Assembly (NCBI RefSeq): GCF_010119935.1
Contig: NZ_CP048209.1
Span: 4,529,001-4,593,000, forward strand
DNA: 64,000 nucleotides
Direction: 5' to 3'
Source of the DNA: Paenibacillus lycopersici
Lineage (GTDB): Bacteria; Bacillota; Bacilli; Paenibacillales; Paenibacillaceae
Each line of letters starts with the position of its first letter. Position 1 is the first letter of the stretch. The notes beneath the pieces are model-generated. The model did not search any database. It had not been told where the DNA came from and saw nothing but the letters and a program-made list of their open reading frames with translations. The position numbers and the translations under genes were made by a program. Positions 1-64,000 of this stretch are shown piece after piece.

Positions 1-301
1 CGATTTCGAGACCGACAATCATTAGCAATAACGATGCGATGACGCCGGTCGCGGCTTCCGAACGGCCGCGGGAAGCCGGTACGGGCGCATAGGGAGAACC
101 CAGCTGCCTGCACCGGCGGACACCGGTCAAGGAGACAAACGAGGCGGCTGCCTCGGAAGCCGAACGGCAGGCGTCGGCAAGCAGCGATTTGCTGCCCGTC
201 GATACGCCTACCCCGGCTTTAACTGCCGCAATGCAGGCATTGCCGATAAGTCCGGTCCATGCTGCCGACTCCGCCTTGGCATAACGATGGTTCGCTGTCA
301 T
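1..301 (-). CDS. Cation diffusion facilitator family transporter, N-terminal part (runs off the left edge)
   Basis: The first 100 codons of a minus-strand gene are present, starting with ATG at 301 behind a clear AGGAGG five bases upstream. The protein opens with a short hydrophilic stretch and then a membrane segment. It carries GSKSLLADACRSASE, which resembles the SxSLLADAxHSxxD signature of the second transmembrane helix of cation diffusion facilitators, where the Asp binds metal. These proteins export Zn2+, Mn2+, Fe2+ or similar ions in exchange for protons. The His-containing part of the usual signature reads CRSASE here, so the metal site may be atypical. The gene lies downstream of secF, a neighbourhood I recall from other Paenibacillus genomes. 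The substrate cannot be named from this fragment. Confidence 0.7.
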   Translation of the reverse strand, partial: MTANHRYAKAESAAWTGLIGNACIAAVKAGVGVSTGSKSLLADACRSASEAAASFVSLTGVRRCRQLGSPYAPVPASRGRSEAATGVIASLLLMIVGLEI

Positions 302-345
302 GGACGCCTCCTGATTGATATAACGTCGTACTGCCTATTTTTCCG

Positions 346-403
346 CATAAGAAATTATAAGCTTCCGATTCTCATGAAAGAACAAATTCTTAATGGCGAT
401 AAA
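346..403 (-). repeat. 58-bp element upstream of the cation-efflux gene, also found upstream of rng
   Basis: This AT-rich stretch matches 28429-28485 in the same orientation at roughly 74 percent (43 of 58 positions by eye), with one single-base gap. Shared blocks read, on the plus strand, CATAAGAA at one end, AATTCTT in the middle and GGCGATAAA at the other end. Both copies sit about 45-110 bp upstream of a minus-strand start codon. It is probably a promoter-bearing or regulatory module; on the minus strand TATAAT at 354-359 is a possible -10. The rest of the 302-458 interval holds nothing else I recognise. Confidence 0.5.
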
Positions 404-458
404 CCCGCCACGAAACGCGGTCGCATATCTTCGAATCGCTGCGATAGAGGTTTTCTCC

Positions 459-1391
459 CTACGATGCAGCCGAAGATTTGACATTGGTTTTCGTTTTTTG
501 TTTGCTCTTGAGCAGGAACCATAGCGGGCTCGCGATGAATACCGACGAGTACACGCCGGCGACGAGGCCGAAGAGGATCGCCACCGAGAACAGCCGGATC
601 GATTCGCTGCCGAAGATGAGCAGGCAGAGCGTCGCGAACACGACCGTCATGACGGTATTGATGGAACGGGACATCGTCTGCCAGATGCTGCTATCGACGA
701 CATTGGCGATATCCGCGACCGTCTTGAGCTTCGCGAACCGAAGGTTCTCGCGAATCCGGTCGAAGATAACGACCGTATCGTTGATCGAGTAACCGATGAT
801 GGTCAAGACGGCGACGATGAACGGCAGGTTGACCTCCAGCCGGAAGATCGAGAACAGGCTGATGACGATGAACGCATCATGGAGCAGCTTCACGATGGCC
901 GCGACGGCAAAGCGCCATTCGAACCGGATGCTGACGTAGATCGCGATCCCGACGCTGGCGACCAACACCGCCTTGAGCGCATTGCGCTGCAGCTCTTTCG
1001 CGATTTCGACGTCGACCGTGTTGACTTCCATGGACGCGTCCTTGTCGAATTTCTCGGCGATGCCTTGCTTGAGCGCTTTCTCCTTCGTATCCGTTAACAC
1101 GTCGTCGAAGCGAAGCGTCACGCGTTTCGCGCCGAACGTAATGCCCGGCGAACCGAAACTGTTATCCTTCAAATATTGCTCGAACGCAGCCTTCTCGCCG
1201 CCGATGTCTTTCTTGAACGTAATATCGACGCTGGATCCCGCCTTGAAATCGACGCCGTACTTGAGGCCGAATACGCTCAAGGTGATGATGCCCAGAAGCG
1301 TAATGGCAATCGCGAACATAAAGAAGTAACGGGACGCTTTGACAAAGCTGAATTTATGCCCGTCCGTTTTTTCGAATGCTTTATAGCGCAC
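459..1391 (-). CDS. secF: Protein translocase subunit SecF
   Basis: SecF works with SecD as an RND-type membrane accessory of the SecYEG translocon, using the proton gradient to pull secreted proteins forward. The 310-aa product has an N-terminal membrane segment, a periplasmic-type domain (GVDFKAGSSVDI is the typical entry) and a cluster of five C-terminal transmembrane helices with GYSINDTVVIFDRIRENLR, the conserved SecF signature. I place the start at GTG 1391, ten bases behind AAGGAG; the in-frame GTG at 1400 lies too close to that site. It overlaps secD by 11 bp, implying translational coupling. Bacillus subtilis has a fused SecDF; here the two are separate genes. Confidence 0.95.
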   Translation of the reverse strand: MRYKAFEKTDGHKFSFVKASRYFFMFAIAITLLGIITLSVFGLKYGVDFKAGSSVDITFKKDIGGEKAAFEQYLKDNSFGSPGITFGAKRVTLRFDDVLTDTKEKALKQGIAEKFDKDASMEVNTVDVEIAKELQRNALKAVLVASVGIAIYVSIRFEWRFAVAAIVKLLHDAFIVISLFSIFRLEVNLPFIVAVLTIIGYSINDTVVIFDRIRENLRFAKLKTVADIANVVDSSIWQTMSRSINTVMTVVFATLCLLIFGSESIRLFSVAILFGLVAGVYSSVFIASPLWFLLKSKQKTKTNVKSSAAS

Positions 1392-2652
1392 GTACTTCAC
1401 TCTCCTTCACACCGAAGTTGGATTTCTTCTTGACAACACCGCTGCGGATGAGAAGCGTGAGAAGCAGGCGCGAGAAGAACACGTTCGTCAGAACGCTCAT
1501 GACGATACTAAGCAGCAGGATGATGGCGAAGCCTTTAACCGAACCCATCCCGATGAAGAACAGGACAAGCGCGGCGATCGCGGTCGTAACGTGCGAGTCG
1601 ATGATCGCCCGGAAGGAGTGCTTCGAGCCCGCTTTCTGCGAAGACATGATGCTCTTGCCGCTTCGCAGCTCTTCGCGGATCCGTTCCGCCATGATGATGT
1701 TGGCGTCGACGGCCATCCCGATGCCGAGAATGAATGCCGCGATACCCGGAAGGGTAAGCGTGGCATGGATCAGATTAAATCCGAGCAGGAGCAGCCAGAT
1801 GTACACGATGATCGAAATGGACGCGATGACGCCCGGCAGCCGGTAGAAAGCCATCATGAACAACAGGATGACGATCGTGGCGATGAGGCCGGCGTAGACG
1901 GTTTCGTCGAGCGATTTCTTACCGAGCGTGGCGCCTACGCTCTGCGTGTACTTCTCGGTCAATTTCAGCGGCAGCGCGCCGAGATTGATCGTGTTCTTCA
2001 GATCGTACGCTTCCTCGCGCGTGAACGTGCCCGTAATGGAAGCGTCGGTGCTGTTGATTTCGCCCGATACGTTCGGCGCGGAAAGCATTCTATCGTCCAG
2101 GTAGATCGCCAGCTGGTTCGTGCCGCTCGTGCTCAGCTTGGCCACTTCGCGGGTAACTTCGGCGAACTTGCTGGCGCTCTTCATCTTGATCGTGATCTCG
2201 TATTCGTTCAGCTGCGTCTGGCGGACATCGGCGCCGTTCTGCTTGAAGTCGCTGCCGCGAAGCTCGACTTTGCAGTACCCGGCATCGGCCGCGCAGCCGC
2301 GCGCGCTGCGGAACGTAAGCTCGGCAGGCTTCTTCAGGATGTCCCGCACTTTCGCTTCGTCCGTAACGCCGGCGATCTTGACGCGAATGCGATTGCTGCC
2401 CTCCGTCGTGACTTCGGGCTCCGCGACGCCGGTCGCGTTCGCGCGCTGCTCGAGGCTCTTCGCCGTTTCCGTCAGGGAATCTTTCGTTACCTTCTCCCCG
2501 GCTTCGATCGGCTCGGCTTCATACAAGATTTCGAATCCGCCTTTCAAATCCAATCCAAGCTTGACATCGTCCACCACCCACTTGGACAAGCCTCCAACGA
2601 CGCCGAGCGATACGGCGACGATGAGTATAAATGTTACCAGTCGACGATTCAT
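1381..2652 (-). CDS. secD: Protein translocase subunit SecD
   Basis: SecD partners SecF in the proton-driven stage of Sec export. Of 423 aa, the first transmembrane helix is followed by LGLDLKGGFEILYE, the family signature, then a large extracytoplasmic domain and five C-terminal helices with GMAVDANIIMAERIREELR, the RND motif carrying the proton-relay Asp. I chose ATG 2652 (MNRRLVTF); GTG 2661 in frame is also possible, because the AAGGGGG site lies 13 bases from the ATG and 4 from the GTG. The gene has its own strong promoter at 2694-2722 and overlaps secF at its 3' end, so secD-secF form one transcript. Confidence 0.95.
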   Translation of the reverse strand: MNRRLVTFILIVAVSLGVVGGLSKWVVDDVKLGLDLKGGFEILYEAEPIEAGEKVTKDSLTETAKSLEQRANATGVAEPEVTTEGSNRIRVKIAGVTDEAKVRDILKKPAELTFRSARGCAADAGYCKVELRGSDFKQNGADVRQTQLNEYEITIKMKSASKFAEVTREVAKLSTSGTNQLAIYLDDRMLSAPNVSGEINSTDASITGTFTREEAYDLKNTINLGALPLKLTEKYTQSVGATLGKKSLDETVYAGLIATIVILLFMMAFYRLPGVIASISIIVYIWLLLLGFNLIHATLTLPGIAAFILGIGMAVDANIIMAERIREELRSGKSIMSSQKAGSKHSFRAIIDSHVTTAIAALVLFFIGMGSVKGFAIILLLSIVMSVLTNVFFSRLLLTLLIRSGVVKKKSNFGVKESEVRAL

Positions 2653-2693
2653 AATTCCCACAGATCCCCCTTAAATGCTCAGTCAATATTCCT

Positions 2694-2722
2694 ATTATAC
2701 CGATGGCTCAAAAACGAGTCAA
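2694..2722 (-). promoter_or_regulatory. Sigma-A promoter of secD-secF
   Basis: On the minus strand TTGACT (2717-2722) and TATAAT (2694-2699) are separated by exactly 17 bp, a near-consensus vegetative promoter about 35 bp upstream of the secD start. Its -35 box begins inside the T-run of the comN terminator, so the comN and secD units are packed without spare bases. Confidence 0.85.
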
Positions 2723-2753
2723 AAAAAAGAGCCCATCGGTTAAAAATGGGTCC
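2721..2753 (-). terminator. Rho-independent terminator of comN
   Basis: On the minus strand GACCCAT pairs with ATGGG-C-TC (one bulged base) and is followed by eight T. The left arm lies within the last codons and stop region of comN. Confidence 0.75.
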
Positions 2754-3000
2754 CTTTATAAGCGCTAAGCGTCATAAAGTTCATAAATTTTGTTACTTTT
2801 AACGATAAAATGTCATTTACGACCTGATGCCTTGCCGGTTCTCCGTTCTTGGCGTATTTCTCGCTTACGCATTGCCAAACCTCTTCGGCGGTTACGTACT
2901 CGTAGCCGAACAGCTTAAACTCCTCGGCCTTGCTGCCGCATAAATATTCGATCGTCGATATCCATTCCTCGTTAGACAACGGTCTCTCATCTTCTTCCAT
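2740..3000 (-). CDS. comN: Post-transcriptional regulator ComN
   Basis: The 86-aa acidic, helical protein matches the ComN/YrzD family by size, by features such as the EEW..TIEYLC and KFMNFMTLS segments, and by its place between spoVB and secD, the same order as in B. subtilis. There ComN promotes comE mRNA accumulation at a post-transcriptional level and localises with DivIVA (known for the family, not visible here). The start is ATG 3000, seven bases behind AAGGGGGG; an open frame continues to 3228 but lacks a ribosome-binding site. The gene is divergent from spoVB. Confidence 0.8.
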   Translation of the reverse strand: MEEDERPLSNEEWISTIEYLCGSKAEEFKLFGYEYVTAEEVWQCVSEKYAKNGEPARHQVVNDILSLKVTKFMNFMTLSAYKGTHF

Positions 3001-3119
3001 CCTGCGCCCCCCTTGCCTCGACATGTCCTCTTGCCTGTTATCATTCGCCGTCCATGTCGAATTTCCTGCCGGACCCGAAGGCCGTCCAGAAATTGACTGC
3101 ATGGAAAGGGACATGCCGC

Positions 3120-3149
3120 GCATAAGCATGGAGGTAGGATGCATACCCG
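3120..3149 (+). promoter_or_regulatory. Possible sigma-E promoter of spoVB
   Basis: GCATAAG (3120-3126), a 15-bp spacer and CATACCCG (3142-3149) resemble the mother-cell sigma-E pattern (KMATATT, 14-15 bp, CATACAMT). The match is 5 of 7 and 6 of 8. The position, about 60 bp before the start, and the known sigma-E dependence of spoVB in B. subtilis favour it. Confidence 0.35.
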
Positions 3150-3216
3150 AGCAGTGAGCGGAGCTCACGACCAGGGGTGGGGCCGGACATGTTCTCGGTA
3201 GAGGGAGTTGAACGTA

Positions 3217-4836
3217 TTGACCAAGCAAACGTTTATTAAAGGAGCATTAATCCTGCTTGCCGCGGGCGTCGTTAATCGCATCCTCGCCTTCGTGCCGCGC
3301 ATTGCGCTGCCCCGCATCATCGGCGCCGAGGGGGTCGGCATCTATCAGCTCGGCTATCCGTTCCTGATCGTGCTGCTCACGTTCATTACGGGCGGCATTC
3401 CGCTCGCGGTCGCCAAATGGATCGCCGAGGCGGAATCGGACGGGGACGCCAAGCGCGTCAAACAAATCTTCCGCGCCGCGATGGCCCTTACGCTTATGTT
3501 ATCGGCGGTGCTTACCGTCCTCTTCGTCTGGCTGACGCCGTGGATCACGGAGCATCTGATGACGGAGCCCCGCGTCTTGCAGACGTTCCGGATGATGAGT
3601 CCGCTGCTGATCATCATCGGAATCTCTTCCGTCTATCGCGGGTACTTCCAGGGCAAGCAAAATATGATTCCGACCGCGCTGTCGCAAACGGTGGAGACGA
3701 TTTTCCGGATCGTGCTTGCGCTGCTGTTCGCCAAGTGGCTGCTGCCTTACGGCCTGGCATGGGGCGCAGCGGGCGCGATGCTCGGCGTCGTGGCCGGCGA
3801 GCTCGCCGGCTTCGCCGTGCTGCTGCTGCACTATGCAAGCGACCGCAAGAAACCGCCTGCCGCTCCCAAGACAGTGACGGACAACTCGGCGCAGCTTGAT
3901 CCTTTCCCGGCATTGAAGACGAACCGGCCGAAGACTGCCGCTTCTTCCAAGGAGCGCGTCCCCGTCATGCGGCGCCTGATCAGCCTATCCGTCCCGGTTA
4001 CCGCGAGCCGCATGATCGGTTCCTTCTCCTACTTGCTGGAATCGATCTTCACCGCAAGGGCGCTGCTGCTTGCCGGCATCGCAACGGGCGCCGCAACGGC
4101 GCAGTACGGAGCGCTGCAAGGGATGATCGTCCCCATCCTGCTGCTGCCGACCGCCCTGACGTATTCGCTTGCGGTTTCCCTGGTACCGTCCTTGTCGGAG
4201 GCCGCCGCCAAAGGCGACAAAGCGACCATCCACAAACGGCTGCATCAATCGATGCGTCTCGCGCTCGTAACCGGCGCGCCGTTCGTCGTCGTCATGCTGC
4301 TGTTCGCCGATCCGATCTGCCGCATCCTGTACGATCACGCCGAAATCGCGCCCATGCTGAAATGGATGGCCCCGGTCGGCCTCTTCATATACTTGCAGGC
4401 ACCGCTTCAGGCCGCGCTCCAGGCGCTCGACAAGCCGTCCACCGCGCTCATGAATACGTTCATCGGCGCCGTCGTCAAGCTGATCCTCATCATGAAGTTG
4501 GCCTCCATGCCATCCCTCGGCATCTACGGCGCGCTCATCGCCATTAACGTGAATATCGTCCTCGTCACTGCTCTGCACTGGTTCAGCGTCATGCGCTTCG
4601 TCGGGTTCCGCATGCAGTGGCTCGACTTCCTGAAAGTGCTGACGGCGATGATCATCATGGGCGCGGCATCGCTTTGGGTCATGAACCGGGAGGCGCTTCC
4701 GAAGCTGTGGCATAATTTGATTACGGCCTGCATCGCGGGAGGCATCGTTTATTTGATCCTGATGGTCGTCCTGCGCATCGTCGACCGGCATGACGCCGCC
4801 CGAATCCCGCTCATCGGGCGATGGTTCCGGCCGTAG
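3217..4836 (+). CDS. spoVB: Stage V sporulation protein B (MOP-family lipid flippase)
   Basis: SpoVB-type proteins are multi-spanning membrane flippases of the MOP/MviN superfamily needed for spore-cortex peptidoglycan synthesis. The 539-aa product opens with TKQTFIKGALILLAAGV and NRILAF, the usual SpoVB N terminus, and has about 14 hydrophobic segments. A hydrophilic insert around residues 210-250 (SDRKKPPAAPKTV and following) separates the two halves. I prefer TTG 3217, nine bases behind GAGGGAG, over TTG 3208, which would leave almost no spacing. The gene is transcribed away from comN, and the synteny with comN and secDF supports the assignment. YkvU- and Amj-like flippases share the fold. 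Confidence 0.88.
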   Translation: MTKQTFIKGALILLAAGVVNRILAFVPRIALPRIIGAEGVGIYQLGYPFLIVLLTFITGGIPLAVAKWIAEAESDGDAKRVKQIFRAAMALTLMLSAVLTVLFVWLTPWITEHLMTEPRVLQTFRMMSPLLIIIGISSVYRGYFQGKQNMIPTALSQTVETIFRIVLALLFAKWLLPYGLAWGAAGAMLGVVAGELAGFAVLLLHYASDRKKPPAAPKTVTDNSAQLDPFPALKTNRPKTAASSKERVPVMRRLISLSVPVTASRMIGSFSYLLESIFTARALLLAGIATGAATAQYGALQGMIVPILLLPTALTYSLAVSLVPSLSEAAAKGDKATIHKRLHQSMRLALVTGAPFVVVMLLFADPICRILYDHAEIAPMLKWMAPVGLFIYLQAPLQAALQALDKPSTALMNTFIGAVVKLILIMKLASMPSLGIYGALIAINVNIVLVTALHWFSVMRFVGFRMQWLDFLKVLTAMIIMGAASLWVMNREALPKLWHNLITACIAGGIVYLILMVVLRIVDRHDAARIPLIGRWFRP

Positions 4837-4913
4837 ACGGCCGTTAGGCCCGTCGCCATGACGCCTGCCCGTTCCAGCGCGATAACTGTCCATCACATCT
4901 TGATAACATACCG

Positions 4914-4941
4914 AAAAAGCAACGGCAGCTGCCGTTGCTTT
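4914..4941 (-). terminator. Terminator between spoVB and the first DUF421 gene
   Basis: A perfect 26-bp palindrome (centre CAG|CTG) ends in TTTTTC on the minus strand, serving the DUF421 gene that stops at 4954. It can also act on spoVB transcripts from the other side, although the T-run there is weaker. Confidence 0.8.
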
Positions 4942-4953
4942 CCCGTCTTCCCG

Positions 4954-5700
4954 TTATCGCCGCGGTTCTTGGCGATGCTTGGCATCGATGAACAGCTTGC
5001 CCCGATGATCGATGGTGCACAGGAAGACATGCTTCACATCGACGATGCCGCGCTGCTTGAGCTGGTTGTTCAGCCAGAAGCGGTCCTTCTCCAACCGCTC
5101 CAGATTTTCTTTCTGTATTTCGCCGTCCATGATAAGCGGAACCGGCAGGCTTTCGAATCGGTAATTGCGCGGAAACGGTTTCTTCGACCGGGATTGTTTA
5201 TTGCCTGCCCCTTCCTCCCCGCCGCCCGCGCCTTCGGATGACCGGTGCACGGCCTTATCCTTTTGCACGATAGACATCTTCCCTGTCGTCTCCAGCACCG
5301 CGAACTCGACATCGGCGATATTCGTCTTGTTCTCCCGGAACTGCAGCAGCAAGTCATCCAAATTGTACCGCTGCTTGCGCATCGCTTCCCGGTTGATTTT
5401 GCCCCGGTCCACGATGACCGTCGGCTCCCCGTCGAACAGCTTCCGCAATTTGCGCGACTTGAGCGAAATGACCGCTATTCCGATCTGCACGATCAGCAGG
5501 ATGATCATCGGCAGCACGCCGTCCATGACCGGCCGGTTCGTGTCTTCAATGACGAACACCGCGATTTCCGCGATCATAACGGATATGACCAGATCGAAAA
5601 CGGACAGCTTGCCGATTTCCCTTTTTCCCATCAGCCGCATGATCACGAACACGACGAAATAGATGAGTAGCGTTCGGAATAACAGCGTCCAGTATTCCAT
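4954..5700 (-). CDS. DUF421 (YetF-like) membrane protein
   Basis: The 248-aa product has three N-terminal membrane helices with GKREIGKLSVFDLVISV, the DUF421 hallmark, followed by a soluble alpha/beta domain (FDGEPTVIVDRGKI, then YNLDDLLLQFRE and VEFAVLETTGKMSIVQK). The molecular role is unsettled; relatives have been linked to spore resistance in Bacillus through YetF/2Duf-type proteins. The middle has a charged Ser/Gly insert (residues about 155-180). The start is ATG 5700 behind GGGAGG; a longer frame from 5739 has no ribosome-binding site. A second, divergent DUF421 gene lies at 7386-8249. Confidence 0.85.
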   Translation of the reverse strand: MEYWTLLFRTLLIYFVVFVIMRLMGKREIGKLSVFDLVISVMIAEIAVFVIEDTNRPVMDGVLPMIILLIVQIGIAVISLKSRKLRKLFDGEPTVIVDRGKINREAMRKQRYNLDDLLLQFRENKTNIADVEFAVLETTGKMSIVQKDKAVHRSSEGAGGGEEGAGNKQSRSKKPFPRNYRFESLPVPLIMDGEIQKENLERLEKDRFWLNNQLKQRGIVDVKHVFLCTIDHRGKLFIDAKHRQEPRR

Positions 5701-5928
5701 GAGAACCGCCCTCCCTGCGTAAGGTACAACTATTGTCACCGGATGGTCCGCGCGTCATACGAAGGGGGGAATTCGAAATTATGGCAGCCGGGTTCGCGTC
5801 AAAGCTCGCTCCTGTTCGGCATTCCATCATTCAGCATTTCGTCAAGCATGTACTATTCCTGCCTGCCCAGCCATATGTTGTATTAATTCATTCATGGACA
5901 AGAAGAGGAATGGGAGGGATAAGCAATA

Positions 5929-6330
5929 ATGAAACCGATCAATGCAATGAAAACCGTGCCTAAAGCGCACATCGCTTCGCCGCTGCTGTCCGGCCTCTTG
6001 TATGCTTCCATCTGGCTCGCGGCGGGAGCATTGCTGCTGTCGGCGCTGTTGAGATGGGGCAGCATGCAGGAGAACGAGCTCCCGACGTACAGCTTGGTCA
6101 TTCACGGCTGCTCCGCGCTGGCCGGCGGCTTCGTTTCGGGCAGGCGTTCGCAGCAGCGCGGCTGGTATTACGGCGGTATGCTGGGGATCGCCTACGCCAT
6201 TCTTGTGCTGTTGGTCAGCTTTCTTGCCAGCAATGCCGGCTTCAGCGGAAGAACGCTGACGATGCTCATCGAAACGCTGCTGAGCGGCTCCTTAGGCGGC
6301 ATGATCGGCGTGAACACGAAGCGCTCCTGA
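5929..6330 (+). CDS. TIGR04086 family membrane protein (YrzE-like)
   Basis: The protein is 133 aa, mostly four hydrophobic helices with short loops, including GGFVSGRRSQQRGWYYGGMLG and a C-terminal GSLGGMIGVN, features of the TIGR04086/YrzE family. No activity is known. Its location between yajC and the DUF421 and spoVB genes is the same as yrzE in B. subtilis. GGGAGGGATAAG precedes ATG 5929. It is followed closely by the PAP2 gene, which has its own promoter. Confidence 0.8.
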   Translation: MKPINAMKTVPKAHIASPLLSGLLYASIWLAAGALLLSALLRWGSMQENELPTYSLVIHGCSALAGGFVSGRRSQQRGWYYGGMLGIAYAILVLLVSFLASNAGFSGRTLTMLIETLLSGSLGGMIGVNTKRS

Positions 6331-6364
6331 CAGCTTGCGGTAAGGTTTGTCATGGCTTGAAGCT

Positions 6365-6416
6365 GTAATCATCCCTGCGAAATGTGTTATACTAAACCGA
6401 ATCGTTACGACGTAAC
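6365..6416 (+). promoter_or_regulatory. Extended -10 promoter and operator-like palindrome before the PAP2 gene
   Basis: TGTTATACT (6385-6393) is an extended -10 box; only a weak -35 (GTAATC, 6365-6370) lies 17 bp upstream. Just past the expected start site is GTTACGaCGTAAC (6404-6416), a perfect 6-bp inverted repeat with a 1-bp centre, placed where a repressor would block transcription. Confidence 0.5.
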
Positions 6417-6439
6417 ACTTTAGGGGGATATTAAGTATC

Positions 6440-7303
6440 ATGACTTTGTTTGACAATATGACGACGGTCGCGCTGTACACGACTTTGACCGTCATCATCC
6501 TGATTTGGTACGGAGCCGCGGCCAATCCATTCAAAATCGGCGGACTATTCGTTAAAGAAAACCTCTTTAACCGCAAATACAACGCCCATTTCGTCGCGCT
6601 TATCCTCATTCTGTTCTGCAATAAAATCGAACTATCCATCGAGAAAACAATGACGAACAAGCATGACTTCGCAGGCTTCTTCCAATCGATCGAAGGCAGC
6701 TTTGTCGCGAACCTGCAGCATACGTTCGAGAACGCATGGCTGACGCCGATTCTGGCTTTCGTCTACGTCGTCGTCTTCCAGGCGATGCTGATCGCATCCG
6801 TCGGCATCTACACATATCGCAGCCCTAACAAAAAAATGTTCTACGCTACCTGCTATGCCGTCATGTTGAATTACGCCATCGCGATTCCGTTCTACCTGTT
6901 CTTCCCGGTCAGCGAAGTATGGTATCACGACCCGAACGTCAGCTTCCTGATGCTGAACGCATTCCCCGATTTCGAGCATCAGTACCGGGCCTTGTCCGGG
7001 CTGAACAACTGTTTCCCGAGCCTGCATACGTCCATTTCCGTGACGCTTGCCATTCTGGCCGTGCGCTCGGGCATCAAACGCTGGGCCTGGTTTTGCTGCA
7101 TTTGCGCCGGAGTCGTCATCTTCGCGATCTTCTACCTCGGCATTCACTGGCTCATCGACATGTGCGGCGGACTCGTGCTCGCGACATTCGCTTCCACTGT
7201 CGGCGTGCGCATGAGCCGCATCAACTGGACGCTGCGCGGACGCCGCGGCTCGATCGTGCCGCAAACGTCGCCCGTCAGCTACTTGCGCGAGGACGTCAAA
7301 TAA
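6440..7303 (+). CDS. Phosphatase PAP2 family membrane protein
   Basis: This 287-aa integral membrane protein has about six helices. It shows the later PAP2 motifs CFPSLHTS (the PSGH-type motif with Leu for Gly) and YLGIHWLIDM (the H..D motif with the nucleophilic His). The layout resembles the inositolphosphotransferase (AUR1-like) branch of PAP2, enzymes that hydrolyse or transfer lipid phosphates such as phosphatidic acid or undecaprenyl pyrophosphate. The substrate cannot be inferred. AGGGGG lies 12 bases before ATG 6440, and an internal Met follows at codon 7. The gene sits between yrzE and the second DUF421 gene, an insertion relative to B. subtilis as I recall it. Confidence 0.85.
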   Translation: MTLFDNMTTVALYTTLTVIILIWYGAAANPFKIGGLFVKENLFNRKYNAHFVALILILFCNKIELSIEKTMTNKHDFAGFFQSIEGSFVANLQHTFENAWLTPILAFVYVVVFQAMLIASVGIYTYRSPNKKMFYATCYAVMLNYAIAIPFYLFFPVSEVWYHDPNVSFLMLNAFPDFEHQYRALSGLNNCFPSLHTSISVTLAILAVRSGIKRWAWFCCICAGVVIFAIFYLGIHWLIDMCGGLVLATFASTVGVRMSRINWTLRGRRGSIVPQTSPVSYLREDVK

Positions 7304-7320
7304 CATACCGCGCGAACGAA

Positions 7321-7367
7321 CAACGACCGCTGTCGGCGGGGCACAAGCCCTGCGGCAGCGGTCGTTG
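7321..7367. terminator. Long hairpin between convergent PAP2 and DUF421 genes
   Basis: CAACGACCGCTG (7321-7332) pairs perfectly with CAGCGGTCGTTG (7356-7367). There is no T-run on either side, but the position between two convergent stop codons suggests a bidirectional terminator or mRNA-end stabiliser. Confidence 0.55.
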
Positions 7368-7385
7368 CGTTGTCGGCGTTTCGCG

Positions 7386-8249
7386 TTAGTGGTAAATCAA
7401 CGGCCGCACGTCGTCGATCAGCTGCTGCAGCTGCTTGGACAGCGCGGCGTATTGCAGCTTCTCCCTCTCGTCCGCCGTCAGCAGTCCGTACATCTCCATA
7501 TCGGCTTCGCACTTCTTGAGCGCCGCGAGAAGCGATGCCTGGCCGTTCGAATGCTTGGGCAGCTTCGCTTTATCGTCGTACAGATCGAAGTACAGGCTGC
7601 CGAAATCATCGATTTGCGCCAAGAACACATCCTCGATCTTCGCATTGGACTTGTCCAGCTCTTTCTTCAGCCAGTTGACGTCGTATCCCGAAGACCTGAG
7701 CGGATCGGGAAGAATCTTCCCGTTCATAATGACCACCTGCGGCTCATGCTCCGGCTGAACGCGAAGACCGAGCGTCTTCGGCGTCAACGGCTGATTCTCC
7801 GCTTTCAGCATGACGTTGATGGCGCCGCTGACTTCCATAACGGCAAACTCGACGTCAGCCGGCTTAAACACGTCTTTCCTGCGGAGACTCTCCATCAACT
7901 CGTCCGTCGTTATCCGTTCTTTCTTCAAATTGCCTTCCAAAATTTTGCCTTTCTGAATCAGTACCCTTGGCTGCCCGTCGATCCAGTCCCGGGCTTTCTT
8001 GCTTTTCATCTGCAGCACTTCGATACCGAGCGATACAAGGGCCCACACCCCGAGTGACAGCAGCCCCAAATACCATTTATGCTCCGCTTCTAATGATACA
8101 AAGGCGGCAAGATTACCGATCGTAATGCCCGTGATGTATTCGAAAACGGACAATTCCGTTACCTGCCGTTTGCCGAGCACTTTCGTGAGCATGAGTAGGA
8201 AGAGCACAGCCGAAAGCGTGCGAAAAATAATTTCCAGCCACAAGTACAT
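7386..8249 (-). CDS. DUF421 (YetF-like) membrane protein, YrbG position
   Basis: This 287-aa protein has three N-terminal membrane helices with LGKRQVTELSVFEYITGI, matching the DUF421 signature. Two soluble alpha/beta halves follow (GQPRVLIQKGKI; then PADVEFAVMEVSGAIN, and further on PQVVIMNGKIL and VFLAQIDDFGSLYFDL). The helical tail after residue 240 is Lys/Leu/Gln-rich. It holds the place of yrbG in B. subtilis, between yajC/yrzE and spoVB. GAGGTG lies upstream of ATG 8249. A sigma-G-like promoter at 8286-8315 hints at forespore expression. Its function is not established; it may act in the spore membrane like other YetF-family members. Confidence 0.85.
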   Translation of the reverse strand: MYLWLEIIFRTLSAVLFLLMLTKVLGKRQVTELSVFEYITGITIGNLAAFVSLEAEHKWYLGLLSLGVWALVSLGIEVLQMKSKKARDWIDGQPRVLIQKGKILEGNLKKERITTDELMESLRRKDVFKPADVEFAVMEVSGAINVMLKAENQPLTPKTLGLRVQPEHEPQVVIMNGKILPDPLRSSGYDVNWLKKELDKSNAKIEDVFLAQIDDFGSLYFDLYDDKAKLPKHSNGQASLLAALKKCEADMEMYGLLTADEREKLQYAALSKQLQQLIDDVRPLIYH

Positions 8250-8285
8250 ACCTTCGTATTCACCTCGATCCCGATGTCGTGCCCA

Positions 8286-8315
8286 TAGTATTTACCTAGT
8301 AGTTGGTATCTATGA
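8286..8315 (-). promoter_or_regulatory. Possible sigma-G promoter of the DUF421 gene
   Basis: On the minus strand TCATA (8311-8315), 18 bp and AATACTA (8286-8292) resemble the forespore sigma-G pattern (GMATR, 18 bp, CATHMTA), with one mismatch in each box. Confidence 0.35.
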
Positions 8316-8390
8316 GTGCGGTTGGAACGATTGGATGATGTTCGCTGCCGGCGTGATTCAAGCCGGGCTTTGAACTTCGTTCAAGGCATG

Positions 8391-8423
8391 AAAAAAAAGC
8401 CGGCAGCGCTGCGCGCTGCCGGC
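8391..8423 (-). terminator. Terminator of the spoIID-like-queA-tgt-yajC operon
   Basis: On the minus strand GCCGGCAGCG and CGCTGCCGGC form a GC-rich hairpin followed by eight T, starting 11 bp after the yajC stop. Confidence 0.9.
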
Positions 8424-8433
8424 TTCCGTACCG

Positions 8434-8766
8434 TTAACTCTTAATATTCTCCGCTTGCTCTTCCTTCACCGCTGCCGGTGCAGGCGCTGCCGCCGGAATG
8501 GCCGCGTTCGAGGAGACCACCGTGTTGATCGCGCTGCGATCGAACGTAATCTTCATCGTATCGTTGACGCGAAGCACGACGATGTCGTCGGTAAGCTCCA
8601 CGATCGTTCCGTGCATGCCGCCGATCGTGACGATCTTGTCGCCCTTCTTGATCGCGCTCAGCATGCTGTTGCGCTGCTTCGATTTCCGCTGCTGGGGACG
8701 AATCAGCAGAAAATAAAATACCGCGAACATCAGAATGAACGGAATTAAGGATGCTGCTCCTGACAT
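8434..8766 (-). CDS. yajC: Preprotein translocase subunit YajC
   Basis: YajC is a small single-pass accessory of the SecDF translocase complex. The 110-aa protein has an N-terminal helix ending in FLLIRPQQRKSKQR, then a compact domain with GDKIVTIGGMHGTIVEL, both typical. The C terminus is extended by an Ala/Pro-rich tail and a Glu-rich end. It is the last gene of the operon with tgt and queA, the same grouping as in many bacteria. Confidence 0.95.
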   Translation of the reverse strand: MSGAASLIPFILMFAVFYFLLIRPQQRKSKQRNSMLSAIKKGDKIVTIGGMHGTIVELTDDIVVLRVNDTMKITFDRSAINTVVSSNAAIPAAAPAPAAVKEEQAENIKS

Positions 8767-8828
8767 TTCATTTCACCCCTTTCTCTGGATGCACGGGCGC
8801 GCGGTTCCGCTTCGGCGGAACGGCGAGC

Positions 8829-11035
<2,207 letters not shown>

Positions 11036-11043
11036 GGTTTATG

Positions 11044-13215
11044 TCATTCCTTAACGATCTTCGCGTCTTTGTAGTAGTATTGCATAATATATTTGTAGTC
11101 ATACCCAAGGTTTGCCAAGCCGCGCGCGCCGTACTGGGACAGCCCGACGCCGTGGCCGTTGCCCGACCCGACGAAACGGAACTCGGGGTCCTTCGTCGCT
11201 GCCCGCACCTGTCCGCCGCCGTTCAGGATGAAATAATTGGACGCCTTGAGCTCCTGCTTCTGCCCATCGGCGCCGATGACGTACATCGCGCCGCCGTCGG
11301 CTGGCCGCTCGCTCGTCGCGCTGCCGGATCCGGCAATCGTCACCCTGGCCGTCTCGTCGATCGTGAACAGCGTGCTCGGCAAGCCGCCGAACGCCGACCG
11401 GAAGGCATCCGGCGTTTTGACGCTGATCGGCTGGCCGTTGGCCTCGATTTCGGTCGGCCGGCCGGAAGGGCCCTGCTTGCTGATCTCAAGCGTCTTGATC
11501 GGACCGCCGATCGCCTTGCTCAGCTTGCCTTGCGTCAGCTTAAGCAGCTCCGCAGCGGAGTACGTTCCCCGTACCCAAGACATTTCGTTCGACTGGGTCA
11601 CCTTCTCCAGCTGCACGACGAGCGCGCCCTTCCCTACGGTAGCGACGACCTCCGTGCTGTCCTGCGCCAGCGGGATGGCGCGGACTTTCGTGCTGTCGCC
11701 CTTCACGCGAAGGACGGCTTGTCCGCCGGCCGACTTCTGCCCGGTATCCTCCACCAGATCCTCGCGGATATAACCGACCTGATTGTTCGCCAGCACGACG
11801 CGGTACCATTTGAACAGACCGTTCTCGGACGAAGAGTCCGGGCTTTGCACGCTCTTCAAGTAATCGACGCTGCTGCCCCAGATTTCCTGGGCATCCGCGG
11901 TGAACCCGCCAGCGCTCGAAGAGAAGACGGTGTTGATGACCTTCCCGCCGTACATGGCGACTTCCCCCTTCGTCGCGTCGACCGCCGCGGTTGAGGCCGG
12001 CTTCTCCGAGCCGATGCCGCCGTAAGCCTGGCTGAGCGTCGTATCCACGACATGCGCGATTTGGAACCCGAACCCCTGGTACAGGGCATAGGAACGCGCG
12101 GCGACCGCCTGCGCCTTCAACGCTTCGGCCGGCCACGAGGCCGGCATCTCCGCGCCGACGACGGCGTACACGTATTGCTCGAACGGCACTTCATTGATGA
12201 CGGCCATCTTATTGTTCAGGCCGCTCACCTCGAACGAACCGCGGTAGCTGCGATTGTACCGTTCGGCCAGCTTGACCCCGGACGCGTCCTTCGTCTCGAC
12301 CCACACCTTCGTGCCCGCGACCGGGACGGAGTAAAGCGGAACGGGCGGCTTGGATGCCGATTCCGCCGTCGTATAATCGTCGCGGATAAGGATGTACGAC
12401 GATTTCGCATCCGTCTGGCTAAGCGTCAAGCCCGCATCCGCCTGCTGGGCGACCGCTTTGACCGCGCCTAGGGCGGCCGCATCGCTCTCGGCGCCTATGA
12501 GCACCGTATAGGCGCCGGCCGCCGTGCCGCTCTGTTTCATCGCCGCATAGGCTTCAATGCCTGCCGCCGACAGCTTCTGCGCCGCCGCCGACGCTTCGCC
12601 TTGCGAGGTGAACTTGAGCCCCGTTTCCAAATGCAACGGCCCGATTATACCGGCCTTCGCCGACTTCCCGGCTATGCCCGCGATCGTGGCGTCCTTCATC
12701 CATTTGTCGCCCGCCGCGCCGGCATCTCCGGCCGTCGCGTACGAGCCTTCCGATATCTGGTACGTTTTGCCGCCCGAGGCGGTTACGGCCGTCATCATGC
12801 CCGAGGCGCCAAGCGCCTTCAACCGTTTCAAGGCGTTCAGCGCCTTCATGTAATCGGCCGTTTCGAACAGCAGCGGACTATAGTTATCCATCGCGAAGCG
12901 AATCGTGTCGCCGGCGCCGGTCGCGAACAGCGGCACGACGCCGGACGGCAGCCGGACGCCGACTTTCAGCGATCCTGCCGAGCTGAACGATGCGGTCGCC
13001 GTGTTCAGACTGTAATTGCTCGTATTCATGAAAATGCCGACCCGGATCGTATCCAGCGTCGGAACGGCCGCTCCCTCGGTCGGGCGGGAGTTCCATACGG
13101 ACAGGGCGATTATGCCTGCCGCCATGACCGCAATCGTTCGTTTCGCCTTCGGCATTGCGAGCAGCCGCAAGGCCGATCCGTTGTCCCCGTCGTTATGAGC
13201 GTTTACGCCATTCAC
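11044..13215 (-). CDS. SpoIID/LytB domain protein with SPOR-like N-terminal region
   Basis: SpoIID-type proteins are lytic transglycosylases that act on peptidoglycan, in B. subtilis during engulfment. The 723-aa protein starts with GTG 13215, nine bases behind GAGGAGG. A signal-anchor helix (about residues 27-45) is followed by two SPOR-like segments near residues 195-280. The SpoIID core then has NEVPFEQYVYAVVGAEMP at about residue 345 (the Glu of AEMP corresponds to the catalytic one), AYGGIGSEKPASTAAV and the terminal HGVGLSQYGARGLA. A roughly 200-residue insert with SH3-like WYRVVLANNQVGYI lies inside the core. It is much longer than classical SpoIID (about 340 aa), so it is a paralogue in a queA-tgt operon rather than spoIID itself. 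Confidence 0.85.
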   Translation of the reverse strand: MNGVNAHNDGDNGSALRLLAMPKAKRTIAVMAAGIIALSVWNSRPTEGAAVPTLDTIRVGIFMNTSNYSLNTATASFSSAGSLKVGVRLPSGVVPLFATGAGDTIRFAMDNYSPLLFETADYMKALNALKRLKALGASGMMTAVTASGGKTYQISEGSYATAGDAGAAGDKWMKDATIAGIAGKSAKAGIIGPLHLETGLKFTSQGEASAAAQKLSAAGIEAYAAMKQSGTAAGAYTVLIGAESDAAALGAVKAVAQQADAGLTLSQTDAKSSYILIRDDYTTAESASKPPVPLYSVPVAGTKVWVETKDASGVKLAERYNRSYRGSFEVSGLNNKMAVINEVPFEQYVYAVVGAEMPASWPAEALKAQAVAARSYALYQGFGFQIAHVVDTTLSQAYGGIGSEKPASTAAVDATKGEVAMYGGKVINTVFSSSAGGFTADAQEIWGSSVDYLKSVQSPDSSSENGLFKWYRVVLANNQVGYIREDLVEDTGQKSAGGQAVLRVKGDSTKVRAIPLAQDSTEVVATVGKGALVVQLEKVTQSNEMSWVRGTYSAAELLKLTQGKLSKAIGGPIKTLEISKQGPSGRPTEIEANGQPISVKTPDAFRSAFGGLPSTLFTIDETARVTIAGSGSATSERPADGGAMYVIGADGQKQELKASNYFILNGGGQVRAATKDPEFRFVGSGNGHGVGLSQYGARGLANLGYDYKYIMQYYYKDAKIVKE

Positions 13216-13231
13216 GGCTCTTGTCCTCCTC

Positions 13232-13292
13232 AAAGTTTTGCAGAGCAAAACTTTCTTCGTAAGCATAGGCTCGGTTCTGCGAAGCAGAACTT
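13232..13292. repeat. Two hairpin repeats next to the spoIID-like start
   Basis: AGTTTTGCagaGCAAAACT (13234-13252) and the diverged copy GGTTCTGCgaaGCAGAACT (13273-13291) are 39 bp apart and belong to the same family as the four copies at 13714-13867. The first palindrome ends only a few bases from the GAGGAGG of the spoIID-like gene, so it could influence its translation. Confidence 0.75.
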
Positions 13293-13453
13293 CAGATTGT
13301 TGAGAAATATACGCTGCTTCGAGCAGGCTCGTAGCCTTAGAGCACGAACAGTTCCTGTTGCCGCTTCGCCAGCGCGGCATGGACTGCCGGTACCGTTTCG
13401 AACCAGCGGGCTTCATGACGGCTGGTTCACGGTACGTCCGTTGATGCAAGGAA

Positions 13454-13636
13454 GCGGACAGGAGATCCCTTATTCGCTTCTTTATCACGTTTTTCCGTGC
13501 GCTCGCGGACAGGAGATCCGTTATATCGGCTGCAATTAGCAAGTTGGCGATGTCATTTGGGGACATTAACGGATCCTCTGTCCGCTTGCTGCCCCAAAAA
13601 GACCGATTTCTCCCAAATAACTTATCCTCTGTCCGC
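13454..13636. repeat. Four-unit > > < < intergenic repeat element, copy 1
   Basis: Two forward units (GCGGACAGGAGATCC at 13454 and 13505) and two inverted units (13565-13585 and 13616-13636, ending GGATCCTCTGTCCGC and TATCCTCTGTCCGC) are each spaced 51 bp, making an imperfect palindrome of about 183 bp. The stretch between units has a conserved TTTTT. The same layout recurs at 58985-59164. This element and the hairpin repeats fill the 653-bp gap between the spoIID-like gene and the DCC gene; I see no gene there. Confidence 0.75.
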
Positions 13637-13713
13637 TAGTCTTCGAGGGGGATCCTTTTCTTACCACACATGCGCATGCGGCGTATGCGGCGTCGAACTT
13701 TCTCGACAGCTTT

Positions 13714-13867
13714 CAGTTTTGCGCAGCAAAACTTTCTTCGTAAGCACTCGCTCAGTTTTGCGCAGCAAAACTACTTCGTAAGCACTCGCTCAGTTTTGCA
13801 AAGCACAACTATTTCGTAAGCACTCGCTCAGTTTTGCGAAGCAAAACTACTTCGCAAGCATCTACTC
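13714..13867. repeat. Four tandem 38-bp hairpin repeats
   Basis: Copies begin at 13714, 13753, 13791 and 13829 (periods 39, 38, 38). Each has the palindrome AGTTTTGC-NNN-GCAAAACT followed by a tail like ACTTCGTAAGCACTCGC. The last copy ends just past the stop of the DCC-family gene. It is not a CRISPR: there are no variable spacers between the repeats. Confidence 0.85.
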
Positions 13868-13868
13868 G

Positions 13869-14315
13869 TTAATCTTTCTTCGGCAGGGCGCAAGCGCCAT
13901 CATGGCAGCCCTCATCCGCCTTGCCGAACCATTCGTACCGCCTTCCGGCGATAAACCGGTACATGAAATCGGCCGCGCCGCGCAGCCCGGGGACACGGTA
14001 CAACGGCGCTAGCCAGCGTAGTCCTCGGACCGTTCTCAATATGCGCACAACGCCGGCAGCCCCGGCATGCACGGTGCCATCCATCTCTACGACATGCATT
14101 TTCGTCAAAAGCTGTTCTTCGGTTACAGCTGAAAGCTCGGGGATCGTCTCATACGTATCCTCGAGCGATTGAACGGGAATGAACCGCAGTATCGCGGTCG
14201 ATTGCAGCTCTTTCAACCGACGGACGCTGGCCAAACATAAATTGCACGTACCGTCGTAAAGCACAATCAGCTTCTCTCGCCTCTCTTCTTCAGCTTGTTT
14301 CCTTCTAGAGCCCAT
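13869..14315 (-). CDS. Thiol-disulfide oxidoreductase DCC family protein (DUF393)
   Basis: The 148-aa protein has YDGTCNLCLASVRRL at residues 20-34, the DxxCxxC motif that gives the DCC family its name, followed by a thioredoxin-like fold (RFIPVQS, then VVEMDGTVHAGAAGVVRIL). It is predicted to be a cytoplasmic thiol-disulfide oxidoreductase of unknown partner. The C terminus adds ECGCHDGAC-like Cys residues (GCHDGACAL). Its ATG overlaps the ruvB stop by one base (TAATG), so it is translated with ruvB. Confidence 0.85.
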   Translation of the reverse strand: MGSRRKQAEEERREKLIVLYDGTCNLCLASVRRLKELQSTAILRFIPVQSLEDTYETIPELSAVTEEQLLTKMHVVEMDGTVHAGAAGVVRILRTVRGLRWLAPLYRVPGLRGAADFMYRFIAGRRYEWFGKADEGCHDGACALPKKD

Positions 14316-15370
14316 TAGACGAAGCCGCCTCCTTCTTCCTTCAATTCTCCCGCATCCGCCGATGCGGCGTTATCTTGAGGCACGGGCAGTCCCAAATGAC
14401 GATAAGCCAAAGGCGTCACCATCCGCCCGCGCGGCGTGCGCTGCAGGAAGCCGATCTGCATCAGGTACGGCTCGTAGACGTCCTCGATCGTCTGGCCTTC
14501 CTCGCCGATCGTCGCAGCGATCGTATCCAAGCCGACGGGACCTCCGCGATAGATCGTGATCATCGCCCTCAGCATCTTATGGTCGATGCTGTCGAGCCCG
14601 AGCGGATCGACCTGGATCAGCCCGAGCGCCGAGCGCGCCAGCTCATGCGTCACGATACCGTCATTGCGCACCTGCGCGAAGTCGCGCACCCGCTTCAGCA
14701 GCCGGTTCGCGATCCGCGGCGTCCCCCGGGAACGCATGGCGATTTCCTGCGCCGCTTCCCCGATGACGCTGACGCCGAGAATTTCCGACGCGCGCGATAC
14801 GATGAACGACAGCTCGTCGACCGTATAGAACTCGAGCCGGCTGACGACGCCGAAGCGGTCGCGCAGCGGGGCGGACAACAAGCCGGCCCGCGTCGTCGCG
14901 CCGATCAGCGTGAACGGCGGCAGCTCCAGGCGGACGGAACGCGCGCTCGGACCTTTGCCGATCATGATATCCAGCGCGAAGTCTTCCATCGCCGGATAGA
15001 GCACTTCCTCCACCGACCGGTTAAGCCGGTGAATCTCGTCGATGAACAGGACGTCGCCCTCCTGCAGATTCGTCAGCAGCGCGGCCAGATCGCCGGGCCG
15101 TTCGATCGCCGGGCCGCTCGTCGTGCGCAAGCTGACGCCGAGCTCGTTGGCGATGATGTTGGACAAGGTCGTCTTGCCAAGGCCCGGCGGGCCGTACAGC
15201 AGTACATGATCCAGCGCCTCTTTGCGCAGCTTCGCCGCTTCGATGAACACCTTCAGATTGTCTTTCACTTGCGACTGGCCGATATATTCGGACAAATAGC
15301 GGGGACGCAAACTCAGCTCCACCGCTTGATCTTCCATCATGAGGTTGGCGGAAATTATCCTCTCGTCCAT
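14315..15370 (-). CDS. ruvB: Holliday junction branch migration ATPase RuvB
   Basis: RuvB is the hexameric AAA+ motor that drives branch migration on RuvA-bound junctions. The 351-aa protein has Walker [12 protein letters not shown], Walker B DEIHRL, sensor 1 IGATTRAG, the arginine-finger region LRDRFG, and the C-terminal winged helix with [16 protein letters not shown] precedes ATG 15370. It lies 135 bp downstream of ruvA, with a possible promoter in that gap, so it may be expressed both with ruvCA and separately. Confidence 0.97.
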
Positions 15371-15439
15371 TCACGCTTGCCCCTCTCCACTCAACTTGCC
15401 AAGTACGATTGCTTAACCATAGAATCATGCTGCAGTTTC

Positions 15440-15445
15440 ATTATA
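15440..15445 (-). promoter_or_regulatory. Possible -10 box of a ruvB promoter
   Basis: TATAAT on the minus strand in the 135-bp ruvA-ruvB gap, about 70 bp before ruvB. No good -35 box lies 17 bp upstream, so this is tentative. Confidence 0.35.
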
Positions 15446-15505
15446 CTAAATTCGGTTATGAATAATTGCATGAACATCAAACTTGCTTCGGCCTTATACC
15501 GTTGC

Positions 15506-16138
15506 CTACCCTTTGAACAGCTGCTGCAGCGCCCGCTTCATGAGCGCATCCACCGTTTCATTCGGCATATCCGTCTGTTTCATGCTCTGCCATGCACGAT
15601 CGAGCTCGGCCGCCGTGTACCCGAGCGCCATCAGCGCTTCGCGCGCCTCGCGCCAGTTCTTCCCGCCTTCCGCTTCCGCGCTGCCCGATCCGGCGTCTTC
15701 GAGATCGACGCCCGCGGCGGCAAAGCTGAAGCCGCCCGGAATCGCGTCGAGCTTATCCTTCAAATCCAGCACCATCCGCTGCGCCGTCTTCCTGCCGATG
15801 CCCGGCAGCTTCGTCAGGAACGTCAGATTCTCCTGCTGGATCGCCGCGGCGATCGTCTCCGGCTTGCCGCCGGCCAGAATGCCAAGCGCGACCCGAGGTC
15901 CAATGCCGGAGACATCCAGCAGCTTGCGGAACATCGCCTGCTCGTCGCGGCTCGCGAACCCGTAGAGCAGCGCCGCGTCTTCGCGGACGTGATGGTGCGT
16001 ATAGATCGTGACGACATCGTCGCTCTTCGCGAACGCGTACGGGTTCGGCGTGAAGATTCGATAGCCGATATCGCGGACGTCCACGACCACGAATTCCGTA
16101 TCCAGGTGCACGACCCGGCCTCTTACATAATCGATCAA
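15506..16138 (-). CDS. ruvA: Holliday junction DNA helicase subunit RuvA
   Basis: RuvA binds four-way junctions as a tetramer and loads RuvB. The 210-aa protein has the N-terminal OB fold (MIDYVRGRVVHLD), the two helix-hairpin-helix motifs (LLDVSGIGPRVALGIL and LTKLPGIGRKTAQRMVLDLK) and the C-terminal RuvB-binding domain (EALMALGYTAAELDRA). It overlaps ruvC by 4 bp (ATGA). Confidence 0.97.
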   Translation of the reverse strand: MIDYVRGRVVHLDTEFVVVDVRDIGYRIFTPNPYAFAKSDDVVTIYTHHHVREDAALLYGFASRDEQAMFRKLLDVSGIGPRVALGILAGGKPETIAAAIQQENLTFLTKLPGIGRKTAQRMVLDLKDKLDAIPGGFSFAAAGVDLEDAGSGSAEAEGGKNWREAREALMALGYTAAELDRAWQSMKQTDMPNETVDALMKRALQQLFKG

Positions 16139-16638
16139 GAGCGGTTCACCTCGTTAATTTTGTTCGCCAGCACCGCCGAGTGCGCATGGCAAATGGCTAC
16201 CGCAAGCGCATCCGCGACATCGTCCGGCTTCGGGATGGCGCTCAGCTTCAGGAACATCCGCACCATCTCCTGCACTTGCCGCTTCTCCGCTTTGCCGTAG
16301 CCGACGACGGCTTGTTTGACTTGAAGCGGCGTGTACTCCGAGACCGGAAGGCCTCGCTGCGCCGCCGCCAGGATCACGACGCCGCGCGCTTGACCGACCG
16401 AGAACGCCGTCGTGACGTTGCGGTTGAAGAACAGCTTCTCCACGGCGACCGTATCCGGCTTGTAACGGTCCATCAGCGCGCAGGCCGAATCGTACACTTG
16501 CTTCAGGCGTTCTTCCGGCGCCGTCTTGGCTTCCGTCGTAATGCAGCCGTATTGCACGGGAACGAGCTTGCTCCCGATTTTGTCGATGAATCCGAAGCCT
16601 ACGATAGCGATTCCCGGATCAATGCCTAATACTCGCAA
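16135..16638 (-). CDS. ruvC: Crossover junction endodeoxyribonuclease RuvC
   Basis: RuvC resolves Holliday junctions by symmetric nicking. The 167-aa protein shows the four catalytic acidic positions: Asp in RVLGIDPG, Glu in VEKLFF, and two Asp in KPDDVADALAVAICH. I start it at TTG 16638, ten bases behind AAGGAG, which gives the canonical N terminus MRVLGIDPG; the frame is open to 16689. B. subtilis lacks RuvC and uses RecU, so the ruvCAB arrangement helps place the organism in the Paenibacillaceae. Confidence 0.95.
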   Translation of the reverse strand: MRVLGIDPGIAIVGFGFIDKIGSKLVPVQYGCITTEAKTAPEERLKQVYDSACALMDRYKPDTVAVEKLFFNRNVTTAFSVGQARGVVILAAAQRGLPVSEYTPLQVKQAVVGYGKAEKRQVQEMVRMFLKLSAIPKPDDVADALAVAICHAHSAVLANKINEVNRS

Positions 16639-16768
16639 ACCTGCTTCTCTCCTTACGCCGATCGTATGATTTGTCCGGACACTGCACAATCTTATGCATC
16701 AAAAGGAACAGAAATCATGCCTTGCTTGCGCGTGCGCCGTTCAGTTCAAAAAAAAACGGCTTCCCCCC

Positions 16769-16797
16769 ATTATATCAAATGATGGTACGGATGAGAA
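16769..16797 (-). promoter_or_regulatory. Sigma-A promoter of ruvCAB
   Basis: TTCTCA (16792-16797), 17 bp and TATAAT (16769-16774) on the minus strand. The leader of about 125 nt contains a GCCGTT/AACGGC hairpin around a run of nine T. Confidence 0.6.
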
Positions 16798-16843
16798 CAA
16801 GCGTTTCTTCTTCTGCCCCTGGAGCCGTTCCGGACAGCACGAA

Positions 16844-16868
16844 AGGCGGCTGCCCCCGGCAGCCGCCT
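16844..16868 (-). terminator. Hairpin after bofC
   Basis: AGGCGGCTG and CAGCCGCCT form a stem downstream of the bofC stop; on the minus strand it is followed by only TTTCGT, so it is a weak but plausible terminator. Confidence 0.55.
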
Positions 16869-16895
16869 AATCCGTGGTCGCTATTGCGAGCCGAG

Positions 16896-17573
16896 CTAGA
16901 ACGTGCGCTTCATCACTTTCTCCGTTCGTTCCACCGCGTAATCGCCGAATGACGACAATACGCTGTTGAATGCATCTTTATCCGTCACGCGGATCCCTTT
17001 GACCAGCTCGTCGATCCGGTCTTTCGGCAGGCTGCTCTCCATGTAATTCACGTCCAGCTGGAAGAACGTCCGCATCACTTTCTCTTTCTTCGGCTCGCCG
17101 TCAAACAGCGATAGCCGGCCCAGCTTGTCTATTCCGAAGTAAGCGCTCCGCTTGCACGACTCCGACAAATCGTCGATTCGCTGCTCCATGACGACCGCAC
17201 CCTGCTCGTCGAGCAGCGCCGTCCATTCCGGATGCTGCTTCATCATGCGAATCGTCTCCGAAGAGCTCAGCACGCCGATCGTTTCCGACTCGGAACCGCA
17301 AATATAGACCCGCCGGATTTTGACGGTTATTTTCGCCCGCATGTCGGATAGCGTCGCAATGACGCTGCGGCTGCCGTCTTCCGGCGGCTGCGTTTGCGCC
17401 GGCGCCTCAGCTTCGTCTCCATGGATCGGTGCTGCGTCTATACGGCCTTCCGTATGGAAAGCCGCCGACAGCAGCGCTGCCGACACGAGCAGCCCGGAAG
17501 CCAACTGCCATATCGGCCGTTTACTTCGTCTTAGTTTCTGCTTGACTTTCCGCCAGAGGTTGAATGTAATCAT
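16896..17573 (-). CDS. bofC: BofC-like forespore regulator of intercompartmental signalling
   Basis: BofC is made in the forespore and exported to the intermembrane space, where it restrains SpoIVB and so delays activation of pro-sigma-K by SpoIVFB. The 225-aa protein has one N-terminal membrane segment (residues about 22-42), an acidic/Pro linker, a first domain with IRRVYICGSESETIGVLSS, and the BofC C-terminal domain with RSAYFGIDKLGRLSLFDG. GGGGGG lies before ATG 17573. The location next to ruv genes matches B. subtilis, and a near-consensus sigma-G promoter (17604-17633) agrees with its forespore role. SpoIVFA and SpoIVFB, its pathway partners, are also in this window. Confidence 0.88.
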   Translation of the reverse strand: MITFNLWRKVKQKLRRSKRPIWQLASGLLVSAALLSAAFHTEGRIDAAPIHGDEAEAPAQTQPPEDGSRSVIATLSDMRAKITVKIRRVYICGSESETIGVLSSSETIRMMKQHPEWTALLDEQGAVVMEQRIDDLSESCKRSAYFGIDKLGRLSLFDGEPKKEKVMRTFFQLDVNYMESSLPKDRIDELVKGIRVTDKDAFNSVLSSFGDYAVERTEKVMKRTF

Positions 17574-17603
17574 GATGGGTTCCCCCCATTTGCCTTTTTT
17601 GTT

Positions 17604-17633
17604 AGTTTGTCAACCCGATTGGCGAAATATGCA
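17604..17633 (-). promoter_or_regulatory. Sigma-G promoter of bofC
   Basis: On the minus strand GCATA (17629-17633), exactly 18 bp, then CAAACTA (17604-17610): a full -35 match and 6 of 7 at -10 to the forespore sigma-G consensus (GMATR, 18 bp, CATHMTA), about 30 bp before the start. B. subtilis bofC is known to be sigma-G dependent. Confidence 0.7.
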
Positions 17634-17652
17634 TAGACCGGCGCGCATAACG

Positions 17653-17688
17653 AAAACCCCGCACGGACATCGGTGGATGCGTGCGGGG
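17653..17688 (-). terminator. Terminator of the SafA/ExsA-like gene
   Basis: CCCCGCACG and CGTGCGGGG form a 9-bp stem followed on the minus strand by TTTTCG. Confidence 0.75.
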
Positions 17689-17719
17689 CTCGGTATGCGA
17701 ATCAAGTTACCGAAGGACG

Positions 17720-19588
17720 TTAATTGTTAATCCAAGGCAGGCTGTTGCGGCGCTTCGGCTTCACCGTCCGCGCTTGGCGAACGACGGCTTTCTTGACCGG
17801 CTTGCGGGAAGCGTTCGTTTTGCTGAGCTTCACTTCTTCAAATGCGTCGTCCGCTTCGATTTCGTCATCTTCGCGCTTGTCTTGGCAGCCGCAGTTGCAC
17901 GGCTTCTTGCCGGACGTGCCGATCGGGGAAACTTGACCGTTGCCCATGTAGCCGTAGCTCATCGGGCCTGTGCCGGCAGGCGATACCATCGATGGATTAT
18001 AGCCGTAGCCGCTCCATGGGCCGGTACTCTCCGGCGAGACCATCGACGGATTGTAGCCGTAGCCGCCCATCGGACCCGTGCTCTCCGGCGACACCATCGA
18101 CGGATTGTAGCCGTAGCCGCTCCACGGGCCCGTGCTTTCCGGCGATACCATCGACGGATTGTAGCCATAGCCGCCCATCGGACCCGTGCTCTCCGGCGAT
18201 ACCATCGACGGATTGTAGCCGTAGCCGCCCATCGGGCCCGTGCTCTCAGGCGATACCATGCCCGATCCGTAACCTTCATCGCTGATCGGGCTAACCATCG
18301 GCGAGCCCCAGCCGTAATTTGGCGCGCCCCACGGCAGACCGGCTCCGCTCTCGGGCGAAGTTTCCGCCGGGCTGACAGCCGTTGGCTGGCCGGATCCATA
18401 ACCGCCCGTCATCGCAGGCGACACTGCCGTCGGCATGCCATAGCCGTATCCGCCGCCTGTCATCGCAGGAGATACTGCCGTCGGCATGCCATAGCCGTAT
18501 CCGCCGCCTGTCATCGCCGGCGATACTGCCGTCGGCATGCCATAGCCGTATCCGCCGCCCGTCATCGCAGGCGACACCGCCGTCGGCATGCCATAGCCGT
18601 AACCCCCGCCTGTCATCGCAGGCGACACCGCCGTCGGCATGCCATAGCCGTAACCCCCGCCTGTCATCGCAGGCGATACCGCTGTCGGCTGGCTGTAGCC
18701 ATAACCGCCGCCCGTCATTGCCGGCGATACCGCCGTCGGCTGACTGTAGCCGTAGCCGCTGTGCACCGGCGCCGTTGCCGCAGGCGATACCGCCGTCGGT
18801 TGGCTGTAGCCGTAGCCGCTGTGCACCGGCGCCGTTGCCGCAGGCGATACCGCCGTCGGCTGGCTGTAGCCGTAGCCGCCGTGCGTCGGCGTTTCGTGCA
18901 GCGACATCACTTCGGTTGCCGGAATCCCATATTGCTTAAACAGATCTACGCTTTGCTCGTAAGGCTTGTGCACCGGATATTTCTTCTCCACGATCGGCAG
19001 CTCGATCGGCACCGGCATCGGCGTCGGCACCGGCTCGGGCAGCGGCATCGGCATCGGAGCAGGCGTTTCTTCTACCGGCGCGGTGTTCGCTTTCGGCCCC
19101 GTGTTTTTCTTGCCGGTCGGGATTTTGCCCATTAGTCCATGAACGCCCTGCATCACCGAAGCCGGGTGCAGCGGATGATGGCCCGTTCCCGATTTATGTC
19201 CGTGTTCGTGGCCGTGACCGTGATGCTCGTGCGCTTCCTGCATTTCCGGCATGGCGCTAGGCGTGCTCGGTTTGGGGATGTTCACGACTTCGCCGGTCAG
19301 CAGCACGTTCGGATTTTTCAGCTGCGGATTCGCCTTGATCATATCGCCGAGCGGAACGCCCCACGCTTTGGACAGCTTCCAGAGCGTATCGCCCTGCTGC
19401 ACGACGTGCTGATGCATAATGTCCATGTCCCCGCCCGTGGACGCCGGAACCTTGATCTTCATGCCGATGTCGATCTGATCGGGATTCGTAATGGATGGGT
19501 TCAGCTTTAAAATCTCTTCCAACGACACGTTGTACTTCTGGGCAATCATGTACAGCGTATCGCCTTTTTTCACAATATGAATTTTCAC
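17720..19588 (-). CDS. SafA/ExsA-like spore coat assembly protein with two LysM domains and long tandem repeats
   Basis: SafA (ExsA in the B. cereus group) is a morphogenetic protein anchored to cortex peptidoglycan by LysM and needed for inner-coat assembly. The 622-aa product has LysM 1 (residues 1-45, KKGDTLYMIAQKYNVS) and LysM 2 (about 58-105, QQGDTLWKLSKAWGV), a His-rich segment near 120-140, a Pro/Met-rich linker, then about 300 residues of tandem repeats: 20-aa and 17-aa units around GYGYxxPTAVSPA and 18-aa units around GYGYNPSMVSPESTGP. The tail has a Cys cluster (CNCGC, about 560) and a Lys/Arg-rich end. GTG 19588 follows AGGAGG by ten bases. It probably works with the SpoVID-like protein at 59583. 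Confidence 0.85.
   Translation of the reverse strand: MKIHIVKKGDTLYMIAQKYNVSLEEILKLNPSITNPDQIDIGMKIKVPASTGGDMDIMHQHVVQQGDTLWKLSKAWGVPLGDMIKANPQLKNPNVLLTGEVVNIPKPSTPSAMPEMQEAHEHHGHGHEHGHKSGTGHHPLHPASVMQGVHGLMGKIPTGKKNTGPKANTAPVEETPAPMPMPLPEPVPTPMPVPIELPIVEKKYPVHKPYEQSVDLFKQYGIPATEVMSLHETPTHGGYGYSQPTAVSPAATAPVHSGYGYSQPTAVSPAATAPVHSGYGYSQPTAVSPAMTGGGYGYSQPTAVSPAMTGGGYGYGMPTAVSPAMTGGGYGYGMPTAVSPAMTGGGYGYGMPTAVSPAMTGGGYGYGMPTAVSPAMTGGGYGYGMPTAVSPAMTGGYGSGQPTAVSPAETSPESGAGLPWGAPNYGWGSPMVSPISDEGYGSGMVSPESTGPMGGYGYNPSMVSPESTGPMGGYGYNPSMVSPESTGPWSGYGYNPSMVSPESTGPMGGYGYNPSMVSPESTGPWSGYGYNPSMVSPAGTGPMSYGYMGNGQVSPIGTSGKKPCNCGCQDKREDDEIEADDAFEEVKLSKTNASRKPVKKAVVRQARTVKPKRRNSLPWINN
17955..18260 (-). repeat. 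54-bp tandem repeats in the SafA/ExsA-like gene
   Basis: Five to six in-frame units of 54 bp encode 18 residues each, alternating PMGGYGYN and PWSGYGYN forms, with the constant part PSMVSPESTG. Synonymous differences between units show they have been under selection or diverging for some time. Confidence 0.85.
18365..18890 (-). repeat. 51- and 60-bp tandem repeats in the SafA/ExsA-like gene
   Basis: About seven 51-bp units (GGGYGYGMPTAVSPAMT type, 17 aa) preceded by 60-bp units (HSGYGYSQPTAVSPAATAPV type, 20 aa). Several adjacent units are nearly identical at the DNA level, which favours copy-number change by slippage or recombination. Confidence 0.85.
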
Positions 19589-19696
19589 CCGCCAAAAACC
19601 TCCTGTCACGTTTTACGTCTTGGGCAGACGCGGCAAACGCCCGTTATCAATCCCTACATCCTATGCAACAGATGGGCGAGTGTCACCCTGCTTCAC

Positions 19697-19748
19697 AAAA
19701 AAAAATTGAAGCTCCCCCGTAGGCGCGAACGCCTTCAGGGAGCTTCAA
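19697..19748 (-). terminator. Terminator of pheB-hom-thrB-pheA
   Basis: TTGAAGCTCCC and GGGAGCTTCAA pair perfectly, with an inner GGCG/CGCC stem, followed by nine T on the minus strand. Confidence 0.92.
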
Positions 19749-19776
19749 TAGTCGCATATGGCTTCAGCCGAAGCGG

Positions 19777-20652
19777 CTAACGCGCTTCGTAAGTAAAGCT
19801 CGGGTAACTGCCCAGTACGCGCACCTGGCAGCCGATCGCTTCGATTTCGGCGATTGCCGACGGAAGGAGCACGGAGTCCATCGACATCTCGATATCGATC
19901 AAGAAATAATAGTTGCCGAGCTTCTTCTTCGTCGGCCGCGACTCGATGCGCGAGAGGTTGATCCGGCGCCAGGAGAAGGCGGACAGCACTTGATGGAGCG
20001 CGCCCGGATAGTCTTCCGGCAGCGTGATGAGCAAGCTCGTCTTGTGCTTCTCCGACTCCCGCAGCGCGAACGGCTCGGGCCCGACAAGCAGGAACCGGGT
20101 GTAGTTGTTGTCGTGGTCGGTGACCGCCGGTTCGAGAATATCCAGTCCGTTATCCGCCGCCGCGGATACTTGGCCGATGGCCGCCCAGCCGCGCCCGGGA
20201 TTATCGCGGACGATGCGCACCGCCTCCGACGTGCTGCCGACATGCTCCAGCTCCGCGTGAGGCAGATGGCGTTTCAAATATTGCGTGCACTGCGCCATGG
20301 CAACGGGATGGCTCATCACTTTCACGATGCGGTCATAGGCGAGCTCGCCGTCCGCTTCGCTCAGCTCGGAGCGCGCGCCGATCAAATTCTGAATCGACGG
20401 ATAAACCCATTCCGCCTGAATCGGCAAATTCACCTCGTCGACGAGCCAGTCGGTATGCAGGCTGACGGAACCGTCGATCGTGTTCTCGATCGGAATGATG
20501 GCATAATCCGTCTTTCCTTCCGCCGTGGACAGGAACACGTCCGCGATCATGCGGTGATACTCGTATCGAATGTCGACGCCGCGGCCGTTCAGCATATATC
20601 TGGCCGCTTCGTCGGATGTAGATCCTTTCGTCAAACACGCTGCGCTTATCAT
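19777..20652 (-). CDS. pheA: Prephenate dehydratase
   Basis: PheA converts prephenate to phenylpyruvate in phenylalanine synthesis and is feedback-inhibited through an ACT domain. The 291-aa protein has the catalytic TRF motif (NYTRFLLVG), YAIIPIENTIDGSV, and the ACT motifs PGALHQVL and SRIESRPTKK that bind Phe. The N terminus reads ISAACLTKGSTSDEAA where most family members have a YLGPxGTF strand, so the first substrate-binding strand is divergent. The start is ATG 20652, behind AAAGGAG, overlapping the thrB stop by 4 bp (ATGA). Confidence 0.93.
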   Translation of the reverse strand: MISAACLTKGSTSDEAARYMLNGRGVDIRYEYHRMIADVFLSTAEGKTDYAIIPIENTIDGSVSLHTDWLVDEVNLPIQAEWVYPSIQNLIGARSELSEADGELAYDRIVKVMSHPVAMAQCTQYLKRHLPHAELEHVGSTSEAVRIVRDNPGRGWAAIGQVSAAADNGLDILEPAVTDHDNNYTRFLLVGPEPFALRESEKHKTSLLITLPEDYPGALHQVLSAFSWRRINLSRIESRPTKKKLGNYYFLIDIEMSMDSVLLPSAIAEIEAIGCQVRVLGSYPSFTYEAR

Positions 20653-21623
20653 GCCTTGACTTCTCCTTTGACTCGTTCCATGAACGATCCCGAATGGCCT
20701 CTTCCGACGATGGACAGCTCCGGTCCGTTCAATGCCGGCGACAGCCACATCGTCCGCGCCTGGATGCCGTGCTTCTCGAGCGTCTGCAGCAGGAACGCCT
20801 CGAGCTCCGCTTTGCGGCTGCTGCCCCGGTCGACGAGCGTCAGCAGCGTGGGTCCCGCGCCGCTCAGCGCGGCGCCGAGCGCCCCGCGGCTCGTCGCCTG
20901 CTCCAATATTTCCGACATGCCCGGCACGAGCGGCGCCCGGTAAGGCTGATGCAGCTTATCCCGCATCGCGAACGGAATCAATTCCAACTGCCCGCTGGCG
21001 AAAGCCGCGACGAGCAGGGAGCTGCTCGCGACATTGTAGACCGCGTCTTTCATCTCGAGCTTGGACGGCAGCGCATGGCGCGCCTTCTCGGTAGACAGCT
21101 GGAACGACGGAATCGCGACCAGCACTTCCAAATTCCGATGCGGCGCGATCCGCACCTTCTCCGCGCGGACGCCGTCCCATGCGGAGACGACGATGCCGCC
21201 GAAGAGCGAGGCGCCGACATTGTCCGGATGGCCCTCCAACGCGGAAGCCATCTGGAACAGTTTGTCTTCGCTGAGCGGACTTCCCGCAAGCGCGTTGGCC
21301 GCCACGAGCGCGCCGACGATCGCCGAAGCGCTGCTGCCCAGTCCGCGGGTCAGCGGAATATCGCTGTACATGGCGATGCGCAGCTCCGGGATTTGCACCC
21401 CCGCCTCCTCGAACACCAATTGCGCGACTTTATAGATCAAATTCGTCTTGTCCGTCGGAATGCCTTCCAATCCGTCGCCATAAAGCTCGATGGCCGTCTC
21501 GCCGTCAGCCGCTTCCATCTCGATCCACGCGTACAGCGACAACGCCATGCCAAGCGTGTCGAAGCCCGGACCGAGATTCGCCGTGCTGGCCGGGACTTTC
21601 ACCAATACCTGGCTGTTTAACAT
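20649..21623 (-). CDS. thrB: Homoserine kinase
   Basis: ThrB phosphorylates homoserine on the way to threonine. The 324-aa GHMP-kinase fold shows KVPASTANLGPGFDTLG at the N terminus and the ATP-binding PLTRGLGSSASAIVGAL, plus the C-terminal LSGAGPTLL. GAAAGGTG precedes ATG 21623. It lies 150 bp downstream of hom and overlaps pheA by 4 bp. Confidence 0.96.
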   Translation of the reverse strand: MLNSQVLVKVPASTANLGPGFDTLGMALSLYAWIEMEAADGETAIELYGDGLEGIPTDKTNLIYKVAQLVFEEAGVQIPELRIAMYSDIPLTRGLGSSASAIVGALVAANALAGSPLSEDKLFQMASALEGHPDNVGASLFGGIVVSAWDGVRAEKVRIAPHRNLEVLVAIPSFQLSTEKARHALPSKLEMKDAVYNVASSSLLVAAFASGQLELIPFAMRDKLHQPYRAPLVPGMSEILEQATSRGALGAALSGAGPTLLTLVDRGSSRKAELEAFLLQTLEKHGIQARTMWLSPALNGPELSIVGRGHSGSFMERVKGEVKA

Positions 21624-21773
21624 AATACCGCACCTTTCACATAACGGAGCGTTCCGCAGCGTGACTGATCCGCTGCGCCGCCGGGCAAGTCCGGCTGTTG
21701 TATCCGTCGCGTATTGTACTGGCCTTCAAGGCCGTCTAGGCTGATCTGCCGCGCAATCGGCGGCCTGCGTTCG

Positions 21774-23060
21774 TTACCCTTCTACGCGGTAAACGCTCTT
21801 GATCGATTTCACGACTTCCATGTCTTCCAGCGATTTCAGGACGCGATTCGCCGCAGCTTTGCTGGCGTCATGCGTAATGATGATGATTTCCGCTTCCGGG
21901 ATGCTCGGATTCGGCTGCTGCAGCACGGATTCCAGGCTGACCTCATGCTCCGCGAACGCCTGCGTGATCCGGGCGAGCACGCCTGCGCGATCGGCCACGT
22001 GAAGCAGCATGAAATATTTCGAGGCGATCTGCTCGTCGGTTTTGAGCTTCTTCTCGTTGTACGCCAGCGTCTCCTGCTTGCCGTTCACGCCGAGCTTCAA
22101 GTTCTTCACGACCGCAACGAGGTCGGCCACGACCGAAGTCGCCGTCGGCAGTTCGCCGGCGCCCGGGCCGTAGAACATCGTCTCGCCTACGGCTTCGCCG
22201 TACACGTACACCGCGTTGAACACGCCGTTGACGGACGCGATCGGATGCGAAGCTTTCACCATCGTCGGCTGCACGCTGACGCTGATGTAGTCGTCCTGGC
22301 GCTCCGCGATGCCAAGGAGCTTGACTTCGTAACCAAGGCGTTTCGCGTACAGAATCTCTTCGCGGGTAATGGCCGAAATGCCTTTCACGTCCACATCCTC
22401 CAGCGCGACGTTCGCGCGGAAGCCCAGCGTCGCGAGAATGGTCATTTTGCGCGCCGCATCCAGACCTTCGACGTCGGACGTCGGATCGGCTTCGGCATAG
22501 CCGAGCTCCTGCGCTTCCTTCAGCACGTCGCCGTAAGCCGCGCCTTCCTGGCTCATCTTCGTCAAGATATAGTTCGTCGTTCCGTTGACGATCCCCATGA
22601 TCTTCGTAATCCGGTCGGAGGAGAAGCCTTCGACCAATGTCCGGATGATCGGGATGCCGCCGGCAACGCTCGCTTCATAATAGACATCGCAGTTGTTCTC
22701 TTGCGCGGCAGCAATGATTTCGGGGCCGTGCAGCGCCATCAAATCCTTGTTCGCCGTCACGACATGCTTGCCGCGGGCCAGCGCTTCGAGAATATAGCCC
22801 TTCGTCGTCTCGATGCCGCCCATCACTTCGACGATCACGTCAATGTCGGGATTATGGATGATATCCCATGCGTCCTCCGTCAATTTATCGGGATGAATGC
22901 TGATGGAACGCTCCTTGCTCTTGTTCTGCACGAGCACTTTCTCGATGACGATCGGAGAGCCCACCTGGCTTTGAAGATCCGGCTGATGCCCCTCCACAAT
23001 ACGCACGACGCCCGTTCCTACGGTGCCGAGTCCAAGCAATCCTACTTTAATCGGTTTCAT
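21774..23060 (-). CDS. hom: Homoserine dehydrogenase
   Basis: Hom reduces aspartate semialdehyde to homoserine, the branch point to threonine and methionine. The 428-aa protein has the Rossmann motif GLLGLGTVGTGVV, the catalytic region VANKDLMALHG, GIVNGTTNYILTKM and YAEADPTSDVEGLDAA, and a C-terminal ACT domain (FMLLHVADRAGVLARI) for feedback control. GGAGGG precedes ATG 23060, 23 bp after pheB. Confidence 0.97.
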   Translation of the reverse strand: MKPIKVGLLGLGTVGTGVVRIVEGHQPDLQSQVGSPIVIEKVLVQNKSKERSISIHPDKLTEDAWDIIHNPDIDVIVEVMGGIETTKGYILEALARGKHVVTANKDLMALHGPEIIAAAQENNCDVYYEASVAGGIPIIRTLVEGFSSDRITKIMGIVNGTTNYILTKMSQEGAAYGDVLKEAQELGYAEADPTSDVEGLDAARKMTILATLGFRANVALEDVDVKGISAITREEILYAKRLGYEVKLLGIAERQDDYISVSVQPTMVKASHPIASVNGVFNAVYVYGEAVGETMFYGPGAGELPTATSVVADLVAVVKNLKLGVNGKQETLAYNEKKLKTDEQIASKYFMLLHVADRAGVLARITQAFAEHEVSLESVLQQPNPSIPEAEIIIITHDASKAAANRVLKSLEDMEVVKSIKSVYRVEG

Positions 23061-23083
23061 TCCGTAACCCTCCAGTATATAGT

Positions 23084-23521
23084 CTATCCTTGTCCGATGA
23101 TGGACGCCTTTCGAACGCCGCCCTGCCTGCGGAGCGCGTCCATGAACCCGGACATCGCGCCTTGCATACGAGAGGTATCGACGGAAATGACGACATTGGC
23201 TAATCCTTGCAGGGGAATCGTTTGGTGGATCGTCAGCACGTTGCCTTCCGAGCCGGCCACAAGCCCGAGCACCTTCGAAAGCACGCCTGAACGGTGGTCC
23301 AAATCCATCGAGATGGTCGCGATCGTCTCCCGTTTGAGATGATCCTGCGTATACACCCCGTCTTTGTATTTATAGAAGGCGCTGCGGCTCAGACCTACCC
23401 GCTCGGCGGCTTCATGAACGGTAGCCGCTTCGCCGCGGCGGAGCATCTCCTTGACCTGTATGGTCTTCACGATGGCTTCCGGCAGCATATCCTCGCGAAC
23501 GACGTAATATCGGTCTTCCAC
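23084..23521 (-). CDS. pheB: ACT domain-containing protein PheB (UPF0735)
   Basis: The 145-aa protein begins MEDRYYVVREDMLPEAIVKTI, the typical PheB N terminus, continues with a helix-turn-helix-like segment (HEAAERVGLSRSAFYKYKDGV), and ends in an ACT domain (DHRSGVLSKVLGLVAGSEGN). The role is likely regulatory, sensing an amino acid, but is not proven. GTG 23521 sits seven bases behind GGGAGG; the frame is open to 23593, which would run over the promoter. First gene of the pheB-hom-thrB-pheA operon, the analogue of pheB-pheA downstream of obg in B. subtilis. Confidence 0.88.
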   Translation of the reverse strand: MEDRYYVVREDMLPEAIVKTIQVKEMLRRGEAATVHEAAERVGLSRSAFYKYKDGVYTQDHLKRETIATISMDLDHRSGVLSKVLGLVAGSEGNVLTIHQTIPLQGLANVVISVDTSRMQGAMSGFMDALRRQGGVRKASIIGQG

Positions 23522-23564
23522 AATGCGTCCTCCCATCAAAGACAACTGTTCTCTCATAGAGGAC

Positions 23565-23593
23565 ATTATAGCGAAAAACCGATGAGGCGGCAA
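23565..23593 (-). promoter_or_regulatory. Sigma-A promoter of pheB-hom-thrB-pheA
   Basis: TTGCCG (23588-23593), 17 bp, TATAAT (23565-23570) on the minus strand, giving a leader of about 35 nt. Confidence 0.85.
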
Positions 23594-23626
23594 TAGTCAT
23601 TTCCATCGAACAAGCCAATCGACCGC

Positions 23627-23679
23627 AAAAAAGCCGCCTCCGCCATGTCTGCAGTCGACCTGCACACACGGCTCCGGCA
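23627..23679 (-). terminator. Terminator of spo0B-obg
   Basis: On the minus strand CCGTGTGTGCAG pairs with CTGCAGACATGG (one mismatch, one G-T), extended by GC-rich flanks and followed by six T. Confidence 0.8.
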
Positions 23680-23699
23680 GCTCCGTAATCCGCTTAAGG

Positions 23700-25028
23700 T
23701 TATTCGTGATAGTAAAAGTCGCTTCCCTCGAAGAATTCGAACGTGAAATCGGCGATGCGCACGATGTCCCCGTCCTTCGCCCCGATCTTCCGCAGCTCCG
23801 CGTCGACGCCCATCATGCGCAGCGTTCTGGCGAACCGCATGATCGCATCGTACGAATTGTTCAGGTTGACCCGCTTCATGAACTTCTCGATATACGGGCT
23901 CTCGACATAGAAGCCTTCGTTCTCCTTGCCGACCTTGAACGAGCGGTCCTCTTCCTTGTCCAGCGTGTACACCTTGCGCTCCGCCACGTCGCGCACTTCT
24001 TCGATCTGCCGGGTCTCCGGCACGGTCTCGAGCAGGTCGGCCGCCTTGTACAGCAGCTCCTGCACCCCTTGCTTCGTGAGCGATGACATCGGCACGATCT
24101 TATGCTCGATCTCGTCGCCGCGCGCTGCCAGCTGTTCGCGGAACAACGCCAGATTATCCTCGGAATCCGGCATGTCCATCTTGTTGGCCACGATAATCTG
24201 AGGACGCTCCGCCAGCGCCGGGTTGTACAGCTCCAGCTCGTTGTTGATCGTTACCCAATCCTCGTAAGGATCGCGCCCCTCCGAGCCCGACATGTCGAGC
24301 ACATGCAGGATGATGCGCGTCCGTTCCACATGCCGCAGAAAATCATGACCGAGACCGACGCCTTCATGCGCGCCTTCGATCAGCCCCGGCAAATCCGCCA
24401 TGACGAAGCTGCGGCCGTCGCCGACGTCGACTACGCCGAGATTCGGCGAAATCGTCGTGAAATGGTATGCGCCGATCTTCGGCTGCGCCGCCGACACGAC
24501 CGACAGGAGCGTGGACTTGCCGACGCTCGGGAAGCCGACGAGACCGACGTCCGCCATGACTTTCAGTTCCAGGATGATCCAACGCTCCGCGCCTTCCTCG
24601 CCGTTCTCGGCAAAGTCCGGCGCCGGGTTGCTGGCCGTCGCGAACCGGCAGTTGCCGCGTCCGCCGCGCCCGCCCTTCGCCACGACGATCTCCGATCCGT
24701 TCTGCGTCATGTCGGCGATGATTTCGCCGGAATCGTCATCGATGATAACCGTTCCCGGCGGAATGCGGACGATCATGTCCTCCGCGTTCGCGCCGTGCAT
24801 CGTTTTCACTTTGCCGCGCTCGCCGCGTTCGCCCTTGAAGTGCTTCTGGTAGCGGAAATCCATCAGCGTGCGCAATCCGCTGTCAACGCGGAAAATAACG
24901 TCGCCGCCTTTGCCGCCGTCGCCGCCTGCCGGACCGCCGTTCGGCACGTATTTCTCTCTCCGGTACGACACGATTCCGTTCCCGCCGTCGCCGCCTTTTA
25001 CGAATATTTTCGCCTTATCGACAAACAT
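23700..25028 (-). CDS. obg: GTPase Obg/CgtA
   Basis: Obg is an essential ribosome-associated GTPase in 50S maturation, the general stress response and sporulation initiation. The 442-aa protein has the Gly-rich Obg fold ([21 protein letters not shown]), the G domain with G1 [10 protein letters not shown]3 DLPGLIEGA and G4 NKMD, and the C-terminal OCT domain, which is present in Firmicutes. GGAGG precedes ATG 25028, 16 bp after spo0B. Confidence 0.97.
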
Positions 25029-25044
25029 CTCTTACGTCCTCCGT

Positions 25045-25776
25045 TTAGTTCCCAAGCTGCGCTTCCAGCATCAGCATCCCTTTGCCGTCGTCGACGCCCG
25101 CCATATGCAGCGGGGATCCTTGAAGCGCACGCTCGCAATTCGTCTTCCATTCGCTGCCCGATTTCAGCTCGCCGTCCAAATGAAACGCCATATGCAGCGT
25201 TTCCTCGTCCGCAGACACGTCCACGAGCAGACGGGCCGCATGGCCGTCGCTCGAAGCCGCCGCGCTGCGGTACGCCTGAATGAGCTCTATAATCGCATTC
25301 GCCGCGCGTTCCTTCGATTCGGGGAAGAGCGAGGCCAAATTCAATTCGCCGTCGATGTCCAAGTCGATGACCATCGCGTTGGTCATCGTCCGGAAAGACT
25401 GCAGAAAAAGCACGAGCGACGGAATGCCCAGCTTCGCGATCTTGCTTTCCGTCGTCATTCGTTCTTTTATCTGTTCCACGCACTGAATCGTCTTATCCGT
25501 CTTCCCCATTCGGGAATAGCCGTAAATAATCTGCAGGTCATTCATCCAATCATGCCGGTGATGATTAAGCGTCGTTATCGCCTTCTGCTGCATCGTCTGT
25601 TCCAGCCGTTCGAGCTGCCCGGCTTGTTCCCGCGCCAGCGAGCGCATCCACCATGCGGCCGCTGCCAGGGTCCATGCCAGAAATACGGCCAGCAGCCACC
25701 GGTGCGCGGGCCATATGAGGACAGCCGCCGCCGGCAAGATGACAGAAGAGGCCGCATAATATCGGGTGCGATTCAT
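25045..25776 (-). CDS. spo0B: Spo0B-like sporulation phosphotransferase, membrane-anchored
   Basis: Spo0B relays phosphate from Spo0F to Spo0A in the sporulation phosphorelay. The 243-aa protein has HHRHDWMNDLQIIYGY at residues 72-87; the His of the RHDWMN motif (about H75) matches the phosphorylated His of Spo0B. A four-helix dimerisation segment and a C-terminal pseudo-kinase domain follow. Unlike the B. subtilis protein it carries two N-terminal hydrophobic stretches (about residues 8-45), so it is probably membrane-bound. The position between rpmA and obg is the same as in B. subtilis. ATG 25776 is the preferred start; the ribosome-binding site is modest. Confidence 0.85.
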   Translation of the reverse strand: MNRTRYYAASSVILPAAAVLIWPAHRWLLAVFLAWTLAAAAWWMRSLAREQAGQLERLEQTMQQKAITTLNHHRHDWMNDLQIIYGYSRMGKTDKTIQCVEQIKERMTTESKIAKLGIPSLVLFLQSFRTMTNAMVIDLDIDGELNLASLFPESKERAANAIIELIQAYRSAAASSDGHAARLLVDVSADEETLHMAFHLDGELKSGSEWKTNCERALQGSPLHMAGVDDGKGMLMLEAQLGN

Positions 25777-25813
25777 GATCGAGCCTACTTTCCTATTCTT
25801 TCTAGCCATGTCC

Positions 25814-25842
25814 AGTATAGCACATGGCGATACGGCTGTCTG
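25814..25842 (-). promoter_or_regulatory. Promoter of spo0B-obg
   Basis: TGCTATACT gives an extended -10 (TATACT at 25814-25819); CAGACA (25837-25842) is the -35 after 17 bp. It separates spo0B-obg from the ribosomal-protein operon upstream. Confidence 0.65.
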
Positions 25843-25925
25843 TATCAAGCGCCGTCTTGTGACGGGCGCGGCAGGAACGTTTCATCGAACAGGAGGGGCC
25901 GGCGGGGAAATCCGTCTGAATATAG

Positions 25926-25953
25926 AAAACCCCGGCCTGCAAGCAGACCGGGG
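25926..25953 (-). terminator. Terminator of rplU-prp-rpmA
   Basis: CCCCGGcCTGC and GCAGaCCGGGG form a stem with a 2-base loop centre; the minus strand continues TTTTC. Confidence 0.75.
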
Positions 25954-25961
25954 ATTGTTGC

Positions 25962-26267
25962 TTATTCCGCTGCAGCGACTGCTGCTGCCGCAACCGGGTA
26001 AACGCTGACTTTCTTACGGTCGCGTCCCCAACGCTCGTATTTCACGACGCCTTCCACTTTCGCGAAGAGCGTATCGTCTTTACCGATACCAACGTTGTTG
26101 CCCGGATGAACTTTCGTTCCGCGTTGACGAACAAGGATGCTACCCGCCGTTACGACTTGGCCGTCGGCACGCTTGGCGCCGAGACGTTTCGATTGGCTGT
26201 CACGTCCGTTCTTCGTGGAACCTACACCTTTCTTCGAAGCGAAGAGCTGGAGATTCAGTTTCAACAT
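25962..26267 (-). CDS. rpmA: 50S ribosomal protein L27 with cleavable N-terminal extension
   Basis: L27 reaches into the peptidyl-transferase centre. The 101-aa product begins [14 protein letters not shown]: the Firmicutes extension ending in Phe before Ala-Ser-Lys-Lys, which Prp removes to expose the mature N terminus. The core [22 protein letters not shown] is canonical. The C terminus ends in an Ala-rich tail. The processing protease gene lies directly upstream. Confidence 0.97.
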
Positions 26268-26281
26268 GGATGTTCCCTCCT

Positions 26282-26626
26282 TTATTCACGAAATAGGTGA
26301 CGAATAACGACAAACTTGCCGTACGAGGCTGCAATGGACTCCAGCATGACGATCATACTTTCCAGGAGAAGCTGCGTCTTCGCGTCGGAATCGGCATCAA
26401 GCTCTCCAGCGGGGATTTCTGACCGCAGCCAGCCGCTCTTCATCGAAGCCGGGAGCGCTACGCCCGCCAGCGCTTCGATCGCGTTCACCGTGCCGACCGA
26501 TACGGCCGACACGCCGGCGCAGACGATGTCCTTGCCGGGATTGGCGAACTTGGCATGTCCTTCGATTGCAAACGATACGATCCGGGAATCAGCGGCGGAC
26601 TGCCGCATAATGCTCACCGTAATCAT
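26282..26626 (-). CDS. prp: Ribosomal-processing cysteine protease Prp
   Basis: Prp cleaves the N-terminal extension of L27 in Firmicutes. The 114-aa protein has the catalytic pair His24 (IEGHAKF) and Cys36 ([10 protein letters not shown]), spaced as in characterised Prp. It lies between rplU and rpmA, as ysxB in B. subtilis, with 14 bp to rpmA and 11 bp from rplU. Confidence 0.95.
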
Positions 26627-26637
26627 CGAGATGCCTC

Positions 26638-26949
26638 TTAAGCCTGAATCTTGCCAATCGTAACTTTGGAGTACGGTTGACGGTGGCCTTGCTTACGGCG
26701 GTAGTTTTTCTTCGCTTTATATTTAAAAACGATGATTTTTTGACCTCTGCCGTGTTTCTCGACAGTAGCCGTTACCGTAGCGCCGGAAACTACCGGTGTG
26801 CCGGTAACGAACTCTTCGCCCTTGGAAACAGCCAATACGCGGTCGAACGTTACGCTCTCGCCTTCAGCAGCATCCAGTTTCTCGATGTAAAGAACGTCGC
26901 CTTCTTGCACTTTGTATTGCTTTCCACCCGTTTCAATGATCGCAAACAT
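26638..26949 (-). CDS. rplU: 50S ribosomal protein L21
   Basis: L21 is a 23S rRNA-binding protein. The 103-aa protein starts [18 protein letters not shown] and ends with [19 protein letters not shown], the rRNA-binding C terminus. ATG 26949 is six bases behind a full AAGGAGGTG. The frame is open to 27078 but that part is the structured leader. Confidence 0.97.
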
Positions 26950-27075
26950 GTGTTGCACCTCCTTATATCGAAGACTCGCCTGATGCAGGTGCCGTGAAAG
27001 CCGGGCTTTCGCGAGCTTATGTACCTGTTCTGTGCGGTAATGATGCCTGAAATTATGTTTCCCAATCGCAGACAC
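26950..27075 (-). promoter_or_regulatory. rplU leader RNA (L21 leader-like)
   Basis: The leader can form several alternative structures. On the minus strand GCACCT (26987-26992) can pair with AGGTGC (26955-26960), which is part of the Shine-Dalgarno, or its CACCTG can pair upstream with CAGGT (27023-27027). CTCGC and GCGAG close a domain containing GAAAGC/GCTTTC. Firmicutes rplU genes are known to carry an autoregulatory L21 leader; I assign this by position and by the switch-like pairing. Confidence 0.6.
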
Positions 27076-27081
27076 CATAAC

Positions 27082-27110
27082 ATCTTAACATAGATGAATA
27101 ACGATAGCAA
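27082..27110 (-). promoter_or_regulatory. Promoter of rplU-prp-rpmA
   Basis: TTGCTA (27105-27110), 17 bp and TAAGAT (27082-27087) with an upstream TG (extended -10) on the minus strand. It leaves a leader of about 125 nt. Confidence 0.75.
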
Positions 27111-27155
27111 TTTAAATTTTGGGCATTTCTTGATTTCCTGCCGCCTTGGCCGATT

Positions 27156-28379
27156 CTAATCCCGGCCGCCGGACGTTTCTTTGGAAGGCGGCATCTTCTG
27201 CTCGCGCACTTTCTTGCGCGTCATCTCCAGCAGACCGAGCCTTGTCCAGCCGACAACCTGGCACTTCGTCCGGTCGGATCTCGCCAGCCGTTCCAGCAGG
27301 TGCATCACCTGCTCGCGGTGCCGCTCTTCTTCCATATCGATGAAATCGACGATGATGATGCCGCCCGCGTCCCGAAGCCGCAGCAGCCGGGCAATCTGCT
27401 CGGCCGCTTCCAGATTGGTGCGGAATACGGTGTCCTCCAGATCCGAGGAGCCGACGAACGACCCCGTATTCACGTCGATGACCGTCAGCGCTTCCGTCTG
27501 GTCCCAGACGAGATCGCCGCCGGATTTCAGCCTGAACCGCCGCTGCGAAGCTTCCTGAAGCTGCTCGTGGATACGCTCCTGCTGAAACAGCGAAGCGCCG
27601 CCGATCTGGGGCACGAACAGCCGCAAGCGCGGCAGCATGGCCGGCGCAAGCCGCTTCATCATCGCTTTCGTCCGCCTGAAGACGGAGCCGTCGTCGATCC
27701 ATATCTCGTCGATCTCCGTCGTCAGCAGGTCGCGGACGAGCCGGTGCACCAGATCCGCGTCGCGGTGAAGCAGCGTCGGCGCCGAGGCCGTCTCGCCCCG
27801 GTGGCGGATTTCCTGCCAATGCTCGCGCAGAAACTGCACGTCCTGCTGCAGCGACTCCACGCTCTCGCCTTCGGCGGCCGTGCGCATGATGACGCCTTCT
27901 CCGGGCAGCCGGATCTTGTCCCCTACGGCGCGCATGCGCGAACGTTCCGCCTCCGTGCTCACTTTCTTGGAAACGCCTATGTAATCCGCGATCGGCATAT
28001 AGACGAGAAAGCGGCCGGGCAGCGAGAAATGCGTCGTCACGCGCGCGCCTTTGCCTCCGAGCGGTTCTTTCATGACTTGCACGAGAAGCTCCTGGCCGGG
28101 CTGAAGCAGCTCGGCGATCAGCGGCTTCTCCTTCGGCTGGCGCTCGAGATGCGGGTGGAGCACATCGTCGATATAGAGGAACGCGTTCTTGGGAAGCCCG
28201 ATATCGACGAAAGCCGCCTGCATACCGGGCAAGACGTTGATAACGCGCGCCTTGATGATGCTTCCGACGAGCTGTCCGGCATTCTCCGTCTTCTCCATGT
28301 AATATTCATACAGCGCGTTGTCGCTCACGATGGCGATTTGAAGCATGTCCTTCTGACCGTGAACCAGCATTTTCTTCAT
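27156..28379 (-). CDS. rng: Ribonuclease G/E family endoribonuclease
   Basis: RNase G/E enzymes cut single-stranded RNA in mRNA decay and rRNA processing. The 407-aa protein has an S1 domain (GSIIKARVINVLPGMQAAFVDIG, about residues 39-100) and the catalytic DNase I-like region with TVIDVNTGSFVGS and GGIIIVDFIDM, containing the metal-binding Asp residues. The C terminus has GLLEMTRKKVR. No zinc-link CPxCxGxG is visible after it, so it lacks that dimerisation element. ATG 28379 is preceded by GGAGG at 8 bases; the frame is open further but is preceded by the promoter-like repeat at 28429. Confidence 0.92.
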   Translation of the reverse strand: MKKMLVHGQKDMLQIAIVSDNALYEYYMEKTENAGQLVGSIIKARVINVLPGMQAAFVDIGLPKNAFLYIDDVLHPHLERQPKEKPLIAELLQPGQELLVQVMKEPLGGKGARVTTHFSLPGRFLVYMPIADYIGVSKKVSTEAERSRMRAVGDKIRLPGEGVIMRTAAEGESVESLQQDVQFLREHWQEIRHRGETASAPTLLHRDADLVHRLVRDLLTTEIDEIWIDDGSVFRRTKAMMKRLAPAMLPRLRLFVPQIGGASLFQQERIHEQLQEASQRRFRLKSGGDLVWDQTEALTVIDVNTGSFVGSSDLEDTVFRTNLEAAEQIARLLRLRDAGGIIIVDFIDMEEERHREQVMHLLERLARSDRTKCQVVGWTRLGLLEMTRKKVREQKMPPSKETSGGRD

Positions 28380-28428
28380 TGCGATGCCCTCCTGCCTCGA
28401 ACGGTCTCCACGGATATTTATTTTACCA

Positions 28429-28485
28429 CATAAGAATTTAAAGTTTCCAAGTTTATTGGAAAAACGAATTCTTGTCGGCGATAAA
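28429..28485 (-). repeat. 58-bp element upstream of rng, partner of 346-403
   Basis: Second copy of the shared element. Here it also contains TTTCCAA-gttta-TTGGAAA (28444-28462), a perfect 7-bp inverted repeat absent from the other copy, and GGTAAAAT downstream on the minus strand that could be a -10. Confidence 0.5.
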
Positions 28486-28539
28486 ACAAACCTCCGCACG
28501 CGGCCGTTCGTTCTTGGAATGGCTTCGATAACGGCTTTC

Positions 28540-29427
28540 TCACATGAAAAGCTCCAATACCGCACGGTCCGCTTTTCCGTCCGAGAGAAAACCGCTGACG
28601 AGACGCTGCTCCGGGAGCACGCCAAGCACGTCTCCCCGCTCCTCCATCACGACGATCAGGTGGTAGCTGTCCCGCTTGAACAGGCGCAGCGCCGCAAGCA
28701 CGGTATACCCCTTCGGCACGATGATGGGAAAGGCCCACGTTCCCCGCGATACCTGTTTCGAAGCCGATGCCGCGCGATTCGTCAGGAAGCGCAGGAACAG
28801 GAAGGGGATGTTGCGATAGGCTGTCCAATTGGTCAGCAGCAGGAAGAGCCCGACCGCGAGCAAATTCGCATGCAAATGGACCGCGTTCTTGCTCAAGAGC
28901 GCAGGAACGGCGGCGCCGACAATCATGAGCGCGCTGAAGAACAGGCTGATTCTTGTCCCCCACACGAGCGTGCCATGAAACGTCAGCGTCCGGCTCAGCC
29001 CTGCTTGCAGCAGCTTGCCGCCGTCCAGCGGAAGAATCGGCAGCAGGTTAAACAGCCCGATCATGATATTCGCTTGGCAGACATAGGCAGCCCATTCCGG
29101 CTGCCATATTCCGATCTGTCCGAGCAGCCACGCCGCCCCGGCCATCCAGACGTTCTGCAGCGGCCCCGCGAGCGCCACGAGCGCCTCCTCCTTCGCCGAC
29201 AGCCCGCTTCCGTCCTCGACTTCCGCCACCCCGCCGAAAGGCAGCAGCTTCACCTCCCGCACCGTCCAGCCGAAGCTTCTCGCGGCGATGACATGACCCA
29301 GCTCGTGAACGAGCACGATCGCGAACAGCGTCAGCAGCTCGACGAACGAGCCCGTGAGGACGGATGCGAGCATAATCAGCACGAAGAGCGGATGAACGGA
29401 CCACCGGATGCCGCCAAGCTTAATCAA
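28540..29427 (-). CDS. spoIVFB: SpoIVFB-type intramembrane metalloprotease (M50, pro-sigma-K processing)
   Basis: SpoIVFB is the site-2-protease-like enzyme that cleaves pro-sigma-K in the mother-cell-facing forespore membrane. The 295-aa protein has the zinc motif VLVHELGHVIAA (about residues 39-50) and the third ligand in NLLPILPLDGGKLL, six membrane helices, and a C-terminal CBS-like domain that senses nucleotides in the known enzyme. It overlaps spoIVFA by 8 bp, consistent with a co-translated complex. The order spoIVFA-spoIVFB before rplU is as in B. subtilis, with rng inserted. Confidence 0.93.
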   Translation of the reverse strand: MIKLGGIRWSVHPLFVLIMLASVLTGSFVELLTLFAIVLVHELGHVIAARSFGWTVREVKLLPFGGVAEVEDGSGLSAKEEALVALAGPLQNVWMAGAAWLLGQIGIWQPEWAAYVCQANIMIGLFNLLPILPLDGGKLLQAGLSRTLTFHGTLVWGTRISLFFSALMIVGAAVPALLSKNAVHLHANLLAVGLFLLLTNWTAYRNIPFLFLRFLTNRAASASKQVSRGTWAFPIIVPKGYTVLAALRLFKRDSYHLIVVMEERGDVLGVLPEQRLVSGFLSDGKADRAVLELFM

Positions 29428-30412
29428 GCGGAACGACGTCCGCAGGATTGACGTACCGGCCTTTCTCCTTCACCGCGAAGAACAGCAGGCTCTGCCCGCC
29501 GTTATCGGCCTTGGCCGGGGCGAGCTTCCCGAGCGTCTTGCCCGCCTCCACCCAATCGTCGGGCGCCACGATGACGCCGAACAGATGACTGTACACCGTG
29601 ACCCGGTCGCCGGCATGCTGCACGATGACCGTCTCGCCTTCTTCGCCGTTATTCGTCACGAGCGTGACGCGTCCCGTCTCCGCCGCCAGCACGGACTGCT
29701 CCGGCGTGCCGGCGATCTGGACGCCGCTCAGCGACTCCGCGAACGTCTGCACGACCGTGCCGGCGGGCAGCGGCGACACGATCGGCAGCGCGACCGCGCC
29801 TTCGGCCAGCCGGGTCTCTTCATCGCCTTTGCCGCCGAAGTACGGGATGAACGACGGCGTGCCGGCGAACCATTTCTTATACAGCGACGAAGCCGCATGA
29901 AAGTCCATGTTCTCGGTCAGGGCGGCCGTTACCGCCTCCCGGCCTTTCTCGGCCGCGGGCAGATCCGTCCTGAACATCATGAAGACGATGGCGAATACCG
30001 CTGCCGCGATGACCGACTGAATAAACAACCCCCGCACGATAAACCGGGCGTCGCCCTTCGGCGGATCGGGGGGCGGCCCGCCCGTCTTGCCCGCCCGGAC
30101 ATCCTTGCTCGGAAGCGGCGCGATATTCCAGCCTGCGGTCTGCCACGGATTGGGATTCGCTTTCCACAACCGTTCCGGATCTTCCTCGCGCCTCGACGGC
30201 GGCGCGGGCTGTTCCTGCCAGTCCTCGGCAGGTTGATCCGTCTTCAGCGGCAGGCGCAGCGACCGGTTGTCCGGCTGGCGGCGGGACTTCAAGCCCTGCT
30301 CGTCTTGCGCGGCGCTCTGCCTCTGGTCCTTGCCGGCACGGCGCTCGTTATTTTCGATAATCCGGCGAATGCGCTCCTGCCTGCGTTCACGGATGCTGTT
30401 ACGGGTATCCAT
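29420..30412 (-). CDS. spoIVFA: SpoIVFA-like regulator of SpoIVFB (M23 domain)
   Basis: SpoIVFA holds and inhibits SpoIVFB and is itself cut by SpoIVB. The 330-aa protein has a long hydrophilic N terminus (about 120 residues, Arg/Gln/Pro-rich), one membrane helix (about 128-145), and an extracytoplasmic LytM/M23-like domain with EGETVIVQHAGDRVTVYSHL; the first zinc ligands of active M23 enzymes are missing, as expected for SpoIVFA. ATG 30412 is seven bases behind GGAGGGG (TTG 30418 would be too close). A sigma-E-like promoter is at 30451-30479. Confidence 0.9.
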   Translation of the reverse strand: MDTRNSIRERRQERIRRIIENNERRAGKDQRQSAAQDEQGLKSRRQPDNRSLRLPLKTDQPAEDWQEQPAPPSRREEDPERLWKANPNPWQTAGWNIAPLPSKDVRAGKTGGPPPDPPKGDARFIVRGLFIQSVIAAAVFAIVFMMFRTDLPAAEKGREAVTAALTENMDFHAASSLYKKWFAGTPSFIPYFGGKGDEETRLAEGAVALPIVSPLPAGTVVQTFAESLSGVQIAGTPEQSVLAAETGRVTLVTNNGEEGETVIVQHAGDRVTVYSHLFGVIVAPDDWVEAGKTLGKLAPAKADNGGQSLLFFAVKEKGRYVNPADVVPLD

Positions 30413-30450
30413 CGCCAATCCCCTCCGCCTCTATACAGCTTGTTCACTCC

Positions 30451-30479
30451 AGTATATGAGGCGCCCGGACTAGTTATGA
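30451..30479 (-). promoter_or_regulatory. Sigma-E promoter of spoIVFA-spoIVFB
   Basis: On the minus strand TCATAAC (30473-30479), 14 bp, CATATACT (30451-30458): 5 of 7 and 7 of 8 matches to the mother-cell sigma-E consensus. The operon is sigma-E dependent in B. subtilis. Confidence 0.65.
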
Positions 30480-30494
30480 GTTGTCCCGAACCGA

Positions 30495-31361
30495 TTACAG
30501 CACGCCGAGAATCCAGCCTTCGAGCGGCACGATTTCGGCAAGCTGGCGTTCATTCAGCGTCGGCAAGCCCATGTAAAGGCGCAGCGCTCCGCCCGAATCC
30601 TGTTCCTGCAGCCAGCGGGCGATCGCGTAAGCATCCTTCTCGTCCCGCTTCGTCAGCTCCGTCGGATATGCGTAGCGATGATAGAGAAGCGACGGGTACG
30701 CTTCGGCAATGACGCTCATGCCCGGGGCCGGATGCAGACCGTCGTACGGCCAGACATGCAGCACGTCCGGGTAGGCCGAGCGAAGTGCATAGAGCCACGG
30801 CAGTCCCGCATGCGTCGAGAACGCGACGGAGATGAGCGTCGGGTTCAAGTTCAGGACGCTCTTGGCCGCAGGCGTGAACTTCTCGGTCAGCCGCAGCTCC
30901 CTCGGATCGGCATACGGCAGCGTCGCCGCGCGCACGGAGGCGACCGTGCCCGTCATCGCGCCGGACCACATGTCATGGAAATGAGCCATGAAATCCATCC
31001 ACGACGTCAGACGCGGCTTGACCGGCGTGTCGGCCTGGAAATACGAGAGCGGAAACGACAGCCCGTGATCCATGCCGACGATCATCGGCCCGAGACGGCC
31101 GGCGCGCTGCGCTTCCAGCCGTTCCGACAGGTACCGATAGACGCCTTGCCGGGACCAGCTGCTCATGCCTTGCGCCCGGACCGGCTCCCCTTCCGTGCCT
31201 GCCTCAAAGATTTGAATCGCGGTGTGCCGCTGGCTGGGCAGCCCTTTCCCCGAATAATCGATGCCAATATAGTGCGCGAATTGTGCGGCCTGCGTGATCC
31301 GCACGGTCTGCGCGGTATGCGCGGCCTGCACGGAACGCGCTGGCTTCCGGGTGTTCTCCAT
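30495..31361 (-). CDS. Predicted RNase H-fold protein (DUF429-like)
   Basis: I do not recognise this gene with certainty. The 288-aa protein has a core that looks like the RNase H/RuvC fold: IGIDYSGKG (Asp35) at the end of strand 1, VGMDHGLSFP (Asp98), and RDEKDAYAIARWL (Asp240, Asp243) on the last helix, the arrangement of acidic residues seen in DUF429-type predicted nucleases. The N-terminal 25 residues are Ala/Gln/Thr-rich. GGGGAGG precedes ATG 31361. It is inserted between rodA and spoIVFA, where B. subtilis has none, 51 bp after rodA and in the same direction. Whether it cleaves nucleic acid is unknown. Confidence 0.6.
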   Translation of the reverse strand: MENTRKPARSVQAAHTAQTVRITQAAQFAHYIGIDYSGKGLPSQRHTAIQIFEAGTEGEPVRAQGMSSWSRQGVYRYLSERLEAQRAGRLGPMIVGMDHGLSFPLSYFQADTPVKPRLTSWMDFMAHFHDMWSGAMTGTVASVRAATLPYADPRELRLTEKFTPAAKSVLNLNPTLISVAFSTHAGLPWLYALRSAYPDVLHVWPYDGLHPAPGMSVIAEAYPSLLYHRYAYPTELTKRDEKDAYAIARWLQEQDSGGALRLYMGLPTLNERQLAEIVPLEGWILGVL

Positions 31362-31412
31362 CTTCCTGCCTCCCCTAGCAAACCAAGAAAACCGCCCGGC
31401 GGCGCCGGACGG

Positions 31413-32561
31413 TCAAGTAGCCAATTCGTATTTCTCCTGGTGGACTTTCACGCTGAACACGATGCCGATGCAAAGCATGTTCAGCAAGAGCGACGTGCCG
31501 CCGTAGCTGATGAACGGAAGCGTAATGCCGGTAATGGGCATCAAGCCGATCATCATGCCGATGTTCTGGAAGACTTGGAAGACGTACATCGATACGACGC
31601 CGATGACGATGAACGATCCTCGCAAGTCATAACACTGGAAGGCAATGATGATCATCCTGTAGATCAATAAGAAATAGAGCATCAGCACGACCGCGGCGCC
31701 CTGGAAGCCGAACTCTTCGCCGATGACGACGAAGATCGCGTCCGAATACGGGTACGGAATGAAACCCCTTTTCTTGGACTGCCCGTTCATATATCCGTCG
31801 CCGGTCAATCCGCCGGATCCGATGGCGATTTTGGCTTTGTTCGCCTGGTACACTTCCTTCTCGGAAGCCGTTTCCGGATTGATAAAGCCGTTGATCCGTT
31901 CGTACCAGTGCACTTTCTTGTGCTCGACCATATAATCGTGGATTTCTTTGTTGTACGTATTGAACAAGGATACGAACAGGATGGTCCCGCCCACCACGAT
32001 TCCGAGGCCAAGCAGCACATGCGTATAACGGACGTTGCCGATCCAGAGCATGCCCAGCACGATGACAAGATAGATGATGGCATTGCCCAAATCGGGCTGT
32101 ATCATGACGAGCGCGAACAAGATGAACGAGAAGAAGGCAATGACGAACAGATCCTGTCTGATCCGGAGCGGATCGCCCTGCCTGCGGCCCATCAAGAAAG
32201 CGACCGTAATGATCAAAACCAGCTTCGCCATCTCCGCCGGTTGAAACTGCAATCCCCCCGGAAGCGGAAACCAGCTCTTCGCGCCGTTGATTTCCGGCGC
32301 CGTCAAATAGACGATGACAAGCAGCACGACGCAGATGCCGTACAAAACATACCAGAATTTCAAATAGATCCGGTAATCGACCATGGCCGCGAGCAGCGCG
32401 ACGACGAAGCCAATGCCGAAGAATATGACCGTTTTGGTGTCGTAGCTGGCGTATCCCGGATTGCCGTACGTCGCGCTGTGCACGAGAAGCGTACTGACAA
32501 CCGTGAAGGCCAGCAAGATGACGATAATGCCCACGTCGATCTTTTTCAGTTTATTCAGCAC
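31413..32561 (-). CDS. rodA: Rod-shape SEDS protein RodA (FtsW/RodA/SpoVE family)
   Basis: SEDS proteins polymerise lipid II into glycan strands with a partner class B PBP. The 382-aa protein has ten membrane helices, the conserved QPAEMAKLVLI, MIQPDLGNAIIYL, and the C-terminal MMIGLMPITGITLPFISYGGTSLL signature. The Asp of QPDLG corresponds to the catalytic residue. GTG 32561 follows minD by 7 bp. Adjacent mreBCD and minCD favour the elongation role (RodA) over SpoVE or FtsW. Confidence 0.9.
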   Translation of the reverse strand: MLNKLKKIDVGIIVILLAFTVVSTLLVHSATYGNPGYASYDTKTVIFFGIGFVVALLAAMVDYRIYLKFWYVLYGICVVLLVIVYLTAPEINGAKSWFPLPGGLQFQPAEMAKLVLIITVAFLMGRRQGDPLRIRQDLFVIAFFSFILFALVMIQPDLGNAIIYLVIVLGMLWIGNVRYTHVLLGLGIVVGGTILFVSLFNTYNKEIHDYMVEHKKVHWYERINGFINPETASEKEVYQANKAKIAIGSGGLTGDGYMNGQSKKRGFIPYPYSDAIFVVIGEEFGFQGAAVVLMLYFLLIYRMIIIAFQCYDLRGSFIVIGVVSMYVFQVFQNIGMMIGLMPITGITLPFISYGGTSLLLNMLCIGIVFSVKVHQEKYELAT

Positions 32562-32568
32562 TACGCAT

Positions 32569-33360
32569 TCATCCTATCCCAAGAAACTTGCGGAAACGCT
32601 TCATAACGCCCGCTTTCTCTTCCAGCGGCATGAGGGGAACCATATCGCCGAGCATCCGTCTGGAGATGTTGCGGTAGGCGATTGCGGCGCGGGAGGACGG
32701 GTCCATAACGGTCGGCTCGCCGGCGTTCGCGGAGCGAATCACCTTCTCGTCGTCCGGCACGATGCCGAGCAGATCGATGGCGAGCACTTGACAGATCTCG
32801 TCGATATCGAGCATCTCGCCGGAACGCACCATGTTGGCGCGGATGCGGTTGATGACGAGGCGCGCCGGTACCTGCGACTGCTCCAGCAGCCCGATGACCC
32901 GGTCGGCGTCGCGGACTGCGGCATTCTCCGGCGTCGTCACGACGATCGCGCGGTCCGCTCCGGCAATGGCGTTGCGAAACCCTTGCTCGATGCCCGCGGG
33001 ACAGTCGATGATGATGTAATCGAATTCCTTCTTCAGTTCCAGCACCATATCCTTGACCTGCTCGGGCGAGATCGCGCTTTTATCCTTCGTCTGGGCAGCC
33101 GGCAGCATATACAGCTCGTCGAACCGTTTGTCCTTCACCAGCGCCTGGTTCAGCCTGCAGCGGCCTTCCGCGACATCGATCAAATCGTAGATGATGCGGT
33201 TCTCCAGCCCCATGACGACGTCCAGATTGCGCAAGCCGATATCCGTATCTACCATGCATACTTTCTTGCCCAGCAAAGCAAGCGCAGTGCCGATATTGGC
33301 GGAAGTCGTCGTTTTGCCGACCCCGCCTTTACCCGATGTAACAACTATCGCTTCTCCCAT
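32569..33360 (-). CDS. minD: Septum site-determining ATPase MinD
   Basis: MinD is the membrane-binding ATPase that recruits MinC to block polar division. The 263-aa protein shows the deviant Walker A GKGGVGKTTTSANIG, DTDIGLRNLDVVMGL, and IIIDCPAGIEQGF. The C terminus ends in a short amphipathic helix (KAGVMKRFRKFLG) for membrane attachment. Confidence 0.97.
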   Translation of the reverse strand: MGEAIVVTSGKGGVGKTTTSANIGTALALLGKKVCMVDTDIGLRNLDVVMGLENRIIYDLIDVAEGRCRLNQALVKDKRFDELYMLPAAQTKDKSAISPEQVKDMVLELKKEFDYIIIDCPAGIEQGFRNAIAGADRAIVVTTPENAAVRDADRVIGLLEQSQVPARLVINRIRANMVRSGEMLDIDEICQVLAIDLLGIVPDDEKVIRSANAGEPTVMDPSSRAAIAYRNISRRMLGDMVPLMPLEEKAGVMKRFRKFLGIG

Positions 33361-33376
33361 GACTCACACTCCCCGC

Positions 33377-34036
33377 TCAAGCTCTAAACACGACCGGCAG
33401 CTTCCGCAAACGCTGCAGCTGCGTCATTTTATCGATTTTCATAACGCCGTCGCTCAGAAAGGCGTATTCCATCTGCGCATCGCCCGTCATCCACTCGTCC
33501 GGGGGACGGCTGATGATCTCGTCGATGCGCAGCTGCGTCGGCCGCAGCAACGAGGCGGCGATGACCGCTTCCTTGTTCCCCTTGCAGCCGGCATGGGCCA
33601 AACCGCGAAGAGCGCCGAGCACGAATATATCCCCCGTGCACAGCACCGTCCCGCCCGGGTTAACATCGCCCAGCAGCAGCAGGCTGCCGTCATGCTCCAG
33701 CGTTTGGCCGGAGCGGACGATGCCCGTGATCAGCTTGAGGTTGTTGCCGTCCTCGGGCTTCGGTTCGGCTTTGACTTCGCTCTCGACGGATTGCACGAGC
33801 AAATTGCCCTGCTGTCTGATCGCGGCTTTGATGCGTTCTTTCTCTTCCTCATTCACTTGACGGGTGCCGAGCTTCACTTGGACGTGAACGATGGGGCCAG
33901 TCAGCAGCTGTTGATGCGACTTTTCCAGCTTATATTGCAGCTCGTCCAACAAGGTGGAAAACTCGCAATTGTCGTCAAGAAGGAAGATCAATCCATCCTT
34001 GACGCCTTTTATCGTAATATGCTGCTTCTCGGTCAC
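33377..34036 (-). CDS. minC: Septum site-determining protein MinC
   Basis: MinC inhibits FtsZ assembly. The 219-aa protein has the N-terminal FtsZ-binding domain (ITIKGVKDGLIFLLDD) and the C-terminal beta-helix with SGQTLEHDGSLLLLGDVNPGG and CTGDIFVLGALRGLAHAG, the MinD-interaction surface. It precedes minD by 16 bp. Confidence 0.96.
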   Translation of the reverse strand: MTEKQHITIKGVKDGLIFLLDDNCEFSTLLDELQYKLEKSHQQLLTGPIVHVQVKLGTRQVNEEEKERIKAAIRQQGNLLVQSVESEVKAEPKPEDGNNLKLITGIVRSGQTLEHDGSLLLLGDVNPGGTVLCTGDIFVLGALRGLAHAGCKGNKEAVIAASLLRPTQLRIDEIISRPPDEWMTGDAQMEYAFLSDGVMKIDKMTQLQRLRKLPVVFRA

Positions 34037-34100
34037 GCTCGCCCCACCCCTCTGTATACGATTCTTTCAATCGAATGCGTATTCCTGCAACGGAACCGCC

Positions 34101-34625
34101 TTAATCTTCTTCATCTTCGGTCTTGGGCTTCTTGCTGCCTTCGAACCATCGTCTTGCAGGTACGTATAATACCAAAGCGAACAGAAGCTGCATGAACAAG
34201 CTCGGAATGATATGGTGCGACAGCGCCCATTCAAAAGGCTGGCTCGTCAGCCGAAACACCCGATATATGAAGTAGACGACCGTATCGTAGACGAGCGTGG
34301 ACAGCCCGATCATGGAGAGCGCCATCATCAGCGTGCTGCGCTTGCGCTCCAGCATCAGTCCCGTCATATAGCCGACGAGGCCCATGGTGAAGGAATGAAC
34401 GCCGATAATTCGGCCGTAGAAGGCCAGATCCTGCAGCAAGCCGAACGACAAGCCCAGCAGCAGCGCCGAGTGGCGCCCCCGGTAGAGGGCGGCGAACAGA
34501 ACGAAGGCGAGCGTAAAATGAGGCACGATGCGCCCGACCAGATTGTCGGGCAGCAGCCAATAGAACAGCGTTCCTTCTACGAGGAAGAAGAGCAGCATGA
34601 CGCCGATGATACGCTGCAGGCTCAT
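34101..34625 (-). CDS. mreD: Rod shape-determining protein MreD
   Basis: MreD is an integral membrane part of the elongasome. The 174-aa protein has five or six helices with PHFTLAFVLFAALYRG and GLSFGLLQDL, typical of MreD, and a charged C-terminal tail (KKPKTEDEED). It overlaps mreC by 4 bp. Confidence 0.93.
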   Translation of the reverse strand: MSLQRIIGVMLLFFLVEGTLFYWLLPDNLVGRIVPHFTLAFVLFAALYRGRHSALLLGLSFGLLQDLAFYGRIIGVHSFTMGLVGYMTGLMLERKRSTLMMALSMIGLSTLVYDTVVYFIYRVFRLTSQPFEWALSHHIIPSLFMQLLFALVLYVPARRWFEGSKKPKTEDEED

Positions 34626-35506
34626 GGCGCGGCTTCTCCCGTGTCGGGCATTTGTACGACGAACACTTCCGTCAGATGGTCGAAATCCGCCGCCGGCGTG
34701 ATCGTTGCCGTGTAAGTAAGGCCGAAGTCGCCCACCTGGCTGCTGTCGACCGTGCCGATGACGATTCCGCGCGGGAATACGTTGCCGAGGCCCGACGTAA
34801 TGATCGTATCGCCTTTCTTGAGCGGATCGTGCTCGGAAATCTTCGACATGGACAGCTTGCCGGTCTCCGGATCGTAGTTGTCGACGATGCCGAACGACTC
34901 CTTCTCCTTGCCGAGGCTGCTCAGCACCGTGGCGGCGATCTGCTTCGTGTCGACGGAGTTGACGTTCAGCTTCGTGATCGGCATGACGGACGAGTAGAAC
35001 GGATCGACCCTGCTCGTCAGGCCGACCAGGCCCTTGTTCGTCACGACGACCATGTCCGGCTTGATGCCGTCCTTGGAGCCGAGGTTGATGCGGATCGTTC
35101 CGTTATACGGATCGTTGCTGACGGCAATGACCTGCGCGATCAGGTATTTATAATTGTCCAGCTGCTTCTGGCGTTCCGTGAACTTCAAATCTTCTTCAAG
35201 CGTCTTCAATTTCGATTCCATGAAATTGTACTTGATGCTGTCCCGCGCGTATGCGGCAGCCGCAATGCGCAGCTGCTCGTTCTCCTTGTAGACCTCCCGC
35301 AAGTGGGAGAGGTCGTGAACGAGACCCGAGACATAACCGGCCGGCCTGTACAGCCACTCCTGCAGGAAGCTCGACGTATCGAGCGCGAAATTCTCCGGCC
35401 AGGTCAGTTTCTTCCGGTCGCCGATCGAAAAGCCCATGACGGCGACGAAGAGAATAAATACGATCATGAGCACAAACATCCGTCTGTTGCGCATCCAATT
35501 AAACAC
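34622..35506 (-). CDS. mreC: Rod shape-determining protein MreC
   Basis: MreC is a bitopic membrane protein that organises wall elongation. The 294-aa protein has an N-terminal helix, a coiled coil (about residues 65-110, LKTLEEDLKFTERQKQL), and the beta-barrel domains with GTIRINLGSKDGIKPDMVVVTNKGLVG and GDTIITSGLGNVFPRGI. GTG 35506 is seven bases behind AGGTG. A 139-bp gap separates it from mreB and contains a diverged direct repeat (35542-35565 and 35587-35611). Confidence 0.95.
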   Translation of the reverse strand: MFNWMRNRRMFVLMIVFILFVAVMGFSIGDRKKLTWPENFALDTSSFLQEWLYRPAGYVSGLVHDLSHLREVYKENEQLRIAAAAYARDSIKYNFMESKLKTLEEDLKFTERQKQLDNYKYLIAQVIAVSNDPYNGTIRINLGSKDGIKPDMVVVTNKGLVGLTSRVDPFYSSVMPITKLNVNSVDTKQIAATVLSSLGKEKESFGIVDNYDPETGKLSMSKISEHDPLKKGDTIITSGLGNVFPRGIVIGTVDSSQVGDFGLTYTATITPAADFDHLTEVFVVQMPDTGEAAP

Positions 35507-35645
35507 TTCGTCTCACCTGCCCATTCCATGCTGAACAGCCCCATGGCCGTTCAAACCGATCACCGCCGCTGAATGCCGAACGGACCCGTGGCCCGTCCAA
35601 ACCGATCAGCGTCGTTATCCGTTTCCCCTTGCATTCTTGCCCGGA

Positions 35646-36677
35646 TTATTTCTTGGAACGGGAAACCGGGCCTCCGCGCGTCTTGAACAAGTCGATGTTG
35701 TCGAGCGCCCGGCCCGTGCCGATGGCAACGCAGTCCAGCGGATTCTCCGCGACGATGACCGGCATGCCCGTTTCGCGCGCAAGCAGCTTGTCCAGGTTCT
35801 TCAGCAGCGCGCCGCCGCCCGTCAGGACGATGCCCCGGTCCATGATGTCCGCGGACAACTCCGGCGGGCACTTCTCCAGCGTGATCTTGACCGCGTCTAC
35901 GATGGCATTGACGGTATCGGCCAGCGCTTCGCAAATTTCGTCGGACGAAATCGGCAGCGTCTTCGGCAGACCGGAGACAAGGTCGCGGCCGCGGATTTCG
36001 ATCGTTTCCTGCTGCTCCAGCGCCATTGCCGAGCCGATCTCCATCTTCAGCTGCTCGGACGTCCGTTCCCCGATCATCAGGTTGTACATCCGTTTGATAT
36101 ACTGCATGATCGCTTCGTCCATTTCATCGCCTGCGATGCGGATGGAACGGCTCGTTACGATGCCGCCGAGCGAGATGACGGCGACTTCCGTCGTGCCGCC
36201 TCCGATATCGACGACCATGCTGCCCGTCGGTTCCCAGACCGGCAGATTGGCGCCGATCGCCGCCGCGAACGGCTCCTCGATCGTAAACGCCTCGCGCGCG
36301 CCCGCCTGCACGGTCGCGTCCTTCACGGCGCGCTGCTCGACGGCCGTAATGCCGGACGGCACGCATACCATCACGTTCGGATGGCGCGGGAACAACGAAC
36401 GGCTCTTCTGCGCCTGACGAATGAAATATTTGATCATCGTCGACGTTGTGTCGAAATCCGCGATTACGCCGTCCTTCATCGGACGGATCGCGCGAATATT
36501 GCCCGGCGTGCGTCCGATCATTTTCTTCGCATGCTCGCCGACGGCTTCGATTTTTTTTGTATCGGTACGAAGAGCAACCACGGAAGGTTCTCTTACGGCA
36601 ATTCCTTTTCCTTTGACATAGACGAGCGTGTTAGCCGTACCCAAATCGATTCCTAAATCTTTCGAACCACCAAACAT
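35646..36677 (-). CDS. mreB: Rod shape-determining actin homologue MreB
   Basis: MreB forms membrane-associated filaments that guide wall synthesis. The 343-aa protein has the actin-fold ATP motifs [33 protein letters not shown] and the adenosine motif [17 protein letters not shown] precedes ATG 36677. A strong promoter sits at 36715-36744. Confidence 0.98.
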
Positions 36678-36714
36678 GTTGTATCTTCCCTTCTTTCATA
36701 AGACAATCCCTCTT

Positions 36715-36744
36715 ATTATATTACATGTGGCCTTGCTCCTTCAA
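36715..36744 (-). promoter_or_regulatory. Sigma-A promoter of mreBCD
   Basis: TTGAAG (36739-36744), 18 bp, TATAAT (36715-36720) on the minus strand; the -35 lies within the end of radC and the -10 begins right after the radC stop. Confidence 0.8.
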
Positions 36745-37422
36745 ACTTATAAAGCGATTGTCACCTATTACCAAATGGTCCAGCACGTCGATGCCGACAA
36801 GCTCCCCCGCTTCGGCAAGCCGTTTCGTCAACGCGATATCTTCGGAGCTCGGCGTCGGATCTCCGCTCGGATGGTTATGCATGCAGATCAAGGACGAGCT
36901 GCTGCATTTCATGGCGGCGCGAAACACTTCGCGGGGATGGACGAGCGTCGCGTTCAGCGTGCCGACGGACAGCGTTTCGGTCGCAATGACCTGGTTTTTC
37001 GTATTCAGAAACAAACAGACGAAATGCTCCTGCTTCAAGTAGCGGAGCTCTTCCATCATCAGCTGTGCCGCGTCCGCCGGCCGGCGGATCGTCGGCAGCT
37101 CGCCCTGCCGGCTGCGGGCCAGACGGCGGCCGAGCTCGATGCCGGCGCGCAGTTGAACCGCTTTCGCCGGTCCGATGCCGCGGATGTTCGTCAGCTCCGC
37201 GATGCTCATATCCACAAGACCGCGCAGGCTGCCGCACTGGGCAAGAATCCGGGAAGCCAGAAGAACGGCGGATTCGCTCCTCGTCCCCGTGCGCAGCAAT
37301 ATCGCAAGCAATTCCGCATGACTGAGTGCTTCGGCCCCAACGGTCATCAGGCGTTCTCTAGGTCGGTCTTCGTTAGGGACGTTCTTGAGCACGTAAGACT
37401 GTTGTTCCGCCTCTGCCTTCAT
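36721..37422 (-). CDS. radC: RadC family protein (JAB/MPN domain)
   Basis: The 233-aa protein has an N-terminal helix-hairpin-helix region (IRGIGPAKAVQLRAGIELGRRL) and the RadC JAB domain with the metal motif HNHPSGDPTPSSED (HxHP...D). The biochemical role is unresolved; the original radC mutant phenotype mapped elsewhere. The start is ATG 37422 or ATG 37428, with the GCAGGGA site favouring 37422. It is adjacent to maf and mreB as in B. subtilis. Confidence 0.92.
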   Translation of the reverse strand: MKAEAEQQSYVLKNVPNEDRPRERLMTVGAEALSHAELLAILLRTGTRSESAVLLASRILAQCGSLRGLVDMSIAELTNIRGIGPAKAVQLRAGIELGRRLARSRQGELPTIRRPADAAQLMMEELRYLKQEHFVCLFLNTKNQVIATETLSVGTLNATLVHPREVFRAAMKCSSSSLICMHNHPSGDPTPSSEDIALTKRLAEAGELVGIDVLDHLVIGDNRFISLKEQGHM

Positions 37423-37459
37423 GAACATTCCCTGCCTTATCGTAGGTTGATTGCGACGC

Positions 37460-37483
37460 AAGGCCGGGACGGGTCCCGGCCTT
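37460..37483. repeat. Perfect GC-rich hairpin between maf and radC
   Basis: AAGGCCGGGAC-G-GTCCCGGCCTT region (24 bp palindrome) lies in the 100-bp gap, next to a second small one (GCCGGC-ctt-GCCGGC). There is no T-run, so it may be a stabilising stem rather than a terminator. Confidence 0.5.
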
Positions 37484-37522
37484 CTGAAGCTGTCGCCGGC
37501 CTTGCCGGCGGCGCAGCGGGCG

Positions 37523-38152
37523 TCATATGACCGCAATTTCAAATTCGGCCAGCATGTCCGACAATAGCGCGAGCGGAAGGCCGACCACGGTAAAGTAGCA
37601 GCCCTCGATTCGCTCGACCAAGACGGAACCGCGGCCTTGAATGCCGTAGCTGCCGGCTTTATCCATCGGCTCGCCGGTGTCCACGTAGCGTTCGATAATC
37701 ATGGGATCCAGCGGCTTCATCAGGACCTCGGTCATCCGATGGGCGGCCAGTTCACGGCCGCTGCGCGTATCGACGCACGCGACGCCGGTGTATACGCGAT
37801 GGCGCCGGCCTTGCAGCCGGGTCAGCGTGGCGATGGCATCCGCGCGGTCCTGCGGCTTGCCGAGGATCTCGCCGTCCAGCACGACGATCGTGTCCGCGCC
37901 GACGATGAGCGAGCCCGCTCTGTCCTCGGCGGCGAGCAGCCTCGCCGTCGCGCGCGCTTTGCGCAAGCCGAGCTGCTCGACGACTTCGGACGGCTGCCAA
38001 TCCGGCGGCGTCCCTTCGTCCGTATCGCTGGGCAAAATGAGAACCGGCAAGGAAAGGCCGAGTGATGCGACCAATTCCCGCCGGCGGGGAGAAGATGAAG
38101 CCAGCACGAGCTGGCGCAAATGTTCGGTTGAATGAATGCGGGATTGTCCCAT
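37523..38152 (-). CDS. maf: Maf-family nucleoside triphosphate pyrophosphatase
   Basis: Maf proteins hydrolyse non-canonical or regular dTTP/UTP to monophosphates and affect septum formation. The 209-aa protein shows LVLASSSPRRRELVASLG, KARATARLL and GADTIVVLDGEILGKPQD, with later motifs YVDTGEPMDKAGSYGIQG. AAGGAG lies 11 bases before ATG 38152. First gene of the maf-radC pair. Confidence 0.95.
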   Translation of the reverse strand: MGQSRIHSTEHLRQLVLASSSPRRRELVASLGLSLPVLILPSDTDEGTPPDWQPSEVVEQLGLRKARATARLLAAEDRAGSLIVGADTIVVLDGEILGKPQDRADAIATLTRLQGRRHRVYTGVACVDTRSGRELAAHRMTEVLMKPLDPMIIERYVDTGEPMDKAGSYGIQGRGSVLVERIEGCYFTVVGLPLALLSDMLAEFEIAVI

Positions 38153-38188
38153 TTCAGGCCATGCTCCTTTGCGTTTCCCTAGGCGGTT

Positions 38189-38431
38189 CTAAAGCTTGCG
38201 GTACAGCCAGATCGCAACCGCCAAACCGGCGAGGCTGAGCAGGCTGATATGAACATGCAGCGTTAAGGCGTAGCTCAGCACGAGCAAATCCGCGTCGGGC
38301 GACCAGCTGATCGTGGTCGTATTCGTCAGAAACGAGAGCCCTGGGAACGAAGCCAGCGAACGGGCGATTAGCGCGCCGCCCAGCAGGCCGATTAGCATGA
38401 ACAATAGCAAGACCCAGATATTTTTCTTCAT
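38189..38431 (-). CDS. DUF4321 family small membrane protein
   Basis: The 80-aa protein has two hydrophobic helices (about residues 4-24 and 55-76) flanking a Ser/Thr-rich loop (TNTTTISWSPDADLL). It matches DUF4321, a small family found before maf in Paenibacillaceae; no function is known. ATG 38431 sits behind GAGGGA. It lies 36 bp upstream of maf in the same direction. Confidence 0.75.
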   Translation of the reverse strand: MKKNIWVLLLFMLIGLLGGALIARSLASFPGLSFLTNTTTISWSPDADLLVLSYALTLHVHISLLSLAGLAVAIWLYRKL

Positions 38432-38493
38432 CTTCCAACGTCCCTCGCCATTTTTTGACACGTACGATTTATTATACGCGGACGGGAAACGCT

Positions 38494-39885
38494 TTACAAT
38501 GATCCGCTGGTTGCAAACCAGTCTTTCTGAATGAAGACGGCGTTCATCATGGCGGTCTGCATGGACCATAAGTACGCATCGGAAGGCTTCTTGGCGTATT
38601 CGCCTGCGGCGACGGCGGCCGAATTGACGGCCTGGATCAGCTTCAGCAGCGACGCCTTATTCGTCTTGTCCGTCATTCCCGACTCCAGGCGGGAAGCGGC
38701 TTCCGTCCACTGCTGATGCAGCGTCTGCCAATCGTTATCGCCCGTTCCGGCTTGACCGTTCAGCTTGGCGGATGACATGTCGCCCAGCTTGGCGAGCAGG
38801 CCGGCCGTATCTTCGAAGAACGTCTGCGCGTCGGACGCGGCTCCGCCGTACGTTAGCTTCGTCAGCGCGGGCACATCGACCTGCTTGACATAGACATCCA
38901 TGCCGGTCAGCGACTGCCCGAGCAGATCGGCCGCGGCCCGGTCGGAGGCCATGCCGACGTAGATCCGGTAATCTTGACCGGACGTAAGCGACGCGGCCGC
39001 AAGCCCTTTGTCGCGCAGCTCCGCCGCGGCCGCCGTCAATCCGTCCTGGCTGCTGAATACGCCGTATTGCAGCATATAATAGGACGCCGCGGGCACGCTC
39101 AGCTTGACGGTGCCGGCAGCGCCCGTTCCGGCCGAAGCGCCCGAATTGTTGGCACTGCCGGTGCCGGCGGCATTCGCCGCTTGTCCGCCGGCCGCCGTCT
39201 TCGCGGGATCGGCCGTGCTGCCGACAGCCGGCAGCGATCCGTCGGCGCTGCCCGTCGCGTCCGATGCGCCGCCGCCCGTGAACATCGTCAGCACGAAGTA
39301 GCCGAACAACGCGCCGGTCGCGATCGCGCCCGCTACGGAGGCAAACACTTTGAACCAGGACGGTCCCTGAGCCGGACGCTTGCCGGAACCGGACGGCAAT
39401 GCGCCCGGGAACGCCTGTCTTCCCCGTTCGTTATGGCCATGACCATGTTCGTCATCGGTCTCGATGTGCGGATACATATCGATAACCTGCGGCGATGGCG
39501 TCCGATTGGCATAGGCGCGCGGAGCCGCTTCGAATTCGCCCTCCTCGTCGCCCAGCAGTATCGTCTCGTTCGTCTCCAAGGCCGACAGCCGCTCTTCCGG
39601 CCCATCTATGGGAAAGCGGTCCGCCGCGGCATGTTCGTTCATGCCCGCCTTCGGGCGTTGTTTCGGGATCTGGCCGTCGGCTTCGCGGATGAGCTGCTCC
39701 AATGCCCCGGCGTCATCTTGAAAGTGACTGGTCCATGTGCCGATATCGGACGAGAACTTCAGTTCCTCCTGGAAGTATGGAACGGCATTCGCGCCCGATG
39801 CGCGTCTCGTCTCCTGCCGGGCCGCCTCGATGCGGGCACCGCTCTGTTTATCGAACCGATACGTAATGCGTCCTTTCGTACTCAT
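38494..39885 (-). CDS. SPOR-domain membrane protein at the spoIIB position
   Basis: The 463-aa protein has a cytoplasmic N terminus of about 180 residues, one membrane helix (about 185-205, ASVAGAIATGALFGYFVL), an Ala/Gly/Thr-rich linker, a SPOR domain (about 260-335, YYMLQYGVFSSQDGLTAAAA and DYRIYVGMASDRAAADLL) and a helical C terminus. SPOR domains bind denuded glycan strands at septa. In B. subtilis the SPOR protein SpoIIB, which helps dissolve septal peptidoglycan at engulfment, occupies the same place between folC and maf, so this is its likely positional counterpart. Sequence is too divergent to name it so. The start ATG 39885 follows AAGGAGAG, and a strong sigma-E-like promoter precedes it. 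Confidence 0.75.
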   Translation of the reverse strand: MSTKGRITYRFDKQSGARIEAARQETRRASGANAVPYFQEELKFSSDIGTWTSHFQDDAGALEQLIREADGQIPKQRPKAGMNEHAAADRFPIDGPEERLSALETNETILLGDEEGEFEAAPRAYANRTPSPQVIDMYPHIETDDEHGHGHNERGRQAFPGALPSGSGKRPAQGPSWFKVFASVAGAIATGALFGYFVLTMFTGGGASDATGSADGSLPAVGSTADPAKTAAGGQAANAAGTGSANNSGASAGTGAAGTVKLSVPAASYYMLQYGVFSSQDGLTAAAAELRDKGLAAASLTSGQDYRIYVGMASDRAAADLLGQSLTGMDVYVKQVDVPALTKLTYGGAASDAQTFFEDTAGLLAKLGDMSSAKLNGQAGTGDNDWQTLHQQWTEAASRLESGMTDKTNKASLLKLIQAVNSAAVAAGEYAKKPSDAYLWSMQTAMMNAVFIQKDWFATSGSL

Positions 39886-39918
39886 CGCACTCTCTCCTTG
39901 TCCGCGTACTCTAGTACA

Positions 39919-39947
39919 AGTCTATGAGCGTTTTGAGAGAATTATGA
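39919..39947 (-). promoter_or_regulatory. Sigma-E promoter of the SPOR gene
   Basis: TCATAAT (39941-39947), 14 bp, CATAGACT (39919-39926) on the minus strand: 6 of 7 and 7 of 8 matches to the mother-cell sigma-E consensus, about 35 bp before the start codon. Confidence 0.65.
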
Positions 39948-40015
39948 CCCGTCCCGGCAGGTCGCTAGGACAAACGCGAGCGCCAAGAAGAGACGGCCAG
40001 ACAAGCGGAGACAAC

Positions 40016-40079
40016 AAAAACAGCCAACCTTCCCGCGAGACGAGCTCCGTTGCCGGATCGTCCTTGAGCTGGTTGACTG
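40016..40079 (-). terminator. Terminator of the chemosensory operon
   Basis: On the minus strand CAGTCAACC pairs with GGTTGGCTG (one G-T) around an inner AGCTC/GAGCT stem, followed by TTTTTG, 65 bp after the last gene. Confidence 0.65.
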
Positions 40080-40143
40080 CTTGTCATACCGTATGCTTAT
40101 CCTATTGCTTCCGTAACCGGCTTTCATCCCCGTCCCTGTCTAT

Positions 40144-42333
40144 TCACGCCCATTCGTCGGCATTGACCTCGAACCGGGCGATGAACGCCGGTACTTGCTC
40201 CGCCTCAAGCGGATGGCTGAACCAATACCCTTGCATGACGCCGCACCCTTGCCCGCCGAGGAAGACGAGCTGTTCCATCGTCTCGACGCCTTCGGCGATC
40301 GTCTCCAGATTCAAGCTCGCGGCCATCGATATGATGGCGCCGATGATCGAAGCGTTGGCCGGATGATGGCGGATGCCTTTGACGAACGATTGATCGATCT
40401 TCAATTTATCGATCGGAAACTCTTTCAAATACGCGAGCGAGCTGTAGCCGGTGCCGAAATCGTCCATCGCCACGAGCAGGCCGAGCGACTTCAGGCTATG
40501 CAGCGCGGGCAGCGCCTTCTGGACGTGCATCGTCATGCTCTCGGTGATCTCCAGCACCAAATACTGCGGATCGAGCCCGGTCTCCGCCAGCACCGCCTCG
40601 ATGTTCTCCTTCAGCCGCTGGTCGTAGAACTGCCGGGAAGACAGGTTGACCGCGACCGGCACCCGGAACAGCCCCGCTTCCAGCCATCGCGCGTTCTGGC
40701 GGCAAGCTTCGCGCAAAGCCCACTCGCCGATCATATAAATCAGCTCCGTCTCTTCCGCGACCGGGATGAATTCCGCCGGCGATATGCGTCCGAACTCGGG
40801 GCTTTCCCAGCGGATCAGGCTTTCGAGCCCGATGACGCGGTTCGTGCGGGTATCGATCTGCGGCTGATAGTGCAGCACGAATTCCTTGCGCTCGATCGCC
40901 TTGCGCAGGTTCTGCTCGATCGTAATGCGGCGCTGGATCTGCTCGTGAAACGACGGCTCGAACAGCTGGCAGCGGTTGCCGCCGTCTTCCTTCGCTTTCG
41001 CCATGGCGATGTGCGCGTAGCGAAGCACGTTCTCATGCTCTTGCAGGTCGTCCGGGCAGAGGCAGATGCCGATGCTGGACGGCAGATGGATTTCATGGCC
41101 GTCGATGCGTACCGGATGCCGGAGCGAACGCAAGATTTGAAGTCCGAGCTGTTCCGCGGCCTCGATCGTCATGTCCGGGACGAGGAGCACGAATTCGTCG
41201 TTGCCGGCGCGGAACAGGACGGACGGTTCGCGGGCGAAGCTCTTCAGCCGGCGCGCCATCAGGATCAGCAGCCGGTCCCCGACCTCGTGGCCGAACGTGT
41301 CGTTGACGAGCTTGAATTGATCCAGGCTGATGCACAGCACCGCGAACGGGCTGCGCCTTGCCGCGAATTCGCCCATCACGCCGGGAATTTGCCGCCGGAC
41401 CGGAAGGCCCGTCAGCGAATCGTGGTTCGAGATATAATCGACCTGATCCTTCAGCTGCTGCTGCTCGGTCAAATCGATAACGACGCCGTATACTTCCTCG
41501 ACCCGCCCGTTCTGGATGAGCGGCTGAAGCATGCCTTGGAAGACGGCGCCGCGGCATTGTACCTCGAAGCCGACATTCTCCTCGCCGTTCCAGGCTCTGC
41601 GAATCAAGTCCGACAGCTGGCCCGGGAAGTCGCCGATGAATGCGTCATGGACCCGCCTGCCGGCCATCTCCGTATCGACGAGGCCGAACCGGTTGACGAG
41701 GGTGCCCGAACAAGCGGCGAAATAGAAACGGTCTTCCTCGTCCTTCCCGAGCGAGAACATCAGTCCGTTCAGCTTGTCGATCACCCGGTTCAACGACGCC
41801 GTCACGGCCGCATCCTTGCCGATGCAGTCGATCATGAAGCCGATGAACGAGCGCAGCATCCGGTCGGTGCCGTCGAAGCGCTCCTTCAGCCGCCAGAACA
41901 GCCGCGTTCCGAGCGCCGCCTTGCAGCGCATCAGAAACTCGTCGACCGCCTGCGGCTCGGATGCTTCGCCGAAGAGCTTGTTTTTCGGCACGAAGTCCGC
42001 CGCCCCGAGGGCAAGCGCTTCGAAAGCGATTGCCGTGCCTTCCTCGGTATGCGTGCTCAGAACGATGACGGGCACCGGATGCTCGGCCATGATGCGTTCC
42101 AGCGCCGCGATCCCGTCCATGACGGGCATCTCCACGTCCATCGTCACCAGATCCGGACGCAGCTCGGCGACGCGTTCGATCGCTTCCAGCCCGTTCGCCG
42201 CGGTGCCCGCGACCTCGAATTGCTCGTCTTGCTCCAGAATCGTTTGAATCAAGGTCCGCATGACGGCCGAATCATCCACGACCAGCACCTTCTTGCGCGT
42301 GCCGCGCGGATCGATAATCGGATGCTCAGGCAT
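40144..42333 (-). CDS. Response regulator with CheB-like receiver, PAS, degenerate GGDEF and EAL domains
   Basis: This 729-aa protein is a likely c-di-GMP phosphodiesterase controlled by phosphorylation. The receiver (residues 14-125) closely resembles that of CheB (VLVVDDSAVMR, then VTMDVEMPVMDG with phospho-acceptor Asp66, and ALGAADFVPK). A PAS-like domain spans about 200-290. The GGDEF domain (about 300-455) has AGNDEF at 376-381 in place of GGDEF, so cyclase activity is doubtful. The EAL domain (about 470-725) keeps E504-x-L, N563, E595, D624-D625, K645, E681 and Q701, so hydrolysis of c-di-GMP is expected. It overlaps cheA by 8 bp and is the last gene of the MCP-cheW-cheA operon, so CheA is the obvious phosphodonor. 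Confidence 0.9.
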   Translation of the reverse strand: MPEHPIIDPRGTRKKVLVVDDSAVMRTLIQTILEQDEQFEVAGTAANGLEAIERVAELRPDLVTMDVEMPVMDGIAALERIMAEHPVPVIVLSTHTEEGTAIAFEALALGAADFVPKNKLFGEASEPQAVDEFLMRCKAALGTRLFWRLKERFDGTDRMLRSFIGFMIDCIGKDAAVTASLNRVIDKLNGLMFSLGKDEEDRFYFAACSGTLVNRFGLVDTEMAGRRVHDAFIGDFPGQLSDLIRRAWNGEENVGFEVQCRGAVFQGMLQPLIQNGRVEEVYGVVIDLTEQQQLKDQVDYISNHDSLTGLPVRRQIPGVMGEFAARRSPFAVLCISLDQFKLVNDTFGHEVGDRLLILMARRLKSFAREPSVLFRAGNDEFVLLVPDMTIEAAEQLGLQILRSLRHPVRIDGHEIHLPSSIGICLCPDDLQEHENVLRYAHIAMAKAKEDGGNRCQLFEPSFHEQIQRRITIEQNLRKAIERKEFVLHYQPQIDTRTNRVIGLESLIRWESPEFGRISPAEFIPVAEETELIYMIGEWALREACRQNARWLEAGLFRVPVAVNLSSRQFYDQRLKENIEAVLAETGLDPQYLVLEITESMTMHVQKALPALHSLKSLGLLVAMDDFGTGYSSLAYLKEFPIDKLKIDQSFVKGIRHHPANASIIGAIISMAASLNLETIAEGVETMEQLVFLGGQGCGVMQGYWFSHPLEAEQVPAFIARFEVNADEWA

Positions 42334-44947
42334 AGCCGATGTTAACTCCTTTCAACCGAACGATCGCGTTCATGTTCATCAAGGTTACCAGATGGCCCCC
42401 TTGTTTGCAGATGCCTTGCGAATACGCCGCCGACAAGCCGAATGCCCCTTCCGGCACGGGCTCCACTTCATCCATCGGTACATGGATCACTTCCGTTACC
42501 TGATCCACCAGGATGCCGGTCATGGAGCCGTTCACATTCATAATCATGATGCGCGACAGCTCGTTCAGCCCGGCATCGGGCATATTCAGGCATGCGCGAA
42601 GATCGACGACCGGCATCAGCTCGCCCCGCAGGTCGATCAAGCCGCACACTTCCGGGGGCGGGGAAGCGACGCGGTGCAGCTCGGGCACCTTGATGATCTC
42701 TTTCGTCTCCCGGATATCGAGCGCATACCGCTCGCCGTCGAGTATGAAGACAAGCAGCTTGATAATGCCTGACGAATCCTTGGCGTCGGCCTTGGCCGTG
42801 CGCCATACGTTCGTCCCCGCTTCGCGCATGACGGCGTGAATGTCCAGAATCAAGGCGATGCTGCCGTCGCCGAGCAGCGTCGCGCCGGACAGATACGGGA
42901 CTTGGCCCAAGTACGATCCTAACGGTTTCATAACGATTTCCTGGTTGGCGATGAGCCGGTCGACGAACAGGCAGACCCGCTTGTCGGCCGCGCCGATCAT
43001 CACGGCGTAGCCTTGTCCTTCGCGTGCGGCATTCAGCTTGCGGTGAAGCCGGATCAGCGGCAGAATCTCGCCGCGCACGCAGCAGACTTCCTGCCCGTGC
43101 ACGCGCTGAATGTCGGCATCCGACAAGCGGAACGTCTCGATGACGTTGACGAGCGGCAGCGCCAGCGTATGCTGGCCCAGCTTGACTAACAGCGATTTGG
43201 ATATCGCGAGCGTCAGCGGCAGCTTGATCGTGAAGACCGTTCCTTGGCCGAGCTCGGTATCGATATCGATCAGACCGTTCAGCTTCTCGATGCGGGCGCG
43301 CACGATGTCCATGCCGACGCCGCGGCCGGACAGCTCGGTCACCTGCTCTGCCGTGGACATGCCGGAATGGAAAATCAGCGAGATCAGTTCCTTCTCCGTC
43401 ATATCGGCCGCGGCCTCTTCGGTAATAAACCCTTTCTGGACCGCCTTGCGTTTGATCTTCCGCGGATCGATCCCCCGGCCGTCATCCGAGATCCGGATCA
43501 TGATGGCGTTCTCCCGATGGCTGGCCTGCAGCTTCAGCCGGCCTTTGCGCGGCTTGCCTTTCGATTCCCGTTCATCGGGCGGTTCCAGCCCGTGATCGGC
43601 CGCATTGCGAAGAATATGAATGAGGGGATCGTTGATTTCCTCGATCAGCGTCCGGTCAAGCTCGGTTTCTTTGCCTTCGATAATGAAATCGATCTCCTTG
43701 CCCGCCTGCTGCGACAAGTCCCGCACCAGGCGGGGGAAACGGCTGAACAGGTTCTCGATCGGCAGCATGCGCGTCTTCATCATCCCCGCCTGCAGCTCGG
43801 CGATGATTCGCCCGAGCTGATCCGACACCTCGCTCAGCGCGGCGGCTTCGGGCTCTTGCTTGAAACGGTCGTCGAACCGCTTCTTCAAATCCTGCAGGCG
43901 CGTATTGCCGATGATGAGCTCGCCGACCAGGTTCAGCAGATGCTCCAGCCGGTCGACATCCACGCGCACGGTTTGCTGAACCTGCGCCTGCGGTTTCGCT
44001 TGGCTCGCCTGGACGGGTCTGGAAGCGGGCTCGGCATCGGCTGACGGCTGTTCCGTTCCCTCTGCGGCCGCGCCTTGCAGGACGAGCGGAGCGATCGCGA
44101 CCCGCTTCACTTGCGAGATGCGTTCCAGCCGTTGACGGATTTCGTCTTCCGCGATTCCCGATGCCAGCGCGAACGTCAACGGCGCCTTGACAAGCAGGCC
44201 ATCCGTGTCCCAATCGGCAAGCGGCGGTTGTATCCCGGCCAATTCGCCGGATTCGGAGAGGATGCGATGGACCAGCATCGCCCGCACGCGCGGCATTTCC
44301 GTATCCGGCGCCAATGCCACCTCGACGCGGTAAACGGAAACGCCTTCATCGCGATGCTTCGATATGGCGTTCCATTCCGCGTCCGTCCACGCCGCCGGAG
44401 GCTCGTTGCCGGCATCATTCACGGCTTCGGCCGCCGCGCCGGCTGTGACTGCCGATTCGGCGGCCTGCGCTGCCGATGCTTCGGCATGCGATGCCCATGC
44501 ATCGGGATGCGCTGGCAATGCTTCGGGATGCGCTGCAGCTCGTGCATGACCGGCAGATGCCGAACCTGACAAGCACTGCTCCAACAAGCTGATCAATTCG
44601 TCGTTATGTACTTCTTCCAATTGTCCCTGCCGAAGCCTTGCTTGCTGCTCCTTCAAATAATCGATGCATCGGAACAACAGATTGATCAGGGCGGGCGTGA
44701 CGCTTAACCGATGCTGGCGCAGCGCGTCGAACACGCTTTCCAGATGATGCGTGACATCCTTCAAATAGTGAAGCCCCATCGCCGCCGACGAGCCTTTCAG
44801 CGTGTGGGCGGCGCGGAAAATCGTTTGGATCGTTTCGAGATTCGCGGATTCGCCTTCCAGCTCCAGCACGGAGCGGTCCAGAATTTGCAGCTGTTCCTCG
44901 AGCTCATCCAAGTACACGCCCAAGTACGTCATCATGAACGATTCCAT
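42326..44947 (-). CDS. cheA: Chemotaxis-type histidine kinase CheA with an extra C-terminal CheW domain
   Basis: CheA autophosphorylates under receptor control and passes phosphate to response regulators. In this 873-aa protein the P1 HPt domain has His48 (AAHTLKGSSAAMG), followed by an Ala-rich linker, a P2-like domain (about 210-295), the P3 dimerisation helices (VDVDRLEHLLNLVGELIIG), the P4 ATPase (N box HILRNAADHGLE, G1 DDGRGIDPRK, G2 GRGVGMDIVRA), the P5 CheW-like domain, and then a second CheW-like domain (about 735-865, LLVFILDGERYALDIRETKEII). Standard CheA has only one. The start ATG overlaps the cheW stop by one base (TAATG), and the stop overlaps the response-regulator gene by 8 bp. 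Confidence 0.93.
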   Translation of the reverse strand: MESFMMTYLGVYLDELEEQLQILDRSVLELEGESANLETIQTIFRAAHTLKGSSAAMGLHYLKDVTHHLESVFDALRQHRLSVTPALINLLFRCIDYLKEQQARLRQGQLEEVHNDELISLLEQCLSGSASAGHARAAAHPEALPAHPDAWASHAEASAAQAAESAVTAGAAAEAVNDAGNEPPAAWTDAEWNAISKHRDEGVSVYRVEVALAPDTEMPRVRAMLVHRILSESGELAGIQPPLADWDTDGLLVKAPLTFALASGIAEDEIRQRLERISQVKRVAIAPLVLQGAAAEGTEQPSADAEPASRPVQASQAKPQAQVQQTVRVDVDRLEHLLNLVGELIIGNTRLQDLKKRFDDRFKQEPEAAALSEVSDQLGRIIAELQAGMMKTRMLPIENLFSRFPRLVRDLSQQAGKEIDFIIEGKETELDRTLIEEINDPLIHILRNAADHGLEPPDERESKGKPRKGRLKLQASHRENAIMIRISDDGRGIDPRKIKRKAVQKGFITEEAAADMTEKELISLIFHSGMSTAEQVTELSGRGVGMDIVRARIEKLNGLIDIDTELGQGTVFTIKLPLTLAISKSLLVKLGQHTLALPLVNVIETFRLSDADIQRVHGQEVCCVRGEILPLIRLHRKLNAAREGQGYAVMIGAADKRVCLFVDRLIANQEIVMKPLGSYLGQVPYLSGATLLGDGSIALILDIHAVMREAGTNVWRTAKADAKDSSGIIKLLVFILDGERYALDIRETKEIIKVPELHRVASPPPEVCGLIDLRGELMPVVDLRACLNMPDAGLNELSRIMIMNVNGSMTGILVDQVTEVIHVPMDEVEPVPEGAFGLSAAYSQGICKQGGHLVTLMNMNAIVRLKGVNIGYA

Positions 44948-45369
44948 TAACGTCCTTCGCCTCCCAAGTCTAATACGCGGTTCAAATCAAGCAGGCAAAC
45001 GAGCTCATCGTTCGTGCGGCCGATGCCCGACAGCAGGCTGCGCTCGGCGGCGTCGGCGCCCGAAGGCGGAGGTAAAATCTCGCCGAACGACGACACTTTG
45101 ACGACGCGGTCGACCAGCAGCCCGATGACCTCCGATTCCGTCTTGACGATTACGATGCGCATATCCCCGCTCGATCGCGGGCTCGGCATATAGAATCGCT
45201 CCCGCAAATCGACGACAGGCACGATCAGCCCGCGCAAATTGATGACGCCGCATACGAACGCCCTGGCGTTCGGAATTTCGGTAATGGGCTGCATCCGGAT
45301 AATCTCCTGCGTCTCGGATAACGGCAACGCATACGGCTTCTCGGCAAGTTCGATCACGATATAGTTCAT
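44947..45369 (-). CDS. cheW: Chemotaxis coupling protein CheW
   Basis: CheW links receptor tips to CheA. The 140-aa protein has the two-barrel CheW fold: YIVIELAEKPYALPLSETQEII, then CGVINLRGLIVPVVDLRERF and IGLLVDRVVKVSS. It is 15 bp downstream of the MCP gene and abuts cheA. Confidence 0.93.
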   Translation of the reverse strand: MNYIVIELAEKPYALPLSETQEIIRMQPITEIPNARAFVCGVINLRGLIVPVVDLRERFYMPSPRSSGDMRIVIVKTESEVIGLLVDRVVKVSSFGEILPPPSGADAAERSLLSGIGRTNDELVCLLDLNRVLDLGGEGR

Positions 45370-45384
45370 CGCGGCTCCGCCCTC

Positions 45385-46950
45385 TTACACTTTAAAGACG
45401 GAGACGTTCTGATTAAGCTCGTCCGCCAAGCGCGCGAGCGCCTGAGACGAACTCGCCATCTGCTCGGAGGCTGCCGCCGCTTCCTCGCTGGACGTGGCGA
45501 TCGCTTCGACTGCCGCCATGACATCGCCCGTCTGGGCCGACTGCTCTTCGCTGGCCGCGGCGATCTCCTGGATGCGGGCGGCGGTGTCCGACACCATATG
45601 GACGATGTTCTCGAACGTGCGGCCCGTGCTGGCCGACAGCGACGCGGCTTCCTCGACCGCCTTCACGCTCTGCTCCGTATTGTCCTGCATGCCTTTGATA
45701 ATGGTCGCGATCTGCTTGGTCGCTTCGCCGCTGCGCTCCGCCAGCTTGCGCACCTCGTCGGCGACGACGGCGAACCCGCGACCCTGATCTCCCGCTCTCG
45801 CCGCTTCGATGGCGGCATTCAGCGCGAGCAGATTCGTCTGTTCGGCAATCTCGTTGATGACTTCGATGATCTGCCCGATCTTGTGGGAATCCTGCTCCAG
45901 CAGCTGCATTTGCTGCGAGAGGCGGTCCATGCTGCGAATGGAAGTCTGAATCGCTTCCGCGCCCTTCTCGGCGCCCTGGCGCGTCTCTTCGGAGATGCCC
46001 GCTACCGACGTCGCGTTCGCGGCAACGGTTGACGAGGCGGCCGACATCTCTCTGACCAGCTCGTTGATCGTTTGCGCCGATTCCGCCTGATCCGTGCTTC
46101 CTTTGGCGATTTCCTCCGTCGTGGCCGATATTTGCTCGGCCGCCGCCGCAGCGCTTTGCGCCGAATCGAGCGTTTGACCGATCAGCGTGCGCAAATTGTC
46201 GATCATCGTGCCGAACGCGGCGGCAAGCTCGCCGATTTCGTCGCGGCTCCGAACGGCGGCTTTCTCGCGCAAATCCCCTTTCGAGACGTTGACGGCGACA
46301 TGGACGATTTTGCGGATCGTCCGAACGAGGCTTTCCGAGATGTAGACGGCCAGCGATAGTCCCGCAAGGACGGCGATGATGCTGAATACGATGATGAGCG
46401 TCCGTCCGCCTTGATTGATGTCGCGCGCATGCTCCACTTCCGCCTTGGAGCCGGTATTGTTGAAATCGATCCATTTCTGCAAATCGTTGTTCACCTTCTG
46501 GCTGGAGGCGAGCGCGTCGTCGATCGTCTTCATCCGTTCGCCGGTGGATTGCGTTTCGTTGATCGAAGCGACTTGATCCGTGTAGCTTTTGGCATTCGCC
46601 ACCAGTTCGTCGTAGATCGTGCGCTCCGTCGGCGAAATGATGAGCTGCTCATACTCGTCCAGGTTCTGGTTCATCGTCCGGATCGTATCGTTCAATGCCT
46701 GCTTCGATTCGTTCATCTGCCCGGCATTCTGCTGCAGCGCCGCATCGTATGCGCCGATTTCGATGTTGGCGAAGTTCAATTTGATCTCGTCGATCTTCAG
46801 AATGCTCGGCAGCCAGTTGCCCTGCACGACGGATACGGACGATTGCAGCGCGTTCATTTTGATAATCGAAATAAAGGCGACGGACATAAGCAGCGCAAGA
46901 ATTAACAAGAAGCTGGCCAGCAGCTTCAGGCGCATCGAAATTTTCATCAA
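45385..46950 (-). CDS. Methyl-accepting chemotaxis protein
   Basis: The 521-aa receptor has two membrane helices (about 8-31 and 182-202) around a four-helix-bundle sensor domain of about 150 residues ([20 protein letters not shown]), then a HAMP domain ([20 protein letters not shown]) and the signalling domain with the hairpin tip [40 protein letters not shown] (E-I-x-x-Q-T-N-L core). Ligand unknown. No CheR-docking pentapeptide is seen at the C terminus (ends NVSVFKV) and no cheR or cheB gene is nearby, so methylation may depend on enzymes encoded elsewhere. A 30-bp gap separates it from the upstream 140-aa gene. Confidence 0.93.
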
Positions 46951-46980
46951 CTTTCAGCTCCTAATTCGGTTATGTAATAA

Positions 46981-47403
46981 TCAGTCGTGAGCGGTTTCGC
47001 CGCCGTGCATAGGGATCACGATCGCAATCTCCAGCAGACTCAGGATTTCGCTTCGCACCTGATGCAGATGGCCCATGACCGTATTTTGCAGGCGGTCCAC
47101 CGAGATGGCGGCGTTCAAATACATTTTCTGATTGCCGGAAGCAATCGAAAGCTCGAATCGGGAGTTGCTGCCCGCCACTTCCTCGATCAGCGACGTGTTC
47201 ATGTATTGCTCGGGGAGCTCGATCGAGAACAGAATCTTCGGATGCGCGTCCTCTTGCTCCAACAGCTGGAGCCGTTCCGTATACGGGTAATTTCGCTTGA
47301 TCCATTGATAGGGGTTCCCGCTTCGGTCATCCCGTTCCCATACCGGCTCGAATCTGTTCGTCGACTCGATGAAAGCGTCCCTGTAGTACTCGAGGAGGTT
47401 CAT
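46981..47403 (-). CDS. Uncharacterised 140-aa protein next to the chemoreceptor
   Basis: I do not recognise this protein. It is soluble, without signal or membrane segments. It begins NLLEYYRDAFIESTNRFEPV, has an aromatic/charged N-terminal part (WERDDRSGNPYQWIKRNYPY), then alternating beta-like stretches (KILFSIELPEQYMNT, FELSIASGNQKMYLNAAI) and a C-terminal helix (HQVRSEILSLLEIAIVI). ATG 47403 is preceded by GGGGGG; the frame stays open to 47445. Gene order and the 30-bp gap to the MCP gene make it likely the first gene of the chemosensory operon, perhaps a ligand-binding or adaptor component. Confidence 0.6.
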   Translation of the reverse strand: MNLLEYYRDAFIESTNRFEPVWERDDRSGNPYQWIKRNYPYTERLQLLEQEDAHPKILFSIELPEQYMNTSLIEEVAGSNSRFELSIASGNQKMYLNAAISVDRLQNTVMGHLHQVRSEILSLLEIAIVIPMHGGETAHD

Positions 47404-47542
47404 GCCTTCCCCCCTACCATCTGTCCATAGTCGTCTTGCTTCCATGTACGTTCATGCATAACATCCATCCTTCCGCTGTCCTTGTCGCAGCTTATATCAT
47501 AATGGACAAATGTTTGGAAATTTCCGGTGTCGCACGTTCGAT

Positions 47543-50035
47543 TTAGGTTATTTTGTTGGAAAAGTGTTTGACCGGCGTCCAAAAACAGGACCTTGCGCCC
47601 TGTTTCCACTGCTGAAGCAGCGATTCCAGCTGCTCCTCTTCAATCGGCTTCGTCAGGATGCCGTTCATCCCCGCGGCCAGGCATTGTTCATGCGTCTCGG
47701 CCTGAGCGTCGGCCGTCAGCGCGATGATCGGCAGCAGATCGAAGCGCCGATCGGCTCGGATGGCCGCCGTTGCGGCAAACCCGTCCATGACCGGCATATG
47801 CAGGTCCATGAAGATCAGATCGAATTCCGTCCGCTTCAGCAGCGCCAGCAGTTCGGTTCCGTTCTCCGCGATTGCCACCGTAATTCCGCGGCTCTCCAGC
47901 TGTCCGCGCGAGACGATCTGATTGATCTCGTTATCTTCGGCAATCACCGCCCGGATCGCCCGCGCATCCGCTTCCGGCGCCGGCGCGGCGGGACGATCGC
48001 TTCGAATCATCGGCGGCAAGGCGTTGCGCGCGGCTTCGAACAAGCCTTTGAACACGAGCTTGCTGACCGGCTTGATCAATACATGGTCCATCTCTTGAAG
48101 CAGCGGCGTAACCGCCCGGCTCTGCAGCGGCGTGAGCGCGATCGCTTTCGCCTTCCTGTTCCGCAGCGCCGCGGCCGCTTCCGCCGACCGGAACGGCCCG
48201 TTGTCGACGCCGTCGACGACGACGTACTCGCCTTCGCCGGTCAGAAGCGCATGCCGAAGCTCGGCAGTCGAGGCAAGAAGCCGTACCCGATGGCCAAGTC
48301 CCGTCAACATGCCGGCAATCGCTTCTTCCAGCAGCGGGTGCGACAGATAGAGATGAACCGTCGCGGGCGGCTGCGGTTCGCTGGCGAATTCCCGCCGAGG
48401 CAGCATAAGAGGCAGCGTGAACGAGACGAGTGTGCCTTGACCGGCCTCGCTCCGCAATTCGAGACGGCCCCCCATCGCCTCCGCCAGCAGCTTGCAGATG
48501 GCCAAGCCCAGACCGGAACCGCCGTATTTGCGGCTCGTCGAGCCGTCGCCTTGAAAGAACGGCGAGAACAGCTGGGCCCGATGCTCCTCCGCAATGCCGA
48601 TTCCCGTGTCTTCCACGGAGAAGCGGACAACGGCTTCCTCCGCGCTTCCGGATTCCAGCTCCGCTCGCACGCAGACATGGCCGTTATCCGTGAACTTGAC
48701 CGCATTGGCGATCAAGTTCATCAATATCTGCTGAATTTTCTGCGGATCTCCGATCGTTACGGACGGCAACCGATTATCGGTCCGGATCACCAATTCGATC
48801 GGTTTATTCCCGGCTGCCGAGCTGACGGTGTCCGCGATCCGCTTCATGACCTCTTCCAGCCGGAACTCGGTTTGTTCCACGACGATTTTGCCGGCTTCGA
48901 TCCTAGCGAAGTCAAGCACGTTATTGATCGTTTGCAGCAGCAGCTTGGAAGAGGAATCGATCTTCTCGAGATAATCGCGCTGAACCGGCGTCTGCGCCGT
49001 CTGCTGAAGCAGCGAGGACAGACCGATGATGCCGCCCAGGGGCGTGCGGATCTCATGGCTCATGCGCGCCAGGAATTCGCTTTTCTCCCGATTGGCCCGC
49101 TCCGAATCCATCCGCTTGAAATAATCCGTAATATCGACGCCGCAGCCGATGACATCCTTGACGGAGCCATTGCTCCATTGCGGGCGCATCGTGACATGCA
49201 GGCGCCTGTCATGAACCGTGATTTCATAATGGACGGTTTCTCCGCTCCATGCGCGCTCGCAGCAGAGGGTGAGCATGTACAGCTTGTCCGGCCTGTCCCC
49301 GAAAACGGCTTCCAACGACCGGCCGTTAATATCCGATGGACGCTTGCCCAGCTGCCCCAGCAATTCGCCCTCGGCCATCTCGTAGACGAAGCGGTCGTTG
49401 TGTTTATGCACTTTAAACACGAACCCCGGATGCATTTGCAGCATGTCGACCAGCTCGGCTTCCATTTCTTTGGCCTTCACCCTGTACGATTGCGTCCGAA
49501 GCAAGTATCGCAGCAGAATTGCCCCGAACAGAGCCACGATGCCTTGATAGATAACGTACGCGCCGACATCGCTCAATCGGGTGTAGCCGAGCAGCCAGGA
49601 ACTGACGTAGTAGAACGCTTGAACGAATGCCGTGCCGACCGCCCATTTCTGCCAGAAGCCCTGCAGGCGGGACATGATGACGCCCGTGCCGAGTGCGGCG
49701 ATGAGCGATAGGACGATCAGAGCGGGTTCCGGGGCGCGGTACATCAAGGAACGGGCCGTCAGCGAGAAGACCGAGACGATCACGGCCGCGGCTGGACCGC
49801 CGAAGAAGGAACCGAGCAAGATGGCGGTTCCGCGAAAGTTCAGCGTGACTCCGTTCGCAGCGACTACGCTGCACGTGTTCAATAACGCCGCGAGCAAGCC
49901 ATGCGCGGCGCCGGCGAGCAGCTTGCCGCGCCAGCCCGTATCGAGCCGCGCTTGCCGGCGCTTGACGAAGAACGGCCCGATATAGAGAACGAACATAAGA
50001 ATGATGAATACGTTTAAAATCAAATCCTTGAACAA
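47543..50035 (-). CDS. Membrane hybrid histidine kinase/response regulator (5TM-LYT sensor)
   Basis: The 830-aa protein starts with about six membrane helices resembling the 5TM-5TMR_LYT sensor found in LytS-type kinases ([23 protein letters not shown]). A PAS-like domain (about 195-305) follows, then HisKA with His327 ([11 protein letters not shown]), HATPase with N box [13 protein letters not shown] and G boxes [10 protein letters not shown] and [11 protein letters not shown], a degenerate receiver (about 555-665), and a true receiver ([32 protein letters not shown]). TTG 50035 is seven bases behind GAGAGGCGG. It lies 139 bp upstream of the 140-aa gene in the same direction. It could feed the same output or act alone; the signal is unknown. 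Confidence 0.9.
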
Positions 50036-50270
50036 TGCGATTCCGCCTCTCGATAGACCCCGAACGGGAGCTGCCGCTTTGCCGCCGGGCAGCCCACCCT
50101 CAAATTCTCTCTCCTTAAATATCGTAACGATTCGCCTGCTTTTGAAGGCGAACCGGCACGGATGAACGTAATATCGGCTTGTTTTGACGGATGTTTTGCA
50201 TTTTGACGCAAATCGGTACGGGCCGGATTGCTGACCATGCCTTATTTGGGATTATTACCCACTTTATTCG

Positions 50271-50666
50271 ATGGATCCAGCGGATAGTCGCTCGTCAAGG
50301 AGAGCGGGCAGCTATTCCGGGCCCATTGACGTCTATTACAACGATTTGACGGTTCGCGGCGTGAAGTACTATCAGAAGAAACACGGTCTTCCGGCAACGG
50401 GCTCCGTCGACCCGCGGACGTTCAAATCGATCGTACATGCATACCATGGCAAGAAAGTGACGCAAATGCGCGCCAAAAGCAGCGGAACGGGCAAAGGCAA
50501 ACGAATGATCCGGGGCAAGTCGGCAGGCGGCGGTAAGAAAATCGGCGCCGGACGAGGCCAAGGTCACGGCGCCGGGCAAGGTCACGGCGCTGGGCAAGGC
50601 CAGGGCGGGCAAGAGCAAGGCGGCGGCCAAGGCTCCGGTTACGGCAAAGGCAGCCGAAACGATTAA
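50271..50666 (+). CDS. Truncated peptidoglycan-binding-like protein with Gly/Gln/His-rich tail
   Basis: The 131-aa plus-strand frame contains YSGPIDVYYNDLTVRGVKYY and GLPATGSVDPRTF, which match the second half of the PG_binding_1 domain; the first helix of that domain (normally around VKxLQxxL) is missing. The rest is a low-complexity basic tail (GQGHGAGQGHGAGQGQGGQ). There is no good ribosome-binding site before ATG 50271. A terminator-like hairpin follows at 50687-50724. It may be an expressed small basic protein or the 3' remnant of a longer gene. Confidence 0.45.
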   Translation: MDPADSRSSRRAGSYSGPIDVYYNDLTVRGVKYYQKKHGLPATGSVDPRTFKSIVHAYHGKKVTQMRAKSSGTGKGKRMIRGKSAGGGKKIGAGRGQGHGAGQGHGAGQGQGGQEQGGGQGSGYGKGSRND

Positions 50667-50686
50667 CTACCTGCGATCGCCAAACG

Positions 50687-50724
50687 GCCAGTCGTCCCGT
50701 AACCGGCGGCTGGCTGCTTCTTTT
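50687..50724 (+). terminator. Terminator after the peptidoglycan-binding-like gene
   Basis: GCCAGTCG and CGGCTGGC pair (one G-T), followed by CTTCTTTTCG, about 20 bp after the stop. Confidence 0.6.
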
Positions 50725-50754
50725 CGTATGCTTGCCCTGACGCTTGCTGCAACG

Positions 50755-50815
50755 AAAAACACCTCCAAGCCGGTCCATGTCATCCGACACGGTTCCTGTG
50801 CTTGAAGGTGTTTTC
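50755..50815. terminator. Bidirectional terminator before the TIM-barrel gene end
   Basis: AAAACACCTcCAAGC (50756-50770) pairs with GCTTGaAGGTGTTTT (50800-50814). Each strand has a run of T at the outer side, so it can serve both converging genes. Confidence 0.85.
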
Positions 50816-50865
50816 TATATCACCTGTCTTGTGATATGGCTAGGCCTCGTTCGCCGAGCTTCGCC

Positions 50866-51723
50866 TTATATTTCCGACCAAAGCCGCTTCAGGTTGTCCA
50901 TCCCTGCTTTGGAGCCCAGTTTGCAATCTTCCAGGCCTTCGAATTCCACGGAGAGATATCCGTCATAGCCGGATTGTTTAATGACGCGCAGTACCGCTCT
51001 CATATCGATGTCGCCTTGCCCGACGATCGCCCCGCGCAAAAAATTGCCGCTTGCCGTTCTGAAGAAGCCTTCGCCCGGGTTCTGATCCGCCGGCCGGAGG
51101 TAGAAATCTTTGATATGCACCATGGAGGCGTAAGCGATATTGTTCTTCACGGCAGCAACCGAATCCTCGTCGGCGCACATGAAATTGCCGACATCGATCG
51201 TCGTCTTGAAATTCGAGCGGTCCACGGCATGGATCAACGCCTGTACCCGGTCGCTGGCTTGAACGAAATAGCCGTGGTTCTCCACGCTGGTCGTGATTCC
51301 GAACTGCGAGGCATAATCCGCAACCTGCCTGCAAGCCGAAGCCATGCGTTCCAGCGCTTCGTTGAAATGCTTGATCGAAATGTCGGACGACCATGCAACG
51401 TCATGCCGCATCAATTTCACGCCAAGGCTGCGGGCAACGTCCACTTCGCGCTTGACGCGTTCGATCTCCTGCTCGAACGCGCCTTCGCCTTCCTTCAAGA
51501 AATCCGCGCCGATGGCGTAATTGGACAGGTCGATGCCGGCTTCGGCAGCCTTGCTCCGGATGGCATCCGCCAATGCCGGGTTGCCGGTAAGATCGAAGCC
51601 GATCGGCACCACCTCCATATGTTCTCCGCCCTGGTCGGCAATCCATTGTACGGCGTCCAGCACCGTCATTTCATTCGATGCGATGGCGCGATGCAAGCTA
51701 TATGAGCTCAAACCGATTTTCAT
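50866..51723 (-). CDS. Sugar phosphate isomerase/epimerase family TIM-barrel protein
   Basis: The 285-aa protein begins MKIGLSSYSLHRAI and has the metal-site residues of the xylose-isomerase-like fold: Glu in TSVENHGYF, Asp and Asn in TIDVGNFMCAD, His in MVHIKDFYLRP, and Glu in YLSVEFEGLED. These enzymes isomerise or epimerise sugars or inositols using Mn2+ or similar. The exact substrate is unknown. A promoter lies at 51772-51801. It is a single-gene unit between two terminators, not part of the chemosensory operon. Confidence 0.85.
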   Translation of the reverse strand: MKIGLSSYSLHRAIASNEMTVLDAVQWIADQGGEHMEVVPIGFDLTGNPALADAIRSKAAEAGIDLSNYAIGADFLKEGEGAFEQEIERVKREVDVARSLGVKLMRHDVAWSSDISIKHFNEALERMASACRQVADYASQFGITTSVENHGYFVQASDRVQALIHAVDRSNFKTTIDVGNFMCADEDSVAAVKNNIAYASMVHIKDFYLRPADQNPGEGFFRTASGNFLRGAIVGQGDIDMRAVLRVIKQSGYDGYLSVEFEGLEDCKLGSKAGMDNLKRLWSEI

Positions 51724-51771
51724 ATTCCTTAAGCGCTCCCTTCCGAGCCTGAATTGTGGATAAGCTCTTCT

Positions 51772-51801
51772 AGCATAACGAAAGCAGGTACCCTATGTAA
51801 A
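51772..51801 (-). promoter_or_regulatory. Sigma-A promoter of the TIM-barrel gene
   Basis: TTTACA (51796-51801), 18 bp, TATGCT (51772-51777) on the minus strand, about 50 bp before the start. Confidence 0.6.
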
Positions 51802-51859
51802 TAACCGGCTGAATTCTCTCTGTGCTCATCCAGCCGTAAGACGTTGACAACCTAACGAT

Positions 51860-52483
51860 TCAATCCCTGGATCCGATCTGCTTGGCCGGATTTCCCGCCA
51901 TGACACTGCCTGGCGGCACATCGCGAATAACGACGCTGCCCATGCCGATCAGGCTTCCTCCGCCTATGCGCAGCTTCTCCATTACCGTGGACGCTTGACC
52001 TAGATAAGCGCCTTGTTCGACGTGCACGGAGCCGGCTAATCTGACGCCGCTTGCCAATGTGACATTATCTTCGAGGACAGCATCGTGATTAATGACGCTT
52101 CCGCTCAGACAGAAGACGAAACGGCCGATGCGGGCATTCAAGCCGACGAAGCAATTCGGATATAGGACGGTTCCGGGCTGGATAACCGCGGTTCGGGAAA
52201 TAAAAGCAGAGGGGTCCGCGATCGTCACGAGCCTGCGCTCCGAACGCATTTCTTCTTTTAACGGCCATTCGTATTCGGGCACGAGCGCTGCCTCCGGATA
52301 ATGTCCAAGCACCTCCTTCAATCCCAGGATCGGATACCCGTTGAACGAGCCGCCCGATTTTGCCGTGTCCTGCTCGACAAACCCGATCAGGTTCCACGCC
52401 GGCTTCACCCGATTGATTCGTTCAATGATCTCCGCGATTTCTCCGCCGTGGACGCCCGTACCCAGTATGAACAAATCCCGCAT
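51860..52483 (-). CDS. NeuD-like sugar O-acyltransferase (left-handed beta-helix)
   Basis: The 207-aa protein has an N-terminal Rossmann-like nucleotide-sugar domain (DLFILGTGVHGGEIAEII), then hexapeptide repeats of the left-handed beta-helix (IQPGTVLYPNCFVGLNARIG), with the acetyltransferase His in GSVINHDAVLEDN and the end motif GMGSVVIRDVPPGSVMAGNPAK. NeuD/PglD-type enzymes acetylate sugars for surface glycans. No glycan cluster is nearby. ATG 52483 is ten bases behind AAGGTGG; GTG 52489 is an alternative. The frame continues upstream without support. Confidence 0.85.
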   Translation of the reverse strand: MRDLFILGTGVHGGEIAEIIERINRVKPAWNLIGFVEQDTAKSGGSFNGYPILGLKEVLGHYPEAALVPEYEWPLKEEMRSERRLVTIADPSAFISRTAVIQPGTVLYPNCFVGLNARIGRFVFCLSGSVINHDAVLEDNVTLASGVRLAGSVHVEQGAYLGQASTVMEKLRIGGGSLIGMGSVVIRDVPPGSVMAGNPAKQIGSRD

Positions 52484-52714
52484 CGTCACCCGACCACCTT
52501 CCCTTCGCCGATCCCATTCGTAAGGCGGACATCGATCATCGGCACTTACCTCCTTGGCTTGGTTCTCCGCGTGCTTGGCCTGCGTATCGAAAGCGCTTTC
52601 TATCTGTGGTAAAGAATATACCATAACCCGGGTTGGCATGAACATACGCAAACCGTTGGTTTCTAACGTACGCGGAGCGGGATTTGCGCTTCCCGATCGA
52701 TTCTCGCGCAACAG

Positions 52715-52750
52715 AAAAGCCGGAACATTCCGATTGGATTGTTCCGGCTT
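52715..52750 (-). terminator. Terminator of valS-folC-murC
   Basis: GCCGGAACA and TGTTCCGGC form a 9-bp stem followed by TTTTCTG on the minus strand, 40 bp after murC. The rest of the 306-bp gap to the acetyltransferase start shows no gene. Confidence 0.85.
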
Positions 52751-52789
52751 CTATCATTCGAATCCTATACCAGGACAAGTCTTCCGCGA

Positions 52790-54184
52790 TCAGCCTTTCG
52801 CGCGCAGCGTCTTCGCCAGCGCGTCGGCCACCTTCCAGATGTCGCCCGCGCCCATCGTAATGACGAGATCGCCGGGTTTGACCCGCCCGGTCAGCACGGC
52901 AAGCACTTCTTCCTTGGTCGGATAGTAGGAGGTGTTGGCGTTGCTGTTCTTAATGATCATCTCGACCAGCCTCTTCGAGTTGACGCCCTCGATCTGCTGC
53001 TCGCCGGCCGGCGAATAAATATCCGTAATGAGCACTTCGTCCGCTTCCGGGAATGCCCGGCTGAATTGCTCCAGCAGGAAGAACGTACGCGTATAACGCT
53101 GCGGCTGGAAAACGGCGATAATCCGCTTGCCGGTCGATTTGGCGGCGCTGATCGTCGCTTCGATCTCCGTCGGATGATGCGCGTAATCGTCGATGACAAG
53201 GATATCGTTCACCTCGCCCAGCACTTGAAACCGCCGCTTCGCGCCGCGGAAATCGACGATTGCTTCGGCGATGGAGGCGAACGGGATGCCCGCTTCCAGA
53301 CATGTAATGACCGTCGCCATCGCATTATACACGTTATGGCGGCCCGGCACGGACAGCTCGATCCGTCCAAGCAGCCGGCCTTGCTTCGTCATGTCGAACG
53401 AAACCTTCCGGTCCCCGAGCTCGATACTGCTTGCGCGATAGACGGCTTCCCGGTCGATGCCGTACGTCAGCACGCCTTGCGCGCCAAGCGGTCCCGCCGT
53501 CAATTCCGGCAGCATCGCCTGAATGTTCTCGTCGTCGGCGCAGACGATCGCGCCGCCGCCCTGCTTAACCTGGCTTAGAAATTGCACGTAAGCCGCTTTC
53601 AATTTATCGAAGTCGCCGTCATAGTTCTCAAGATGATCCGGCTCGATGTTCGTGACGATCGCGATCGTCGGGTGGTACTGCAGGAAGGAACCGTCGCTCT
53701 CGTCCGCTTCCGCAACGACGTATTCGCCTTTGCCGGCTTTGGCGTTCGTGCCGACATTGACGATTTCGCCGCCGATGATGAACGTCGGATCGAGCTTGCA
53801 CGTCTCCATGACAAGCGCGATCATCGACGAAGTCGTCGTCTTGCCGTGCGCGCCGGCAACGGCGACGCCTTTGCCGTTGTTCATCAGCCTTGCGAGCATT
53901 TGCGCGCGGTGCAGCACCGGAATATTCAGCTCCTCCGCCGCCCTGCGCTCTACGTTGTCCCGGGGCAACGCCGTCGAATACACGACGAGATCCGCACCCT
54001 TCACCTGCTCGGCCTCGTGACCGATATAGATGCGGGCGCCTTTCGCCGCCAGCTTCTCCGTCAGCTCCTGTCTCGCGACGTCGGAGCCGGTCACTTTATA
54101 GCCCATCTCCAGCATGACACGCGCGATTGCGCTCATGCCGTAACCGCCAATTCCGATGAAATGAACGTGTTCTGCCGTATTCAA
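52790..54184 (-). CDS. murC: UDP-N-acetylmuramate--L-alanine ligase
   Basis: MurC adds L-Ala to UDP-MurNAc, the first peptide step of peptidoglycan synthesis. The 464-aa protein shows HFIGIGGYGMSAIA, the P-loop GAHGKTTTSSMIA, EADESDGSF, TNIEPDHLENY and DDYAHHPTEI, all MurC motifs. TTG 54184 gives NTAEHVHFIGIGG; it lies 7 bp after folC with a distant AAAAGG site. Third gene of the T-box operon. Confidence 0.96.
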   Translation of the reverse strand: MNTAEHVHFIGIGGYGMSAIARVMLEMGYKVTGSDVARQELTEKLAAKGARIYIGHEAEQVKGADLVVYSTALPRDNVERRAAEELNIPVLHRAQMLARLMNNGKGVAVAGAHGKTTTSSMIALVMETCKLDPTFIIGGEIVNVGTNAKAGKGEYVVAEADESDGSFLQYHPTIAIVTNIEPDHLENYDGDFDKLKAAYVQFLSQVKQGGGAIVCADDENIQAMLPELTAGPLGAQGVLTYGIDREAVYRASSIELGDRKVSFDMTKQGRLLGRIELSVPGRHNVYNAMATVITCLEAGIPFASIAEAIVDFRGAKRRFQVLGEVNDILVIDDYAHHPTEIEATISAAKSTGKRIIAVFQPQRYTRTFFLLEQFSRAFPEADEVLITDIYSPAGEQQIEGVNSKRLVEMIIKNSNANTSYYPTKEEVLAVLTGRVKPGDLVITMGAGDIWKVADALAKTLRAKG

Positions 54185-54191
54185 AGACGGT

Positions 54192-55568
54192 TCACCAACC
54201 TTTTTCAGAATCCTTATTGTAAAGCAATTGGGAGCGGACGTCGGCAATCAAATAGAGCGTGCCGGTCACGACCGCCAAATCCGCCTTGCTGGTCGACATT
54301 TGCAGACGTTCAAGCGCCAGCTTCCAATTCGGTTCCACGATGAGCTCGAAAGAATAACCAGCTTCCTCCCGAAGCTCTTGAACGACGGCGGCCAAATCGG
54401 CGGCAGGCAAAGCTTTGCGGAAATCCGCTTCTGTTACGACAAGCGTATTCACTAGAGGTAGTATATGCCGCAGGGCGTCGCGATGATTCTTATTCGCCAG
54501 CATCCCGATCATAAGGTGCAGACGCTCGTACGAATACGTATCCTTCAGCGCCGCGGCCAGCGTTTGCGCGCCTTCGGGGTTATGCGCCCCGTCGATCAGA
54601 ACGCGCGGGGAGTCGCCGATCATTTCGAGCCGGCCGGGCCAAGCGGCGCTGCGCAAGCCTTCCCGCAGATCCTCGTCCTCCAGAATGAGCGCGTAATATT
54701 GCCGCATCACTTCGAGCGTCATGACGGCAACCGCCGCATTGGTGCGCTGATGGGCGCCGTTCAGCGTGATCGTCAGCTCGTCGACCGAACGGAAGATGCC
54801 GTCGAACCGGAAGGTCTGTTCATTCTCCCGCACCTGCGAGGTGACCTCGTGGAACTTCTCGCCCATCATATAGAGCGTGCTGTTCTTCGCTTTCGCCGTT
54901 TCGCGGATGATCGCCGCCGCTTCCGGCTGGCTGACCGCGCTGACGACCGGAACGCCCGCCTTGATGATGCCGGCTTTCTCCGACGCGATCGCTTCCAGCG
55001 TGTCGCCCAGCACGTCCATATGGTCATGGCCGACATTCGTAATGACCGATACGATCGGCGTGACGATGTTCGTTACGTCCAGACGGCCGCCAAGGCCGGT
55101 TTCCCAGACGACGAAATCGGGAAAGGCCACCGTGCCGTAATAGAGAATCGCCAGCGCCGTCGATACTTCGAACATCGTAGGCGAGCCCAGCTCCGTCGCC
55201 GCGATGTCGTCGACAAGCGGCTTCAGCCGGTTCGCCAGCGCGAGCAGCGTCTCTTCCGGAATATCCGCCCCGTTATATTGGAAGCGGTTCGTGAATTTCG
55301 TAATATAAGGGGACGTAAACGTCCCCACGTCATAGCCGCAGCGCAGCAGCACGCTGGTCAGATAGGCGCAGACGGAGCCTTTGCCGTTCGTGCCGGCCAC
55401 GTGAATGAACTTGAGGCGGCGTTCCGGATGCCCCGTCAGCTCCATCAGCTTCAGGATGCGGTCCATGCCCGGACGGACGCCGAACGGCACCAGTCCCACG
55501 ATCCATCGGTAAGCTTCTTCATAGGTCGAAAATGCGTTTGCTTCGTTCGGTTGCAGTTGTTCGCTCAT
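54192..55568 (-). CDS. folC: Folylpolyglutamate synthase/dihydrofolate synthase
   Basis: FolC adds glutamates to folates (and L-Glu to dihydropteroate). The 458-aa Mur-ligase fold has the P-loop HVAGTNGKGSVCAYL, GVRPGMDRI, DFVVWETGLGGRLDVTNI, and DGAHNPEGAQTL. It starts 4 bp after valS and is followed by murC. Confidence 0.96.
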   Translation of the reverse strand: MSEQLQPNEANAFSTYEEAYRWIVGLVPFGVRPGMDRILKLMELTGHPERRLKFIHVAGTNGKGSVCAYLTSVLLRCGYDVGTFTSPYITKFTNRFQYNGADIPEETLLALANRLKPLVDDIAATELGSPTMFEVSTALAILYYGTVAFPDFVVWETGLGGRLDVTNIVTPIVSVITNVGHDHMDVLGDTLEAIASEKAGIIKAGVPVVSAVSQPEAAAIIRETAKAKNSTLYMMGEKFHEVTSQVRENEQTFRFDGIFRSVDELTITLNGAHQRTNAAVAVMTLEVMRQYYALILEDEDLREGLRSAAWPGRLEMIGDSPRVLIDGAHNPEGAQTLAAALKDTYSYERLHLMIGMLANKNHRDALRHILPLVNTLVVTEADFRKALPAADLAAVVQELREEAGYSFELIVEPNWKLALERLQMSTSKADLAVVTGTLYLIADVRSQLLYNKDSEKGW

Positions 55569-55572
55569 CGGC

Positions 55573-58233
55573 TCAGCCTCTCAATTCCGCGATCCGCGCG
55601 CTCACTTTATCGCGCTTCTCGGCATAATCGGCCATCTTCGCCTTCTCTTCCTCGATGACCTTCGCCGGCGCTTTGGCTACGAAGCCTTCGTTGCCGAGCT
55701 TCTTCTCGACGCGCTGCACTTCGCTCTCCAGGTGCTGGATCTCTTTCTCCAGCCGGGCGATTTCCTGCGCGATGTCGATCAGGCCCGCAAGCGGCAAATA
55801 CATCTCCGCGCCGGTCACGATCGCCGTCATCGCTTTGTCCGGCGCCGTCAGGTCGAGGCTGATCGTCAGCTGCGACGTGCCGCAGAAGCGAACGATAAAC
55901 TCTTCGTTGCGGGCAAGGATCGCCGCTTCGTTCGCCCCGGACGGTTTCACCTGCAGCTCGATCTTCTTGCTCATCGGCACGTTCACTTCCGCGCGGATAT
56001 TCCGAACGGAGCGGATCATCTCCATGAGCAGCTCCATCTCGGCGACGGCGTCGGGCGCTTCGAACGCGGCGTCGTAGACCGGCCATGGCGCGAGCGTAAT
56101 CGTCTCGCCTTCATGCGGCAGATGCTGCCATATTTCTTCGCTGATGAACGGCATGAACGGATGGATCAGACGCTGCGTGCGGTCGAGCACGTAGGCGAGC
56201 ACCGACTGCGTCGCCCGCTTCGCCCCGGCGTCCTGACCGTACAGGCTCAGCTTCGCGAATTCGATGTACCAGTCGCACAGGTCATCCCAGATGAAGTTGT
56301 ACAGGACGCGGCCCGTCTCGCCGAAATCGTACGCGTCGATCAGACGGGTGACGTCGGCGACCGTCGCGTTCAGACGATGCAGAATCCAGCGGTCGGCCGT
56401 GCCCAGCTTGACGCTGATGTCGATATCCGCCGCCGAGATGCCTTCCAGGTTCATCAGCGCGAAGCGCGACGCGTTCCAGATCTTGTTGGCGAAATTGCGC
56501 GCCTGTTCGACACGCTCCCAGCGGAAACGCAAGTCCAGGCCGGGCGTGCTGCTCGTCGAAATCATGTAGCGCATGGCGTCCGCCCCGTATTGCTCGATAA
56601 CGTCGAGCGGGTCGACGCCGTTGCCGAGCGATTTGGACATTTTCTTGCCGTTCTCGTCGCGGACGAGACCGTGCATCAGGACGTCTTTGAACGGAATTCC
56701 GTCCGTGAACTCGATCGCCGTGAAGATCATCCGGGCAACCCAGAAATAGATAATATCGTAACCCGTTACGAGTACGTTCGTCGGATAGAAGCGCTGCAGA
56801 TCTTCCGTTTGATCCGGCCAGCCGAGCGTGGAGAACGGCCATAGGGCGGAGCTGAACCACGTGTCGAGCACGTCTTCGTCCTGGCGGAGCGATTCGCTGC
56901 CGCAAGCGGAGCAAGCCGATTGATCTTCGCGCGCGACATGCATGGCGCCGCAAGCGTCGCAATACCAGGCCGGGATGCGGTGGCCCCACCAGAGCTGGCG
57001 GGAAATACACCAGTCGCGTACGTTCTCGATCCATTGCAAATACGTTTTGTCGAAGCGGTCCGGCACGAAGTTGACGCCTTTGCCGTTCTTCTGCGCTTCG
57101 ATCGCCGCGTCCGCGAGCGGCTTCATGTCGACGAACCACTGCGTCGACAAATACGGCTCGACGACCGCGCCGCTGCGCTCGCTGTGGCCGACCTGGTGAA
57201 CATGGTCCTCGATCTTGATGCATACGCCGCTTGCCTGCATGTCGGCAACGATCCGCTTGCGGCATTCCGCGCGGTCGAGGCCATTGTACGGGCCCGCTTC
57301 GGCGTTCATCGTGCCGCTTTCGTCCATGACGACGATTTGCGGCAGCTGATGGCGAAGGCCGACCTCGAAGTCGTTCGGGTCATGCGCCGGCGTAATTTTT
57401 ACCGCGCCGGAACCGAATTCCTTCTCGACGTATTCATCGCCGATGATCGGAATTTCGCGGCCGATGATCGGCAGCACGATCATTTCGCCGATCAGGTGCT
57501 TGTAGCGCTCGTCTTCCGGATGAACGGCAACCGCCGTATCGCCGAGCATCGTCTCCGGACGGGTCGTCGCGACCGTGATGAAGCCGGAACCGTTCTTCAG
57601 CGGATATTGCAAGTGATAGAGGTGGCCGTTCACTTCTTTATGCTCGACCTCGATATCCGACAGCGCCGTGCGCGCGGCGGGATCCCAGTTAATGATTTTC
57701 TTGCCGCGGTAGATCAGGCCCTTCTCGTAGAGACGGACGAACACTTCGCGAACCGCGCGGGACAGCCCTTCGTCCAGCGTGAAGCGTTCGCGCGAGTAAT
57801 CGAGCGAGAAGCCCATTTTGGCCCATTGGTCGTGAATGGTTGACGCGTAGATGTCCTTCCACTCCCATACCTTCTCCAGAAACCGCTCTCGGCCCAAGTC
57901 GTAACGGGACAGCCCTTCTTCGCGAAGCTTCTGTTCGACCTTCGTCTGCGTCGCGATGCCGGCATGGTCCGTGCCCGGGAGCCACAGCGTGTCGTAGCCC
58001 TGCATCCGCTTCGCGCGGATCAGGATATCCTGCAGCGTGAAATCGAGCGCATGCCCGATATGCAGCATGCCCGTTACGTTCGGCGGCGGAATGACGATCG
58101 TGTACGGCTCGGCGTCCGGACGCTTGCCCGCTTCGAAAAATTTGCCGTCCATCCAGTAAGGATACCACTTGGCTTCCGCGGCCTTCGGGTCATAGGTCGT
58201 CGGCATTTCAGTCATCGTTTGTTTCTGCGACAT
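55573..58233 (-). CDS. valS: Valyl-tRNA synthetase
   Basis: ValS charges tRNA-Val and edits Thr. The 886-aa class I synthetase has the HIGH motif in [14 protein letters not shown], the KMSKS motif in [15 protein letters not shown], editing-domain motifs ([19 protein letters not shown]) and a C-terminal coiled coil (about 820-880). ATG 58233 is 11 bases behind GGAGG. It is controlled by the T-box leader at 58335-58620. Confidence 0.98.
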
Positions 58234-58334
58234 GTCAGTTCCTACCTCCAATAAATATGTCCTCGCCCGGCTTCCGCACTGAGGCGCCGCCGGACATTCA
58301 TCACTGATCGATAAGGCAAATTTCCCGTAAAGCG

Positions 58335-58620
58335 AAAAAAATAAACCTCTCGCCCTTATAGCAAAGGACGAAAGGTTTTGGCTTCCGCGGTACCACCTTT
58401 GTTCCGAAACGGCGGATAGCGCCGATTCGACAACTTCGTGACAGATAACGGCTGCTGCCGGCTGCAACTAAGCGAATCGTCTCGCTTCATTCCAGCGACT
58501 CGGGGGCGACCAGTTACAGGATGCTCCTGCTGAACCTCGCAGCGCAATCGGTTCCGCTCTCTGAAGGTATGCCTGCCACTCTTCCCCGTCAACGTCATTA
58601 AAAATCATTATTGCCTTATT
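58335..58620 (-). promoter_or_regulatory. T-box leader of valS-folC-murC
   Basis: The leader shows the T-box sequence AAAGGTGGTACCGCGG (58385-58400), which binds the tRNA acceptor end, an AGAGAGCGG-type stem I element, and GTC (58508-58510) followed by GCCCCCGAGTCGC in the usual specifier-loop context, so the specifier reads Val. The terminator pairs AACCTTTCGTCC (58366-58377) with GGGCGAGAGGTT (58344-58355) and runs into TATTTTTTT. Uncharged tRNA-Val should favour the antiterminator and read-through. Confidence 0.92.
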
Positions 58621-58626
58621 TTTTCT

Positions 58627-58656
58627 ATCATACACGCTTTGCTTCCCGATCGTCAA
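58627..58656 (-). promoter_or_regulatory. Sigma-A promoter of the valS T-box operon
   Basis: TTGACG (58651-58656), 18 bp, TATGAT (58627-58632) on the minus strand, just before the T-box. Confidence 0.75.
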
Positions 58657-58765
58657 TCCCAATGGGCGTTTAGCCGTATTTTGTGCAAATGCGTAATAGT
58701 TCCAGTCGGGAATGGCGGCGGCTGTCAGGAAGCATTCAAAAGGCTGCATGGCAAAAAAGGCCGTT

Positions 58766-58855
58766 CCATAAGTCATCATTGGATGACCTTGGGAAGCCTC
58801 TTCATGATGTCCCATAAGCCATCGTTGGATGACCGTGGTAAGCCTCTCTTCTTAA
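58766..58855 (+). repeat. Two tandem copies of a 46-bp sequence
   Basis: CCATAAGTCATCATTGGATGACC and the following bases recur 46 bp later as CCATAAGCCATCGTTGGATGACC. Both contain the CCATAAG of the element end, so this is probably a duplicated left end. Confidence 0.65.
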
Positions 58856-58984
58856 GGGCAGGGTTCCTCGCCCTCCGCAGACCGTTGAAAAGGTGTTCGG
58901 TCGTGGCCCGCGGCCGACAACGTTACCGCACGGGCATCAGGCATCATCAGACGTGCACCTCCTCCGCGAACGGGCATCAGGCAG

Positions 58985-59164
58985 ACGGACAGAGGATCCG
59001 CTAATTGATCGAAATCGGCGTTTTGGAGGCAGCGACCGGACACAAGATGCGTTAATAGCTCCGGAATGCAGCAAAAACCCGGTTATCGGCAGAAATAGCG
59101 AATCTCCTGTCCGACAGCGAGCGAAAAATCGATGCATACGAGCAAATAAAGGAACTCATGTCCG
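58985..59164. repeat. Four-unit > > < < intergenic repeat element, copy 2
   Basis: Forward units ACGGACAGAGGATCC (58985) and CCGGACACAAGAT (59036) and inverted units ending TCTCCTGTCCG (59113) and ACTCATGTCCG (59164), each pair again 51 bp apart; total about 180 bp. Between the first two units is GAAATCGGCGTTTTGGAGGCAGC, close to the matching segment of copy 1 (inverse strand). The fourth unit runs into the transposase fragment start. Confidence 0.7.
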
Positions 59165-59451
59165 TTTCCCAAAACAAGCCAATGGATCTGCCCGAAGATA
59201 TGCTTGACCATCATCTGGTTCGTGTCGTCAATGCGGCGGCGGACCGCTTGAACGACAGGATTTTCGCCGAGGCTTACCCCGGCGGCCGAGACGCCATTTA
59301 CCCCGAAATGCTCATCAAAGTCATTATCTGCGCCTGCGCCTGCATACAGAGCATCTGCCCTCCCGGCAAAATCGCCAAATACGTTCGCGTAATATCATGT
59401 TCAAGCGGATCGCAGGGCGCAAGCGGCTTTCGGTCGCCCGCAATCTGCTGA
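59158..59451 (+). pseudogene. IS1182-family transposase remnant
   Basis: The N-terminal part (residues 4-80: DLPEDMLDHHLVRVVNAAAD, RDAIYPEMLIKVII) matches the DUF772 region of IS1182-type transposases. After KIAKYVR the reading frame leaves the family; in the +2 frame the DNA encodes RNIMFKRIAGRKRLSVARNL and LKMAA, which resembles the transposase C terminus. The catalytic DDE region is gone. A hairpin with GCAAAAAGAC and GTCTTTGC follows at about 59470-59514. Confidence 0.7.
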
Positions 59452-59582
59452 AGATGGCAGCAGTCGATGCAAAAAGACCCAAGACGATGCAGAGCCAGGT
59501 CTGCCCATCTTGAGTCTTTGCGGTTGTACGGCTCGAGCTGCCGCCTGACTTACTTATGGGACAGCCCCCCGGACTTGAGCGC

Positions 59583-61085
59583 TTAAGGGATGTACAGCAC
59601 TTGGCCTTCGCTGACGCTTTGATCGCCGAGCCGATTGTACAGCGCGAGCTCGCGCGCCTGCATCTGGTAGCGGCCGGCGATCGTGTCGAGCGTCTCCTCG
59701 CGCTGCACGATGCAGATGCGCATTTTGCGGAACGCATGCTCCTCGTTCGGGCGCAGCAGGTTTTTCCATTCGATCTCATCGCCCGACGTCCGTCGGCTTT
59801 GCACGGCTTCGCGCTCCGCAAGCTGTTCGGCCGCGGCCTTGGCTTCCTGCTCGCGTCTGCTGGACTGAAGCAGCGACCGGAAGCTGACGTTGCCGGCTCC
59901 CTGCTGCGCCGCCTCGTCCTCGGCAGGCTTCCCGGCCAGCGCGACGCGAAGCTGCTTGCGCTCCGTCTCCGCTTCCGGCACGGATACTTCGCCGAACGAA
60001 GGCTGACGCGCCGACGGCTCCAGCTCGGGCTGGTCGGCTGACGCGGAATCCGGCACGGCCGCTTCCGCGGCGGGCGCCTGCGCTTCGGCTTGCGGCACGA
60101 ATGCATCCGGCTGCGATATATCCTGGCGTTCGACGTCCTGGAACGCGTCGTCCTGCGCCGCCGGAACGGTTTCCTCGCGGGCAGGCTGGGCGGCCGCTTC
60201 CTCACGAGCAGCTTCCTGCTGGGCCGCTTCCTGACGAGCCGCCTCTTGACGAACCGCTTCCTGACGGACGGCTTCCTGACGGGCCGCCTCTTGACGGGCC
60301 GATTCTTCCAGCGCGGCTTCTTGACGCGCCGCTTCTTGGCGGGATTCCTCCTGCCGGGCCGCTTCCTGACGCGCCGTTTCCTGCTGAGCGAAGGCAAGCA
60401 GCTCCCGCTCTCTCGCATTGGCCGCGCGCGCGAGCGCCTCGCGGGCTTCTTCCGCCTCCGCTTGGGCGGCTAGCGCGCGCTGCGCATCCTGCTCTTCCGC
60501 TTCGCGCGGCCGCTCCGCCTGCCAGAACGGCGGCTGCTCTTGCGGCGGCGTCGCAAAGAACGGCTGTTCCTGCGACGGCTGCTGCGGGAAGAACGGCTGC
60601 TGCTCCTGCGGCTGAACGGCGAAAAACGGCGGCGCCTCGGATGGAGGCCCTTCGTCCCCCCTGCTGTGCACGACCGTGTACGGCTCTTCCCGCTGCCAGT
60701 CCGACTGCGGGCCCGGCTGATCGATTTCGATGCCGAACAGCGACAATACGCCGGTAATGTTAAGCGTCCTCGTCGACAGCACATCCACGTCGAAGTTGTC
60801 GATCTCCACGGAAATGTCGTCCAACCGGTGAATCCGGTTGAGCGGCAGCGTGATCTCGACAGGGATCCAGTGCTCCAGCGATTGTTCCGCCAGCGGCTGC
60901 TCCTCCGACCGATAGACCCCCGTAAGCAGAAGATGCCCTTTCAACAGTACCTGCTCGTCTTGTTGAACGATGCCAATGCGGGGAACGAGCTCGATTTCAT
61001 CCAGCTCGTCGATCGCCGCCACTTCATCTGGCAAATGGACCCGCTCGTAAATATCAAATCGCAAACCGTTTGACTGGCTTGGCAC
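59583..61085 (-). CDS. SpoVID-like spore coat/encasement protein with LysM domain
   Basis: SpoVID directs coat encasement and binds SafA and SpoIVA. The 500-aa protein has an N-terminal beta-rich domain (about residues 5-125, LRFDIYERVHLPDEVAAIDELDEIELVPRI in part), as in SpoVID, a long acidic Gln/Glu/Ala region with about 20 repeats of ARQEA type (about 215-310), and a C-terminal LysM (IVQREETLDTIAGRYQMQ). Its position next to hemL matches B. subtilis spoVID. GTG 61085 is eight bases behind GGAGGG; upstream codons are unsupported. The repeat region is coiled-coil-like. I withhold the gene symbol because only the ends resemble SpoVID. Confidence 0.78.
   Translation of the reverse strand: MPSQSNGLRFDIYERVHLPDEVAAIDELDEIELVPRIGIVQQDEQVLLKGHLLLTGVYRSEEQPLAEQSLEHWIPVEITLPLNRIHRLDDISVEIDNFDVDVLSTRTLNITGVLSLFGIEIDQPGPQSDWQREEPYTVVHSRGDEGPPSEAPPFFAVQPQEQQPFFPQQPSQEQPFFATPPQEQPPFWQAERPREAEEQDAQRALAAQAEAEEAREALARAANARERELLAFAQQETARQEAARQEESRQEAARQEAALEESARQEAARQEAVRQEAVRQEAARQEAAQQEAAREEAAAQPAREETVPAAQDDAFQDVERQDISQPDAFVPQAEAQAPAAEAAVPDSASADQPELEPSARQPSFGEVSVPEAETERKQLRVALAGKPAEDEAAQQGAGNVSFRSLLQSSRREQEAKAAAEQLAEREAVQSRRTSGDEIEWKNLLRPNEEHAFRKMRICIVQREETLDTIAGRYQMQARELALYNRLGDQSVSEGQVLYIP
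60181..60400 (-). repeat. 15-bp-phase ARQEA-type coding repeats
   Basis: Repeated GC-rich codons give runs of ARQEA, VRQEA, ARQEE and AQQEA within the SpoVID-like gene, so the region is prone to length changes in multiples of 15 bp. Confidence 0.8.
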
Positions 61086-61276
61086 GTGAGTCGCCCTCCT
61101 TTCCCCTCCTAAACAAGCTTCCATGCAGCTGTTCAATACAAGAAAGCATAAGCATGCCATGCTTTGCTTATATTGCTATGGAATGAAACGGACGGACGCC
61201 AAGCGTTCGGGCGCAGACCGATTCATCTTGCCTATTTATCTATATGGCAAGAGGTGGGCAGGCATGACTACGATTT

Positions 61277-62344
61277 TCACAGGGATGCAAGACGGCGGCG
61301 CGCTTCGGCGAACCAGCCGGGCTCCGGCGCCGTCAGCGCCAGCTCGCGTTCGGTCCACGGATGGCGGAAGGTCAGCTGCTCGCCCCGCAGCGCCTGATGC
61401 CGCAGTACCGCGTCTCGGCCCCCGTATAGCGTATCGCCGACGAGCGGATGGCCAATATGGCTCATATGTACGCGGATTTGATGGGTTCTCCCCGTTTCGA
61501 GCCATACGCGGACGAGCGAAGCATCCTGATATACCTCGACCGTCTCGTAATGCGTCACCGCATGATCGCCGTCCGGCGATACCCGGCGCCGCGAACGATG
61601 GTGCCGGTCTTTGCCGATCGGCGCGTCGATCGTGCCGTGCCGGCGTTTCGGCACGCCGTGCACGATGGCGGCGTATTGCCTGCCGATCGTCTTCTCCCGC
61701 ATCGCCTCGTCCAGCCGCAGCTGCGCCAGCTCGTTGCGGGCGTACAGCACCGGACCGGCCGTATCGTCGTCCAGCCGGTGAATATGCTTCGCCGGCTGAA
61801 CGTCCCCGTGCCGCAAACCTTGCCGGACGGCCGCTTCATCCAGCGTTCCGCGCTGCCCGGGCTGCGACGGATGCACGGGCATGCCCGCCGGCTTGTCCAT
61901 CACAAGGCACCAGTCGTCCTGATACAGGACGTCTGCCTGCCTTGTTCCCGCAGCCGGCCCAGCCCCGGCTGCTGTCCCTTCTCCCGTCTCCGGCCTCGCT
62001 CCTGCTCGCCCTTCTCCCGCCGCTGCCCCGATTCCGCTCGCCAATTCCTCACGGGCCGTGCGGTACACCGCGTCCCGGCCAGGATCGCCGGGCAAGAACG
62101 TTCGCAGCCGGATAATGCCGCCCTCCATGCGAATGCCGCCGACCGAGAACAGCCGGTTCAGCCATTTCTCCGGAAATAAACCAAGGGCCAGCAGCCAGAT
62201 CCGCACATGATGCGGATGGCTCCCGGCCTCGATCGGAGAAGGGGATACGCCTGCGGTACGGGCGAAACGAAGCAGGTCCTCGCTGGCAAGCGACAGCCAC
62301 TCTCCGTCCCGCTCATAGGGCAGCGCGTGATGATCATGGATCAT
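61277..62344 (-). CDS. RluA-family pseudouridine synthase
   Basis: The enzyme converts uridine to pseudouridine in rRNA or tRNA. The 355-aa protein has the catalytic Asp in KHIHRLDDDTAGPVLYA (HRLD) and the later motifs YAAIVHGVP and TGRTHQIRVHMSHIGHPLVGDTLYGG. An Ala/Gly-rich linker (about 105-135) separates a degenerate N-terminal S4-like part (WLNRLFSVGGIRM). The exact target is unknown. It lies between hemL and the spoVID-like gene, in the same direction. Confidence 0.9.
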   Translation of the reverse strand: MIHDHHALPYERDGEWLSLASEDLLRFARTAGVSPSPIEAGSHPHHVRIWLLALGLFPEKWLNRLFSVGGIRMEGGIIRLRTFLPGDPGRDAVYRTAREELASGIGAAAGEGRAGARPETGEGTAAGAGPAAGTRQADVLYQDDWCLVMDKPAGMPVHPSQPGQRGTLDEAAVRQGLRHGDVQPAKHIHRLDDDTAGPVLYARNELAQLRLDEAMREKTIGRQYAAIVHGVPKRRHGTIDAPIGKDRHHRSRRRVSPDGDHAVTHYETVEVYQDASLVRVWLETGRTHQIRVHMSHIGHPLVGDTLYGGRDAVLRHQALRGEQLTFRHPWTERELALTAPEPGWFAEARRRLASL

Positions 62345-62418
62345 GCTCTCTCATCTCCCGTACTTGCGTTATGCTGTTAGCGCGCTAAGGTAACGCCGGC
62401 GCGCAACCGACGCGAGCG

Positions 62419-63720
62419 TTACAGGCGGCGAAGCGCCTCGTCATGCGCCTCGATCGTCGCGTCGATTGCCGCTTCGTCGTGAATGCCCGATACGAACATG
62501 CCTTCGAACTGCGACGGCGCGATGCTGATTCCGAGGTCGAGCATGGAGCCGAAATACGCCTTGAACCGCTCCAGGTCGGATGTCTTGGCCGTTTCGTAGT
62601 TGATGACATGCGTATCCGTGAAGAACGGGCATACCATCGAACCGACGCGGTTGATCGTGCTGGCGATGCCGTGCTTCTCGGCGTTCGCTTCGAAGCCGAG
62701 CTGCAGGCGGGTCGCCATCCGCTCCATGTGCTCGTACGTTTCGGGCTTCAGCAAGCTGAGCGTCGTATAGCCGGCTGCCATGGCGAGCGGGTTGCCCGAC
62801 AGCGTGCCCGCTTGATAGATCGGGCCGCTCGGCGCGATCATGTCCATGATTTCGCGCTTGCCGCCGTACGCGCCGACCGGCAGGCCGCCGCCGATGACTT
62901 TGCCGAGGCAAGTCAGGTCCGGCGTTATGCCGTACAGCCCTTGCGCGCAATGGAAGTTGACGCGGAAGCCGGTCATGACCTCGTCGAAAATAAGCAGGCT
63001 GCCGTATTGCGCCGTCACGTCGCGCAGCCCTTGCAGGAAGCCGGGCAGCGGCGGTACGACGCCCATGTTGCCGGCGACAGGCTCGACGATAATGCAGGCG
63101 ATGTCTTCGCCGAACTGTTCGAACGCGAATTTCACGGACTCCAGGTCGTTATACGGCACCGTAATCGTATGCGATGCGACGTTCTCCGGTACGCCGGGGC
63201 TGTCCGGCAGGCCAAGCGTCGCAACGCCTGAACCGGCCTTGATCAGCAGGCTGTCGGCATGGCCGTGGTACGAGCCTTCGAATTTCAATATTTTGCTGCG
63301 CTTCGTATATCCGCGCGCAAGGCGCAGCGCGCTCATCGTCGCTTCCGTGCCGGAGTTGACCATGCGCACGACGTCGATCGACGGCACGCGCGAGCAGACG
63401 AGCTCCGCCATCAGCGTTTCGAGCTCGGTCGGCGCGCCGAAGCTCGTGCCCTTCTCGGCCGTCTTCTTGATCGCTTCGATCACTTCCGGATGCGCATGGC
63501 CCATGATGAGCGGTCCCCAGGAAGCGACATAGTCGATATAGCTGTTGCCGTCGATGTCGTAGATGCGGAAGCCTTCGCCGCGTTCCATGTATACCGGGGT
63601 AAGGCCGACGGATTTGAAGGCGCGGACCGGCGAGTTGACGCCGCCCGGCAGCACCGCTTTCGCTTTGGCGAAAGCGGCTTTGGAACGTTCGTCCGACCGT
63701 TTGCGATTTTTATCGATCAT
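62419..63720 (-). CDS. hemL: Glutamate-1-semialdehyde 2,1-aminomutase
   Basis: HemL makes 5-aminolevulinate from glutamate semialdehyde in the C5 haem pathway. The 433-aa PLP enzyme shows [47 protein letters not shown] and the PLP lysine in [22 protein letters not shown] 63720 has a weak ribosome-binding site. It follows hemB by 79 bp. Confidence 0.97.
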
Positions 63721-63799
63721 GGTAGATAGACACCTGCCTGTCTGTTATTGTGACATGCTTGCTTGAGTCCCGGCTCGGTCATTGCGGCCGTGAAGGCGA

Positions 63800-64000
<201 letters not shown>

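Follow-up and report, generated by a model that had tools for sequence, protein, structure and literature searches.

We analysed a 64,000-nucleotide stretch of the Paenibacillus lycopersici genome (here called the window) and find in it a chemosensory operon that probably specifies a dedicated receptor array, one whose CheA would control the predicted hydrolysis of c-di-GMP through a receiver domain derived from CheB. We favor this interpretation because the operon is compact and its genes overlap, because the receiver groups with CheB, because critical residues of the output protein are conserved, and because the CheA proteins of such systems form a clade. Tree groups shared by the partner proteins, loss of the receiver in two relatives and an unusually short receptor hairpin point in the same direction.

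The whole operon lies on the minus strand, from 47403 to 40144, and encodes in order orf154 (46981..47403), a transmembrane chemoreceptor (MCP, 45385..46947), the coupling protein CheW (44947..45369), the kinase CheA (42326..44947) and a REC-PAS-GGDEF-EAL output protein (40144..42333), the product of what we term the REC-EAL gene. For the MCP reading frame at 45385-46950, the ATG at 46947 is the likelier start. The cheW and cheA genes overlap by 1 base, and cheA overlaps the REC-EAL gene by 8 bases. Gene calls and coordinates agree with a sequence-only reading of this DNA, which had described an MCP, CheW and CheA followed, with overlapping genes, by a regulator. A scan of positions 39800-47700 for promoters and terminators returned fewer sites than were found in shuffled sequences. 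Rfam, applied at its gathering thresholds, gives 0 matches in the 64-kb window, and by this search there is therefore no c-di-GMP riboswitch in it.

Pfam assigns Response_reg (aa 16-118), GGDEF (302-454) and EAL (474-708) to the output protein, and no other domain. The receiver (aa 14-121, 41971..42294, with Asp66 as the acceptor) had been described as CheB-like from its letters, and profile and tree evidence concur. Among chemotaxis models, the CheB model of NCBIfam (NF001965) scores highest, with 150.8 bits over aa 15-143; this score falls under the whole-protein cut-off of 293 because the methylesterase part is absent. The receiver phylogeny that had been proposed as a check, a quick search covering 118 receivers from 20 stretches of the same genome (113 receiver places) and from other loci, places 15 of 15 REC-EAL receivers within a joint CheB and REC-EAL group (SH-aLRT 98, a value that belongs to CheB and REC-EAL receivers together and not to the latter as a clade of their own). 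The protein has a receiver that groups with those of CheB methylesterases, but lacks their methylesterase domain PF01339, since Pfam detects only REC, GGDEF and EAL. A fold search with a model of the receiver and PAS portion matched receivers of many kinds, with CheY and CheB tied at the top, and is therefore no test of the PAS domain or of CheB origin. All 29 REC-EAL proteins scored have intact receiver residues; this set excludes the protein of locus L163, whose gene is split in two. We propose that CheA would pass phosphate to Asp66 of this CheB-type receiver, and that the receiver, which is visibly fused to an EAL phosphodiesterase instead of a methylesterase, would gate that enzyme through the linker and the PAS-like region.

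No PAS domain is recognized in the output protein by Pfam, and the PAS-like region (aa 190-287, 41473..41766) is named for the order of elements in its predicted secondary structure. The adjoining GGDEF domain (40972..41430) carries GNDEF within the motif RAGNDEF and has REPS at the place of the would-be RxxD inhibitory site. Among the 29 REC-EAL proteins, RxxD is found in none and the GGDEF motif is degenerate in 25. The predicted EAL phosphodiesterase domain (40210..40914) retains all eight positions that we scored, which we take to be catalytic residues, and the same eight are kept in 28 of the 29 proteins, the remaining one being truncated. The earlier description of a degraded GGDEF domain joined to intact EAL residues therefore stands. 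The GGDEF domain is most likely inactive in c-di-GMP synthesis and may instead have a regulatory role through GTP binding, as in Caulobacter CC3396, where a GEDEF domain binds GTP and activates the adjoining, active EAL domain (PMC4823724). The Caulobacter domain is altered at the same position as the GNDEF of the window protein, and likewise beside an EAL domain. However, the portions of the CC3396 account available to us describe no chemosensory link (PMC4823724), and GTP activation of the window protein is putative. Phosphorylation would most likely activate hydrolysis and thereby lower c-di-GMP, the sign of this effect being a guess.

Conservation of the eight EAL positions in every protein but the truncated one argues against the very unlikely alternative that the domain is a trigger enzyme, that is, a c-di-GMP-controlled switch that signals by protein contact, perhaps via orf154, and not by changing the c-di-GMP pool. 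Such a role would be in keeping with the prevalence of degenerate GGDEF domains, and with the persistence of orf154 beside a GGDEF-EAL gene in two genomes from which the receiver has been lost.

The input side of the operon appears to be set apart from the flagellar system, with the 4HB receptor, CheW and CheA expected, on the basis of their protein families, to act as a signaling unit separate from the flagellar array. The receptor matches Pfam 4HB_MCP_1 (6.9e-17), HAMP and MCPsignal, and its signaling hairpin is about three heptads per helix shorter than those of four other MCPs of the genome; the receptor at locus L124 is likewise short (six lengths were taken, that of the window receptor and those of five of the ten others; the remaining five had no match to the tip pattern). 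CheA comprises Hpt, P2, H-kinase_dim, HATPase and two CheW domains, with no receiver detected by Pfam. Its kinase core is 43% identical to that of the CheA in the flagellar cluster, and the two stand far apart in a CheA tree. This distance and the shorter hairpin uphold the earlier view that the wiring is distinct from flagellar chemotaxis. The statement that cheR, cheB, cheY and cheD are missing is correct for the operon, and such proteins are encoded elsewhere: the flagellar genes at L007 are accompanied by those for CheB, CheD, a CheC-like protein and a single receiver, and CheR-family domains occur at three places. Methylation-type motifs are present in the window receptor, which CheR and CheB made from these distant genes could methylate.

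These observations also bear on whether the array feeds flagellar taxis, additionally or mainly, through CheY and CheB, with the REC-EAL protein serving as a phosphate sink or a modulator of swimming. We judge this to be quite unlikely. The genome does have a flagellar chemotaxis cluster, and a CheY-like gene occurs near 6 of 30 REC-EAL loci, all of them in the family coded f6, with products that share 66-71% identity with the single receiver in that cluster. Nonetheless, the window operon has no CheY, its CheA is only distantly related to the flagellar one, and the receptor hairpins differ in length.

A survey of relatives, covering six candidates per genome with E values of 1e-30 or lower, recovered REC-EAL proteins in at least 13 of 394 genomes. 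An intact cheA lies nearby at 21 of 30 REC-EAL loci, and the CheA proteins from 17 genomes with the system form one clade (100/100); gene order in relatives, another check suggested from the sequence, thus bears out the association. This clade draws on 13 genomes with a linked REC-EAL gene, three with an unlinked one and one Cohnella with orf154 only. Adding eight more CheA proteins (25 rows) leaves it supported at 100/99.9, in trees built without a reference ACF CheA. BLAST with one query for each che gene, over about 10 kb on each side where the contig allowed, found cheR, cheB, cheC and cheD near none of the 30 loci; the CheB, CheC, CheD and CheR queries were confirmed by Pfam, and the neighboring genes of loci L066 and L086 lay outside the Pfam annotation. 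Four groups of linked REC-EAL proteins are identical in the REC-EAL and CheA trees, the former computed without L163 and the truncated L158. The f6 group has different neighbors in the two trees, its placement in the CheA tree being weakly supported (84/70), and two of the seven further EAL proteins that the genome encodes fall on the wrong side of the REC-EAL tree, on long branches. In ten genomes with neighboring CheA types, none of the matches listed extends into the PAS region; these CheA types stand beside a STAS gene, cheY, an EAL-only gene or nothing recognized.

Several relatives depart from this arrangement. Two genomes (G298 and G300) have a shortened gene after orf154 that has lost the receiver and PAS region and kept GGDEF-EAL, and in each the sole CheA found shares 48% identity with the window CheA over the kinase core. 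CheA and the receiver are both present in their sister genomes, G297 and G301. Other relatives speak against our interpretation. G500 lacks cheW, and its intact REC-EAL gene adjoins a cheA reduced to a 404 aa remnant. The linked copy of P. cremeus has an intact GGDEF domain. The REC-EAL genes of two Cohnella and of P. koleovorans are unlinked to cheA and likewise have intact GGDEF domains. The idea that these three proteins are the partners that their CheAs lack was considered and dropped: the REC-EAL tree joins them (98/100, with a long-branch warning) away from the place of their CheAs, and in view of this discordance the proteins may be paralogues or imports. C. cholangitidis (G005) and G001, which has the same genus code, possess the CheA of the clade and orf154, and no REC-EAL protein appears among the matches listed for them.

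A further class of relatives bears on the source of phosphate. In five genomes (G517, G478, G519, G509 and G492), orf154 and the REC-EAL gene are clustered with genes for a hybrid kinase and an OmpR-type regulator, and the clusters lack cheA, cheW and MCP; the sole CheA found in them is 44-45% identical to that of the window. Because these five keep orf154 and the REC-EAL gene without a dedicated CheA, we doubt that the link to CheA is exclusive. In the window, a hybrid histidine kinase (5TM-5TMR_LYT, HisKA, HATPase and receiver; 47543..50035, minus strand) neighbors the operon, and it is possible that this kinase provides a further input. Of the 30 REC-EAL loci, 19 have a similar kinase (BLAST >280 bits) nearby and 13 an OmpR-type regulator. 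Together with the five clusters, these counts speak for a stronger proposal, namely that phosphate or regulation comes mainly from the hybrid kinase rather than from CheA, the latter being one of several inputs or dispensable. This proposal is unlikely given that the receiver is of the CheB type and its gene overlaps cheA. Moreover, of the five REC-EAL copies in clusters without CheA, three are intact and two are broken, and G298 and G300, which also lack the dedicated CheA, lost the receiver and kept hybrid kinases. Hybrid kinases also usually need an Hpt step. Control by the CheA of a dedicated array therefore remains the interpretation that we prefer.

The first gene of the operon, orf154, was overlooked in the sequence-only reading. 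It encodes 140 aa from the ATG at 47403, the likelier start in view of its homologues, or 154 aa from the ATG at 47445, and has no Pfam match. A structure model (pLDDT 83.7) predicts a CesT/YbjN-like fold, with a best Foldseek E of 0.006. Alignment with VIA-align gives Z 11.2 and rmsd 2.8 over 112 residues for SycT, and Z 8.9 and rmsd 3.4 over 114 residues for E. coli YbjN, likenesses of fold alone at 9 and 14% identity, respectively. The protein probably assists the output branch, as a small partner or as a chaperone. It is encoded near 24 of 30 REC-EAL loci, and a strict tie was initially considered. However, 12 of 24 family genomes with orf154 are without a full-length REC-EAL protein among six candidates scored per genome (11 of the 12 loci were inspected, and the twelfth, in G005, is L058). 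The strict tie was therefore dropped, and the association is strong only from REC-EAL loci to orf154, not the other way round. In six relatives, a set of small genes preceding the operon was at one point regarded as a pilus cluster. Of the ten L040 proteins submitted to Pfam, nine fall into acetyltransferases, VanZ, LysE and other unrelated families and the tenth is orf154, unmatched, so this idea too was abandoned.

Published systems provide partial parallels. In chemosensory clusters with alternative functions, receivers occur joined to domains that include GGDEF, EAL and PAS (PMC3447774). The sequence-only reading could name no wiring of this kind in Firmicutes; receiver-EAL ACF pathways do exist in other phyla (PMC3447774), and for Firmicutes our search of open-licence papers found no report of such a pathway. 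A multidomain response regulator is the output of ACF pathways, a feature that the window shares in a REC-PAS-GGDEF-EAL protein whose gene overlaps cheA. In the sections of that survey available, the phyla given are Archaea, Chloroflexi, Cyanobacteria and Proteobacteria, a list that omits the Paenibacillaceae, home of the window system (PMC3447774). The minimal six-protein set of an ACF-class pathway includes CheR and CheB (PMC8846402), whereas BLAST detects neither at any of the 30 REC-EAL loci. We take the window system to work like Wsp-type (ACF) pathways. The Wsp system of Pseudomonas (WspA, WspE, WspR) also combines a 4HB_MCP_1 receptor, a kinase and a receiver-bearing c-di-GMP enzyme (PMC8846402). 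In contrast to the window output, which has GNDEF and an intact EAL domain and is predicted to hydrolyse c-di-GMP, WspR is a REC-GGDEF protein with an intact GGDEF and no EAL domain, and it makes c-di-GMP. The window system differs further in its CheB-type receiver and in having no linked methylation genes. WspE, the CheA homologue of Wsp, carries its own receiver, unlike the window CheA as annotated by Pfam. A second parallel is Pch of Pseudomonas aeruginosa, an EAL phosphodiesterase that needs CheA for localization and activity and that has PAS, degenerate GGDEF and EAL domains in common with the window protein (PMC3861689). However, Pch has no receiver, its partner is the flagellar array, and its authors, in the portion of the paper available, think phosphorylation by CheA unlikely (PMC3861689).

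Our broader proposal, which is tentative, is that a Paenibacillaceae array took a CheB receiver that became fused to a phosphodiesterase and now sets c-di-GMP breakdown, together with a small, new partner of CesT/YbjN-like fold and probably a recurrent hybrid kinase. Genomes without the dedicated CheA, some of them also without the receiver, constitute natural experiments on this wiring. If the proposal is true, orf154 would be added to the system as a conserved, uncharacterized protein, and the CheB receiver would have shifted from adaptation to second-messenger output. Gram-positive bacteria would then offer a path, open to direct test, that leads from a receptor array to c-di-GMP and operates by hydrolysis, whereas Wsp, the best studied case, operates by synthesis.

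The chemosensory operon comprises five co-directional genes on the minus strand, from 47403 to 40144: orf154 (140 aa from its likelier start), a chemoreceptor, cheW, cheA and a REC-PAS-GGDEF-EAL gene whose product, termed here REC-EAL, is the proposed target of the operon's CheA via its CheB-type receiver. The cheW and cheA genes overlap by 1 base, and cheA overlaps the REC-EAL gene by 8 bases. By Pfam, CheA carries Hpt, P2, dimerisation and ATPase domains followed by two CheW domains. The genome (6.74 Mb, one contig) contains domain matches for 113 receivers, 11 MCPs, 8 EAL, 5 CheW, 3 CheR-family and 1 CheB. A second che cluster lies ~1.7 Mb from the window amid flagellar genes, and by Pfam includes FliM/FliN-type, FHIPEP, CheB, CheC-like, CheD and single-receiver proteins together with a CheA that has one CheW domain. 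The sole CheB match is at 2849721, whereas CheR-family domains occur amid several receiver domains in two other clusters, at about 3282500-3286000 (L106) and 3518700-3524000 (L109).

The receiver of the output protein is related to that of CheB. An NCBIfam CheB model matches amino acids 15-143 of REC-EAL with 150.8 bits. A tree built from 118 receivers (27 hybrid, 20 OmpR, 26 other, 11 single, 19 CheB and 15 REC-EAL) places all REC-EAL and CheB receivers, along with one CheB fragment, in a common group (SH-aLRT 98), which falls with CheY-type receivers in a larger group (95) apart from OmpR and hybrid receivers; as the product of a quick search, the tree resolves this common group, within which the REC-EAL receivers may or may not be a single branch. 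D20, D21, D66, S93 and K117 are retained in all 29 REC-EAL proteins scored for motifs, a thirtieth copy that is split in two (L163) having been left out.

Pfam detects Response_reg, GGDEF and EAL in REC-EAL, and the PAS domain is visible solely in the predicted structure, at amino acids 190-287 (mean pLDDT 78.5, pTM 0.49). Of the 29 proteins, 28 preserve eight positions taken as catalytic in EAL domains, the exception (L158) being truncated. An intact GGDEF motif occurs in four, from the linked locus of P. cremeus (L069) and the unlinked loci of P. koleovorans (L166) and two Cohnella (L048, L049). The 25 altered motifs read GSDEF (15), GGDTF (3), GNDEF (2), GTDEF (2), SSEEF (1), GGDTY (1) and GSDEY (1), and RxxD is found in none of the 29. 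Because the GEDEF domain of CC3396 is described as binding GTP and activating the neighboring EAL domain (PMC4823724), a GTP-sensing role for the degenerate GGDEF domain of REC-EAL is plausible by analogy.

With receiver plus PAS as the query (E 1e-30 or better), 128 of 394 family genomes give a match, at least 13 of which, own genome counted, extend through the PAS region; the remainder stop at query position 197 or earlier. Nineteen receivers, mostly from loci whose matches fall short of PAS, are CheB as judged by their methylesterase part. An order-level profile search of 392 genomes, partly overlapping the family set, gives at least 20 full-length matches, again counting own genome, and a CheA scan of named genomes gives 35 loci, mostly from Paenibacillus and Cohnella. 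At the 30 REC-EAL loci examined, which the order contributes under two family codes, neighbors called by BLAST or HMM thresholds rather than orthology tests include orf154 (24), MCP (23), cheW (21), intact cheA (21) or a cheA fragment (1), a hybrid kinase (19), an OmpR regulator (13) and a CheY-like gene (6). By the same thresholds, cheR, cheB, cheC and cheD are found near none of the 30. The recurrent hybrid histidine kinase, often accompanied by the OmpR-type regulator, has a 5TM-LYT sensor and a C-terminal receiver (window copy, 47543-50035). P. koleovorans carries its REC-EAL gene, whose GGDEF is intact, together with a CheY-like gene and an MCP gene at a site (L166, 8260-11287) separate from its orf154-MCP-cheW-cheA locus.

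In a tree of 45 CheAs, the 17 from system genomes (13 with linked REC-EAL, 3 unlinked and 1 from a Cohnella that has just orf154) group as a single clade (100/100), which grows to 25 rows (100/99.9) when eight CheAs from f6, a family of the order, are added. Four groups with linked REC-EAL are common to the REC-EAL and CheA trees: the window with G315; six G317-type genomes; f6; and baekrokdamisoli, thalictri, cremeus, terricola and cellulosilyticus. The position of f6 differs between the trees, and the unlinked Cohnella and koleovorans REC-EALs cluster (98/100, with a long-branch warning) in a grouping that their CheAs do not match.

A larger clade of 27 CheAs adds kinases near CheY-like genes (L072, L073, L085), near STAS proteins (L064, L067, L070), near a stand-alone EAL gene (L076) and with no recognized partner nearby (L066, L084, L086). 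The STAS-domain genes are at L064 13003-13395, L067 12998-15187 and L070 13025-13441, with a PAS-SpoIIE phosphatase gene also present at L067; chemosensory input to partner switching is possible at these loci. The EAL gene, from Calidifontibacillus (L076, 14955-15680), follows cheW-cheA-MCP.

Several genomes carry reduced systems. In G298 and G300, orf154 is followed by a GGDEF-EAL protein of 421 or 428 aa from which receiver and PAS are missing; either genome yielded a single CheA, with 48% identity to that of the window in the kinase core. G299 keeps orf154, its CheA is 47% identical and no REC-EAL was found there; in G297 and G301, which share the genus code of G298 and G300, the dedicated CheA is present together with the receiver. 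Pointing the other way, five genomes (G517, G478, G519, G509, G492) have orf154 and the REC-EAL gene, broken in two of them, beside the hybrid kinase and OmpR regulator without a dedicated CheA, and G500 lacks cheW and has a cheA cut down to 404 aa. Taken together, these losses make CheA the likeliest input to REC-EAL, though perhaps not the sole one.

A Pfam search with 12 orf154 members gave one chance-level match (E up to 5). The predicted structure (pLDDT 83.7, pTM 0.77) runs helix, three strands, helices, two strands, helix. Secretion-chaperone folds head the Foldseek ranking, though the top E is a mere 0.006; VIA-align gives Z 11.2 (rmsd 2.8, 112 residues) against SycT and Z 8.9 (rmsd 3.4, 114 residues) against E. 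coli YbjN. The protein may act as a small partner or chaperone. Of the 394 family genomes, 24 have orf154, and the receiver-plus-PAS search finds REC-EAL in at least 12 of these but not in all, so orf154 is not bound exclusively to REC-EAL; some Cohnella copies adjoin MCP-like genes as well. The Cohnella-type loci L060, L068, L200, L201, L203 and L204 have MCP-like genes (336-358 aa) in the vicinity of orf154 or cheA, and at L058 a protoglobin-MCP gene by Pfam (13042-14079) follows cheA.

The window receptor has methylation-type motifs and measures 151 residues from tip motif to C-terminus, compared with 171-172 in four other own-genome receptors, a difference of about three heptads per helix; five of the ten others are not measurable by the tip motif. 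The short form recurs in one receptor fragment (L124, own genome 4741430-4741858), whose open frame of only 186 aa is perhaps a remnant. A hairpin this short would fit a separate array.

Receiver-EAL fusions are described for pathways with alternative cellular functions (ACF) in other phyla (PMC3447774). One review assigns chemosensory c-di-GMP control to two classes, ACF and type IV pilus, and the outputs in its surface-sensing table are synthases (PMC8846402); Wsp, the Pseudomonas ACF example, is also mentioned in a second (PMC10333796). The P. aeruginosa EAL enzyme Pch is described as CheA-dependent and without a receiver (PMC3861689), whereas REC-EAL carries one. No cheR or cheB was detected in linkage with the present system at any of the 30 loci. 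In its proposed working the system resembles an ACF or Wsp pathway.
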